IMG/VR virus record: IMGVR_UViG_3300035672_000073
Span: 1 to 38,175 of that record
Origin: a virus
DNA length: 38,175 nucleotides
Direction: 5' to 3' (one strand)
Positions 1 to 38,175 of this stretch are shown piece after piece. The translations under genes and the position numbers were made by a program. Position 1 is the first letter of the stretch; each line of letters starts with the position of its first letter. The notes under the pieces are model-generated. The model saw only the letters and a program-made list of their open reading frames with translations, was not told where the DNA came from and searched no databases.

Positions 1-1203
1 ATGGCAAACCGCAAGGTGGCTCTGGTTCGGTCACTCAAGCTGAATGGTAAGTGGATTCACACTCGCCCGTTTGTTTCGCTGAAAGGACGCAGCGAAAAAG
101 AACGCGTCTCCCCTGACTACGTGATCCTCAAAAAGCAGAAGTTTCTCGTCCCGGTCGGCACTCCGACCAAGTGGAAGGTGTTCTTCTATCAGGGTCAGAG
201 GCAGCGGTTGATCCCGTGTGAGGACATACTTGACGCGGTGTCCCAGAAAGCTCAGTGGGAAGCCAAGCTGGCTTTGCGAGCGGCTGGCGGAACCGTGGCC
301 GAGGACATCAAGCGTCCTTCGCTCCAGACGCTGGCGACCGAGTGGCAGGACGAAGCCGAACTCCGTGATCTGGACAAGGACACGCTTGGTGGCTACGCCA
401 TTGTGGTGAACGAGTTCCTCAAGGTTTGCGGTCGGGCCTTCGCCGACGAACTGGTCCACCGGGACACGCTCCGTTACTTGGCTGCGCTCCGCGATGAGAA
501 ACGCGACGGAGGACCACTGAGCAAACGGACTGGTGCCAATCGCCTCGTCGTTCTGAAATCCTTCCTGAAGTTCTGCAAGGTGGACGCCAACGAACTCGTC
601 CAGAAAAAGGACAAGCCACGGTTCACCAAACTGAAGCCGGAATCGTACAGCATCGAAGAGATGCAGAAGATTTTGGACGCGGCTCGCTCGCAAGGCAAAG
701 AACGGTTGGCTCTGGCAATCGAAGTCGGCATCAAGACCGGGATGCGCAAGATGGAGATTGCCAATCTGGAATGGGCGATGGTGAACCTCAAGGATCGAAA
801 GATTCACTTGAAGTCCGACGACTCCGGTGACTTCGAAATCAAGGACAGGGAAGATCGGAACAGCATCCGGTTGGAAGCGGGACTCGCTGAACGGTTGACC
901 GACTGGCGCAGACGGCATCCGAAGACGCGGCTCGTGTTCGGAACCTCCGGTGATCTACCCGATAAGAAACTGTTAGAGAAGATGAAGGCTTGCGCGAAGA
1001 AGGCTGGCGTCAAGGTGAACGGTCGGCTTTACTTCCACAAGTTCCGTAGTAGTTTCATGAGCCACATGCAGGGCAAGGTGAAACTCGCGACGCTGATGGA
1101 TATGACGGGACACTCGGATTTGAAATCGGTCATGCGCTACCTTGCGGTGAACGAGGAAGAGAAATTGCCTGCGCTGGATCAAGTGTTTGGTGATCTCGGC
1201 TAA
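1..1203 (+). CDS. int: Tyrosine recombinase (phage integrase)
   Basis: This 400-residue protein should catalyse site-specific integration and excision of the phage genome through a covalent 3'-phosphotyrosine intermediate. The C-terminal catalytic domain (about residues 213-400) shows the family signature in order: R249 in TGMRKMEI, H346 and R349 in FHKFRSS, H371 in TGHSDLKS, and the nucleophile Y380 in VMRYL. Residues 105-200 look like the SAM-like core-binding domain, and the first 60 residues resemble a basic arm-binding domain. The length is usual for a phage integrase. The gene begins at the first base of the window, so its promoter and ribosome binding site are not visible. A strong terminator follows 24 bases after the stop. 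No attachment site could be identified because the left flank is missing. Confidence 0.95.
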   Translation: MANRKVALVRSLKLNGKWIHTRPFVSLKGRSEKERVSPDYVILKKQKFLVPVGTPTKWKVFFYQGQRQRLIPCEDILDAVSQKAQWEAKLALRAAGGTVAEDIKRPSLQTLATEWQDEAELRDLDKDTLGGYAIVVNEFLKVCGRAFADELVHRDTLRYLAALRDEKRDGGPLSKRTGANRLVVLKSFLKFCKVDANELVQKKDKPRFTKLKPESYSIEEMQKILDAARSQGKERLALAIEVGIKTGMRKMEIANLEWAMVNLKDRKIHLKSDDSGDFEIKDREDRNSIRLEAGLAERLTDWRRRHPKTRLVFGTSGDLPDKKLLEKMKACAKKAGVKVNGRLYFHKFRSSFMSHMQGKVKLATLMDMTGHSDLKSVMRYLAVNEEEKLPALDQVFGDLG

Positions 1204-1224
1204 CCTGCTCGGTCTGCCACTCAG

Positions 1225-1248
1225 CCGCTCCTTCGGGAGCGGTTTTTT
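1225..1248 (+). terminator. Rho-independent terminator after the integrase
   Basis: A perfect 7-bp stem (CCGCTCC / GGAGCGG) closed by a TTCG tetraloop is followed by six T residues. It lies directly after the integrase stop codon. The same stem, loop and T tract recur at 3911-3932. The opposite strand lacks a T tract, so it should act on rightward transcription only. Confidence 0.93.
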
Positions 1249-1261
1249 CTTGCGAACAATG

Positions 1262-1414
1262 TCACGGCTGGCTGGGAGGGATGGTGGGCTTTGCCTCGGC
1301 ATCAAGCAAATCATTCAACTCACGCGCAAGTTTCGCGATCTTGGAATTGTCCTTTTCCATGGCGATCTGTTGACACAAGTCATCAACGCGCTTCTGCTGT
1401 TCTGCATTTATCAC
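1262..1414 (-). CDS. Small helical hypothetical protein (50 aa)
   Basis: A 50-residue ORF with GTG start (1412-1414) and TGA stop (1262-1264). It contains the stretches EQQKRVDDLCQQIAMEKD and KIAKLARELNDLLDAEAKP. The composition is amphipathic and helical. It resembles a class of short proteins that I associate with Acidobacteriota genomes, in which a run such as DLCQxxAxEKD is followed by an LxxELNxLL helix; this is recognition from memory only. It faces the integrase gene, with the integrase terminator between them. No good Shine-Dalgarno precedes the GTG, and an in-frame stop lies six codons upstream, which limits the start choice. No function can be assigned. Confidence 0.55.
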   Translation of the reverse strand: MINAEQQKRVDDLCQQIAMEKDNSKIAKLARELNDLLDAEAKPTIPPSQP

Positions 1415-1479
1415 TTGGAGGCTAGTCTTTCATGGATCATGGCTGTTTGGCAGGTACGAGTCGATTTTCCCAAGGATTC

Positions 1480-1689
1480 CTAGAGAACATTGCTTTGAGG
1501 ATCAGTAGCAGTGTGTTGGGTAATGTGATTTGCGTAACATTCCCGATGGACAGCCGCGCCATTTTCGTCAGCGCACGTGTCAGTACTCAGGGAGACGGGC
1601 TTGTTGCAGAGTGGGCAGTTGATTTGGGACTCGTGAATGCTTTCCACAGGACACCCCTTGAACTTACCGAAGAGGAAATCTCGCGACAA
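1480..1689 (-). CDS. Small Cys/His zinc-binding hypothetical protein
   Basis: A 69-residue ORF whose centre reads CPLCNKPVSLSTDTCADENG followed by AAVHRECY. This gives a CxxC pair plus a later His/Cys pair (HREC), a likely structural zinc site. It resembles a small acidobacterial protein type with a CPLCxKPV...DExGxAVHxECY pattern, judged from memory. The start is uncertain. A TTG at 1687-1689 has an AGGA only two bases upstream, there is no internal ATG, and an in-frame stop lies just above. It reads in the same direction as the neighbouring small gene at 1262-1414. No function is known. It could be a host-like regulator or an adaptor. Confidence 0.45.
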   Translation of the reverse strand: MSRDFLFGKFKGCPVESIHESQINCPLCNKPVSLSTDTCADENGAAVHRECYANHITQHTATDPQSNVL

Positions 1690-1798
1690 AATCCTAGAAT
1701 AAGTTCACCCCTTCTTTCAATACATTTTTGTGTTCGATGCCGGACATAAGCAATGTTAAGGCTAGCCGCCTCACACGTGCCGTCGTGCAATGCGGTCT

Positions 1799-2236
1799 TT
1801 AGTTAGACTTCGCCCCCATCAGGCTGCGCACGCTTCCCATGAGTTGCGCATCCACCTCATCCGCAATGACCATAACGTCCAGAAGCACCTGGGTCTGATT
1901 GAGTTCGTTCTGGTGGAGATGTAATGTGCCGAATGTGGCGACCTGAAACGCCCGCGATTCCTCAATGAGCATGGAGGCAGAGTAGCCTTGTGCACGCCGT
2001 ATCCGTCCGTGTGCGGAAGCGGCGACGGAGACGGGCGAATCGGTATCCTTAGCAAGGCGCAGGCGGGAAATCAGGTCATGGTACAGCTTAGGGAGATGAG
2101 CCGAACGGTCCGCATCGCTGAGTGGAATGTCAGTCAGTTCTGAAACCAGATTCACCCGCCTCAGCCATTCTTTAATCGTTGGTTCGAGTTCCCGTTCTAG
2201 AATGTCCGCCACGCTCGCCACTGTCTTCAGTTTCAT
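1799..2236 (-). CDS. RsbRD N-terminal-like domain protein
   Basis: About 145 residues from the ATG at 2236, chosen because GGAG lies six bases upstream. An alternative ATG at 2248 and a TTG at 2293 are in frame. The core IKEWLRRVNLVSELTDIPLS, then DADRSAHLPKLYHDLISRLR, matches the RsbRD N-terminal / sensor-kinase helical domain (PF14361 type), in which a WxxRV helix is followed by an 'R..HLP.L...L...LR' helix. In that family the domain sits at the N terminus of stressosome co-antagonists and some histidine kinases. Here it is free-standing, with no STAS or kinase domain. It diverges from the rightward genes starting at 2613. A regulatory role is inferred. It might titrate a host signalling partner. 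Confidence 0.6.
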   Translation of the reverse strand: MKLKTVASVADILERELEPTIKEWLRRVNLVSELTDIPLSDADRSAHLPKLYHDLISRLRLAKDTDSPVSVAASAHGRIRRAQGYSASMLIEESRAFQVATFGTLHLHQNELNQTQVLLDVMVIADEVDAQLMGSVRSLMGAKSN

Positions 2237-2612
2237 GGGGTACTCCATGCGCTCACCGAGTGTCGCACGTAGCGACTTCACAAAGCTGTTCAAAACAGAT
2301 CAATTGTCGGGAGCCGAGCCGGGACTCCGGTCAAGCCTGTTTTCCCACACGCTGCAACCCCGAGCACGAGCCGGGAGCCGTTTAACCAGCCCAGTACCTC
2401 CCTTCGTCTAGGAGCCTGGGCAACGATCCAGTCCGCCTATACACAGTCTGGCCAGCAAAATTAACCTCCTAGCAGCCTGCTATAGCCCCTCCGAGTCTCC
2501 GCTCCAGCCCAAACCCTCAGCCCTAGAAACGGCTTCCAGCGCGAACTTCGGTATGACGAACTTCGTCAGAATTCGCGTGTCGCCGCTCCTCCCTAGGAGA
2601 CAAGATTCCTTT
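2237..2612. promoter_or_regulatory. Divergent control region with operator-like palindrome
   Basis: No convincing gene is seen in this 376-base stretch between a leftward gene (ATG 2236) and a rightward gene (ATG 2613). Near its right end GACGAA-C-TTCGTC (2555-2567) is a perfect 6-bp palindrome around a single base. It overlaps a direct repeat of GAACTTCG (2543-2550 and 2558-2565, spaced 15 bases). This arrangement suits a repressor operator. The left part is GC-rich, with GAGCCGGGA present twice. No confident -35/-10 pair could be picked. Confidence 0.4.
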
Positions 2613-2810
2613 ATGGCACAGCACTCTAATAGCGAGCCGCAACCGAACTGGCCTGATCTCGCCGTCGACCAGACGGCTTGGGAGATGGCCAAACTGCAAG
2701 TCCGGTCGAACGCCACCATCTCGGAAATCGCTCAACGTGCTCAGGCCAACAAACTCACCTTGCAAACAGAAGGCGAGGATGAACTCGAACAATTAAGGAG
2801 ACAACAATGA
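2613..2810 (+). CDS. Small hypothetical protein (65 aa)
   Basis: Starts at ATG 2613, preceded by AGGAGA about 12 bases upstream. An upstream ATG at 2553 is in frame, but it lacks a ribosome binding site and would run through the operator-like palindrome. The product is hydrophilic, with a central helix (WEMAKLQVRSNATISEIAQR) and an acidic, Gln-rich C terminus (EGEDELEQLRRQQ). Its stop overlaps the start of the next gene (ATGA), so the two are translationally coupled. First gene of the rightward cluster that ends at the 3911 terminator. Function not recognised. Confidence 0.6.
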   Translation: MAQHSNSEPQPNWPDLAVDQTAWEMAKLQVRSNATISEIAQRAQANKLTLQTEGEDELEQLRRQQ

Positions 2811-3079
2811 AACGCACTCACTGGTTTGTGAAACTGCTCGCGGTCGTTATCGGTCTCTCGGTGTTGCTCGCCATCGTGGAGTCGGTGAATCACCCAACTC
2901 CCGCGCCAGTTGCTCCCGGTCACGTGATCACCGATATCTGCGAGCCGGGAGCAGTGGCCATTCAGCAAGCCTGCACCGAGAGCGGCTCAACCTCACCACA
3001 GTGCGCTCAGTTGGAGATGTCGGCTCGGCTGCACGAACGGGCTAACGGAACACTGTCGTGCGGAAAGGGGAGCAAGTAA
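2807..3079 (+). CDS. Small exported or membrane-anchored Cys-containing protein
   Basis: A 90-residue protein with AAGGAGAC just upstream of its ATG and an ATGA overlap with the preceding gene. Residues 1-8 carry two basic residues (K2, R3), and residues 8-25 form a hydrophobic segment (VKLLAVVIGLSVLLAIVE). This is a signal anchor or signal peptide with no obvious cleavage motif. The remaining 60 residues are predicted outside the cytoplasm. They hold four cysteines (in ICEPG, QACTES, QCAQL and LSCGK), compatible with two disulfide bonds. It could be a superinfection-exclusion, lysis-accessory or envelope protein, but no family was recognised. Confidence 0.6.
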   Translation: MKRTHWFVKLLAVVIGLSVLLAIVESVNHPTPAPVAPGHVITDICEPGAVAIQQACTESGSTSPQCAQLEMSARLHERANGTLSCGKGSK

Positions 3080-3107
3080 TGACGCGCCAAACTCAATCCC
3101 GTCGCTC

Positions 3108-3127
3108 AAGTTCTGTGGTAGGAACTT
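3108..3127 (+). promoter_or_regulatory. Leader hairpin, copy 1
   Basis: AAGTTC-TGTGGTAG-GAACTT forms a 6-bp stem with an 8-base loop. It is followed directly by CTGACAAACGGAG, the ribosome binding region of the gene starting at 3148. A second copy with the identical loop precedes the gene at 3483. It may be an RNA-level regulator of translation or a duplicated operator. Confidence 0.5.
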
Positions 3128-3147
3128 CTGACAAACGGAGAATGAAA

Positions 3148-3426
3148 ATGAAAACAGCAACCGAGAAGCCAGCCGTCCAACCCAAACAGTACCGCCTGCA
3201 CGCCAACGTGGAGCCGACCAAGTTCCGAGGTTTCCTGGCGGCCTTCCTTGAGTTCGTCGCGAAGAAGGGCAACGTCACCGTCGCGCAAATCACCGAGGAG
3301 TTCGGTGGCAGACAGTTCGATGGCCACAAAGTAAACGAACTCCGCGTCCGTCGCTACATCAGCTACTGCCGCTCGCACGATCTGATGGTCCTCGGAGCCG
3401 CGAAGTCAGCGAAGGCAGGTTCCTAG
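3148..3426 (+). CDS. Putative winged-helix DNA-binding protein, paralogue of 37583-37900
   Basis: A 92-residue protein from ATG 3148, which sits seven bases after ACGGAG. Upstream in-frame starts at 3058 and 3079 would place the leader hairpin inside the coding region. A basic tail (about residues 1-20) is followed by a compact domain with the motifs FRGFLAAFLEFVAKKGNVTV, EEFGGRQFDGHKVNELRV and RRYISYC. The helix pattern suggests a winged-helix fold, but I do not recognise a named family. The same pattern (RGFL..F..F..KKG.V, EF.GRQ.DGHK, RV.RYI.Y) occurs in the gene at 37583, so the two are paralogues at opposite ends of the window. A nucleoid-associated or regulatory role is inferred. Confidence 0.65.
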   Translation: MKTATEKPAVQPKQYRLHANVEPTKFRGFLAAFLEFVAKKGNVTVAQITEEFGGRQFDGHKVNELRVRRYISYCRSHDLMVLGAAKSAKAGS

Positions 3427-3444
3427 TGAGGAACTTGACCGTCC

Positions 3445-3466
3445 AGAGTTCTGTGGTAGGAATTCT
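3445..3466 (+). promoter_or_regulatory. Leader hairpin, copy 2
   Basis: AGAGTTC-TGTGGTAG-GAATTCT forms a 7-bp stem (one G-U pair as RNA) with exactly the same 8-base loop as copy 1 at 3108-3127. It is followed by GAAACGGAGA, the ribosome binding site for the lipoprotein start at 3483. The stem sequences differ but pairing is kept, which favours a structured RNA element. Confidence 0.5.
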
Positions 3467-3482
3467 GAAACGGAGACAAACT

Positions 3483-3887
3483 ATGAAATGCACACTCGCG
3501 CTCCTTGCTGTGATCGCATTATCGGTGGGTTGCGAAACTCAAGCAGACCGGGAGAGACAGAAGGACTCGCAGATTCGGCTTCAGACCGCTGAGCAGGTGG
3601 CTCTCAACGACGCGACTGAGAAGGTTCAAGCCGTGCAACTGGAGTACGTGAACAATACCCAAGGGGAAGGCGCTGGCAGTGACCTGGCCGAATGCTTCGG
3701 TCACGGCTTCGATCTCCCACGACGCACGAATTTGGATGGCCAGCCGCGTCCGATGGAAGGTCTCTCCAATAGGAAGATTGCCAATTGCGACCACATTATG
3801 AAGATGATGCAAAAACAGAAGGCTCGGAATGACGCAGAGGAGAAGCGCAAGGATGCTGCTTACGACAAGGCTCACTCACAGAAGTAA
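3483..3887 (+). CDS. Small putative lipoprotein
   Basis: A 134-residue protein from ATG 3483, eight bases after CGGAG. Residues 1-16 (MKCTLALLAVIALSVG) form a short signal peptide, and C17 is in a lipobox-like SVGC. A lipidated, envelope-anchored product is therefore likely, although Ser at -3 is not ideal. The mature part is highly charged and helical (QADRERQKDSQIRLQTAEQV) and ends in a Lys-rich tail with KMMQKQKARNDAEEKRKDA. Two further cysteines lie in the middle (ECFGHG, NCDHIM). It may be a spanin-like, superinfection-exclusion or lysogenic-conversion protein; none of these is proven. It is the last gene before the 3911 terminator. Confidence 0.6.
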   Translation: MKCTLALLAVIALSVGCETQADRERQKDSQIRLQTAEQVALNDATEKVQAVQLEYVNNTQGEGAGSDLAECFGHGFDLPRRTNLDGQPRPMEGLSNRKIANCDHIMKMMQKQKARNDAEEKRKDAAYDKAHSQK

Positions 3888-3910
3888 AGACCGGAAGGCC
3901 GCTCCACTCG

Positions 3911-3932
3911 CCGCTCCTTCGGGAGCGGTTTT
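3911..3932 (+). terminator. Rho-independent terminator, same stem-loop as at 1225
   Basis: A CCGCTCC / GGAGCGG stem with TTCG loop and four T residues, identical in stem and loop to 1225-1248. It ends the rightward small-gene cluster after the lipoprotein gene. Confidence 0.9.
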
Positions 3933-4034
3933 CTAAGCGTGGTAGACTGAAAGGGTCTCATACACATCCCTCCGCCGTGCCCATTCTGGGCGTCGGTCTC
4001 TTGTGCAATCTGATGATTGGCACTGGAGGTTATA

Positions 4035-4202
4035 TTGGCTACGGCATTCGACCACGCAGAACCGCTTACGCCCGAGGAAATCCTGCTTCGGTTCAAGAAG
4101 GTCATGGGTAGAGATATGACCCCCGATGAGAAGCATAGATTTTTCTTGCCTGAGCCTCCCGATGTTGTGGCCGCGCGACTCAATCTCAACGACAAATCCT
4201 AG
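4035..4202 (+). CDS. Small hypothetical protein (55 aa)
   Basis: The start is TTG at 4035, chosen because a strong GGAGG lies five bases upstream. Another in-frame TTG at 4017 has no ribosome binding site. The acidic, helical product contains HAEPLTPEEILLRFKKVMGR and ends in PEPPDVVAARLNLNDKS. It sits between the 3911 terminator and the convergent leftward tail operon. A short hairpin (GCCCA-TTC-TGGGC, 3979-3991) lies in its upstream region. No function is recognised. Confidence 0.5.
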   Translation: MATAFDHAEPLTPEEILLRFKKVMGRDMTPDEKHRFFLPEPPDVVAARLNLNDKS

Positions 4203-4235
4203 CAACGCACTTTTGGGACACTACCGAAACTTTAA

Positions 4236-4463
4236 TTACTGCTTCAGTCCCTTGATGGCGATGACCAAGGCTTCATTGCCACCAGCGATGGTGCCCTTCA
4301 ACTCGGCATTACCTTCTTTGACCGCAGCCACGATCTCTTTCGTCTGGTTCTCGAAGTTGCTGGTGCTCTTGTGGTTCAGCAGGTTCTGGAGCAGCTTGCC
4401 TATACCAGCAAAGCCAGCCGTGACGAACGCGGGTGTGATGAGTTGAGACCAGTCGAATGCCAT
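4236..4463 (-). CDS. Small protein with hydrophobic N-terminal helix (holin-like?)
   Basis: A 75-residue protein and the last gene of the leftward tail operon. Residues 8-28 (LITPAFVTAGFAGIGKLLQNL) are hydrophobic or amphipathic and may cross or lie on the membrane. The rest is a Lys/Glu/Asn-containing helical tail (NFENQTKEIVAAVKEGNAEL). Its size, its position after the tail-fibre genes and its single hydrophobic segment would suit a holin-type protein, but there is no recognised family and no endolysin neighbour. A tail or capsid accessory protein is equally possible. Confidence 0.55.
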   Translation of the reverse strand: MAFDWSQLITPAFVTAGFAGIGKLLQNLLNHKSTSNFENQTKEIVAAVKEGNAELKGTIAGGNEALVIAIKGLKQ

Positions 4464-4496
4464 GGGCCGAGTTCCTCTGCTATGAGTCAGAAAGTC

Positions 4497-4955
4497 TTAG
4501 AACGGATACACCTGTCCTGGGCCACCGGAGTTTCCTCCGGTCGGGAAGATTTGTCCCGAGTACGGAGTAGACAGCGAGAGTGGCCAGTACTCGCGCACCA
4601 AAGTGAACACACCCTTCATGAACGACAGACCCGATTTCAGATTACCGACACTCGTGCCTGATCCTGCTACCGACATCGTGGTGATAACACCAGATGTGAG
4701 GAAGTAAGGCGGACCGATGTACTGGACATTGGCTCCAGCGAAGTAGCCGTTCGTGTCACCCAGTCCGATCCACTGTTTCGAACTGACCATCGTGCCGACG
4801 TAGGACGTGGTGGAGCCGAACCATTCACCGCTCGAATCGTTCTGGCCGACGAATGGGCATAGTCTCTTGGCGCAGCCGTCCGTGTAATGAGCAGCGGAGG
4901 AGAACCACTGACCCGAGGAGTCTCCTTGTCCGACGAATTGAAAAGTGATGGGCAT
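4497..4955 (-). CDS. Tail-associated protein with three internal FVGQxDSSGxWF repeats
   Basis: This 152-residue protein carries three copies of a motif spaced 27-28 residues apart. They are FVGQGDSSGQWF at residue 7, FVGQNDSSGEWF at residue 35, and the weaker WIGLGDTNGYF at residue 62. The remainder is Gly/Ser/Thr-rich, with a short hydrophobic stretch (SFMKGVFTLV). Beta-strand repeats of this sort are common in phage fibres and decoration proteins. It lies three bases downstream of the larger fibre-like gene and is probably co-translated with it. There is no strong Shine-Dalgarno. A receptor-binding or fibre-tip role is inferred from position. Confidence 0.7.
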   Translation of the reverse strand: MPITFQFVGQGDSSGQWFSSAAHYTDGCAKRLCPFVGQNDSSGEWFGSTTSYVGTMVSSKQWIGLGDTNGYFAGANVQYIGPPYFLTSGVITTMSVAGSGTSVGNLKSGLSFMKGVFTLVREYWPLSLSTPYSGQIFPTGGNSGGPGQVYPF

Positions 4956-4958
4956 AGA

Positions 4959-6572
4959 TTATTGCCAGAGAATACCGATGGCTGAGTTGCCCTTGGGAGA
5001 CGCCTGTAAGAAGGGACTAACTTTCGAACATAGGTACGTGCAAGATGCGCCGTACATCACGACGTTGACCAGCGAACCTTCGGCCACGTCGTTCTGAAGA
5101 AACAGCACTGTTCCCAAAATGGGGTTCCCCACGAAGCCTACGATGGGGAAGACAGGCATCGCTGGAATCTGACCGTTGCAGCTACCAGTATTGAGAGTTC
5201 CATTGCTCCCGGCCAGAGGAAGCGAGACCCACGACGCCGTGGTGTAGCCAGCACTCGGACCCGAGCCGAACTGAAACACCGATTGTTGAGCTGTGTTATT
5301 GAAGCCAGACGTCAGCGCAGTCCAGTAGGTAGGCAAAGTATTACCCGCCAAATCTCTGGCACGTTCGATGACAAGTGCGAATGGACAGTTTGCATTCGAG
5401 TGCGTTCTCCACATGATCATGCGGAAGGAGTCCGCGTCGCCAGCGAAATCGCACTCGAACAGTGAAGCTGCAAAACCCGCAAGTCCAAGAGCAGCCGAGT
5501 TGTATTCTGAGTAGGTTTGTGACCCAGGATTGTAATAATTGCCGATGATCATTCCTGTGTTGTTGGTGCTCGTGCCGACAGCATAGACGAGGTACGGCAT
5601 TCCAACTGCACCACCTGTGGCAGCCGTCTCGCCGTAGACCAGCTTCAGGTAGATAGGCGAAGCTACTGACTGAGGACCGTTGGACACCCACACTTCGTAG
5701 TTGTAAGGAATCCAGAAGCCGGCAGAAGTACCACTGCTCTGGTTAAGGCTAGATGCCGGTGCAGAAGCAGCCGTCACTGATCCTGCGTGCGTCTCGCTGA
5801 CGCCACTGGCGTTGGTGAATCCGATGTAACTCTGACCCGAGCACGTGGCCGTGAAGGTCACGTTGTTCGCTCCGCTCGAAGTAGACATGCCAGCGATTGC
5901 CATCTGCTGACCCACGAATATTTGACATGAGTTCGACACGAATCCACCTGAAGTGAAAACAGCACTAGAAGTGGCGACACTCGTTGCCGTACCAGCCGCT
6001 GTCACCGCTGTTCCGAGTCCATTCGAGAGGGTCATGGTCGTTGCTGTCGATGCTGAGCACACAAATGTGCCATTGTTTCCGCTGAATGCTCCAGTGAACC
6101 CTGTGATGGTGAGCACGAAACCGACGAAGCCGTTCGACGCTCCACCTGTGAAAGTCCCCGTGTATACAGTGCCGGAGGTAGCATTTCCCGTCCCGACCGA
6201 AGAGATGGCAAGCGATTGCGCCGTGCTTTGGATGACCTGAAGCGCAGCGTTGGTGAACTGCGTGTTCAGCACACATAGGTAGGTCAGTCCGCCATATGTA
6301 ACCATTGAGTTGGTGCCCGAGCTAGAGTTCACGCCAATGTATGCAGTACCAGCAGACCACGCGCCAGCAGCAAGCAGAGACTTCACACTGGGAACGGCGA
6401 GACCGTTGGTGAGCAGCGCGACGGCGTTCGCCCAGTTGACCGTGTAGCCACCGGGATCGGAAGCTTTCACCCATCCCAACGTGCTCAGGGCATTGCTGAT
6501 GCCTTGTGCCCACGAGAGATAGTTGGCGATGGTGCTGCTGTCGGACGTGCAAAGTGTTTGAATCTTAGCCAT
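4959..6572 (-). CDS. Tail fibre / receptor-binding-like protein with inserted repeat domain
   Basis: A 537-residue Gly/Ser/Thr-rich protein with AGAGGAAA upstream of its ATG. It is paralogous to the gene at 6583-7704. Both start with MAK, have a W-x-x-x-I helix early, share an ECD[FW]AGD segment with following aromatic residues, share P[VI]FP[IL]VG near the C terminus, and end in G[IL].WQ. Relative to the paralogue, this one carries an extra stretch at about residues 120-280. That stretch contains two related beta modules (NNGTFVCSASTATTMTLSNG, and a diverged NNVTFTATCSGQS copy). A role in host-surface binding is inferred from position at the tail end of the operon, duplication and composition. 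Confidence 0.75.
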   Translation of the reverse strand: MAKIQTLCTSDSSTIANYLSWAQGISNALSTLGWVKASDPGGYTVNWANAVALLTNGLAVPSVKSLLAAGAWSAGTAYIGVNSSSGTNSMVTYGGLTYLCVLNTQFTNAALQVIQSTAQSLAISSVGTGNATSGTVYTGTFTGGASNGFVGFVLTITGFTGAFSGNNGTFVCSASTATTMTLSNGLGTAVTAAGTATSVATSSAVFTSGGFVSNSCQIFVGQQMAIAGMSTSSGANNVTFTATCSGQSYIGFTNASGVSETHAGSVTAASAPASSLNQSSGTSAGFWIPYNYEVWVSNGPQSVASPIYLKLVYGETAATGGAVGMPYLVYAVGTSTNNTGMIIGNYYNPGSQTYSEYNSAALGLAGFAASLFECDFAGDADSFRMIMWRTHSNANCPFALVIERARDLAGNTLPTYWTALTSGFNNTAQQSVFQFGSGPSAGYTTASWVSLPLAGSNGTLNTGSCNGQIPAMPVFPIVGFVGNPILGTVLFLQNDVAEGSLVNVVMYGASCTYLCSKVSPFLQASPKGNSAIGILWQ

Positions 6573-6582
6573 GAGTTTCCTC

Positions 6583-7704
6583 TTACTGCCACTTCAATCC
6601 GAGTGCGTAGATCGACGCCGTACCGCCAAGCTGACCGACGAAGGTGTTGATGCTTTGCAGGTAGCTGACGGTCGAGCCGTACACGCTCGAAGAAATCGTG
6701 ACTCCTTCTGCCGAGTCCGTGACGGAGTAAGCCTGAACGACTGACATCGGGTTGCCTGTCCACCCGACTAGCGGGAAGATGGGCAGTGCCGGAGTGATGT
6801 TGTTCACAACCTGAGTACCCGCCACAAAGAGGTTGACCACGGCTGCATACGCAAGACGAATCGAGTTGACCGTACCAATGCCCGTTCCGAGGAACAGAGA
6901 GCACTGGTGCCACACGGGAATTTTGTTGCCGACGATATAAGTGATGTACTGATTCGTCGTCGAATAAACTGGAGCGCCCGAGGTCTGACCGGAGATGCCA
7001 CGCTCGAAGCAAACGAAAGCCGAGTGAGTGACGTTGCCGCGATGCATGAACATGCCGAACCAGTTCTGACCATCGCCAGCCCAGTCGCATTCAGATGACG
7101 TTGCGACACCAGCGCCACCGAAGCATTGTTCCACCGTGCTGACGTTCCCTGAGATCACTCCGGAGTTGGCGACATAGGCCGTGCCGAACTGAATCGAAAG
7201 CTGAGGGTTGGCAGCAGTCGCTCCACCACCGTATTCCAGCTTGATGTAGACCGTGGTCAGTCCGCTGGCGACCATGCTCCAGATTTCCATGAAGTACTGC
7301 GACCAGTGCGCTGTGTCGGACGCGGGAGCCGTCGAGCTAGAGGCAATCGCCGTGGTACAGATGAAGACCAGACCAGCGTTGGTGACAACCTGGCCCACCG
7401 TGTAGTTGCCCGTTGCCGTGACCCATGCACCTTGGAAAGCAGCAGCCGCGAGCGCATTGCGTGCGTTGCTCGTGGTGGTCGCGAAAGTCGCACCGAACAA
7501 GTTGCCAGCGTTGGTCGGGACAGCCGCGCCTGACGTGCTCCACGGTGCGCTGTAGGTGTCGCTCAGCTTCGTGAAGCCGAGATTGTAGAGAGCGGACGCA
7601 ATGCCCGTGCCAGTCCCGAGGGAGCCGATGATGTCACCAGCCCATCCCTGAAGGTCTGCGTAGGTTGTGTTGTCACCCACGATAGTTTTCTGAAACTTCG
7701 CCAT
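6583..7704 (-). CDS. Tail fibre-like protein, paralogue of 4959-6572
   Basis: A 373-residue protein with AAGGAG seven bases before the ATG. The N-terminal part includes a helix (DLQGWAGDIIGSLGTG). The middle has a strand-rich region with WSQYFMEIWSMVASGL, and the C-terminal third holds the shared block ECDWAGDGQNWFGMFMHRGN and the ending ALGLKWQ. It lacks the inserted repeat domain of its neighbour. Tandem duplication of fibre genes followed by domain insertion is a common route to host-range change in phages. That role is inferred, as no named family is recognised. Confidence 0.75.
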   Translation of the reverse strand: MAKFQKTIVGDNTTYADLQGWAGDIIGSLGTGTGIASALYNLGFTKLSDTYSAPWSTSGAAVPTNAGNLFGATFATTTSNARNALAAAAFQGAWVTATGNYTVGQVVTNAGLVFICTTAIASSSTAPASDTAHWSQYFMEIWSMVASGLTTVYIKLEYGGGATAANPQLSIQFGTAYVANSGVISGNVSTVEQCFGGAGVATSSECDWAGDGQNWFGMFMHRGNVTHSAFVCFERGISGQTSGAPVYSTTNQYITYIVGNKIPVWHQCSLFLGTGIGTVNSIRLAYAAVVNLFVAGTQVVNNITPALPIFPLVGWTGNPMSVVQAYSVTDSAEGVTISSSVYGSTVSYLQSINTFVGQLGGTASIYALGLKWQ

Positions 7705-7714
7705 AAATAACTCC

Positions 7715-8182
7715 TTAGCTTTCTAACGGCACGTAGTTAATCTGCAAACTGATCGCAGCGTTCACGGTGTCGATGTTCGTAATGGTTGCGTAGATCGTGG
7801 TGCTCTGCGGCGAGTCGTTGTTGTAGCCGGGAGCGATGGGCGAACACATCCAGTTCCACTTGTCCGCGGTGTCCAGATACAAATCCAAGAGCACGCCGTG
7901 CTGAGTTCCCGGAGTTGGAGGCACACTATTAGAACGAGAAGCGTCAAGAGTCTGCGCTGCTGCCGTCGCGTATAGCCGTATACGGGTAGGACCGCTCACC
8001 TGAACCTGATAAACCTGAAACATCTTGGCCATCGCCAACGTCGTAACTTCGCTACTGCCAGAGACAATGGCAGGAGTGGTGATCGAAACCGACGTCCCGG
8101 TTGGAGGCGTGGATGTGCTCGACGATGACGATGTCGCCGCCACCTGCGGAGCCGAACGCATAAGTTTTATTGCGCCACCCAT
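7715..8182 (-). CDS. Phage structural protein, tail accessory (hypothetical)
   Basis: A 155-residue protein with GAGG upstream of the ATG. A Ser/Thr-rich linker (residues 16-40) precedes a beta-rich domain containing MFQVYQVQVSGPTRIRLYAT and GVLLDLYLDTADKWNWMC. It lies between the tail-tip gene and the fibre paralogues, all read leftward with gaps of 2-11 bases. The pattern suits a small virion protein attached to the tail tip. No named family was recognised. Confidence 0.65.
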   Translation of the reverse strand: MGGAIKLMRSAPQVAATSSSSSTSTPPTGTSVSITTPAIVSGSSEVTTLAMAKMFQVYQVQVSGPTRIRLYATAAAQTLDASRSNSVPPTPGTQHGVLLDLYLDTADKWNWMCSPIAPGYNNDSPQSTTIYATITNIDTVNAAISLQINYVPLES

Positions 8183-8184
8183 AC

Positions 8185-8439
8185 TTAAACCTCGTGAGCC
8201 TTCGTCTTCTGAACGGTCAGAAGATGTTGCTTGCCTGCCTGCATCCCTTGATGCTTGGCTGCGACTTTGTTGTGGTGCTTGTCAATCGCTTCCGCGATGG
8301 TTTCAGCCGAGTGCTTCGCCACGCCGTAGATCGTCAGTGTGGAGTCGGTCTTGGGATCGTCGCAGCAACGAATCGTGACAGCGACAGATTCATCGCTGTG
8401 TTGCTCCTGCTTGACCACTTCGGTTACGTGTTGGCTCAT
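8185..8439 (-). CDS. Small hypothetical protein in the tail operon
   Basis: 84 residues from ATG 8439, with TAGGAGAGAG just upstream. The open frame extends further upstream to 8868, but that extension lies antiparallel inside the tail-tip coding region in another frame and is not credible. The product is rich in His, Lys and Glu (AEAIDKHHNKVAAKHQGMQA), with a probable short beta region (SVAVTIRCCDD, STLTIYGV). It is 11 bases downstream of the tail-tip gene. Function unknown; possibly a chaperone for fibre or tip assembly. Confidence 0.65.
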   Translation of the reverse strand: MSQHVTEVVKQEQHSDESVAVTIRCCDDPKTDSTLTIYGVAKHSAETIAEAIDKHHNKVAAKHQGMQAGKQHLLTVQKTKAHEV

Positions 8440-8450
8440 ACTCTCTCCTA

Positions 8451-11400
8451 TTACCCTGCCTGCGCTTCCACGAAAACTTCGCCCATCTGAATCTCGCCAG
8501 TGGCGACGACCGCAGGATCGGCCGTCAGGCCATATCTCACTTGCAACAGCGCAAGGTTCTGCGTCAGAGGCAACGTGATCTCGTCTGTGGTTGCAGAACG
8601 AGACGTGGTAGCTCCCGGTGGCAAGTAGGTGACGGAGATGTTTCCGTTTCTGACAGCGAAGTTGAACGTCGTGACCGCAGAGGTCGTGCCGTTGTTTCTC
8701 CACACCAGCGTGCTGCCATCGTTCGTCAGCCTGCCTGTGATCTCCGCGAAGTTGGTCGGCTCGCTCGCGCCTGATTTGCCAGCGCGGTAAGGAGCCTGTC
8801 CATCCCCGATAGTGTCGGCGACGACTTGACCAGCAGCGGTGATCGGAGTGCTCGCAGGCCACGCACAATCTGCTATCGGTCCGCGATTCACCCAGATAAA
8901 GTTGCCAGCCGAATCAGCGACGCTCGGCCACGAGGGGTTGTAAGCTGTGCTCCACGCTGGCCACGTTGGTGTGATGGTGCCAGTTTTCGCAGGAGTGCTC
9001 ACAGGTACGATTTCCTGATAGACGCCGTTGGAGTCTTGGCAGGTCACAATCATCTGACCTTGGTGTTCCCAGTTCGTGAAGCCAATTTCGAAGCCGACCG
9101 TGGAGTTATCTGCGAGCACTTTGATGGAGAGCGGCTCACTCAGGCGCTGGCCAGAGTTATTGTTGCCAGCCATCCACGGGTACCCTTGGCTCGGGGAGTA
9201 CGCGCTCCACGCATCGTTGATTGCACTTCCGCTCAGCTTCGTCACCTTCTTAGAATCGAAGGCAATCAAGGCTCCGTCGTCGTGCGCCATGTTGAAGTTG
9301 TAAGTGCCAGCCTTCGGGAAGAACATCTGACCAACCACGATGCATTCCCAAGCCTGACCTTCGCCTAGAGAGAACGGCGTGCCCACAGAGCCGTTAGCGT
9401 TGATCTGGTACCAACTCAAAGTGAATGCTCCAGAGTCCGGTCCCCACCAGTGCAATGAGTTCACGCTGGTGCTGATGATCGGAGCTACGGGTGGATTGCC
9501 GATCGGATACGCTTTGTCGAAAGCACCCTTCGTTCCACCATTCGGGTAGATGTAGACGGTCATGTTGCCGAGCCGAGGCATTCTGCCAGTGGTGAGTTCG
9601 AACAGACACGGGACTCCACCAGCGGTAGCCGTGATGAAGTGTGGCGTGTTGATCGCTCCACTTGAAGTGACGCCGTTCGGCGCAACAGTCGGATCGCCAG
9701 GATTCCAAGTCTGTCCTGCGGACCAAGTCGAAGCAAGTTGGTAGACTGCCCAAACAAGCGAACCAGCGCCGTCCGAAGTAGTTCCACTCAGCGTCGTTGA
9801 CCACGTTGGATGAGTCGCACCACTCGTGCCGGGAGTGACCACAATCTGGAAGTTGCCGTTGCTGTCGATGCACATTCCAAGTGGCGAATAGAACGTGCCT
9901 GAAGCCCACGCTCCTGCTTGACTCGGAGTGATCGCTGCCACTTCGAAACCGAAGTTGCCGTTGTTGATGTCGCCGTATGCCCACGTGGTTCCCCACAGAT
10001 CGGCATTGTTGCCAACAGAAACAGTCCCGATGGAGCCACCCGCAAACGTCTTAGGCGTGCCTACTGGGGAGCCTGCTTTCAAAAGTTGAACTGAGAACTG
10101 ACCAACTTCACCGTTGTTCGGAGCCGTGCCAGTGACTTGCTCGTCGAAGTTGACGGTGATGCCTTCAATGGTTGCACCAGCCGGGAGCGCGAAGCCGAAG
10201 GTCGTGGCCTGCAACTCTTGCGAGGTCACGCCGTGTGTCACACCAGTGAGGCTGGCATAGTTATCAGGAGCCGTGATGTTCGATGGAGCCGTCCATGCCG
10301 TACCCGAGCCACTGTTGGCTCCAGCGCCAGCGCCAGAGGAAACCTGCGCTCCGTTCTCGATGTTGAAAATGTTGGTCCACGTTGTACCGTCGTCAAGGCT
10401 GTAGTCGCAGAATGCGGCAGAGGCTGGTCCCACGCTTACGACTGTGGAGTGAACCTTCAGCTTCATCGACGTCCACTTGCGTGGAATATTCGGGAAGCCA
10501 CCGAGCCAGATAGTTTCTTCAGTGACGAGGTCGAAGAAATTGCTCGTGTCACCATCGGTCTCTTCATGGTTCGCCTGATACCACTGAATAGGATCGGTCG
10601 TGTTGTCAGTGCGCAGCGTTGGCGAGATCAAATCTAATTGACCGCTCTGCGCTCCCGTACCACCGTCGTTGTTGCCTACGGTCGGCAGGCCACCAGCGAT
10701 TGGAGTCAAGATGGAGCCGACGTAGAATCGTCCGGTCGCATTCAGAGCAATAGCTTGAGTCGTGTTCGCGAAGAACGTGACTGTGCCACCTGCGTAGGTC
10801 GGATCGTCGTAGTAAACGTGATAGACAGTAGCCGTGAGCAGACCAGTGATGGTGCCGCTGTTCAGCGAGACGTTAGTCGGACCGATGGCCGAGCGCATGG
10901 TGAAAGCCGCGATGTCAATCTCGCAGTGGCCAGTTGGCGGACTGCCTGAGATGCCGTCATATTGAGACGTCAAAGGATTCGTCAGAGGACGGTAGCTGGA
11001 GTTCGCTGCGGTGATGGCTCCACGCGAAGGTCCGTTCACAATTTCATCTTCGAGCGATGAAACGCGGAACAGGACGATGCTGTCGAACTCATTCAGGACC
11101 GATGTCCCAGAGGTAACGTTCTCGCAGGAGACGCGAGCGTAGACTGCTGTGCTCGGTACGGCTCCAACTGCCGAGTAGAAGTTCCAGCTTGCTGGTGTAG
11201 GTGCGCCACCGTCAGCGGTGACTGGCGTTCCAACCTCAGTGTCGGTTGCGTCGTAGAATCTGATCTTGATAGCGCCGTGGCCCACGCCGTTACCCTTGAT
11301 GAAGCCACCGACTTTGTATTGCTCGCCCGTGTAAGCGTCGCCGGGAACCACGCCATACCTCTGCGAAGTTTGAACACCTTCGCCAGTCACGCTGCTCGTG

Positions 11401-13604
11401 ATCTTCAGCGAGCGCAGACCTTGCTGTTGAGAACTGATTTCGAATGCGAGTGTCGGGCTACCCTTAATGGTCCAGCTTGTTGGAGGCAACGTTGCAGATG
11501 CCTCGAAGTCGTTGTTGGCTATTCCAACAGGACCGGGAGAGCCACCACTGGCCGAGATCGTGGACGCTGCACCAGAGCAGACGACTGAGCCTGAAAGAGG
11601 ATCGCTGTGTGAGCCAGCCGCGTTGAGCGACTGAATCTGTACGTCGTAGTCGATGCCATCCGTGATGTTGGTTGCGATATAGAAGCTGGAGTCTTTTCCA
11701 GCAGCCGTGCCAGCCAGAGTGAAGGCAGTGGTAGGGTCGCTGACTTTCTTGATGAAGATTTCGATGTAGCCACCGTTGAGCACGTGCGCGTCGGTCGGTG
11801 GAGTCCAGGTCACCAGAATCTGCGAGTGCGCGATACCGTCAGCGCGGACGATGGTGGTCGTAGCATCGCTCAGCAGCCCGAGCACTGGTGGGGAGCCGAC
11901 TCCTGTTGGTGCGCCCACGTTGGTGTTATCCGGGAGCAGAGGAGCGGTTACGAGTACGGTCGTGCCTTCGTCAACGTCTGGGTCCCACGCGTACACGTTG
12001 GCGTCGGTTGGAACGCACACAAGGTCGTAGCCAAGCACTGGTGCGTTGCCCTTGTCGTCGATGACCAGAGCCGTGTTCGTAACTTCATACGTGGCGTCGG
12101 TCAATCCCCAGCGAGGATAGGTGAATGAAATCGTGTCGTGAGCTTCAACCGGATACGCGACCATCTTGCACTGGAGAACTAGCGCATGCTTGCGACGCAG
12201 CTTCTCCACCTTGATCTTGGCGAGACGTTGCGCTTGAACAGGGTCGGTGACGAAATCTAGCGCGAGGTCGCTGAAGACCACGCCAGTGTAGCTATTGAGA
12301 CCGGCTACCGTGGTCACGGTGCCACCATCGGCGACGACATAAGTCGCGTTGACGTAAGGTGGGTAATCGCTCGACTGCCAATTGTTGTCAGGCGAGATGA
12401 AGGTTCCCTTGGCTCCGTTCACACGATCTTTGAGAGACACAGCCGTGTCGGTCTTGATGGCACCACGAACGTCAGTAGCCGTGATCGTCAGGACGGAGTC
12501 CACTGGTGCACCAGCGAAAATCTTCCACTGGTTGCCGGGAGGGATGAGAGTGCCAGCCATCGCGTCAAGAAGTTTCTGTACCACTTGCCCACGCTGCATG
12601 CTTCCGTCCACAACACCGTTGCAGGCGTAGCGTGGCTGAGTGCCTCCTTCACGCAGAGTCATTGCCTCGTCGCAGACGTTGGCTGCTGCGATGAGTAAAG
12701 TTTGATCGACGCGGCTCGGGTCAACGCTCAGACCGAACTTGGTGTCGGTCAGGAAATCGTAGAGGCAGAGCGCAGCGTTCTCGCTATAAGCGAAGCCGGG
12801 AGGAGAAAGCCGTGGATCGTACACTGCTTTGCCTGAGACGTCGAACGTGATGTTGGGTAGGCCGTTGTTGAAACGTGTCGTGTCCCAGATGAGTTGGACG
12901 TGAGCCTTCGCACAGCCGCGTTGCAGGCAGGTGGAGTTCCACGAGCCGGGATTCCCTGTGATCGTGTCTGATGCCAGCAAAGGAAACGGCTGACTGGTGT
13001 TCGTCGGATCGCCGTTGTCGATCTCCACACGAACGCGCCAGCGATAGTCATGTGCCTTGTCCGACGAGCCATTCGGCAAGTTCGGTGGGAAATAGTCGGC
13101 AGGGACGTAGTAAGCACCGTCGGTTGGTGCGAGTCCTGCCCAGTCACCAAAGGTGCCTCCGTAGGCCAGTGCACCGTTGATCGTCAGCGGAACGCGGACG
13201 CCATCGAAGTAGATGACCAGAGGTACAGTTGCGGTTACTCCGTGCTTGTCTGTAACTTCGCCACCATTGAAGCTGGTGATCTTGTGGCCAGCCATCGTGA
13301 TGACTAGATGAATGTTGCCGTTGTCGCTGTCATCAACTCCGAGTAACTGCTGCACAAACGTAGTTTTCGAAACCGTGACATAAGTGATCGTGCCACCAAG
13401 CTGACCACGCGTACCGTAGATGGTTCGCTGAGCCGCGATAGGGTTCCGGCTGGTGGTCTGAGTGCCGAGCGCCGTGGTGCCTTGCGGCTGCGATGGCTGA
13501 GCCAGACCGAAGTTCACACCAGTGATCGGACCGGACGAAACCAGCGTGGTCGCCTGTGTCGAACCTCCTGGCGTTCCTGCTTGCGGAATTGAATTCTGAG
13601 GCAT
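8451..13604 (-). CDS. Tail tip / host-specificity protein (J-like) with Fn3 and PA14-like domains
   Basis: A 1717-residue protein from ATG 13604. The open frame extends 25 codons further up, but that would overlap the upstream gene. Residues about 30-560 resemble lambda J / tip-attachment proteins: ANVCDEAMTLREGG, then a YACNGVVDGSMQRGQVVQKL block and a GNQWKIFAG strand. Residues about 585-690 form a fibronectin type III-like domain (ILVTWTPPTDAHVLNGGYIE). Around 1395-1500 is a PA14-like carbohydrate-binding fold (PKAGTYNFNMAHDDGALIAF). Many NNGxF/beta modules fill the rest. The role is central tail-tip organisation and receptor recognition. It is the largest gene of the window, as J often is. 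No strong Shine-Dalgarno is visible. Confidence 0.85.
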   Translation of the reverse strand: MPQNSIPQAGTPGGSTQATTLVSSGPITGVNFGLAQPSQPQGTTALGTQTTSRNPIAAQRTIYGTRGQLGGTITYVTVSKTTFVQQLLGVDDSDNGNIHLVITMAGHKITSFNGGEVTDKHGVTATVPLVIYFDGVRVPLTINGALAYGGTFGDWAGLAPTDGAYYVPADYFPPNLPNGSSDKAHDYRWRVRVEIDNGDPTNTSQPFPLLASDTITGNPGSWNSTCLQRGCAKAHVQLIWDTTRFNNGLPNITFDVSGKAVYDPRLSPPGFAYSENAALCLYDFLTDTKFGLSVDPSRVDQTLLIAAANVCDEAMTLREGGTQPRYACNGVVDGSMQRGQVVQKLLDAMAGTLIPPGNQWKIFAGAPVDSVLTITATDVRGAIKTDTAVSLKDRVNGAKGTFISPDNNWQSSDYPPYVNATYVVADGGTVTTVAGLNSYTGVVFSDLALDFVTDPVQAQRLAKIKVEKLRRKHALVLQCKMVAYPVEAHDTISFTYPRWGLTDATYEVTNTALVIDDKGNAPVLGYDLVCVPTDANVYAWDPDVDEGTTVLVTAPLLPDNTNVGAPTGVGSPPVLGLLSDATTTIVRADGIAHSQILVTWTPPTDAHVLNGGYIEIFIKKVSDPTTAFTLAGTAAGKDSSFYIATNITDGIDYDVQIQSLNAAGSHSDPLSGSVVCSGAASTISASGGSPGPVGIANNDFEASATLPPTSWTIKGSPTLAFEISSQQQGLRSLKITSSVTGEGVQTSQRYGVVPGDAYTGEQYKVGGFIKGNGVGHGAIKIRFYDATDTEVGTPVTADGGAPTPASWNFYSAVGAVPSTAVYARVSCENVTSGTSVLNEFDSIVLFRVSSLEDEIVNGPSRGAITAANSSYRPLTNPLTSQYDGISGSPPTGHCEIDIAAFTMRSAIGPTNVSLNSGTITGLLTATVYHVYYDDPTYAGGTVTFFANTTQAIALNATGRFYVGSILTPIAGGLPTVGNNDGGTGAQSGQLDLISPTLRTDNTTDPIQWYQANHEETDGDTSNFFDLVTEETIWLGGFPNIPRKWTSMKLKVHSTVVSVGPASAAFCDYSLDDGTTWTNIFNIENGAQVSSGAGAGANSGSGTAWTAPSNITAPDNYASLTGVTHGVTSQELQATTFGFALPAGATIEGITVNFDEQVTGTAPNNGEVGQFSVQLLKAGSPVGTPKTFAGGSIGTVSVGNNADLWGTTWAYGDINNGNFGFEVAAITPSQAGAWASGTFYSPLGMCIDSNGNFQIVVTPGTSGATHPTWSTTLSGTTSDGAGSLVWAVYQLASTWSAGQTWNPGDPTVAPNGVTSSGAINTPHFITATAGGVPCLFELTTGRMPRLGNMTVYIYPNGGTKGAFDKAYPIGNPPVAPIISTSVNSLHWWGPDSGAFTLSWYQINANGSVGTPFSLGEGQAWECIVVGQMFFPKAGTYNFNMAHDDGALIAFDSKKVTKLSGSAINDAWSAYSPSQGYPWMAGNNNSGQRLSEPLSIKVLADNSTVGFEIGFTNWEHQGQMIVTCQDSNGVYQEIVPVSTPAKTGTITPTWPAWSTAYNPSWPSVADSAGNFIWVNRGPIADCAWPASTPITAAGQVVADTIGDGQAPYRAGKSGASEPTNFAEITGRLTNDGSTLVWRNNGTTSAVTTFNFAVRNGNISVTYLPPGATTSRSATTDEITLPLTQNLALLQVRYGLTADPAVVATGEIQMGEVFVEAQAG

Positions 13605-13611
13605 ATGAATT

Positions 13612-14217
13612 TTAGAAGAACCTGTCGGCTCCCGGTGCACCTGACGTGGAGCCACCGTTCTTGCCACCCCACGCACCATTCCAAGCCATTACGCTCGGGA
13701 CAAACGAGAATCCTGTATCGGTCGGGTAGACGATGGCTTGGTCATCGTTCGTGTAGCGACGCATGCTGGCCTGAGCCAACTTGATGAGGTCGTTCTCGCA
13801 CGTGATGGAAATGCTGGCTGTATCGCCGTCGTCCTGCAAAGTCGGTACGTCCAAGGTTCCTGAGAAGCAGTGATCTGGATCGGCGATGATTGCGCCAGTC
13901 GTGAGGTCGAGAAACCCGAGCCACACGTCCGCCGTCGAGTCGGTTGACACGTCGCTAGTTACGCTGCTTACATCGTCCGCGTCGAGACCGGATAGGGAGA
14001 TCGTGATGCTCTCCGATTGGAGATCAGCCGTCTGAGTGATCGGGCTGATCCCGAGCAAGTCACCTTGTCCGGTCCAATTCTGTCCGTTCCATACGACGGT
14101 GTTGATGCCCGTCCACACATACTTAGTGCCCGACGTGAACTGGAGAGCGACCAAGTACACTGGCGCGACAACTCCTGCTATCAGTGCCGCGAGTGTCGGT
14201 GAAGTCAGTGAACGCAT
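13612..14217 (-). CDS. Minor tail protein (tail-tip assembly)
   Basis: A 201-residue protein with the typical start of a phage minor tail family found between the tape measure and the tip protein: SLTSPTLAALIAGVVAPVYL, then a strand with KYVWTGINTVVWNGQNWTGQ and GDLLGISPI, followed by ITISLSGLDADDV. The order tape measure, this pair of about 200-residue proteins, then J-like protein is characteristic of siphophages. It directly abuts the preceding gene (14218). The role is probably joining the distal tail tube to the tip. Confidence 0.75.
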   Translation of the reverse strand: MRSLTSPTLAALIAGVVAPVYLVALQFTSGTKYVWTGINTVVWNGQNWTGQGDLLGISPITQTADLQSESITISLSGLDADDVSSVTSDVSTDSTADVWLGFLDLTTGAIIADPDHCFSGTLDVPTLQDDGDTASISITCENDLIKLAQASMRRYTNDDQAIVYPTDTGFSFVPSVMAWNGAWGGKNGGSTSGAPGADRFF

Positions 14218-14841
14218 TTAGAAGGCTTCCTCGCACTTGAACGAAATGCCGTAGATGCTCGCTTCGTCCACGTCCCACGTCCGGTCGTTACTGGAGAGCC
14301 GGAAGGTTCCCTGTGGATTCACAAGCGTGAGCGGCTGGTTATTCGAAATTCCTTCGCGAAGGATCGGGAAGATATCGAACGTCGCGTGGCCTGACGAGTC
14401 GCTGTTGGCAGTGGTCAGCACTTTATAAATACGCTGCTGCGCTCCAGTCCCAAGCTGAACATAGTCACCTGCCAGAAAAATGCCTGTAACGTTTGCCGTC
14501 CAACCTTTCGTCGGGAGCGTGTTGCTCATCGAACTTTGTGCGCCGTTGACCACAGGAGTGCCAGTAGCAATGCCGCGAGGAGCCAGAGCCTGATCGTCGC
14601 CGACATGGAACGTGCCTACTACGCCACGCAGACTTGTCAGCCACGTCACCCAAGCTTCAGCTTGAGTTCGTTTCATCGGAGGTAGCGCGACATCAGCAGA
14701 CCAGCCTTCTCCTGGCCACTGATAGACCTGTTGCTGCATCGTGAAAGGAGACTTCGAAATTCCCGCGATGTTCGTGGCGTTCAGCTTCGTCTGCCGGAAG
14801 CCGGGAGCCGAGGGCATAGTGAGTGGAAAATTGATAGACAT
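14218..14841 (-). CDS. Minor tail protein
   Basis: A 207-residue protein. Family-like landmarks are the N-terminal FPLTMPSAPGFRQTKLNATN, then SPFTMQQQVYQWPGEGWSAD, VALPPMKRTQAEAWVTWLTS and LRGVVGTFHVGD. This combination of a wPGE.W strand, an LPPM motif and a GTF...GD strand is common in a siphophage minor tail protein encoded just after the tape measure gene. It abuts the tape measure stop on one side and the next tail gene on the other, indicating one transcript. Role inferred: distal tail adaptor. Confidence 0.75.
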   Translation of the reverse strand: MSINFPLTMPSAPGFRQTKLNATNIAGISKSPFTMQQQVYQWPGEGWSADVALPPMKRTQAEAWVTWLTSLRGVVGTFHVGDDQALAPRGIATGTPVVNGAQSSMSNTLPTKGWTANVTGIFLAGDYVQLGTGAQQRIYKVLTTANSDSSGHATFDIFPILREGISNNQPLTLVNPQGTFRLSSNDRTWDVDEASIYGISFKCEEAF

Positions 14842-17631
14842 TTAACGTCTCCCTGCTCTGTCTTGCACCGCTGCCACACTACGAGACACAGCTTCGTGAC
14901 CCATCTGTCTGATGGCACGATGAACTTCTTGGCTGACGCCAGCCTGCGCTCCACGTGCATCGACGTGAACGTGCAAGCCACCGTTGCTCGCTGCTGCAAG
15001 GTGAGGAAGAATCTCGGGACCGTTGGTGCCGTTGGCAGGAAAGCGATTGCCCTTGATCATGTTCTGAATCCCAATAGAGAGATCAGCCGGCAGAATCATT
15101 TCCTTGCCGTGAGCCATGATCGGAACTTTCTGTCCGAGCGAGCCGTCTACCAAGCCACCTTTTTCAGCGGCAGCAGCCGGAGCCATTGCCATGATCGAAG
15201 TGCCGATGGTGGCACCGAATGCTGGTGCGCCCATGTCGATTGGCCACGGAGCCAGAGCGAACGATGCGATAGCGTTTGCGGTACCGATGGCAGCGGCACT
15301 TGCAACTGCTGCCGGACCTTCGGTGGCGCGAGCGGTTGTGGATAGCAGTTTGTCTGCGATCCACATCTCAGCTTTCTTGAGCAGCCACTGCACGACGAAG
15401 TCGGCTAAGTCCATGATGATGCCGGTGAACATCTTCTTGAACGCTTGACCGACACTCTGAGTGCCAGAGATCATGCCGTTGAATGCACCCATGAACTGGC
15501 TGTTGAACTTGCCGAGCACCTGCATCATGCCAGCGGTGGATTGTTTCTGATCCGTCGCGAGTTTCTTATTGAACTGTGTGGTCAGGTTGGTGATGTCAGC
15601 CTGATTCTGAACGGTCGCTGCCTTGATCGTGTTCAGGTGAGCCTGAGCCTCCAGCACTTGCGACTGGTTGCCGGAAGCACGCGCAGCAGCCAAGGCTGTC
15701 TCGGCTGACTGCATTTCGATCTTGAGGTCAGCGTCGTGACTTTGAAGGTCAGTTAGCTCCCGTTGATATTCTCCTTGGTCGAGAGCCGCGATTTGTTTCC
15801 AGCCAGCACGCTTCGATGTGAGTCCTTCCTCCATCGACTGCTGGATAGCTTCGACCTGTGAGGCTGTGTCACCTTTGCCCTTCGCGTTATCAGCGTTCTG
15901 CTCGGCTGTGGCTACTGCCTTCAGTGACTCGGCGTAGTCGAGCGTGGCTTTGCTGATGCGCTTGAGTTGGTCCGACTGATCTTTCTCCAGAGACTTCTCA
16001 GTCTGCTCAAGTCCCTTGTGTGCCTCTTCGTTGTACTTTTTCGTAGCGGTGGCGAGTGAGTCAGTGCTCTTCGCGAGGTCTTCCAACTTGAACTTGGTTT
16101 CCTCAGCGGCGATGGCCTGCAACTTGACAGGGTCATCAGCGTACAGCTTCTTCAATTTCTCGAAATAGCTGATGTGCGACTGATAGCTCAGGTTGGTTGC
16201 GGTGATCTCGGCGTCGAGCAATTGCTTCGCGTCGATAGTGCCCTGCTCGTAATACAACCGAGCGGCTGCGGACTGCGACTTGTAGCGAGCGAGAGTAATT
16301 TCGAGAATCTGCTTCGCGGCAGCTTCTTCTTGTTTCTGATTCTCGTCAGCGTCGTTGTCACCCTTCTTAACTTTCTTCTCTTCCTTGGGTGGCGGAGGAT
16401 TCCAAATCTTGCCGACAGACGATGTGTAGTCCTTCCAAATCTGAGCACTCTGCGCGGCACCAGATTTCACTTCGGCGACGACAGCCGCCATTCCTTCTTT
16501 CGCTGCGGTCTCTGCGCCACTGAAATCAAGGTGCAGAAGTTTCTGACTGATCTTGGCTAGCGTCTCGCCAGCGGTGGCGAATACTGCGATCTGGCTACCG
16601 ACACTGGCACCGATTAGCTGGAACACAGCCCAGACGGTTTCACCGACGGTGAGAACTGCCTTGGTGATGTCAATGATGATCGTGAGCAGAGTGTTGAAGG
16701 CAGAGTCAGGTTCTTCGAGCGCAGCTACGAACTGGTCAGCTACGACATTGAGCGACGGCACGAGAGCCGTCATGATTTTGTTCTCGACACCTTCCACACC
16801 AAGCTTGACCAGCGCGAGGTCTTTCTGAAACTGGTGAGCCGATGCAGCAGCTTGCTCAGAGAGGACTGCACCCATCTTGCTGGCTGCTTCGGTGTATTCC
16901 TTGATGCCGTCCTTTCCCTCATTGAGGAAAGGAATCATCTCCGCGCCAGCTTTACCGAAAATCTGCATCGCGAGCGCCGTCTTCGCAACGCCGTTCGGCA
17001 TCTTGGAGAATTTGTCAGCTACGTCGAGCAGGATGTCAGAGGTTGGTCGGAGCACACCGTCGGTATCCTTGATTGCGATGCCCAAACGGGTGTAAGCATT
17101 CTTGGCAGTCTCGCCAGCCGTGGCAGCAGCGAAGACAGACTTGTTCATCTTCTCCAGTGCTTTGCCCATCGACTCAGCATCAACACCGAAGATTTTGCCG
17201 ACTGCACTGAAGGCAGAAAGTGTTTCAACCGCGATGCCCGTCTTCTGGGACATCTCGTACATCTTGTTTGCGTTTTCTGTAGCGTGGATAGCGATGCCGA
17301 CGAACGCGGCATCAACGGCTAACACTGCGGCTGTGGCACCAGCAGCGGCACCAGCCATAAGGCCAAGGCCACCGCCACCTGCGAACTTCGTGACATGCTC
17401 CAGAGCGGAGGCAGCGGAGGAACCAATTTTGTTGAACGCGGCTCCAACGATCCCACCGAACTCGCCGAACGGAGCGAATGCAGCTTCAGCCGCACTGCCC
17501 ATTCCACGGAATGCACCCTCGATCTCTTTACCGGATGACTTGGCAACAGCTTCTGCCTTGGTCATTCCTTGAAAGAAACCCGCGCCATCGAAACCTAGCG
17601 CGACGAGAATGTTTCCGAGAATGTTGCTCAT
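14842..17631 (-). CDS. Tail tape measure protein
   Basis: A 929-residue protein that sets tail length and probably helps DNA injection. The N terminus (VALGFDGAGFFQGMTKAEAV) and hydrophobic Gly/Ala-rich segments (about residues 83-113, and again about 770-820) are typical. The long middle portion is coiled-coil with charged Lys/Glu runs. The region GKIFGVDAESMGKALEKMNK with ALAMQIFGKAGAEMIPFLNE matches the TP901-type tape measure core. The C terminus has the frequent GHEMILP-like end (PIMAHGKEMILPADLSIGIQ). Its start overlaps the gpT-like stop (ATGA). The length predicts a tail of roughly 130-140 nm by the usual 1.5 Å per residue rule. Confidence 0.92.
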   Translation of the reverse strand: MSNILGNILVALGFDGAGFFQGMTKAEAVAKSSGKEIEGAFRGMGSAAEAAFAPFGEFGGIVGAAFNKIGSSAASALEHVTKFAGGGGLGLMAGAAAGATAAVLAVDAAFVGIAIHATENANKMYEMSQKTGIAVETLSAFSAVGKIFGVDAESMGKALEKMNKSVFAAATAGETAKNAYTRLGIAIKDTDGVLRPTSDILLDVADKFSKMPNGVAKTALAMQIFGKAGAEMIPFLNEGKDGIKEYTEAASKMGAVLSEQAAASAHQFQKDLALVKLGVEGVENKIMTALVPSLNVVADQFVAALEEPDSAFNTLLTIIIDITKAVLTVGETVWAVFQLIGASVGSQIAVFATAGETLAKISQKLLHLDFSGAETAAKEGMAAVVAEVKSGAAQSAQIWKDYTSSVGKIWNPPPPKEEKKVKKGDNDADENQKQEEAAAKQILEITLARYKSQSAAARLYYEQGTIDAKQLLDAEITATNLSYQSHISYFEKLKKLYADDPVKLQAIAAEETKFKLEDLAKSTDSLATATKKYNEEAHKGLEQTEKSLEKDQSDQLKRISKATLDYAESLKAVATAEQNADNAKGKGDTASQVEAIQQSMEEGLTSKRAGWKQIAALDQGEYQRELTDLQSHDADLKIEMQSAETALAAARASGNQSQVLEAQAHLNTIKAATVQNQADITNLTTQFNKKLATDQKQSTAGMMQVLGKFNSQFMGAFNGMISGTQSVGQAFKKMFTGIIMDLADFVVQWLLKKAEMWIADKLLSTTARATEGPAAVASAAAIGTANAIASFALAPWPIDMGAPAFGATIGTSIMAMAPAAAAEKGGLVDGSLGQKVPIMAHGKEMILPADLSIGIQNMIKGNRFPANGTNGPEILPHLAAASNGGLHVHVDARGAQAGVSQEVHRAIRQMGHEAVSRSVAAVQDRAGRR

Positions 17632-17921
17632 ACTTTTACCCTTATGATTTCCCGTTCAGGTGGATTGAGGAGTCGCTCGAATGCGGCCACCTGTTCTTCT
17701 GGTGTCAGTACTTTTGCCTCAGGCCGCTTGTAGCTGGGAACGAAATCCATCGGCGAGAAACCTTCCGGTCGCTTATCACGATTGCAGTTCACGTTTGCGA
17801 TAGTGGAAGCCACGATCCCAGCGCAGAAGTGGTCGTGCTCTTTGCGTGCAACGAGCCGCTTATTCAGCGCGTGAAAACTCAACATACTGAGCCGACCGAA
17901 TTCTTCGTCTGTCAGCCCCAT
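17628..17921 (-). CDS. Tail assembly chaperone, C-terminal (gpT-like) part
   Basis: A 97-residue ORF (ATG 17921) in the -1 frame relative to the upstream gene at 17960-18355. The frame stays open past this ATG back to 18011 and reads SSVDLIEDLWAIGRID immediately before MGLTDEEFGRLSMLSFHALN. That looks like the true start of the T domain. As in lambda G/GT, it is therefore most likely made as a -1 frameshift fusion with gpG, and the ATG may not be used. The position between gpG and the tape measure gene is canonical. The product would bind the tape measure protein and recruit tail tube subunits. Confidence 0.75.
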   Translation of the reverse strand: MGLTDEEFGRLSMLSFHALNKRLVARKEHDHFCAGIVASTIANVNCNRDKRPEGFSPMDFVPSYKRPEAKVLTPEEQVAAFERLLNPPEREIIRVKV

Positions 17922-17959
17922 GTCGATTCGACCGATGGCCCACAGGTCTTCGATTAGGT

Positions 17960-18355
17960 CTACGCTTGAGCCGGGACTGGCTCCGTCACCGTCTCCGTCT
18001 TGGGGTCTGCATCAGCCTCTATTAATTCTTTGGGAAGCGTGATTGTGAATGCTTCAAGACACTTCTCAACGACCAGTTGGAAGTTGCCAGGATTCATCAC
18101 GAGAGCCACTTCGTCCACCGACAGATTGCCCTGATAACGTTGGAGGCCAGCCCAGAGGATCGTCGGCCAATCACTTGGAGCGACTGTCTTAAGTTCGTTC
18201 TGCACGAACATGTTGACGCCAAGCTTCTGCTTGACTAGGCCGATTGCCTTCATGTCGAAACAAACTTTGAGGTCTACGCTGAAACCGCCTTGCGCGAGTG
18301 TGAGCGTGACTGAGGGTGCGCCGAGTTGCGCGAAAATGTTCTTATCGAATGCCAT
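17960..18355 (-). CDS. Tail assembly chaperone (gpG-like)
   Basis: A 131-residue protein, GGAG ten bases before the ATG. It lies between the major tail protein and the tape measure gene, where lambda gpG-type chaperones are encoded. Family-like landmarks are a beta start with SVTLTLAQGGFSVDLKVCFD, a helix with AIGLVKQKLGVN, and an acidic/Pro C terminus (EADADPKTETVTEPVPAQA) that overlaps the alternative -1 frame. A fraction of ribosomes probably shifts near the end to make the G-T fusion. It coats the tape measure during tail assembly. Confidence 0.75.
   Translation of the reverse strand: MAFDKNIFAQLGAPSVTLTLAQGGFSVDLKVCFDMKAIGLVKQKLGVNMFVQNELKTVAPSDWPTILWAGLQRYQGNLSVDEVALVMNPGNFQLVVEKCLEAFTITLPKELIEADADPKTETVTEPVPAQA
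17968..18011 (-). promoter_or_regulatory. Putative -1 programmed frameshift zone for gpG-gpT
   Basis: The -1 frame has a TGA at 18014-18012 and is open after it, and the gpG stop is at 17962-17960, so any shift must occur between them. The only homopolymeric candidate is C-CCC-AAG (18005-17999). It permits perfect re-pairing of the P-site tRNA but not of the A-site tRNA, so it is not a canonical X-XXY-YYZ site. A GAGCC / GGCTC hairpin (17983-17968) lies about 15 bases downstream and could stimulate slippage. Confidence 0.5.
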
Positions 18356-18422
18356 TGGGATTGGTGCTCCAGAAAGGTGAAGTAGGAACTAAGGACTAAT
18401 ACTGCGAAAGGGAAGGAGGCAG

Positions 18423-18451
18423 GGTGAGAAAGGTCTGAGACCTCACTCACC
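18423..18451. other. Hairpin between major tail protein and gpG genes
   Basis: A two-part inverted repeat. The outer arms are GGTGAG / CTCACC (6 bp) and the inner arms AGGTC / GACCT (5 bp) around a TGA loop, with two unpaired bases on each side. It sits in the 117-base gap after the very highly expressed major tail gene. No T tract follows on the minus strand, so a processing or attenuation signal is more likely than a full terminator. Confidence 0.55.
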
Positions 18452-18472
18452 CCTCACCATGTCGAAACTTGC

Positions 18473-18940
18473 TTACGAGCCGGAAGTGAAGACTGGCTTA
18501 CCAGTGATCTTCAGTTTGCCGGACAGCTTGCCTTCTTTATCGTGCGGAAGGTCGATGTCGTTGGACATCACGTAGGCATTGAATGCCCAGTTGCCGAGGC
18601 TGACGGTGAACGTTCCAGCCGGAGGCAGAACGATCTTGCAGGGCACGAGCGTCGCGCCATCGAAGAGCGTCTGCAATGCCTGTTGCGTCAGGTCGTTGGG
18701 AATGTAGTTACCAGCGAAGGTCACGTCGCCAGCGTCACGCAGGGTCGAGATGAACTCGCGGTACCCACCTGTGGACTGGTGGTTGGTCACATCGACCAAG
18801 TCCGACTTAGAGCCGGTACGCTGAATGTTCTGGAGTTCTGCGACGTCGGTGAACGTCAGAACTGGCGGCGAAGCAAGGTTGTAAATCTGAATCTGAAGCT
18901 TCGAGCCGATTGGAGCAAAAGCCTGTGAGCCTGTGTACAT
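18473..18940 (-). CDS. Major tail (tube) protein
   Basis: A 155-residue protein with GGGAGAGG upstream of the ATG. The sequence order is that of siphophage tail tube proteins: an early strand (FAPIGSKLQIQIYNL), a loop with TGSKSDLVDVTNHQSTGGYR, a helix-strand unit with EFISTLRDAGDVTFAGNYIP, and a C-terminal strand ending in LSGKLKITGKPVF. The GDVTF.G.Y.P and K.SGK.KI(T/S)G motifs are characteristic. It lies upstream of gpG/gpT and downstream of the tail completion gene, the normal location. Hexamers of this protein should stack to form the tube. Confidence 0.85.
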   Translation of the reverse strand: MYTGSQAFAPIGSKLQIQIYNLASPPVLTFTDVAELQNIQRTGSKSDLVDVTNHQSTGGYREFISTLRDAGDVTFAGNYIPNDLTQQALQTLFDGATLVPCKIVLPPAGTFTVSLGNWAFNAYVMSNDIDLPHDKEGKLSGKLKITGKPVFTSGS

Positions 18941-18999
18941 GGTTGTGCCTCTCCCTGAGGGAAATGGTGTTCCTAAGAGAGTGCCGAGAAGTCAGGGTT

Positions 19000-19395
19000 T
19001 TAGGACTCGATGAACCGGACGTTGAAGTCGCAGTGAACACAGTACGATTTGCGGTCGGAATCGTATAAGTCGATGTCTTGATTCGGCAGACAGGACTGTA
19101 CCTCGGTGCCTTCAGAGAGGAAGCCGCGATAGCCGTCGAGCAAGTTGTGAACTGCCTTCGCGAGCGCCTTTGCTGCTGCTCCGTTCTTGCCGTAGCAATC
19201 AAGCTGGATACGCTTCATCTGGAGTGCATTGACGCCGTCCATCGAGGTCAGCGGACTGGTGGCAATCAACAGATACACGATGGCTGGAAGGTCCGAGCCT
19301 TCGGGTAGCATCATAGGACGCACGCGCTGGTTACCTACCATCGGCCCGACGGTCGCGTCGGCGCACAATAAATCTCGCAGTCCTTTTTCAATCAT
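19000..19395 (-). CDS. Tail completion protein (DUF3168 type)
   Basis: A 131-residue protein. It matches the DUF3168 pattern: a helical start (IEKGLRDLLCADATVGPMVG), a strand with RVRPMMLPEGSDLPAIVYLL, a central MKRIQLDCYGKNGAAAKALA (the Q(L/I)D.Y......A..L signature), and a final strand with CVHCDFNVRF. Such proteins terminate the tail tube and dock it to the head. The start overlaps the preceding gene's stop (ATGA), consistent with translational coupling to the gp10-like gene. Confidence 0.8.
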   Translation of the reverse strand: MIEKGLRDLLCADATVGPMVGNQRVRPMMLPEGSDLPAIVYLLIATSPLTSMDGVNALQMKRIQLDCYGKNGAAAKALAKAVHNLLDGYRGFLSEGTEVQSCLPNQDIDLYDSDRKSYCVHCDFNVRFIES

Positions 19396-19814
19396 GATTT
19401 AGCTACCTCGTTGAACGCTTCCCTCATTTTTGCTACAAACGCTTCCAGAGCAGCAGGACCGACGCTTTCGAAAGCTGGCCGGATGAACGGCAGTGCGCGC
19501 TGCATTCGTGTTCCGAACTCCGCAAACATTCCCCAGAAAGCCTTCGCGACGGGACCAACCTTCACGGAGCCTCTGTCCTGTTTGGTACTGGTAGAAACCT
19601 TCGCGGCAATGTGGTCAGCCAAGAATCCCGGCTCGTGTCCGTGAGTCACATCCAGCGAACGAGGAGCACGAAGGCTGATCTCTTTTCTAAATACTTCACC
19701 CGCTGCTCTGAGAGCGGCAACGACTCCACGCTTCATAAGCTTGTCGGGAAACGTGCGTATGTTCTCGCGAACTTGATCGAGGCCGGTGATCTTCACTGTG
19801 ACGGGACTGGCCAC
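19392..19814 (-). CDS. HK97 gp10-like head-tail joining protein
   Basis: A 140-residue protein of the HK97 gp10 family. Visible features are the initial VTVKITGLDQVRENIRTFP, a helix with AALRAAGEVFRKEISLRAP, a GSVKVGPVAKAFWGMFAEFG segment followed by TRMQRALPFIRPAFES, and a C-terminal helix. The FAEFGT...PFIRPA pattern is the clearest family marker. It likely forms part of the neck at the head-tail interface. Its stop overlaps the next gene and it abuts the adaptor gene upstream. Confidence 0.87.
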   Translation of the reverse strand: MASPVTVKITGLDQVRENIRTFPDKLMKRGVVAALRAAGEVFRKEISLRAPRSLDVTHGHEPGFLADHIAAKVSTSTKQDRGSVKVGPVAKAFWGMFAEFGTRMQRALPFIRPAFESVGPAALEAFVAKMREAFNEVAKS

Positions 19815-20189
19815 TTACGCACCCACTGTTCCATCGTTGCGCTCCAGACAGAGCAGTCGTAACTCCACCCGCTGTTCGTCTGGATCGGATACGTCCACGA
19901 TGTCGAACGTGCGACCGTTGAACAGGACGGACATGTTTGCCTTCACGCCAGCCAGATAGCGAATGACCACTTCATGCGTCACCTCTGCAACTATCTGCTG
20001 TGCCTTGTACAATTCGCGACCAGATAGAGCAGCGATGCTCGCCCACACGCTTGACGCGAAGACGGTCGAGTTGCTCAAGCCACCGAGATCATCAGCGGTT
20101 GTGTTGAGCGACTGGATGGTGATCTTTTTATTCATCGCACCGATAGGCTTGTAAGCGATACCGGTGCTGAGTCTGCGAAGCGATGCCAT
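19815..20189 (-). CDS. Phage head-tail adaptor (SPP1 gp16 / head closure type)
   Basis: A 124-residue, beta-rich protein. The landmarks are MNKKITIQSLN, DLGGLSNSTVFASSVWASI, the helix segment ALSGRELYKAQQIVAEVTHE, VVIRYLAG, and a final strand block (VLFNGRTFDIVDVSDPDEQR, VELRLLCLE). The order 'ITIQ...D..GG......VWA.I..L.GRE...A......T..V.IRY' is typical of head-tail adaptors. It may start at the internal ATG (MNKKI), although the upstream ATG abuts the previous gene. It closes the portal after DNA packaging. Confidence 0.85.
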   Translation of the reverse strand: MASLRRLSTGIAYKPIGAMNKKITIQSLNTTADDLGGLSNSTVFASSVWASIAALSGRELYKAQQIVAEVTHEVVIRYLAGVKANMSVLFNGRTFDIVDVSDPDEQRVELRLLCLERNDGTVGA

Positions 20190-21005
20190 TTACCCTCTCA
20201 CTGGCGAAAAGTCGTAGTCCTTGTTCGCGATAAGAATCTCGTCGATGTGGTTCGGAACGGAACCAGCCTGCCCAGAAACGACAGGCTCACGGTTGGAGTA
20301 CCAGTGCACGACGAGCATCAGCAGCGCAATCTTGATGTCCTCGGGAATGCAGTTCACGAATTTGTACTCGCCCACTTGACCGAACAGTTGGTTCGGAGGA
20401 GACGCGCCATCGTTGATGAGCACATCCACAATGTCAGCAGGTGTGTCAGTGATCGGCGTGTATCCAGCGGTGTAATACACGCGCACTGAATTGATGGCGA
20501 CCATCCCAATAGGCCAACGGCCACCCGATACTGGAGCCACGCGAGCAGGTTCGCTCGCTAGATCCACGTCGAAGTCCACTCCCGGTTGCAGGTTGTGGTC
20601 CAGTCCGTCCTGGCCGATGTAAGTGATCTTGGTGATCGCAGTCACAGGCGGGTTAGGAATTGGAATGACGAACGGGAAACGATCAGTTTCCTGTAGAGGT
20701 GAAGCCGTCGGATAGTTCGACACTGGCCCGTAGCCAAAGTAGAACGGGAAATTCCCGAACAGTGGCGCGTATGCGCTACCGATGAACGGGAAGCTTGGGA
20801 ACTCGTCGATGTACAACACGTAGCTGCGCGAGGCGAAGCTGCGACCGCAGATGTCTTCCGCATGACGCCGTGCAGCAGGGATCAGAATCTTTTGAATCAG
20901 GTCGTCGTCGTCAGTGAAGCTAACGGCAACACGGCAATACTGCTTCGCTTCATCCAGCGAGATCGGCTCGTCCTGAGGTCTGGTGATTTGTTTTACACGA
21001 GGCAT
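20190..21005 (-). CDS. Head-tail connector protein (HK97 gp6-like)
   Basis: A 271-residue protein that is long for the gp6 family. It begins with the family pattern EPISLDEAKQYCRVAV, then DDDDLIQKILIPAARRHAED. The final part has a helix with EDIKIALLMLVVHWYSNREP, typical of the C-terminal helix (..A...L..hwY..R). The middle (about residues 65-200) holds an aromatic- and Pro-rich insertion (PFIGSAYAPLFGNFPFYFGY) followed by beta strands, and explains the extra length. It forms the ring under the portal. The small gene at 21009-21101 precedes it. Confidence 0.8.
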   Translation of the reverse strand: MPRVKQITRPQDEPISLDEAKQYCRVAVSFTDDDDLIQKILIPAARRHAEDICGRSFASRSYVLYIDEFPSFPFIGSAYAPLFGNFPFYFGYGPVSNYPTASPLQETDRFPFVIPIPNPPVTAITKITYIGQDGLDHNLQPGVDFDVDLASEPARVAPVSGGRWPIGMVAINSVRVYYTAGYTPITDTPADIVDVLINDGASPPNQLFGQVGEYKFVNCIPEDIKIALLMLVVHWYSNREPVVSGQAGSVPNHIDEILIANKDYDFSPVRG

Positions 21006-21008
21006 CGG

Positions 21009-21101
21009 TTACCCTTTCGCTGGTGTCGGACGTGGAAGTGTCGCTGTGCGCGTCTGAGGTACCAGCACGGCTGCACGCGGCTCACGTTTCTTGTCTGTCA
21101 T
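21009..21101 (-). CDS. Very small Arg/Pro-rich ORF (30 aa)
   Basis: A 30-residue ORF with a strong TAGGAG seven bases before its ATG (21099-21101) and TAA at 21009-21011, three bases from the connector ATG. The sequence begins MTDKKREPRAAVLVPQ and is basic and Pro/Thr-rich. The tight fit between a terminator-like hairpin and the connector gene, plus the good ribosome site, argue for translation. It could be a leader that couples connector translation, or a small virion peptide. Nothing homologous is recognised. Confidence 0.5.
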   Translation of the reverse strand: MTDKKREPRAAVLVPQTRTATLPRPTPAKG

Positions 21102-21113
21102 GACTTGTCTCCT

Positions 21114-21149
21114 AAAATGTGAAAGGGCCAAGGCTTGTCGCCCTAGCCC
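21114..21149 (-). terminator. Terminator-like hairpin after the capsid gene
   Basis: Read leftward, GGGCTAGGGC / GCCTTGGCCC pairs as a 10-bp stem (two G-U pairs) around GACAA and is followed by TTTCACATTTT. It lies 24 bases beyond the capsid stop and just before the small ORF. It probably reduces read-through from the highly expressed capsid gene rather than stopping it fully. Confidence 0.6.
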
Positions 21150-21173
21150 CTTCAGGGTTAGTCACCACCAGCA

Positions 21174-22403
21174 TTAGCTGCCGGGATGCGTCAGTACTGC
21201 GAACGCGGCAGGCTGAATGCACTGACCGTCGGTACGCAGGTAGGCTTGGAAGCCAACCTGATGGTTCGGCATGTACAGTTCGTTGTAACGAATCATGGTC
21301 ACGCCACCGACGTTGCGGATGATGTACTTGGAGAAGTCTCCGAAGATCACCGACTTGTTGTTGGCTCCGATGTTCGGCATGCTGTAGTTCACAACGAACT
21401 TCTTGCCGAAGATCGAATCAGGAACAGCCGACGTGAGTGAAGACACCCACAGAGGACGTCCCAGCGAATCCTTCAATTTCTTGAGGGACTGGAGCGTCGC
21501 GTCGCTGAACATGTAAGAACCACGTTCACGGTATGCGGCGTCAACAGCAGCTTGCACTGCGTCGAGGTCGTCAGAACCGACCGAGTTGAGGTCAGTGTTG
21601 CCCGACTGCGGATCGCCCACAGCAGTTGCGCTCTGGGAGATGACACCGGACTTCAACAGACCAGTCGGCAGACCGGAGCCGTTGCCACTCGTGTAAGCAG
21701 CGTTCAGCGTGCGGCCCAGACGGATAGCGAATGCGGAACTCAGTTCGCCTTCCAGATCGAACGAGCTATCGTTGATCAACTGAACCGAGATCAGAACCTG
21801 CTTTGAAGAAGCGAGGTAGCTGGCCAAGTTCACCTGACCGAATGCCGGATTGAGTTGCGAAACCGGAGCAGCTTCCGTGAGCCACTCACCAGTGTTGGAC
21901 GTGTCGTCCATCGTCGGCCAGTTGATCGTGTTACCGATGCTGGTGTTCAGAATGCGAGCCACGCTGAGCATTCCACCGAATGCCTTCAGCTTGACTTCCA
22001 GTTCCTTCTGAAAGCCTGTTGGCACCGTGTAGTCGCCACCCGCGCCACCATCGTTGGTGTTCAAACCAGCGTAGGTACGCAGTTCTGCATTCTGCTCAAC
22101 AGCCTGACGGCCACGGCGAATGTAGGTGTCGAATGCACGCTTTTCCAACTCCACCTTGTTGGTGTCGTCGGTGCGCTGATCTCCAGGCGCTGCGGAAGCA
22201 GGCGGGTTGACCTTGCGCATTTCGGCTTGCAGGGTTTCGGTCCGTTCGACCATATTGATCTGGGTTTCGAGCGACTTCTGCTCGGCGTCGAGGACGTTCC
22301 AACGCGCTTCTGCTTCGGGAGCGAACGCGGTTTTACCATCGGTCAGGCTGTGCATCTCCTGAATCTTGGCGTCGCGCTGCTTGCGTAGTTCGATTGCTGG
22401 CAT
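21174..22403 (-). CDS. Major capsid protein (HK97 fold)
   Basis: A 409-residue protein with GGAG eight bases upstream. The first 70 residues or so form a charged coiled-coil scaffold (ELRKQRDAKIQEMHSLTDGK, then SLETQINMVERTETLQAEMR) like the HK97 delta domain that is removed by the protease. The rest matches HK97-type capsids: GGDYTVPTGFQKELEVKLKA, INWPTMDDTSNTGEWLTEAA, YLASSKQVLISVQLINDSSF, and a C-terminal block with YSMPNIGANNKSVIFGDFSK and GFQAYLRTDGQCIQP. The prohead protease gene lies directly upstream, as usual. A terminator separates the two, so capsid mRNA probably has its own promoter in 22404-22595. Confidence 0.95.
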   Translation of the reverse strand: MPAIELRKQRDAKIQEMHSLTDGKTAFAPEAEARWNVLDAEQKSLETQINMVERTETLQAEMRKVNPPASAAPGDQRTDDTNKVELEKRAFDTYIRRGRQAVEQNAELRTYAGLNTNDGGAGGDYTVPTGFQKELEVKLKAFGGMLSVARILNTSIGNTINWPTMDDTSNTGEWLTEAAPVSQLNPAFGQVNLASYLASSKQVLISVQLINDSSFDLEGELSSAFAIRLGRTLNAAYTSGNGSGLPTGLLKSGVISQSATAVGDPQSGNTDLNSVGSDDLDAVQAAVDAAYRERGSYMFSDATLQSLKKLKDSLGRPLWVSSLTSAVPDSIFGKKFVVNYSMPNIGANNKSVIFGDFSKYIIRNVGGVTMIRYNELYMPNHQVGFQAYLRTDGQCIQPAAFAVLTHPGS

Positions 22404-22595
22404 GGATGTAACTCCAAAAGGAATTTGTGAAACGTGCGTCGCCAGCTATCTGCGTCAGGCAGAAGTTGCTACGCTTCCGTTCCGAGCACCCTTGCCATCC
22501 AAGGCAGTCGCATCCGACGAGTTCAGAACAGCGATAAGGCGAGACTTGCGTCTCTATAACGAGGCTGGAAGTGCAGAAGGTTTCTGGCTGTTATC

Positions 22596-22631
22596 AAAAA
22601 CACGAAAGGCTCTAGCGGTTAAGCCAGAGCC
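22596..22631 (-). terminator. Rho-independent terminator after the protease gene
   Basis: Read leftward, GGCTCTGGC / GCTAGAGCC (9 bp with one G-U) closes a 6-base loop and is followed by TTTCGTGTTTTT. It lies about 30 bases after the protease stop, upstream of the capsid gene. A similar tail (TTCGTGTTTCTG) follows the hairpin at 32955-32986. Confidence 0.75.
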
Positions 22632-22660
22632 TATGTGCGGATCGCACCCTGATAAGGTTG

Positions 22661-23311
22661 TTACTTGCGGAGATCGTTCGTGCGAATCTGTGCCATGCGA
22701 CGACGAGCATCGCGTAGCTTCTCAACCTGAATCACTTCGGCTGGAGTGGCGACAGAGACACGAATCTCTGGCTTACCTTCTGGGAAGCAGAACTTCGAGC
22801 GAGCCTCCACCGACGTCTGCGGGTATGCAGGGTAGGTGACCGCGCTCACATCGAACAGCGAGCACTTGACCAACTCGCGGGAGTAGACCACATCCCCGTT
22901 GGCATCCTTGCTCTGGTTCCAATTTTCTTCGTCCACGTAGAAGCCGAACGACATCTGGTCGATATCGCCACGCTCGCACAGCGTCATCAGGTCGCGAGCA
23001 ACCTGAGTGTCAGGCATGTCGCAGGAAATGCGCAGGCCGGTGTTGTCCTGGGCAAGTCGCAGAGTACCGCTCTTGCTGCGACCGAGAACGAAGTTTGGAT
23101 CATGATTGAACAAAGCACGGACGTCGGCTTTAGCAGCCAGAGTGTCGGTGAACGCTCCCGGCTTGATGGTCTCGCGGAAGCCACCCAAGTCTTCTGATGG
23201 TTGGTTGAACACAGCCGCGTAGCCTTCCAGCTTGGTCGGCTTGCCATCCTCGCGGACAGCACGGAATTCGACTCCGCTGAACATGCGACGTTCGATCTTA
23301 GGATTGCTCAT
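22661..23311 (-). CDS. Prohead protease (HK97 family, peptidase U35 type)
   Basis: 216 residues from ATG 23311, with AAGGAG seven bases upstream. The longer frame above would overlap the portal gene more deeply without a ribosome site. Catalytic-type motifs fit the family: H70 in ALFNHDPNFVLGRSKSGTL, S121 in IDQMSFGFYVDEENW, and an acidic residue in SLFDVSAVTYPAYPQTSV (D154). The start ERRMFSGVEFRAV with GYAAVFNQPSE is also typical. It cleaves the capsid delta domain during prohead maturation. It overlaps the portal 3' end by 14 bases. Confidence 0.92.
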   Translation of the reverse strand: MSNPKIERRMFSGVEFRAVREDGKPTKLEGYAAVFNQPSEDLGGFRETIKPGAFTDTLAAKADVRALFNHDPNFVLGRSKSGTLRLAQDNTGLRISCDMPDTQVARDLMTLCERGDIDQMSFGFYVDEENWNQSKDANGDVVYSRELVKCSLFDVSAVTYPAYPQTSVEARSKFCFPEGKPEIRVSVATPAEVIQVEKLRDARRRMAQIRTNDLRK

Positions 23312-24956
23312 CTGTTGGCTCCTTGGTTTGCTTCGCCTTCTCTGTGGCGACGTCCCTGAAAACTGCGATCTTGATAGCACGAAGTGAGCGTTCGAGTTCA
23401 GCAGCGGATTGCGCGTCTGCCTTCTCTGCTGTCCACTCGGCTGCTCGCTTCACCATTCCGCCGACATAATCTGCTACGAAGGCAGAGATTTCTTGCGTGG
23501 GCTGGTCACCAGCACTGCGCTCTGCGTCAGCTTCCATATAAAAGAGATCCGCAGAAGCGAAAAGAACAGGTGAGAATGCACGGGTAATGGCCTTTAAATC
23601 AGCCTTGTCACGAGCGATTACCCGACCAAAGGCATCCCGAAACAGCCGGGAATAGATCGGTAAAGCACGCGACACATCGTTCGTACCCTTGTCTTGCTTG
23701 TCCGTGCCGGCTCCGTCAGTGCTGCCAGAGTCGGTGGCAGGCTCATTGGTGTTGATTGGATTGTCCGCGTCCATCATGTTGACTGGCATCCAGCGGTCAT
23801 CAGCCGTCTTATCCGTGCTCGGGTTGAGACCGAGAATCGCACGACCTTCGTTAGCGGTGTAGATACCCCACTGGCGTCCGGTCATGATTCCGTTGAGCGT
23901 CGTTGCGTAATCGCCACGCTTCATCTCGCTGGTGTCGAAACGAATCTGAAACTTGCAAGCATTGCGTCCGACGTTCTGGATCAGCTTGGAATTGAGAGCC
24001 GACTCCCAACGCTTCAGCCACGGACCCATAGTGAAGGTCAGGAACTGGAGCATCTGTTGCTCGATGTTGGCACGGGTTTCCTCACGGTCTCCGAGCAAGT
24101 GTGGCGGCACGCCGTAGATCGCAGCGATGTCTCCACGTTGGAATTGGCGGGTGAGCAGGAACTGTGATTGCTCTGGGCTCAGCGAAATCTGCTGCCACTT
24201 CAAGCCACCATCGAGGATGGCGAACTTGTGAGCCTGCGTACCAGAGTGGCCCTGCTGCCACGTGTTGGTCATTTTCTTCTTGGTTTCTTCCTTCAGAAGC
24301 TTGTCTGTGGAGAGAACTCCGCTCGGGTTTGAGCCATTTGCGAATAGGCGAGCACCGTGAGCGCGAGCGGCGATGTCCAGTCCCAGCGTTTCACGAGCGA
24401 GCGTCTTGATCGGGTTCATACCGACAAGACCGTCGAGGCTCATGCCTTTCAGGTGGATCATGTCCTCGGCGAGGATGATGCGCTCCTGGCCACGCTCTGT
24501 GCCGTCAGTAGTCTTGAATGCGAGTACACCATCGCGATTGCGATACGGGAACGTGCGGAACGGACTGCGCTGGTAGAGGTAACGGAGCCTGCCACCGTTG
24601 TCGTAGACTTTCTCCATGTAGCAGTTGCCAGCGAGCAGCAGATGAATTTGCAGAGTCTCGCGGAACACGAAGCTATCGGTCTCAGGGTTTGGTTGGTTGT
24701 TCAGGATGACTTGTAAGTCGTGGTCGTAAGCGACCGTCTTCGCGCCTTTGTCGTCCATCTGATAAATGTTCAGCGGAAGACTGGCCAGTGCTCCGGAGAT
24801 CACACGGATGCAACCAGCGACGGCTGCGGACTGCATGGCCGACATTTCATTGACGGTGACACCAGCTTCGGATGGAGCTGATCCCCAGAAGCCGAGCATG
24901 TTGTCTGGAAAAGAGAATGCTGTTACGAAATCGCGGAAGTCTTTGACTAGACCCAT
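23298..24956 (-). CDS. Portal protein (HK97 family)
   Basis: A 552-residue protein. Typical portal features are SAMQSAAVAGCIRVISGALA and SLPLNIYQ near the N terminus, the FRETLQIHLLLAGNCYMEKV segment, the MIHLKGMSLDGLVGMNPI loop, and the GVPPHLLGDREETRANIEQQ motif followed by FLTFTMGPWLKRWESALNSK. A long acidic, Asp/Gly/Thr-rich C-terminal extension (about residues 395-552) follows the core. It forms the dodecameric DNA channel at one capsid vertex. It is flanked by the protease and a small membrane protein gene. Confidence 0.95.
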   Translation of the reverse strand: MGLVKDFRDFVTAFSFPDNMLGFWGSAPSEAGVTVNEMSAMQSAAVAGCIRVISGALASLPLNIYQMDDKGAKTVAYDHDLQVILNNQPNPETDSFVFRETLQIHLLLAGNCYMEKVYDNGGRLRYLYQRSPFRTFPYRNRDGVLAFKTTDGTERGQERIILAEDMIHLKGMSLDGLVGMNPIKTLARETLGLDIAARAHGARLFANGSNPSGVLSTDKLLKEETKKKMTNTWQQGHSGTQAHKFAILDGGLKWQQISLSPEQSQFLLTRQFQRGDIAAIYGVPPHLLGDREETRANIEQQMLQFLTFTMGPWLKRWESALNSKLIQNVGRNACKFQIRFDTSEMKRGDYATTLNGIMTGRQWGIYTANEGRAILGLNPSTDKTADDRWMPVNMMDADNPINTNEPATDSGSTDGAGTDKQDKGTNDVSRALPIYSRLFRDAFGRVIARDKADLKAITRAFSPVLFASADLFYMEADAERSAGDQPTQEISAFVADYVGGMVKRAAEWTAEKADAQSAAELERSLRAIKIAVFRDVATEKAKQTKEPTDEQS

Positions 24957-24961
24957 TCGGT

Positions 24962-25117
24962 TTACTCACTTCCTCGTTTGGTCGGAGCGAAGGCGAGCAG
25001 TACGAGCACAACTCCGCCTACAATTAGAGAAGCGGCAATCGAAATCTTTGCCACTCCCGCCAGGACGAGCACGGCTCCAATGACACACAGGATGTCCTTC
25101 TTGGTTTCTTGTTTCAT
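24962..25117 (-). CDS. Small two-helix membrane protein (51 aa)
   Basis: 51 residues from ATG 25117, with AAGGAG 11 bases upstream. The frame is open further up, but that extension lies inside the terminase gene. After a basic start (MKQETKKD), two hydrophobic stretches (ILCVIGAVLVLAGVAKI and ASLIVGGVVLVLLAFAP) flank a short turn, and the end is charged (TKRGSE). Small hydrophobic proteins between terminase and portal are seen in other phages, generally without known role. A holin-like function is possible but unsupported by an adjacent endolysin. Confidence 0.65.
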   Translation of the reverse strand: MKQETKKDILCVIGAVLVLAGVAKISIAASLIVGGVVLVLLAFAPTKRGSE

Positions 25118-25133
25118 ATGTGCGTTATCTCCT

Positions 25134-26843
25134 TTATGCGAAGGTGATGCTTGCCTCTCCCTCGTCTTCGAATGCGGTCCAGCGGTACAGCGCCATGAAA
25201 GTGGCCACAGCCGCGTCGATCTTGTTTTCGAACCTAGCCTTGCGCGGATAAATCTCGCCCTTCGCGTCTGTGTGAGCGACCACGTTCTGGATACACCACG
25301 TAAGGACCGGATCACCGTTGTGATGGAACTTGCCAGCCAACACCAGTGCTTCGAGTTCCTTCATGGCGGGACTGAAGTTCAGAACGAGCGGACGAACCTC
25401 GACCATCGTCTGGCCTTCGTTTTCTAGGTGAATGCGAATCTGGTGAGCGTGGTGTGGATCGAACGCGGTCTCTCGGACGTTGACCTTCGATGCCCACTTT
25501 CGCAGGTGTTCCTCGATCACGTCGTAATCGTTGTTCGCTCCAGAGCAAGCGTGCAGTGGACCACCATCCACGTTCCAGCCTGCGTACTGTGAATTGTCCG
25601 ACTGCTCGATGGTTTCTTCAGGCAACCAGTAATCGCCGAAGGCGTAGTAGTGCCACGTCTCGTCCTCTTCCATGCGACGAAACAGCTTGATCACCGCAGC
25701 GATATCCAACTTGCTTGCCAAGTCGAAGCCGACGATGCACTCCTCCTCGGTGAAATCTTCGACGTCAAGGCTGCGGTCAGCGCAACGATCCCATGCGCGC
25801 ATATCCATCCATGCGGTGTCAGCGTTCACCCAAAGGTCCAGATATTTTGTTTTGAAATTGTTCTGAGCGGATGCAAGTTGCATCGCTTTGAAAGCAAGTG
25901 CTTCGAACTCCTCGGTGTTCACCGAGATTCCCCAATTGGGATTCGCCTTCTTCCAATTGGCCGGATCGGTCCAATCGTCAGCGTCGTCGATGGTGTAGAT
26001 GATTCCGAAGAATGACTCCGCGCCAGACTGCCTCTCGAAGGGAATCTTTTTGTCCAGCATCTCGGTGACGAAGGTGCGGACCTCATAGCAGATGCCAGCG
26101 CGATTCGATCCAGCGGTCGTGATGGACCAGAGAAGCGGCTGCGTGCGTTTCGCGATACCAGTTTCCAAAACGTCGTACACTTCGCGAGTGCGGTGAGCAT
26201 GAAGTTCGTCGATGATCGCGCAATGAATGTTGAGACCGTCGAGCGAACCAGCCTCTGAAGCCAGAGCGCGACACCAGGACGTGGTGGCGTTCTGGTCAAT
26301 GCTGTGTGAGGAAACTTGGACGCCAAACTGCTCCTGTAAGCCGGGAGACTTCTCCACCATTTTCTTGGCTGTGATGAAGACTGGTCGCGTCTGTTCCTTG
26401 GTGCGGGCAGCGACGTAGCATTCGGCACCTTGCTCCCCGTCGAGGAAAGCCATGTACAGCTTGACGCCAGCCGAGAGCGTGGACTTAGCATTGCCACGCG
26501 GCACTTCGATGTAGACCTTGCGGAACCTGCGCTTGCCTGTGGACGCTTTCACCCAGCCGAAGACGGTGGAGACGATGAAGCATTGCCACGGCTCCAGCTT
26601 GATCTTTCCGGTGAAGCCTTTGATGTGGGGAAGTTGCTCGATGAAGAAGCACGCACGCTCGGCTTTCGCAAGGTCGAAGCGATAAGGCCAGAGGACGCTG
26701 GTGTTCGCGAGATCGTCAAGCTGACGCTGGCAGGCGAGACGCACCCACTTACAAGCTGGCACCTTTCCACTTACAACGTCGTTGCAGTAGGCGAATGCTT
26801 TCTTGACGTAGCCTAGCTCCCGGTACTCTGGAGCGACTCCCAC
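25134..26843 (-). CDS. terL: Terminase large subunit
   Basis: The ATPase-nuclease that packages DNA. In the 569-residue form starting at GTG 26843, the Walker A-type loop is VPRGNAKST (residues 114-122) and Walker B is CAIIDELHAH (208-217). The C-terminal nuclease has a first acidic motif at FDLASKLD and later acidic residues in FDPHHAHQ and NKIDAAVA. The frame is open to a possible start at 27086, but that would lie entirely across the small subunit gene. The GTG gives only a 31-base overlap and begins just before the conserved-looking EYRELGYVKKAFAY. There is no good Shine-Dalgarno, so coupling to the small subunit is inferred. HK97-type neighbours fit. Confidence 0.93.
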   Translation of the reverse strand: MGVAPEYRELGYVKKAFAYCNDVVSGKVPACKWVRLACQRQLDDLANTSVLWPYRFDLAKAERACFFIEQLPHIKGFTGKIKLEPWQCFIVSTVFGWVKASTGKRRFRKVYIEVPRGNAKSTLSAGVKLYMAFLDGEQGAECYVAARTKEQTRPVFITAKKMVEKSPGLQEQFGVQVSSHSIDQNATTSWCRALASEAGSLDGLNIHCAIIDELHAHRTREVYDVLETGIAKRTQPLLWSITTAGSNRAGICYEVRTFVTEMLDKKIPFERQSGAESFFGIIYTIDDADDWTDPANWKKANPNWGISVNTEEFEALAFKAMQLASAQNNFKTKYLDLWVNADTAWMDMRAWDRCADRSLDVEDFTEEECIVGFDLASKLDIAAVIKLFRRMEEDETWHYYAFGDYWLPEETIEQSDNSQYAGWNVDGGPLHACSGANNDYDVIEEHLRKWASKVNVRETAFDPHHAHQIRIHLENEGQTMVEVRPLVLNFSPAMKELEALVLAGKFHHNGDPVLTWCIQNVVAHTDAKGEIYPRKARFENKIDAAVATFMALYRWTAFEDEGEASITFA

Positions 26844-27208
26844 GGATTGACTGGTGCTTCGGGTAGTGGATCGCTTGCGACTGGCTTTCGGTCTGGCGGG
26901 ATCATGCCGATTTTGTTCAGGCAGGTTAGGTATTGAGTCAACTCGCTCGGTGCGAGGTTCCCCACTTCCAACTTGCTCTTGAGTATCACTGTTACTTCCA
27001 TCAAGCATCGGTCGTTCTTTCCTAGGACGACTGGCGAGTTCCGCTGCAACTCTTTCCAGATTTTCTTTTGTGGCTTGGTGAGCCACTTCGACGGGCGACC
27101 AAGTTCACCGATAGATTTCGGTTCTTGATCTCTAGCCGCGTAGTGAGTTTTGTTGTGAGCCAAGGAGCCAGCGGTAAGTTGTGATCTAGGACTGCGCGGA
27201 CGGCTCAT
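26813..27208 (-). CDS. terS: Terminase small subunit
   Basis: A 131-residue protein with AGGAG five bases before the ATG. The basic N terminus (MSRPRSPRSQLTAG) precedes SIGELGRPSKWLTKPQKKIW and a helical core (KELQRNSPVVLGKNDRCLME, VTVILKSKLEVGNLAPSELT, QYLTCLNKIGMIPPDRKP). The phrase LG.P..L....K..W.el...P..vL...D..lle....l matches small terminases of the phage P27 type. It recognises the phage DNA and starts packaging. It lies directly upstream of and overlaps terL, and the HNH nuclease gene lies nearby. Confidence 0.85.
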   Translation of the reverse strand: MSRPRSPRSQLTAGSLAHNKTHYAARDQEPKSIGELGRPSKWLTKPQKKIWKELQRNSPVVLGKNDRCLMEVTVILKSKLEVGNLAPSELTQYLTCLNKIGMIPPDRKPVASDPLPEAPVNPWESLQSTGS

Positions 27209-27348
27209 GGTTCTCCTACAGTAGTGTTGAGAAATCGTTTTTTATTCTTAGTACGTGTAAAAAAAGCGGCGCGTCGGCCTGCAAGAACATGTGCCTCGGT
27301 ACTTGCTCCCCCCATCCCAGCGCGAGAGTGTCATGCACAGCAGGTGTG

Positions 27349-27609
27349 TCAGTTCTGGAACACCACAGCAATCAGCTCGTCGTCTCCGAAGTGGTGTGGC
27401 AGTTTGCTTGAGCCGAGACGATGCGGATGGCTCTGTCTCCATACGACTGCCAGTGCGAGTGCATCTGGAGCACGGAGCAGTACGTGCTGTGCGATTGGTT
27501 GGTATATGCCAACAGCGAGCGGATACAGCACGATGTCTCCGGCCACTCGCGCTCGCTCTCTCAACTCCGGTGTTAGCTCGACTGCTACTGGCTTGCTCGG
27601 CTCGCTCAT
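27349..27609 (-). CDS. Hypothetical protein downstream of HNH (86 aa)
   Basis: An 86-residue protein whose ATG overlaps the HNH stop (ATGA), so the two are coupled. It contains helical ELTPELRERARVAGDIVLYP, a hydrophobic central part with QPIAQHVLLRAPDALALAVVW, and a His-rich segment (RQSHPHRLGSSKLPHHFGDD). No transmembrane helix is certain and no family was recognised. Position between HNH and terminase suggests a packaging accessory role. Confidence 0.6.
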   Translation of the reverse strand: MSEPSKPVAVELTPELRERARVAGDIVLYPLAVGIYQPIAQHVLLRAPDALALAVVWRQSHPHRLGSSKLPHHFGDDELIAVVFQN

Positions 27610-28007
27610 TGCTCGCTCCTCGGTCTGTCGTACATCGCTGTCTTGTAATCGTGGTCAGCCTTGCATCCACCCTGAAGATTGTCTGGGTCCCACTCAGCAC
27701 CACCAGCGCGTACCGGAATGATGTGATCGACTACTTCTGTCGGTGACAGACCATCACACGTGGGTGCGTCTGGATTGCGTGCCTTGAGCCATGCTGCGAT
27801 CTTGCAGTAGCGATCTCTGGCGCGAATCTCTTGACGGAGCAGACGCCAGCGAGGACTGTTGCGTCGCTTGCGCTCTGGATCATGGGCGTTCCGTGCTCTG
27901 TCGTACTGTTGCTTGTTGGTATTCTTCTGATGCTTTTCGCAATAGGAATCAGTAGTCAGCGTTCGGCAGCTTGGATTTCGACACTCGCGTTGTGCGGCTG
28001 ATGCCAT
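27606..28007 (-). CDS. HNH endonuclease
   Basis: A 133-residue nuclease. The HNH core is EVVDHIIPVRAGGAEWDPDN followed by LQGGCKADHD: D94-H95, N110 and H119 are the metal-binding and catalytic positions. Upstream, C9 and C14 with C23 and H26 (CRNPSC, CEKH) probably bind zinc. A Lys/Arg-rich middle region (residues 30-70) would contact DNA. HNH nucleases encoded near the terminase genes are common in cos-type long-tailed phages and help terminase to cut DNA. That role is inferred from position. A homing-type nuclease is a less likely alternative. Confidence 0.88.
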   Translation of the reverse strand: MASAAQRECRNPSCRTLTTDSYCEKHQKNTNKQQYDRARNAHDPERKRRNSPRWRLLRQEIRARDRYCKIAAWLKARNPDAPTCDGLSPTEVVDHIIPVRAGGAEWDPDNLQGGCKADHDYKTAMYDRPRSEQ

Positions 28008-28095
28008 CGGTGGGTTTCTTGTCGAAGTGTTTCTCTAGCAATTCGCGAATCAGGCATAGCTCATCGAGGATTTCTTCGAAGGTGTTATTTGCCAT
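27949..28095 (-). CDS. Small helical protein overlapping the HNH start (48 aa)
   Basis: A 48-residue ORF from ATG 28095 to TGA at 27949. It begins MANNTFEEILDELCLIRELL and continues EKHFDKKPTDG, then a basic tail. Its last 59 bases overlap the start of the HNH gene in another frame. The amphipathic N-terminal helix looks protein-like. No Shine-Dalgarno is present. It fits the gap between the HNH gene and the glycosyltransferase-methyltransferase gene. Confidence 0.4.
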   Translation of the reverse strand: MANNTFEEILDELCLIRELLEKHFDKKPTDGISRTTRVSKSKLPNADY

Positions 28096-28130
28096 ACGAT
28101 CTAATACGCAGCAATTCCGAGCAGATTTAC

Positions 28131-29276
28131 TTACGATTTACGCAGTTTCTCGACAGCTTTTTGACAGCGCGAAAGGCTAATGTCAATTCCAACAGCAGGT
28201 CTGCCGAGTTGCTGTGCGGCTACCAACGTGTTGCCGTTTCCCATGAATGGATCGAGGATCATTCCGTCAGTAAGCTGGAGCAGCCATCGCACTTCCTCCA
28301 GCGGACGTTCCATATTTGTGTCAGCAGCCAGCGAGGGATACGAGTGTCGCCAACTGGTGTTCACGCCATCTTTGAAGATGAATCCCGGCTTGGGATTGGT
28401 GAGGATGACACTCTTGCCTGAGTGGATGCGTTCGAGTCCGTAATCCTTGATGAACGCCAAGCTGTGAGGATCGCGAACCGTGAACGGTGGATCGAGGAAC
28501 AGCGTCTGGAAATAATGCTTGGCAAACTGAGTGACCACGTCTGGCGTGTGTCCGTTGTAGATCACAATGTCGCTGTGGTGATAGAACGGCGTGAGGCTAA
28601 GCGGGAGGTTTGCGGTGTCGTGTGGTTGTCTCTCACCAGCTTTCCTCGTCTGCCAGTCAAGATGAGCGACACGCATTTGCTGAGGAGTGAGTTCACAGTA
28701 GGCGATGATGTCGTTGCCTTCGCGTGGACCTTCGACCACTCCTGGGTGCGGCTGAAGCGTGGCGTGATAGCGCGTGTCAGGATGCGGCGGGATGTCGTTC
28801 GCCTGCATCACTTTTCCTATCCACGAGTCACTGCACCATTCGTTGGGAAGCTTTGGCAGTTCGGCGCTGGCGAGTAGCTTGACAGCCTTGGCTGAGAGCC
28901 AACAGGAGAAACCGCGGATGTAGGGAATTGGAATCAGGTGGCCGATAGCTCGGTGCATTCCGGTGTAATCGTATTGCTCGAAGCCGGAAGCGAGTGCTCG
29001 CTCTGGTTGAATGTACGTGTCTGCGTCGATCTGAAGGACGTAATCGTAACCGTGCTGGATGGCGTACTGGCAGGTGGCCTGAATCTTGATGGCCAGGTTC
29101 CAATAATCATCCGGAACGTCGAGGCTCACTTCGTCAGGCTGTTCATCCTTCAGGATCGGTCTGCCGTAGAAGAACCTAAGGTCGGCTCCGTGTAGGTCGC
29201 GTCCCCACGTCTCGCGAATAACCGCAGCACGATGTCTGTCGCGATGGCACGACTTGACGGCGAATAGGATTCGCAC
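28131..29276 (-). CDS. Glycosyltransferase (GT31-like) fused to DNA amino-methyltransferase
   Basis: A 381-residue two-domain protein, GTG start after AAGGAT. Residues 1 to about 215 resemble beta-1,3-glycosyltransferases of family GT31: R-x-x-x-I-R-x-TWG (HRAAVIRETWG, residues 15-25), DDYWNLAIKI (56-65), the DxD metal/nucleotide-sugar motif in LQIDADTYI (D84, D86), and a CSDSWIG segment (148-154) in place of the ED.Y.G motif. Residues about 233-381 form a compact DNA methyltransferase with motif IV first (FLDPPF, 260-265) and motif I last (LDPFMGNGNTLVAA, 341-354, then VGIDI), the order of beta-class N6-adenine/N4-cytosine enzymes. No target recognition domain is evident. It may modify phage DNA with methyl and sugar groups; the sugar acceptor is unknown. 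Confidence 0.8.
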   Translation of the reverse strand: MRILFAVKSCHRDRHRAAVIRETWGRDLHGADLRFFYGRPILKDEQPDEVSLDVPDDYWNLAIKIQATCQYAIQHGYDYVLQIDADTYIQPERALASGFEQYDYTGMHRAIGHLIPIPYIRGFSCWLSAKAVKLLASAELPKLPNEWCSDSWIGKVMQANDIPPHPDTRYHATLQPHPGVVEGPREGNDIIAYCELTPQQMRVAHLDWQTRKAGERQPHDTANLPLSLTPFYHHSDIVIYNGHTPDVVTQFAKHYFQTLFLDPPFTVRDPHSLAFIKDYGLERIHSGKSVILTNPKPGFIFKDGVNTSWRHSYPSLAADTNMERPLEEVRWLLQLTDGMILDPFMGNGNTLVAAQQLGRPAVGIDISLSRCQKAVEKLRKS

Positions 29277-29281
29277 AGTTG

Positions 29282-29527
29282 CTATCCTTTGTTCCCGACT
29301 GCCTCATCCTCAGGGCCACAACCCATGATCTTGGTGAGAGCGGCTGTCTGTTCCTCTGGTGTCATCGGAATCTGTAGAGCGACTTCCGCTGCGATCTGAC
29401 TGGCGACGTCGTCCGTCATTTCAGCGGAAGCCGGTAGCTGAATCTCGCGCAACAGCGATGCGTGCTCGCGCAGCAACCGGAGGGCAAGGGTGACGGCTGG
29501 TTGGGAAATCTCGAATGTCTTTTTCAT
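29282..29527 (-). CDS. Small acidic hypothetical protein (81 aa)
   Basis: An 81-residue protein with AAGGAGTGGAG upstream of the ATG. It reads MKKTFEISQPAVTLALRLLR, then EHASLLREIQLPASAEM and an acidic helical second half (IPMTPEEQTAALTKIMGCGP). Its stop lies just before the GTG of the glycosyltransferase-methyltransferase gene, and the ribosome site of that gene overlaps this gene's 3' end, so they are probably one transcript. Unknown function. Confidence 0.6.
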   Translation of the reverse strand: MKKTFEISQPAVTLALRLLREHASLLREIQLPASAEMTDDVASQIAAEVALQIPMTPEEQTAALTKIMGCGPEDEAVGNKG

Positions 29528-29636
29528 GAGGCGAACTCCACTCCTTAATACTGGTGAGCGAAGTCACACCACGGCAGGATTTACAAATTCAGAACAGTTA
29601 CGGACACAAGTCCAACGCGCCATCATGTGGTGGTAG

Positions 29637-29646
29637 CATGCGCATG
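29637..29646. promoter_or_regulatory. Palindrome in divergent intergenic region
   Basis: CATGCGCATG is a perfect 10-bp palindrome in the 178-base gap between the leftward gene at 29527 and the rightward gene at 29706. GGAC-ACAA-GTCC (29602-29613) is a second small dyad close by. Both could be operators of a divergent promoter pair. Confidence 0.3.
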
Positions 29647-29705
29647 TCCTTCCGCTATCTCTCAACTTGGATGGCTCCGGCAGTGGATGGCGGCTTTTCA
29701 TTTCG

Positions 29706-29942
29706 ATGTTCGCAGTCTACATTTACGAGTGCGCCGCGTGTGATGCCCGTTTCAGCATCATTGAGCCTGATCCGCCAGCGCAGACCGAGATGTGCATCCA
29801 TTGTTTCGCGAAGGGATCGCGGCTCGTCTGCAAAGAGGGTGAGCAAGAAGGCGACCTTCATCGCTTCCCGAGCGAAACGAAGATATTGGAGGGCACGTCT
29901 CCTCCTCGTGTGCGGAAGCCAGCGCGAAAGAGACTCAAATGA
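29706..29942 (+). CDS. Zinc-ribbon protein (FmdB-like start)
   Basis: 78 residues from ATG 29706; the open frame above adds 13 unconvincing residues. It begins MFAVYIYECAACDARFSIIE and continues to EMCIHCFAKGSRLVC. This is a CxxC...CxxC zinc ribbon with the YxYEC.xC start seen in FmdB-type proteins. The C terminus is basic (PPRVRKPARKRLK). It is an isolated rightward gene inside the leftward block, converging on the membrane protein gene. A role in transcription or DNA binding is a guess. Confidence 0.6.
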   Translation: MFAVYIYECAACDARFSIIEPDPPAQTEMCIHCFAKGSRLVCKEGEQEGDLHRFPSETKILEGTSPPRVRKPARKRLK

Positions 29943-29963
29943 TTCGGATGTGTCGTGCTTTTT

Positions 29964-30332
29964 TTAAGATCGCACCGGCTTGTGTCTTATGTTCTCGAAC
30001 CCTTGCGCTAAGAAGAACAGTCCGGCAATGAGCTTCATGCCGAACGCTTCGTGAGTTGCGCCAGAACCAGCCGAGTCGCCAATCTGGAGAAGCAAAAAAC
30101 TGGAGCCAATGAAAAGCTGCAAGGCTCCTAATGCACGTCGATGGTCTACCTTGAATTCGGACGCGATATAGGCGATACACAACCATAGGAGGATTGCTCC
30201 GACAGCCTCAGGCAAAGCATAGGGAGAATCCCAATCAAACTTGCCGTTCATCACGGTGATGAAGGAGAAGCACAGGTAAAGGGCGATGGCAATTCCGGCC
30301 ACGATTCCGATCAAGGTTCCCACGGTACGCAT
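29964..30332 (-). CDS. Four-helix integral membrane protein
   Basis: 122 residues from ATG 30332, preceded by GAGGTG at six bases (an in-frame GTG at 30341 is also possible). Four hydrophobic segments are visible: VGTLIGIVAGIAIALYLCFS, PEAVGAILLWLCIAYIASEF, ALGALQLFIGSSFLLLQIGD and FGMKLIAGLFFLAQGF. Loops are short. It lies after the replication gene. Superinfection exclusion and holin roles are both possible; no family was recognised. Confidence 0.65.
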   Translation of the reverse strand: MRTVGTLIGIVAGIAIALYLCFSFITVMNGKFDWDSPYALPEAVGAILLWLCIAYIASEFKVDHRRALGALQLFIGSSFLLLQIGDSAGSGATHEAFGMKLIAGLFFLAQGFENIRHKPVRS

Positions 30333-30478
30333 AGAAATCACCTCGCAAGATTAGATGACACATAGGCTGTTTTGCGTTGGCGTCTGCAAACGGCGGACCC
30401 AGCAGCACTTACCCTAAGTCGCTCACGCTCCCGCTCCCGCTGAAGTCAGCGATCACGGGGCAATTACGTTGCGTTTGC

Positions 30479-31408
30479 TCAAGACAATCCTTCCGAGTCG
30501 TCCACGTCTTCAACTTTGAACGTATCGCCTTCACTCGCTGTCTCGATCTCAGCGGGAGTGATCGCCCCCATGTCCTCGGCGATCCACTTTTGCTGGTACA
30601 CACCGTTCTTCAGCCAGTTCTCCAGTGTGTACAGCTTCTCTGGCTTTGCTGCCGCATACTTGACTACTCTGTCATGGATCACAGCAGAGATGTCATACCG
30701 GGAGACCTTGCCATCGATTGCTCGATGGAGAGTGATGATCTCGTTCTCCAGAGCCATCTTCCATTTCTTCCGGACATTGGTGTTGTTGGGTTTCATCGGA
30801 TAGTGATCAATGGTAAAGTCGATCATTGAGTCGATCAGATGTTCGTTCTGTTGATGATTATTCTGTTCTTCTGTTCCGTTAGAATCCTGATGCTGTCCTC
30901 CATTCCCATTGTTCGACGCCTCCGGCTTATTAACGTCACTATCATCCGTCGAACGTCGTACGTCACTAGTCGAACGTCTATTGTCACTATTAGGTAGAGT
31001 GCCCTTGGTGGGCTCCGAGTGCACTCCGGGAGTGCACCAAGGCTGCTCTGGATGCAAGCTGGGAGCCTCCTTATCGCTGATGCACTGGTACCTAACGAAC
31101 GTGACCAGCCAGCCATAGGACTTGCCATCGATCTCGTACTTGCGGACGATGTCGAGCTTCACGAAGATCTCAAGGATCTCGGTGAAGTTGATCTCCCGGT
31201 CTGAGCGATAGGGGAAGATGTTGCAGCGGAGCTTGCGAGGATCCCATTCGAAGCGGCCTTCACGGTCAGCGCAGCACCAGAGTCCGACCAGGGATTTGAA
31301 TAGAGGCTTCCCGGTTTCCAACTCCAGATCATCCAGTTCGTGGTTCTGGAAAATCTTAAAGTTGATGTTGCGAATGCGCATTGGGTTGCGAACGTATTGG
31401 TTAGCCAC
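30479..31408 (-). CDS. Replication initiator-like protein (lambda O / DnaD-type organisation)
   Basis: A 309-residue protein. GTG start with AAGGAGG six bases upstream, overlapping the stop of the HTH gene. Residues 1-125 resemble a winged-helix replisome-organiser N terminus: RIRNINFKIFQNHELDDLEL, LFKSLVGLWCCADREGRFEW, DPRKLRCNIFPYRSDREINF, then SYGWLVTFVRYQCISDKEAP. Residues about 135-195 are a low-complexity linker with 7-residue repeats (SDNRRST, SDVRRST) and an Asn/Gln-rich stretch. The C-terminal part (about 195-309) is helical and would recruit helicase or loader. The linker-coding DNA contains iteron-like repeats (30935-30989), as in lambda O. A role at the phage origin is therefore likely. 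Confidence 0.75.
   Translation of the reverse strand: MANQYVRNPMRIRNINFKIFQNHELDDLELETGKPLFKSLVGLWCCADREGRFEWDPRKLRCNIFPYRSDREINFTEILEIFVKLDIVRKYEIDGKSYGWLVTFVRYQCISDKEAPSLHPEQPWCTPGVHSEPTKGTLPNSDNRRSTSDVRRSTDDSDVNKPEASNNGNGGQHQDSNGTEEQNNHQQNEHLIDSMIDFTIDHYPMKPNNTNVRKKWKMALENEIITLHRAIDGKVSRYDISAVIHDRVVKYAAAKPEKLYTLENWLKNGVYQQKWIAEDMGAITPAEIETASEGDTFKVEDVDDSEGLS
30805..30989. other. Putative phage origin: iteron-like repeats inside the replication gene
   Basis: GTCGAACGTC occurs at 30948-30957 and 30969-30978, and GTCACTA at 30935-30941, 30962-30968 and 30983-30989. Together they make two tandem 21-bp units (10-mer, 4-base spacer, 7-mer) plus an extra 7-mer. An inverted GTTCGAC lies at 30911-30917. 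On the gene's 3' side is a relatively AT-rich stretch (about 30834-30895), and beyond it GTCGATCA twice (30818-30825, 30830-30837) and three GATC sites at 30805-30836. Confidence 0.6.
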
Positions 31409-31607
31409 GGTTGGCCTCCTTACGTGGACGTCCGACCTTGCGTACGACTCTGGAGCGACGGAGAGATCTCACGATCTCGTGATAGCCACACCCGAGCTTC
31501 TCGGCCATCTTGGTATTGACCATTGTTGGTTCGGCAGCGTATAGCTCTAGAACTTTCTGGTCGAACTCACGCAACCGAATGCGGTGCTCTTCTGCAACTG
31601 AACTCAT
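31401..31607 (-). CDS. HTH DNA-binding protein
   Basis: 68 residues from ATG 31607, with GGAGG eight bases upstream. A helix-turn-helix is seen in VLELYAAEPTMVNTKMAEKL followed by GCGYHEIVRSLRRSR. The basic C terminus contains GRPRK, an AT-hook-like minor-groove motif. It overlaps the replication gene start by eight bases, so the two are co-expressed. It could regulate the region from the direct repeats found just upstream at 31655-31689. It is the only credible small regulator near the replication gene. Confidence 0.7.
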   Translation of the reverse strand: MSSVAEEHRIRLREFDQKVLELYAAEPTMVNTKMAEKLGCGYHEIVRSLRRSRVVRKVGRPRKEANRG

Positions 31608-31654
31608 AACTTGTTCCTCCACTAACAAAACGCGCAGCGACACATTTCCCTTTC

Positions 31655-31689
31655 ATTGTCGATACTGGGTGCTGCACTAAATTGTCGAT
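31655..31689. promoter_or_regulatory. Direct repeats upstream of the HTH-replication operon
   Basis: ATTGTCGAT is present at 31655-31663 and 31681-31689, 26 bases apart (about 2.5 helical turns). They lie 48-82 bases upstream of the HTH start. This suits two operator sites around a promoter for the leftward HTH-replication transcript. No confident -35/-10 elements were found. Confidence 0.4.
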
Positions 31690-31777
31690 TGTTTACAACG
31701 GGCAGGTTCTGGTAGGACTCGCAGCTAAGGGCACCGCCAAGCGTCGCTGCTAGAGCTAAGATGCCTTAGAACGCTTG

Positions 31778-31813
31778 TAGTTGCAACCATGCACACGTCG
31801 ATGTATGCAACTA
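31778..31813. other. Nested inverted repeat between oxygenase and HTH genes
   Basis: TAGTTGC (31778-31784) and GCAACTA (31807-31813) form a 7-bp perfect inverted repeat. An inner TGCACAC / GTATGCA pair (one mismatch) stacks within it. It lies 17 bases downstream of the oxygenase stop. No T tract follows, so it may protect the mRNA 3' end or bind a regulator rather than terminate. Confidence 0.4.
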
Positions 31814-31829
31814 GTCTGTTTGCAATGGG

Positions 31830-32720
31830 TTAGCTGTTTGCCAGCCTGAAATTGGCAAGCAGTCGGGGATGTGTCAGCACCTTCTTGAAATAGCACACGA
31901 CGGAATATTTCGTCCCTGTCACTGGACTCAGGTTGGCGTGCCAATCGCGAGGGGTTGAGGCGATCAAGAGATCACCAGGCTTCACAGCGATTTGTACTCC
32001 GAACTCCACGAAGCAGAAGGGTCCGCCGTCGTAGGGATCGTTGGGATCATCTATGGAAGTCATACAGGCAAAGTTGTTGCCGTTCCGCCCATCCGTGTGT
32101 GCGGCGCTGGGAGCACTCTTGAGAATTGCTACGCTGGAGAACGGCGTGAAGCCAGCCAGCCGGAACTCCTCGGGAGTGCCAACATTCTGCTCCATAAATT
32201 TGCGAGGCAGGCGATTGGCGAACACACCGGACATTTCAGTGAGGAGCGAGAAGCACTGCTGGAACGCGCCGATTTGCTTTTTAGTAGGTGTGAACTGGTC
32301 GATCGTGTGACGAGCATAGAAACCGTAGTTCAGTTCTCCGGCTATTTTTGACCCATTGAAAGCGTTGGCTCCCTTCAACTCCTTGCGATTCGACTTGTCT
32401 GTGCTCTTGAACTTCATGGCCTTGAGACCGTTCAAAGCCTCGTCCTGTACGCCCTGAGGTATGACGCCCTTCAGGAACAGGAACATGAGTGAGCCGTCGG
32501 GATGGAAGCCAATCGCATTCGTCGTGAATTTGTGTGGTGGGTTGTAGCCGCGATCAACATCACGAACGTATTGGCCTTTCCAGCTTTTCACGATCTTCGC
32601 AGCGCGATACGCCCCATGCAGGCGACCGCTGTAGAGCTTGAGCTTCCATTTCTTGATCATCCATCGCCAGGACATCCGCGTCTGCACGGTTGTGACGTGG
32701 GGTACTAGAGCTTTAGCCAT
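31830..32720 (-). CDS. 2-oxoglutarate/Fe(II) oxygenase, TET/JBP-like (candidate DNA base hydroxylase)
   Basis: 296 residues from ATG 32720, ten bases after GGAG. The C-terminal half is a double-stranded beta-helix oxygenase. H208-x-D210 lies in SAAHTDGRNGNNFACM, then GGPFCFVEFGVQIAVKPGDL (residues 232-251), and the distal iron ligand H261 in DWHANLSP. K271 in TKYSVVCYFKK stands exactly ten residues after H261, where the TET/JBP enzyme NgTet1 has the 2-oxoglutarate-binding Arg. The HxDxxN, GG.fcf.E.G, PGDLLI and WHaN...KySVVcY pattern is closer to TET/JBP and fungal TET-like oxygenases than to AlkB. The basic N terminus (residues 20-60) may bind DNA. Expected activity: hydroxylation of thymine or 5-methylcytosine. 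A protein or small-molecule substrate is not excluded. Confidence 0.72.
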   Translation of the reverse strand: MAKALVPHVTTVQTRMSWRWMIKKWKLKLYSGRLHGAYRAAKIVKSWKGQYVRDVDRGYNPPHKFTTNAIGFHPDGSLMFLFLKGVIPQGVQDEALNGLKAMKFKSTDKSNRKELKGANAFNGSKIAGELNYGFYARHTIDQFTPTKKQIGAFQQCFSLLTEMSGVFANRLPRKFMEQNVGTPEEFRLAGFTPFSSVAILKSAPSAAHTDGRNGNNFACMTSIDDPNDPYDGGPFCFVEFGVQIAVKPGDLLIASTPRDWHANLSPVTGTKYSVVCYFKKVLTHPRLLANFRLANS

Positions 32721-32880
32721 GGGCTGCAAGCTCCATTTCTCTAGTGATCACTTGGATTTTGCGGTCGCATTGTTGGCAGACGAGCCACCCACCAGCCGCT
32801 GTCACGACCAGTTTGTGAGTGGAGCAAGGGCAGCCATAACGCACGCTAGGATCGTAGCCTTCGGGAGTTTCGTCATCCAT
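32713..32880 (-). CDS. Small zinc-ribbon protein overlapping the oxygenase gene (55 aa)
   Basis: A 55-residue ORF from ATG 32880 to TAA at 32713-32715. It has two zinc-type knuckles: YGCPCSTHK (residues 15-23) and LVCQQCDRK (33-41), separated by a strand (LVVTAAGGW). Its stop overlaps the oxygenase ATG by eight bases in another frame, so the two should be translated together. A GGAG sits immediately before the start codon, which is closer than ideal. The gene pairing suggests that it works with the oxygenase, perhaps as a DNA-binding or substrate-targeting subunit. Confidence 0.55.
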   Translation of the reverse strand: MDDETPEGYDPSVRYGCPCSTHKLVVTAAGGWLVCQQCDRKIQVITREMELAAHG

Positions 32881-33266
32881 CTCCACTCGACCATTCTGCC
32901 AGCCGACGCGAGCGAGGGGCTACGGTACGAAAGTTTCTGCCCAGAAACACGAAGGGCCACTCCCGGAGGCAAGTCCCAGAGTGGCCGACGTGTGAGGGTT
33001 CATGCCGATGCCCGTCGAGCACGAACCAATGATTCAATACTGCGCGACTTCCAAATGTTAAGTGGGAGTTTGCTGAGTGGCGGCATAACGGAGCGGTCTA
33101 CCGCCATTGATCGAAAAAGTTCTCTGTCGTCCCGTGGTCTCCGTGCTGATGGCGGCTCCTAAAGGCTCGCCAGACAGCATGCGTCAGATGCCATTGCCCT
33201 AAGAGGTAATGTGCTCCTAACTGACCGCATTCAAGATCGGGGTTCCACTCGGCAAACTCCTACAAG
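32881..33266. other. Non-coding gap with paired hairpins
   Basis: No convincing gene is seen in these 386 bases. A perfect 8-bp inverted repeat, GGCCACTC / GAGTGGCC, spans 32955-32986 with a 16-base loop. Read leftward it is followed by CTTCGTGTTTCTG, a tail like that of the terminator at 22596-22631. Next to it GTTTCTG-CC-CAGAAAC (32933-32948) is a 7-bp palindrome. The hairpins probably end the TIR-cassette transcript and leave the oxygenase pair with its own promoter. The rest (33000-33266) holds only ORFs shorter than 36 codons. Confidence 0.5.
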
Positions 33267-33887
33267 CTAGTGAGTGCCCTTCACAATCTTCTGCAATTGC
33301 GAGGCGTACTCGATCATCAGTTTGTTGACGCCCAGCATCTCCCCAACCAGTTCGGCATACTGCGGGAACGTCTTCTGATGCTCCTGCGGAGTTGCCGTCT
33401 TCAGTGCATCTTCGGAGTTGCGCCACCAGTTGCGATATCGAGCCTGCCACTTTGTAAGGTGAGGTCGGAGGCCTAGGTTAAGACTTTCGGTAGCGATTTT
33501 CACAATCTGCTGAGTGCTCTTGTCTCGCCTGATGCACTTACCTGGAATGTCTCCGATGAGTTGTCGTGTCCGCTGAAACAGTGCATACCATGAGTCGTAG
33601 ACTTCTACGATCACATCATCTTCCGGATCGAACGGGATGGCGGCTCTGCGCGTGATGAGCTCCGTCCAAATCTGATGTGCTATTTGAATGTCCTCCCAAG
33701 TCGGACATATCTTCATGCAGCCGATGCCGCCCAGATTGATGTTCACTTCCACTACGTGATGCTGTTTGTTCACTCGCTGCCATATCACGAAGCCAATTAT
33801 GAGCAGAAGCACTAATGCCCAGACCCAGGGCGAGACCTCGATCCCGAGCAAGTACTTCTCCGTGATGTACAACCGAAAAAGGGTCAT
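33267..33887 (-). CDS. Membrane-anchored partner of the TIR-like protein
   Basis: 206 residues from ATG 33887, overlapping the TIR gene stop (ATGA). The open frame above belongs to the TIR gene in another frame. One transmembrane helix is at residues 19-36 (SPWVWALVLLLIIGFVIW). The cytoplasmic part is helical with YDSWYALFQRTRQLIGDIPG, STQQIVKIATESLNLGLRPH, LTKWQARYRNWW and QKTFPQYAELVGEMLGVNKL. The RPHLTKWQARYR segment and FPQY.ELV...L.VN helix recall a family that I have seen next to TIR-like genes, but I cannot name it. As the membrane partner of a TIR protein it may be the effector of an abortive-infection system. Confidence 0.65.
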   Translation of the reverse strand: MTLFRLYITEKYLLGIEVSPWVWALVLLLIIGFVIWQRVNKQHHVVEVNINLGGIGCMKICPTWEDIQIAHQIWTELITRRAAIPFDPEDDVIVEVYDSWYALFQRTRQLIGDIPGKCIRRDKSTQQIVKIATESLNLGLRPHLTKWQARYRNWWRNSEDALKTATPQEHQKTFPQYAELVGEMLGVNKLMIEYASQLQKIVKGTH

Positions 33888-34498
33888 ACCCCGTGGTTGA
33901 CTCCACAGGCATAGCAGAATCCGTTGTTCTTCATCATTTCGTTCGGATTGCTTATGTCGTCTACGAGATTCTTGTTCGTCCGGCTGTCGAAAGCAGTCTC
34001 GATGCACTGGCGCATCGCTGGTTCGTTATCAGGCATGAACCAATAGCGAGCATACGAAGTGTTGTCGAGATACCTATAGTTCGGAGCGAATCGCGTAGGT
34101 AGTTGCGGGTAAAGCCGACCGGGACGATTGTGCGCCGATGGAAGCAGGAACGCCACCAGTCCGTTCGGGGTACCAGTCCCACATTGGAGAGAAGCCTTGA
34201 TCTCCCAATCGATGAATCTGCGCGAGTGCGCGCAGTTGCCCATCAGAACGACTGTAACACTCGAATCGCCGAGGTACTCGGAGCGAATGCGAGACATAAC
34301 GTAGGCAGCATTATCACTGTTCACTATATCGTTCGTGAACGACATGCCCAGTGCGCGATGGGTGAACACGTTGCGCCAGTTCCAGACAAACCACTCTGCT
34401 TCCTGCTGGTCCGAGTGGCAGTAGGAAATAAACACTTTCCGCTTTATAGGTGCAGGTGGTGGTGGAGGAGGAATGATATAGCGAGACCAATCCGACAT
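33884..34498 (-). CDS. TIR-like domain protein (MTH538/ThsB type)
   Basis: A 204-residue protein. A proline run (PPPPPPAP, residues 10-17) leads to the TIR-like core: KVFISYCHSDQ (21-31), SDNAAYVMSRIRSEYLGDSS (61-80), VTVVLMGNCAHSRRFIDWEI (81-100) and VAFLLPSAHNRPGRLYP. The strand-loop pattern and the RRFIDWE motif match the DUF1863/MTH538 TIR-like family, which includes the Thoeris ThsB signal producers. The C-terminal third is unassigned and has FCYACGVNH at the end. It is coupled by an ATGA overlap to a membrane protein gene. The inferred role is a sensor or nucleotide-signal enzyme against other phages. Confidence 0.75.
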   Translation of the reverse strand: MSDWSRYIIPPPPPPAPIKRKVFISYCHSDQQEAEWFVWNWRNVFTHRALGMSFTNDIVNSDNAAYVMSRIRSEYLGDSSVTVVLMGNCAHSRRFIDWEIKASLQCGTGTPNGLVAFLLPSAHNRPGRLYPQLPTRFAPNYRYLDNTSYARYWFMPDNEPAMRQCIETAFDSRTNKNLVDDISNPNEMMKNNGFCYACGVNHGV

Positions 34499-34577
34499 GG
34501 AGATTCTTTCCGGTTCGGGACTAGCATATCAGTTTCACTAGACGAAGAAAAGGCGAATCGTATGATATCTTTTTGCA

Positions 34578-34769
34578 ATGGACGAGGGTCGAAAGCGGGT
34601 ACTGGCGATTGTGGCGGGCATCCTGGTGGCGCGGCATCTGAACACGGCAGACGATTTGTTCGGAGGTCCACAGGGCAGTCCGCGGACCGACGCGATGGTT
34701 GCGGCAGCCGTTCAGTGGGCAGAGCGAATCATGAGGAAGATTGATAGTGAGTTTCTGAATCCGCGATAA
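34578..34769 (+). CDS. Small hypothetical protein (63 aa), Acidobacteriota-like
   Basis: A 63-residue protein. It reads MDEGRKRVLAIVAGILVARH, NTADDLFGG, then SPRTDAMVAAAVQWAERIMR and KIDSEF. A helix starting MDE.RKRVL, a 'SP.t' turn and a second helix with WAE.IM.KID form a pattern that I associate with short proteins common in Acidobacteriota. It is rightward between two leftward genes and has no clear Shine-Dalgarno. Promoter-like T/A-rich DNA lies in the 79-base gap before it. Unknown function. Confidence 0.55.
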   Translation: MDEGRKRVLAIVAGILVARHLNTADDLFGGPQGSPRTDAMVAAAVQWAERIMRKIDSEFLNPR

Positions 34770-34829
34770 AACCAGCGTGTGGAGTCCCAAGAGTTTGACT
34801 TAGAGAAGCACGAACGCCTTTGCGATGGC

Positions 34830-37160
34830 CTAGGAAGACTTCTTCGACTCCCTGCTGACCCGAACGGAAGGTTGGGCTGTCATTTTCTCGGGCAGTCCAA
34901 TCGCCAGCGAACCTGTCAATTGCAGTTCAAGCTGTTTGCCTTCCACCAATTTCCAGCGACCTTCCCCAATATGCTCGGCAACTTTTTTCAGGACACTGAG
35001 GATGGTTTGGTGCTTGGGCGTGATCCCATTCTTCAGCAGGGGCATGATATTTAAAACTACGTCGTCGAAACGGGGATGTACGTCCTGGCGCTGCATTTGG
35101 CGCATGTAGGAGAGCAAGTAATACTTGATGCGAACCTCAACTGGAATCTGCGACTTGAATTTCGTGTTTTTCCTAAGTTGGTACGCCTGCTTCTTTTCGT
35201 TGTAATCGAAGTTGTCCTTCAGCAGCGAAGGAATATTCTGGTGCTCCTTGCTCAATTCGTGAAGAAATCCGAGCTCCATTCCACGTACAATAAGCTCGTT
35301 GTAAATTTCTTCAAGAGTCGCGCCTTGTTTCATGGCAATGACGGCTTCGATGGTCTGCATAATGAGGTGCGAGATTTCCCCACCAAGCTGAACTTTCATG
35401 AGAGCCTGAGGATTACGTACCTTGCGGAAATTGATGATAAGCTGCCCGTGCAGCACCGTGAACGGGTTCTGCCTTTTCTTGAACGTAGTTTGACCGACTG
35501 TTTGGGTCACGCTGCCCATGTATTCAAATCCGGCTCGCAGCGCGGTCTCGACAATGAGGTGCCAGTACGCCGGATCCTTGTGTTGGAACACGAAGCTCAT
35601 CCACCTGTCGAACTTGAGCACTCGATACATCTCGTGTATGGATTCCGCTATTAGCCTTGTGTAATCTTCCTTCGTTCGATTGTGCCTTCCACCTTCGATA
35701 GCTTCCTGCTCGTAATCCTCCTCCGTGACGGGTAAGTCAAGCCAGGCGTTCCACATTACTGATAAGTCGAGATATGCGATTTTGGCACCATAAGGTGGAT
35801 CGGTATAAATGTAGTCCACGCTTTCAGCGGGAATTTCATGCAAGTCGGTAGCAGTCCCTTTTTTGATCTCAGCATTCTTGACTGTCTCCTTATTGATGAT
35901 CCCACTCATTTCTTTTTTTGCTGCGACTAGTTTCTTAATCTTGATATCGAAGGTCTCAAAGACATCCAGTTCCACCGGAGCAGGTGCAATCCTGTAGCGG
36001 TAATAGCGAAAGGCAGCACTGTCGCCTGCATTCTCACCTCGCGAAGTGGACGGGTGGTAAGTCCGATTGATTTTTGTGATTGTGCTGGAAAAGGCGAGAA
36101 GGAAACTATCTCGCAGGTTCTCGTCCTTGATGCGTAAGATCAAATGCTTCAGCAGTCCAAGCTCAGCGAGTTGCGATCGGGTGAAGAGTTTCTCGACTGA
36201 ATCGACGTCGGCGTCTCTTGACAGAGGAATGTCCTTTGGGTGCCCATACTGTTCGATTGTCGTTTCCATCTCCTCGGGAGTCCGCGGACGACGCTGAGCA
36301 AACGCGGTACGAAGTTTTTCCACAATTTCCAACATCGCCTGGGGATCGACTGGCGCTACAAGACCCTTTAGGATGAAAGGCGACATAGGATTAAGGTCAA
36401 TGTGGATTGCTCTTCTTCCGAGCATCAAAGCTTCGAGTGCCGTCACACCATAACCACCGAAAGGGTCGAGCACCAAATCTCCCGGTTCGGTGAAATTCTT
36501 AATGTAAGCTTGCACGAGGTCATATGCCTGACGGGTGAAATAACCATGTACGCCAAAGTGACGTTTCGCTCCCTGCTTCCGAGTCTTCAGGGTGAGCAGC
36601 GGTTTGGCAGCAGCGTGGTCGAAGGTGTCAGCCGGAAACAACGGTTTTGATGTTGACGTTTCTGGAGAAAATACCTCAGGCGAGAGTAGGTACTGCAACT
36701 GTGCCCAGTGCTTCTTTATTTCCGAAACATGGAAGTGGAGCACCGGCTCGTTGGAGTCAATCGCAAAGATTGCGAATTCTTTACCATTACACAGTGCGTA
36801 GTAGCGAACTTGAACATCCGGATGAATGGCATAGAAGAAAGCCTGTTCACGGTGTTCACCTGATGTGACCTCTTCTTCTGGGTCTTTGGCATCGAGCACC
36901 CATGCAGGCTTACTACCGACTGTTAGTAGGTAATCAGGATAGTTCGTGATATGCCTCTCTCCCGAACCTGTCTTCACGAATGGATGTCTCAATTTCTTAC
37001 TTCGGATAATGCGATTCTTGGCCGAGACTGAGTAGCCAAGTGCATTCAGGATCGGCTTGATAATCTCTTCGCGGACAGAGTCCTCCTTGAAATCGGGCGA
37101 ATTGAGTTCTCCGAAATCAAATTCATCAAACAGGCATAGGTTGTGGTCGTCGCTTGGCAT
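34830..37160 (-). CDS. Single-chain restriction-modification-like protein: PD-(D/E)xK nuclease fused to DNA methyltransferase
   Basis: 776 residues from ATG 37160 (weak GGAA). An upstream TTG at 37295 and ATG at 37256 are in frame but lead to unlikely sequence. Residues about 24-150 resemble the HsdR N-terminal nuclease: REEIIKPILNALGYS, then P75-D76 (NYPDYLLTV), D90-x-K92 (WVLDAKDP), and Q106-x-x-x-Y110 (REQAFFYAI). Residues about 200-620 form an amino-methyltransferase with motif I DPFGGYGVTALEALMLGRR (232-250) and motif IV YTDPPYGAK (452-460), about 220 residues apart. The C-terminal 160 or so residues are helical and could recognise the target. The order resembles type IIG-like enzymes, but it is not matched to a named system. 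It would restrict competing phages or host DNA. Confidence 0.75.
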   Translation of the reverse strand: MPSDDHNLCLFDEFDFGELNSPDFKEDSVREEIIKPILNALGYSVSAKNRIIRSKKLRHPFVKTGSGERHITNYPDYLLTVGSKPAWVLDAKDPEEEVTSGEHREQAFFYAIHPDVQVRYYALCNGKEFAIFAIDSNEPVLHFHVSEIKKHWAQLQYLLSPEVFSPETSTSKPLFPADTFDHAAAKPLLTLKTRKQGAKRHFGVHGYFTRQAYDLVQAYIKNFTEPGDLVLDPFGGYGVTALEALMLGRRAIHIDLNPMSPFILKGLVAPVDPQAMLEIVEKLRTAFAQRRPRTPEEMETTIEQYGHPKDIPLSRDADVDSVEKLFTRSQLAELGLLKHLILRIKDENLRDSFLLAFSSTITKINRTYHPSTSRGENAGDSAAFRYYRYRIAPAPVELDVFETFDIKIKKLVAAKKEMSGIINKETVKNAEIKKGTATDLHEIPAESVDYIYTDPPYGAKIAYLDLSVMWNAWLDLPVTEEDYEQEAIEGGRHNRTKEDYTRLIAESIHEMYRVLKFDRWMSFVFQHKDPAYWHLIVETALRAGFEYMGSVTQTVGQTTFKKRQNPFTVLHGQLIINFRKVRNPQALMKVQLGGEISHLIMQTIEAVIAMKQGATLEEIYNELIVRGMELGFLHELSKEHQNIPSLLKDNFDYNEKKQAYQLRKNTKFKSQIPVEVRIKYYLLSYMRQMQRQDVHPRFDDVVLNIMPLLKNGITPKHQTILSVLKKVAEHIGEGRWKLVEGKQLELQLTGSLAIGLPEKMTAQPSVRVSRESKKSS

Positions 37161-37582
37161 TGGCTTCCGTGAAGAAGTGTGGCCTATGTCATCGTAAGTT
37201 GCACCAAAAATGTTGCAATCATAAGTAACGATGTCACTGCACAATAACCCCCACATCTTGGGGGGATAGAGATGGGTACCACAAGGCACGAGCAAAATCT
37301 TATACCGTGTTGTAACCGCAACTGCTCGACAAGCCCTTCCTGAGATGACCGCCGATAACTGGCTTCTGAGTGCGAACAGTCACATTCGCACATGCAAGTG
37401 CCGTTCTTAGCTTTGTTCTGGCCAGCGAACAGAAGCACTCTCTACCTTCCGAATCTGCGGCCTGTTAAGTCGATTGTTCTGACTCATTCGACCTAATACG
37501 AATTCACGTGTCAAAGCCGAAGTTCTTTGCGAGAGTCTCTCCTCGTTGGGCTATGAGTTCACTCAGGATAGGAGAGTTCGAG
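37161..37582. promoter_or_regulatory. Divergent control region with operator-like dyads
   Basis: No gene is supported in these 422 bases between the leftward nuclease-methyltransferase gene and the rightward gene at 37583. GTGCGAA-CAGTCACA-TTCGCAC (37370-37391) is a perfect 7-bp inverted repeat with an 8-base spacer, suitable for a dimeric repressor. GTCGA / TCGAC with 14 bases between (37469-37492) is a weaker second dyad. TAATAC at 37494 is a possible -10 for the rightward gene, without a good -35. Confidence 0.45.
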
Positions 37583-37900
37583 ATGAAGAAGCAACCAGTG
37601 GATGCGAAGAAGGCCGCTGCCAACGATAAGGACAATGGCAACGGGAAGACGATCAAGGCCGCGAAGCGAACCAAGCCAGCCGACGATGCGAAATATGTCA
37701 TCGGCGTCACAGACACCGTGCGCCGAGGTTTCTTGAAGGAGTTCTGCGACTTCACCAAGAAGAAAGGAACGGTGGATGCCGCGATGCTCGTCGCCGAGTT
37801 CGCCGGTCGCCAAATTGACGGGCACAAGATCGACGCGGCTCGAGTTCAGCGATACATCCGTTACGCCGTTAACAACGGACAGTTCAAGGTAACCAAGTGA
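37583..37900 (+). CDS. Lys-rich-tailed winged-helix-like protein, paralogue of 3148-3426
   Basis: 105 residues from ATG 37583, eight bases after AGGAG; the frame is open above this but lacks a ribosome site. A long basic tail (VDAKKAAANDKDNGNGKTIK) resembles a histone-like extension. It is followed by a domain with RRGFLKEFCDFTKKKGTVDA, LVAEFAGRQIDGHKIDAARV and QRYIRYA. This matches the 3148 gene at equivalent places. It probably binds DNA, with the tail giving non-specific affinity. It is coupled to the next gene by a GTGA overlap. Likely role: nucleoid-type or regulatory protein. Confidence 0.65.
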   Translation: MKKQPVDAKKAAANDKDNGNGKTIKAAKRTKPADDAKYVIGVTDTVRRGFLKEFCDFTKKKGTVDAAMLVAEFAGRQIDGHKIDAARVQRYIRYAVNNGQFKVTK

Positions 37901-38175
37901 GCGGGATCAAGTTCTCTCCCGGCTCCGTCTTTATTACTCCCGGTGCCCAGGAGCAGTTCACAGCCAGCGGCGATGACCCGCTGGCTTATCTGGTCCGGCA
38001 TATCGCTGGCGATTGGGGAGAACTCTCGCCCGAGGATATCGCGGAGAACGAGTTGAGCGTGCGCGAAGGATTTCGCATTCTGTCAGCTTACACACTCAGC
38101 ACGGGCGTGAAGTTCTGGGTCATCACGGAAGCCGACCGGACCTCAACCTGTTTCCTTTTGCCCGAAGAATACTGA
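37897..38175 (+). CDS. Conserved small hypothetical protein (92 aa)
   Basis: 92 residues from GTG 37897, which overlaps the preceding stop (GTGA). It reads KFSPGSVFITPGAQEQF, then LVRHIAGDWGELSPEDIAEN, SVREGFRILSAYTLSTGVKF and WVITEADRTSTCFLLPEEY. The pattern 'PG...TPGA.E......P...L..H..GDWGEL...D..EN......G.RI.S.Y......K.WVITEADRs.T..LLPeeY' belongs to a widespread small protein of plasmids, phages and soil bacteria whose function is not established. It is complete and ends at the last base of the window. Confidence 0.8.
   Translation: MSGIKFSPGSVFITPGAQEQFTASGDDPLAYLVRHIAGDWGELSPEDIAENELSVREGFRILSAYTLSTGVKFWVITEADRTSTCFLLPEEY

Follow-up and report, generated by a model that had tools for sequence, protein, structure and literature searches.

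A phage-borne fusion of an HsdR-like PD-(D/E)XK nuclease domain to a BrxXI-like methyltransferase, a probable single-polypeptide restriction-modification enzyme with a putative exchangeable cassette

The DNA analysed here is the whole of IMG/VR virus record IMGVR_UViG_3300035672_000073 (38,175 bases, hereafter the window). It encodes a large terminase, a portal, a major head protein, a tape measure protein, a tail fibre and an integrase, and the integrase together with these packaging, head and tail genes identifies it as the genome of a temperate tailed phage; megablast of the window DNA against phages gave no match. On the minus strand, an intact open reading frame at 34830-37160 encodes a 776-residue protein in which a nuclease domain is fused to a methyltransferase. 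It is the first leftward gene, and the adjoining divergent, rightward ORF begins at 37508. An in-frame TTG upstream, at 37295, is a possible alternative start, but homologues begin within about 10 residues of the ATG at 37160 and their alignments span residues 10-746. The motifs listed for this protein in a first-pass annotation are all found at the residues named (P75-D76, D90-A-K92, Q106-A-F-F-Y110, D232-PFGGYG and D454-PPY), and the spacing of about 220 residues that it gave between methyltransferase motifs I and IV is 222 in the window protein. A chance occurrence of these motifs is excluded because they are conserved in 53 full-length proteins.

When 84,980 species genomes were searched, 73 loci encoding a relative were obtained, a lower bound because the search detects close relatives only. 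At most of these loci the relative could be aligned over residues 10-746 with 43-62% identity. The homologues come from Bacteroidota, Spirochaetota, Elusimicrobiota, Cyanobacteriota, Pseudomonadota, Campylobacterota, Planctomycetota, Ignavibacteriota, Nitrospirota, Acidobacteriota and other phyla, and carriage is patchy: about ten members were found among 395 genomes of the phylum that includes locus L003 (12 hits, one of them methyltransferase-only and one nuclease-only), about ten among 291 cyanobacterial genomes, and one among the 297 genomes sampled around locus L002, namely in the genome at the centre of that sample. Cultured carriers include Capnocytophaga oral taxon 338, Chromatium okenii, C. 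weissei and Dolichospermum. Phyla are interleaved in the tree, and the neighbour of the window protein there, which is moderately supported (93/77), comes from Acidobacteriota (Pyrinomonadaceae). Several homologous genes are frameshifted, mostly on single MAG contigs, and some of these copies may be inactive, though such contigs could carry errors. The family is also present on phages other than that of the window: a single-protein scan of viral contigs found no copy and a profile search found two full ones, while no full-length close relative was found in GenBank phages or PLSDB plasmids.

The N-terminal part of the protein, residues 10-166 (36663-37133; this and all further features of the protein lie on the minus strand), is a PD-(D/E)XK nuclease domain of the kind found in HsdR and type IIG enzymes. 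The acidic residue of its first helix, E26 (37083-37085), is invariant in the 53 full-length proteins; in the P75-D76 motif (36933-36938) the proline is retained in 52 and the aspartate in all 53; the (D/E)xK motif D90-A91-K92 (36885-36893) has Asp in 47 and Glu in six at position 90, followed by invariant Ala and Lys; and Q106 and Y110 of the QxxxY motif (36831-36845) are likewise invariant. Six residues, E26, D76, A91, K92, Q106 and Y110, are thus identical throughout the set, and the nuclease assignment, which the first-pass annotation had made to depend on conservation of such residues in homologues, withstands this comparison. The family HSDR_N (PF04313) is recognised in 40 of 50 homologous N-terminal domains, and the window domain taken alone matches it above the gathering score. 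The model of this domain (pLDDT 92.8) could be superimposed on the HsdR fragment 3h1t with a Z score of 12.6 and an rmsd of 2.9 over 118 residues, and on the type IIG enzymes DrdV (PDB identifier 7lo5, Z 11.4) and BpuSI (PDB identifier 3s1s, Z 11.2); the same three structures are also the top Foldseek matches (E 0.001-0.005). In its N-terminal domain the protein therefore resembles type I HsdR, from which it differs in what follows, since in HsdR the nuclease is succeeded by a helicase motor and here by a methyltransferase on the same chain; no helicase family is present among the Pfam matches of the window protein. Relatives of the nuclease domain also occur outside the fusion. Stand-alone proteins of about 290 residues, 48-51% identical over the nuclease domain and different in their C-terminal half, are encoded on a Nostoc plasmid (L157, 4328-5203) and in a member of Bacteroidota (L192, 1498-2376), and a cyanobacterial genome (L233, 1468-3453) encodes a related nuclease domain fused to a P-loop (STAND-like) ATPase.

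The nuclease is joined to the methyltransferase by a flexible linker at residues 167-190 (36591-36662), which is modelled with pLDDT below 50 at residues 168-178 and which, among relatives, carries lineage-specific insertions and a poly-G frameshift. In a Treponema copy (L060, at about 665) a run of 14 G lies at the linker and the gene is split between the two domains, and a Helicobacter copy (L073) holds 10 G within the gene, in frame; these runs suggest phase variation. Three cyanobacterial copies (L228, L229 and L230) carry proline-rich, repeat-like insertions in the linker, resembling small mobile repeats that have landed there.

In the methyltransferase part of the window protein (METHYLTRANSFERASE), Pfam recognises N6_N4_Mtase around motif I (E 3e-18) and gives no match to N6_Mtase. 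The AdoMet-binding motif I, DPFGGYG, lies at residues 232-238 (36447-36467), and the catalytic motif IV, DPPY, at residues 454-457 (35790-35801) is invariant in the alignment of 50-53 homologues, so that the methyltransferase active site is conserved as well as that of the nuclease. The distance between the two motifs is 219-230 residues in all 44 proteins in which both could be located. The secondary structure of the model places this wide gap in an insert between Rossmann strands 2 and 3, at residues 259-428 (35877-36386), which measures 167-194 residues in each of 50 alignment rows. Residues 585-746 (34923-35408) form a conserved and mostly helical C-terminal domain, for which no family match was found. 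A fold search with the whole model is dominated by the methyltransferase core and carries little information on the other parts.

Profile comparisons place this methyltransferase close to the BREX systems. The best defence model for the window protein is PglXI (E 2.6e-41), which is matched by all 50 homologues, and the methyltransferase profile of the family aligns over 431 columns, with a probability of 99.9% and an E-value of 2e-33, to a BrxXI-like DNA methyltransferase of Halorarius, whose gene, on a haloarchaeal plasmid, belongs to a BREX locus and has BrxA and PglZ genes at its side. When compared by hhalign with MmeI-like type IIG enzymes, the same part gives a probability of 1.7% over only 32 columns. 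By these profile matches the methyltransferase is a relative of BREX type-3 BrxXI (PglXI) and not of the gamma-class NPPY type. According to a 2026 study (PMC12839542), the target recognition domain (TRD) of BREX type-3 BrxXI is an insert of about 250 residues that separates Rossmann strands 2 and 3 and contains a Cys4 zinc motif, and the C-terminal region is helical; the wide gap between motifs I and IV is, in the model, an insert of this kind, of about 170 residues. BrxXI and the BREX-related DUF1156 methyltransferases share with the present family the Rossmann core, the large strand 2-3 insert, which has been described as a TRD in the BREX enzymes, DPPY and a helical C-terminal region. BrxXI differs in that the present family has a nuclease domain, is devoid of the Cys4 zinc site (the insert contains no Cys in the window protein and at most three in any of 50 members, as against four CxxC pairs in the Halorarius relative) and has a shorter insert and C-terminal region. 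The latter spans about 280-300 residues with three HTH-like domains in BrxXI and 152-192 mostly helical residues here, and the C-terminal profile of the family does not match the C-terminus of the Halorarius protein.

The surroundings of the family genes also depart from those of BrxXI, as they do not include BrxC, PglZ or helicase genes. The immediate neighbours across the 73 loci are varied and mostly housekeeping genes (for example, adenylosuccinate synthetase, RuvA, RuvB, signal peptidase and tRNA ligases), and no recurrent partner gene, whether a BREX gene, an ATPase or a helicase, stands beside the homologues. All 20 carrier genomes tested either lack PglZ, the BREX marker, or have it on another contig; in genome G003, a separate methyltransferase relative lies beside a PglZ hit on contig C394 and the family member lies on contig C291. 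Since both the zinc motif and the BREX setting are absent, we do not regard the family as a BrxXI. A separate restriction gene was expected among the tight downstream neighbours, but Pfam and PADLOC assigned the 62 immediate neighbours scanned mostly to housekeeping families, and no restriction gene recurred among them. Of the two other viral copies, one (L155) lies between large terminase and portal genes and the other (L156) adjoins a serine recombinase gene that follows a truncated comM-like ORF, gene names here being read from translations. The varied neighbours and the different settings of the viral copies indicate that the gene behaves as self-contained cargo. Methyltransferase-only relatives are found in another type of locus, with an adjacent AAA ATPase and DUF2357 on a Kurthia plasmid (L158, 2236-7555) and with an adjacent hypothetical protein and DUF2357 on a Thiospirochaeta plasmid (L159, 2182-7341); these are possibly McrBC-like restriction-modification systems.

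On the window phage itself, a ThsB-like TIR gene (33884-34498) lies 331 bp downstream of the fusion gene, with a small opposite-strand ORF between them. The first-pass annotation had joined the two into a defence cluster, and they do lie close together, yet none of the 73 homologue loci has a TIR relative: a phmmer search of the window TIR protein and its neighbour against all ORFs of these loci returned only the window itself. The neighbourhood of the fusion gene and the TIR gene is compatible with a cargo region of the phage rather than a conserved system. The TIR gene is followed on the minus strand by an overlapping ORF (together 33267-34498) whose product is probably membrane-anchored, and the two could form a pair of a TIR protein and a membrane effector, of which the homologue loci have none. 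Farther along the same strand, a Tet/JBP-like 2-oxoglutarate oxygenase gene (31830-32729; PF12851, E 1e-9) may encode an enzyme that hydroxylates thymine or 5-methylcytosine in phage DNA, and a protein encoded at 28131-29276 combines an N-terminal galactosyltransferase/Fringe-like stretch with a C-terminal N6_N4_Mtase stretch; together, these two genes suggest DNA hypermodification.

Even conservation across 50 homologues might be read as the lack of a variable TRD and hence as one specificity shared by the whole family. We dropped this reading, as an MmeI-like control set appeared equally even; because MmeI-like enzymes of known type also look even by an all-pairs measure, such a measure is uninformative on TRDs, and we therefore scanned for stretches that diverge independently of the remainder of the protein. 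In pairs of close relatives, most of the deepest dips in identity are located in the strand 2-3 insert, and the linker is the other frequent site. In four pairs (L012/L024, L019/L029, L019/L028 and L009/L045) the core is 94-97% identical and residues 349-421 are 41-60% identical, and in two others (L028/L029 and L037/L041) the core is 95-96% identical and the same residues 95-99%. When the distance within a sliding segment is rank-correlated with the distance over the rest of the protein, the coefficient shows a single trough, 0.34 at residues 356-415, with values of 0.59-0.87 in segments clear of this stretch. The linker, though equally diverged, tracks the core at 0.77-0.82, as does the insert over its first half, and the C-terminal part tracks it at 0.70-0.86, so that residues 336-425, within the strand 2-3 insert, are the sole uncoupled stretch. 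Applied to 20 MmeI-like enzymes, the same scan reaches its lowest value, 0.14, at residues 656-715 and remains low until about residue 855, in the C-terminal half, where the TRD of these enzymes is expected. As the scan locates the TRD in MmeI-like enzymes, we take residues 349-421 (35898-36116) of the window protein as a probable exchangeable specificity cassette, an assignment that is statistical; the structure model is that of a DNA-free monomer. Clustering of this block shows cassette alleles common to different phyla and to the two other viral copies. The cassette allele of the window phage has its nearest counterparts in Bacteroidota (71% to L003), and the core of the window protein is nearest to cyanobacterial and Acidobacteriota proteins.

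On its domain make-up, the family belongs to the broader type IIC, in which a single chain combines a nuclease with a methyltransferase. It resembles the type IIG and IIC enzymes BpuSI, DrdV and the MmeI family in that one chain unites an amino-methyltransferase with an N-terminal PD-(D/E)XK nuclease like the domain of about 200 residues in type I R subunits, MmeI in its single-gene setting, and MmeI-like enzymes in that a putative specificity region diverges on its own, uncoupled from the remainder. It differs from type IIG in having a BrxXI-like methyltransferase with DPPY instead of a gamma-class one with NPPY, and a probable specificity cassette inside the strand 2-3 insert instead of a C-terminal module; at about 745-776 residues it is also shorter than the MmeI-like control enzymes (about 920-1000 residues). 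Type IIG in the strict sense is described as having a gamma-class (NPPY) methyltransferase and a specificity module that is C-terminal or separate (PMC3874165, PMC4081073); because the first does not apply here and, on the indirect evidence of the uncoupling scan, neither does the second, we do not file the family under type IIG. The earlier view of a single-chain nuclease-methyltransferase on a phage that departs from the standard type IIG layout is thereby upheld. BtgZI, an atypical type IIC enzyme, has been described as a single chain that joins a non-gamma amino-methyltransferase to a PD-(D/E)XK-like domain (PMC4081073). It is likened to the present family by description only and, by the same description, differs in that its methyltransferase comes first and is of alpha class, and in that its nuclease motif is the Q variant. 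A literature search found no paper describing the present architecture; REBASE, which was outside this search, may already list members as putative enzymes.

We consider it probable that the protein is a stand-alone, single-polypeptide, type IIG-like restriction-modification enzyme built on a different methyltransferase chassis. The BrxXI-like DPPY half, probably an N6-adenine methyltransferase, would bind a specific DNA sequence via the strand 2-3 cassette and methylate the site. Where the bound site is unmethylated, the PD-(D/E)XK domain tethered by the flexible linker would cut at or near it, presumably after two enzyme molecules meet, as in type IIG enzymes. With one cassette serving both activities, a swap of the cassette would alter cutting and protection together, and this design would explain why the gene can move as one unit and diversify. 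On a temperate phage, the enzyme could exclude unmethylated competitors from the lysogen and shield the phage's own DNA against host enzymes that share its specificity.

Several other readings of the protein have to be weighed. Many phage methyltransferases mask phage DNA from host restriction, and the window protein could be mainly a protective or regulatory methyltransferase of this sort, with a nuclease domain that binds DNA or is vestigial and does not cleave. The Tet/JBP-like oxygenase and the second methyltransferase-containing protein of the window phage point to an investment in DNA modification that would suit such a role, but we find it unlikely, since the catalytic residues of the nuclease are all invariant across phyla, the three viral copies included, and none of the full-length members in the 73 loci is without the nuclease domain. 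We give still less weight to a modification-dependent or signal-activated nuclease, in which the methyltransferase would sense or mark DNA and the nuclease attack modified or foreign DNA in a type IV or Pgl-like manner. As other families give the HsdR-like domain quite different partners, the nuclease could respond to something other than methylation state, and its close relatives do occur alone or with a P-loop/STAND-like ATPase; the methyltransferase, moreover, is kin to BREX type 3, in which restriction does not follow a simple type II scheme. Such a system is nevertheless improbable here, as the copies have no recurrent ATPase or helicase gene nearby and the pattern of cassette diversification is that of type IIG enzymes, as would suit an enzyme that tells self from non-self by sequence-specific methylation. 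A methyltransferase that has diverged to another substrate, RNA, while carrying a nuclease domain is very improbable: the nearest solved folds of its core are the tRNA methyltransferases Trm11/TrmN/Trm14 (VIA-align Z 17.4-18.8) and there is a UPF0020 match, but this likeness is that of a Rossmann core common to the whole superfamily, its sequence places it among DNA methyltransferases (N6_N4_Mtase E 3e-18, CcrM, RsrI and PglXI), the N-terminal domain is of the DNA restriction kind, and THUMP is absent among the Pfam matches reported.

Within the preferred reading of a stand-alone restriction-modification enzyme, a bolder proposal, for which we see slightly weaker grounds than for doubting it, is that the family constitutes a separate class in which a type I/IIG nuclease is carried on a BREX type-3-like chassis. 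Exchange of a cassette of about 70 residues would then re-target cutting and methylation at once, cassettes would be traded across phyla and phages, and the class would link BREX methyltransferases with type IIG. The cassette assignment predicts that carriers of the same cassette allele share a methylated motif and that carriers of different alleles do not, and existing methylomes would suffice for this comparison. Textbook single-chain restriction-modification enzymes combine a gamma-class methyltransferase with a C-terminal specificity module. If the interpretation is correct, a widespread family on another chassis, with a compact cassette that is exchanged in nature, would supply new re-targetable restriction enzymes and methyltransferases, would show a connection between BREX-type methyltransferases and restriction enzymes, and would provide phages with a weapon and a shield in one gene.
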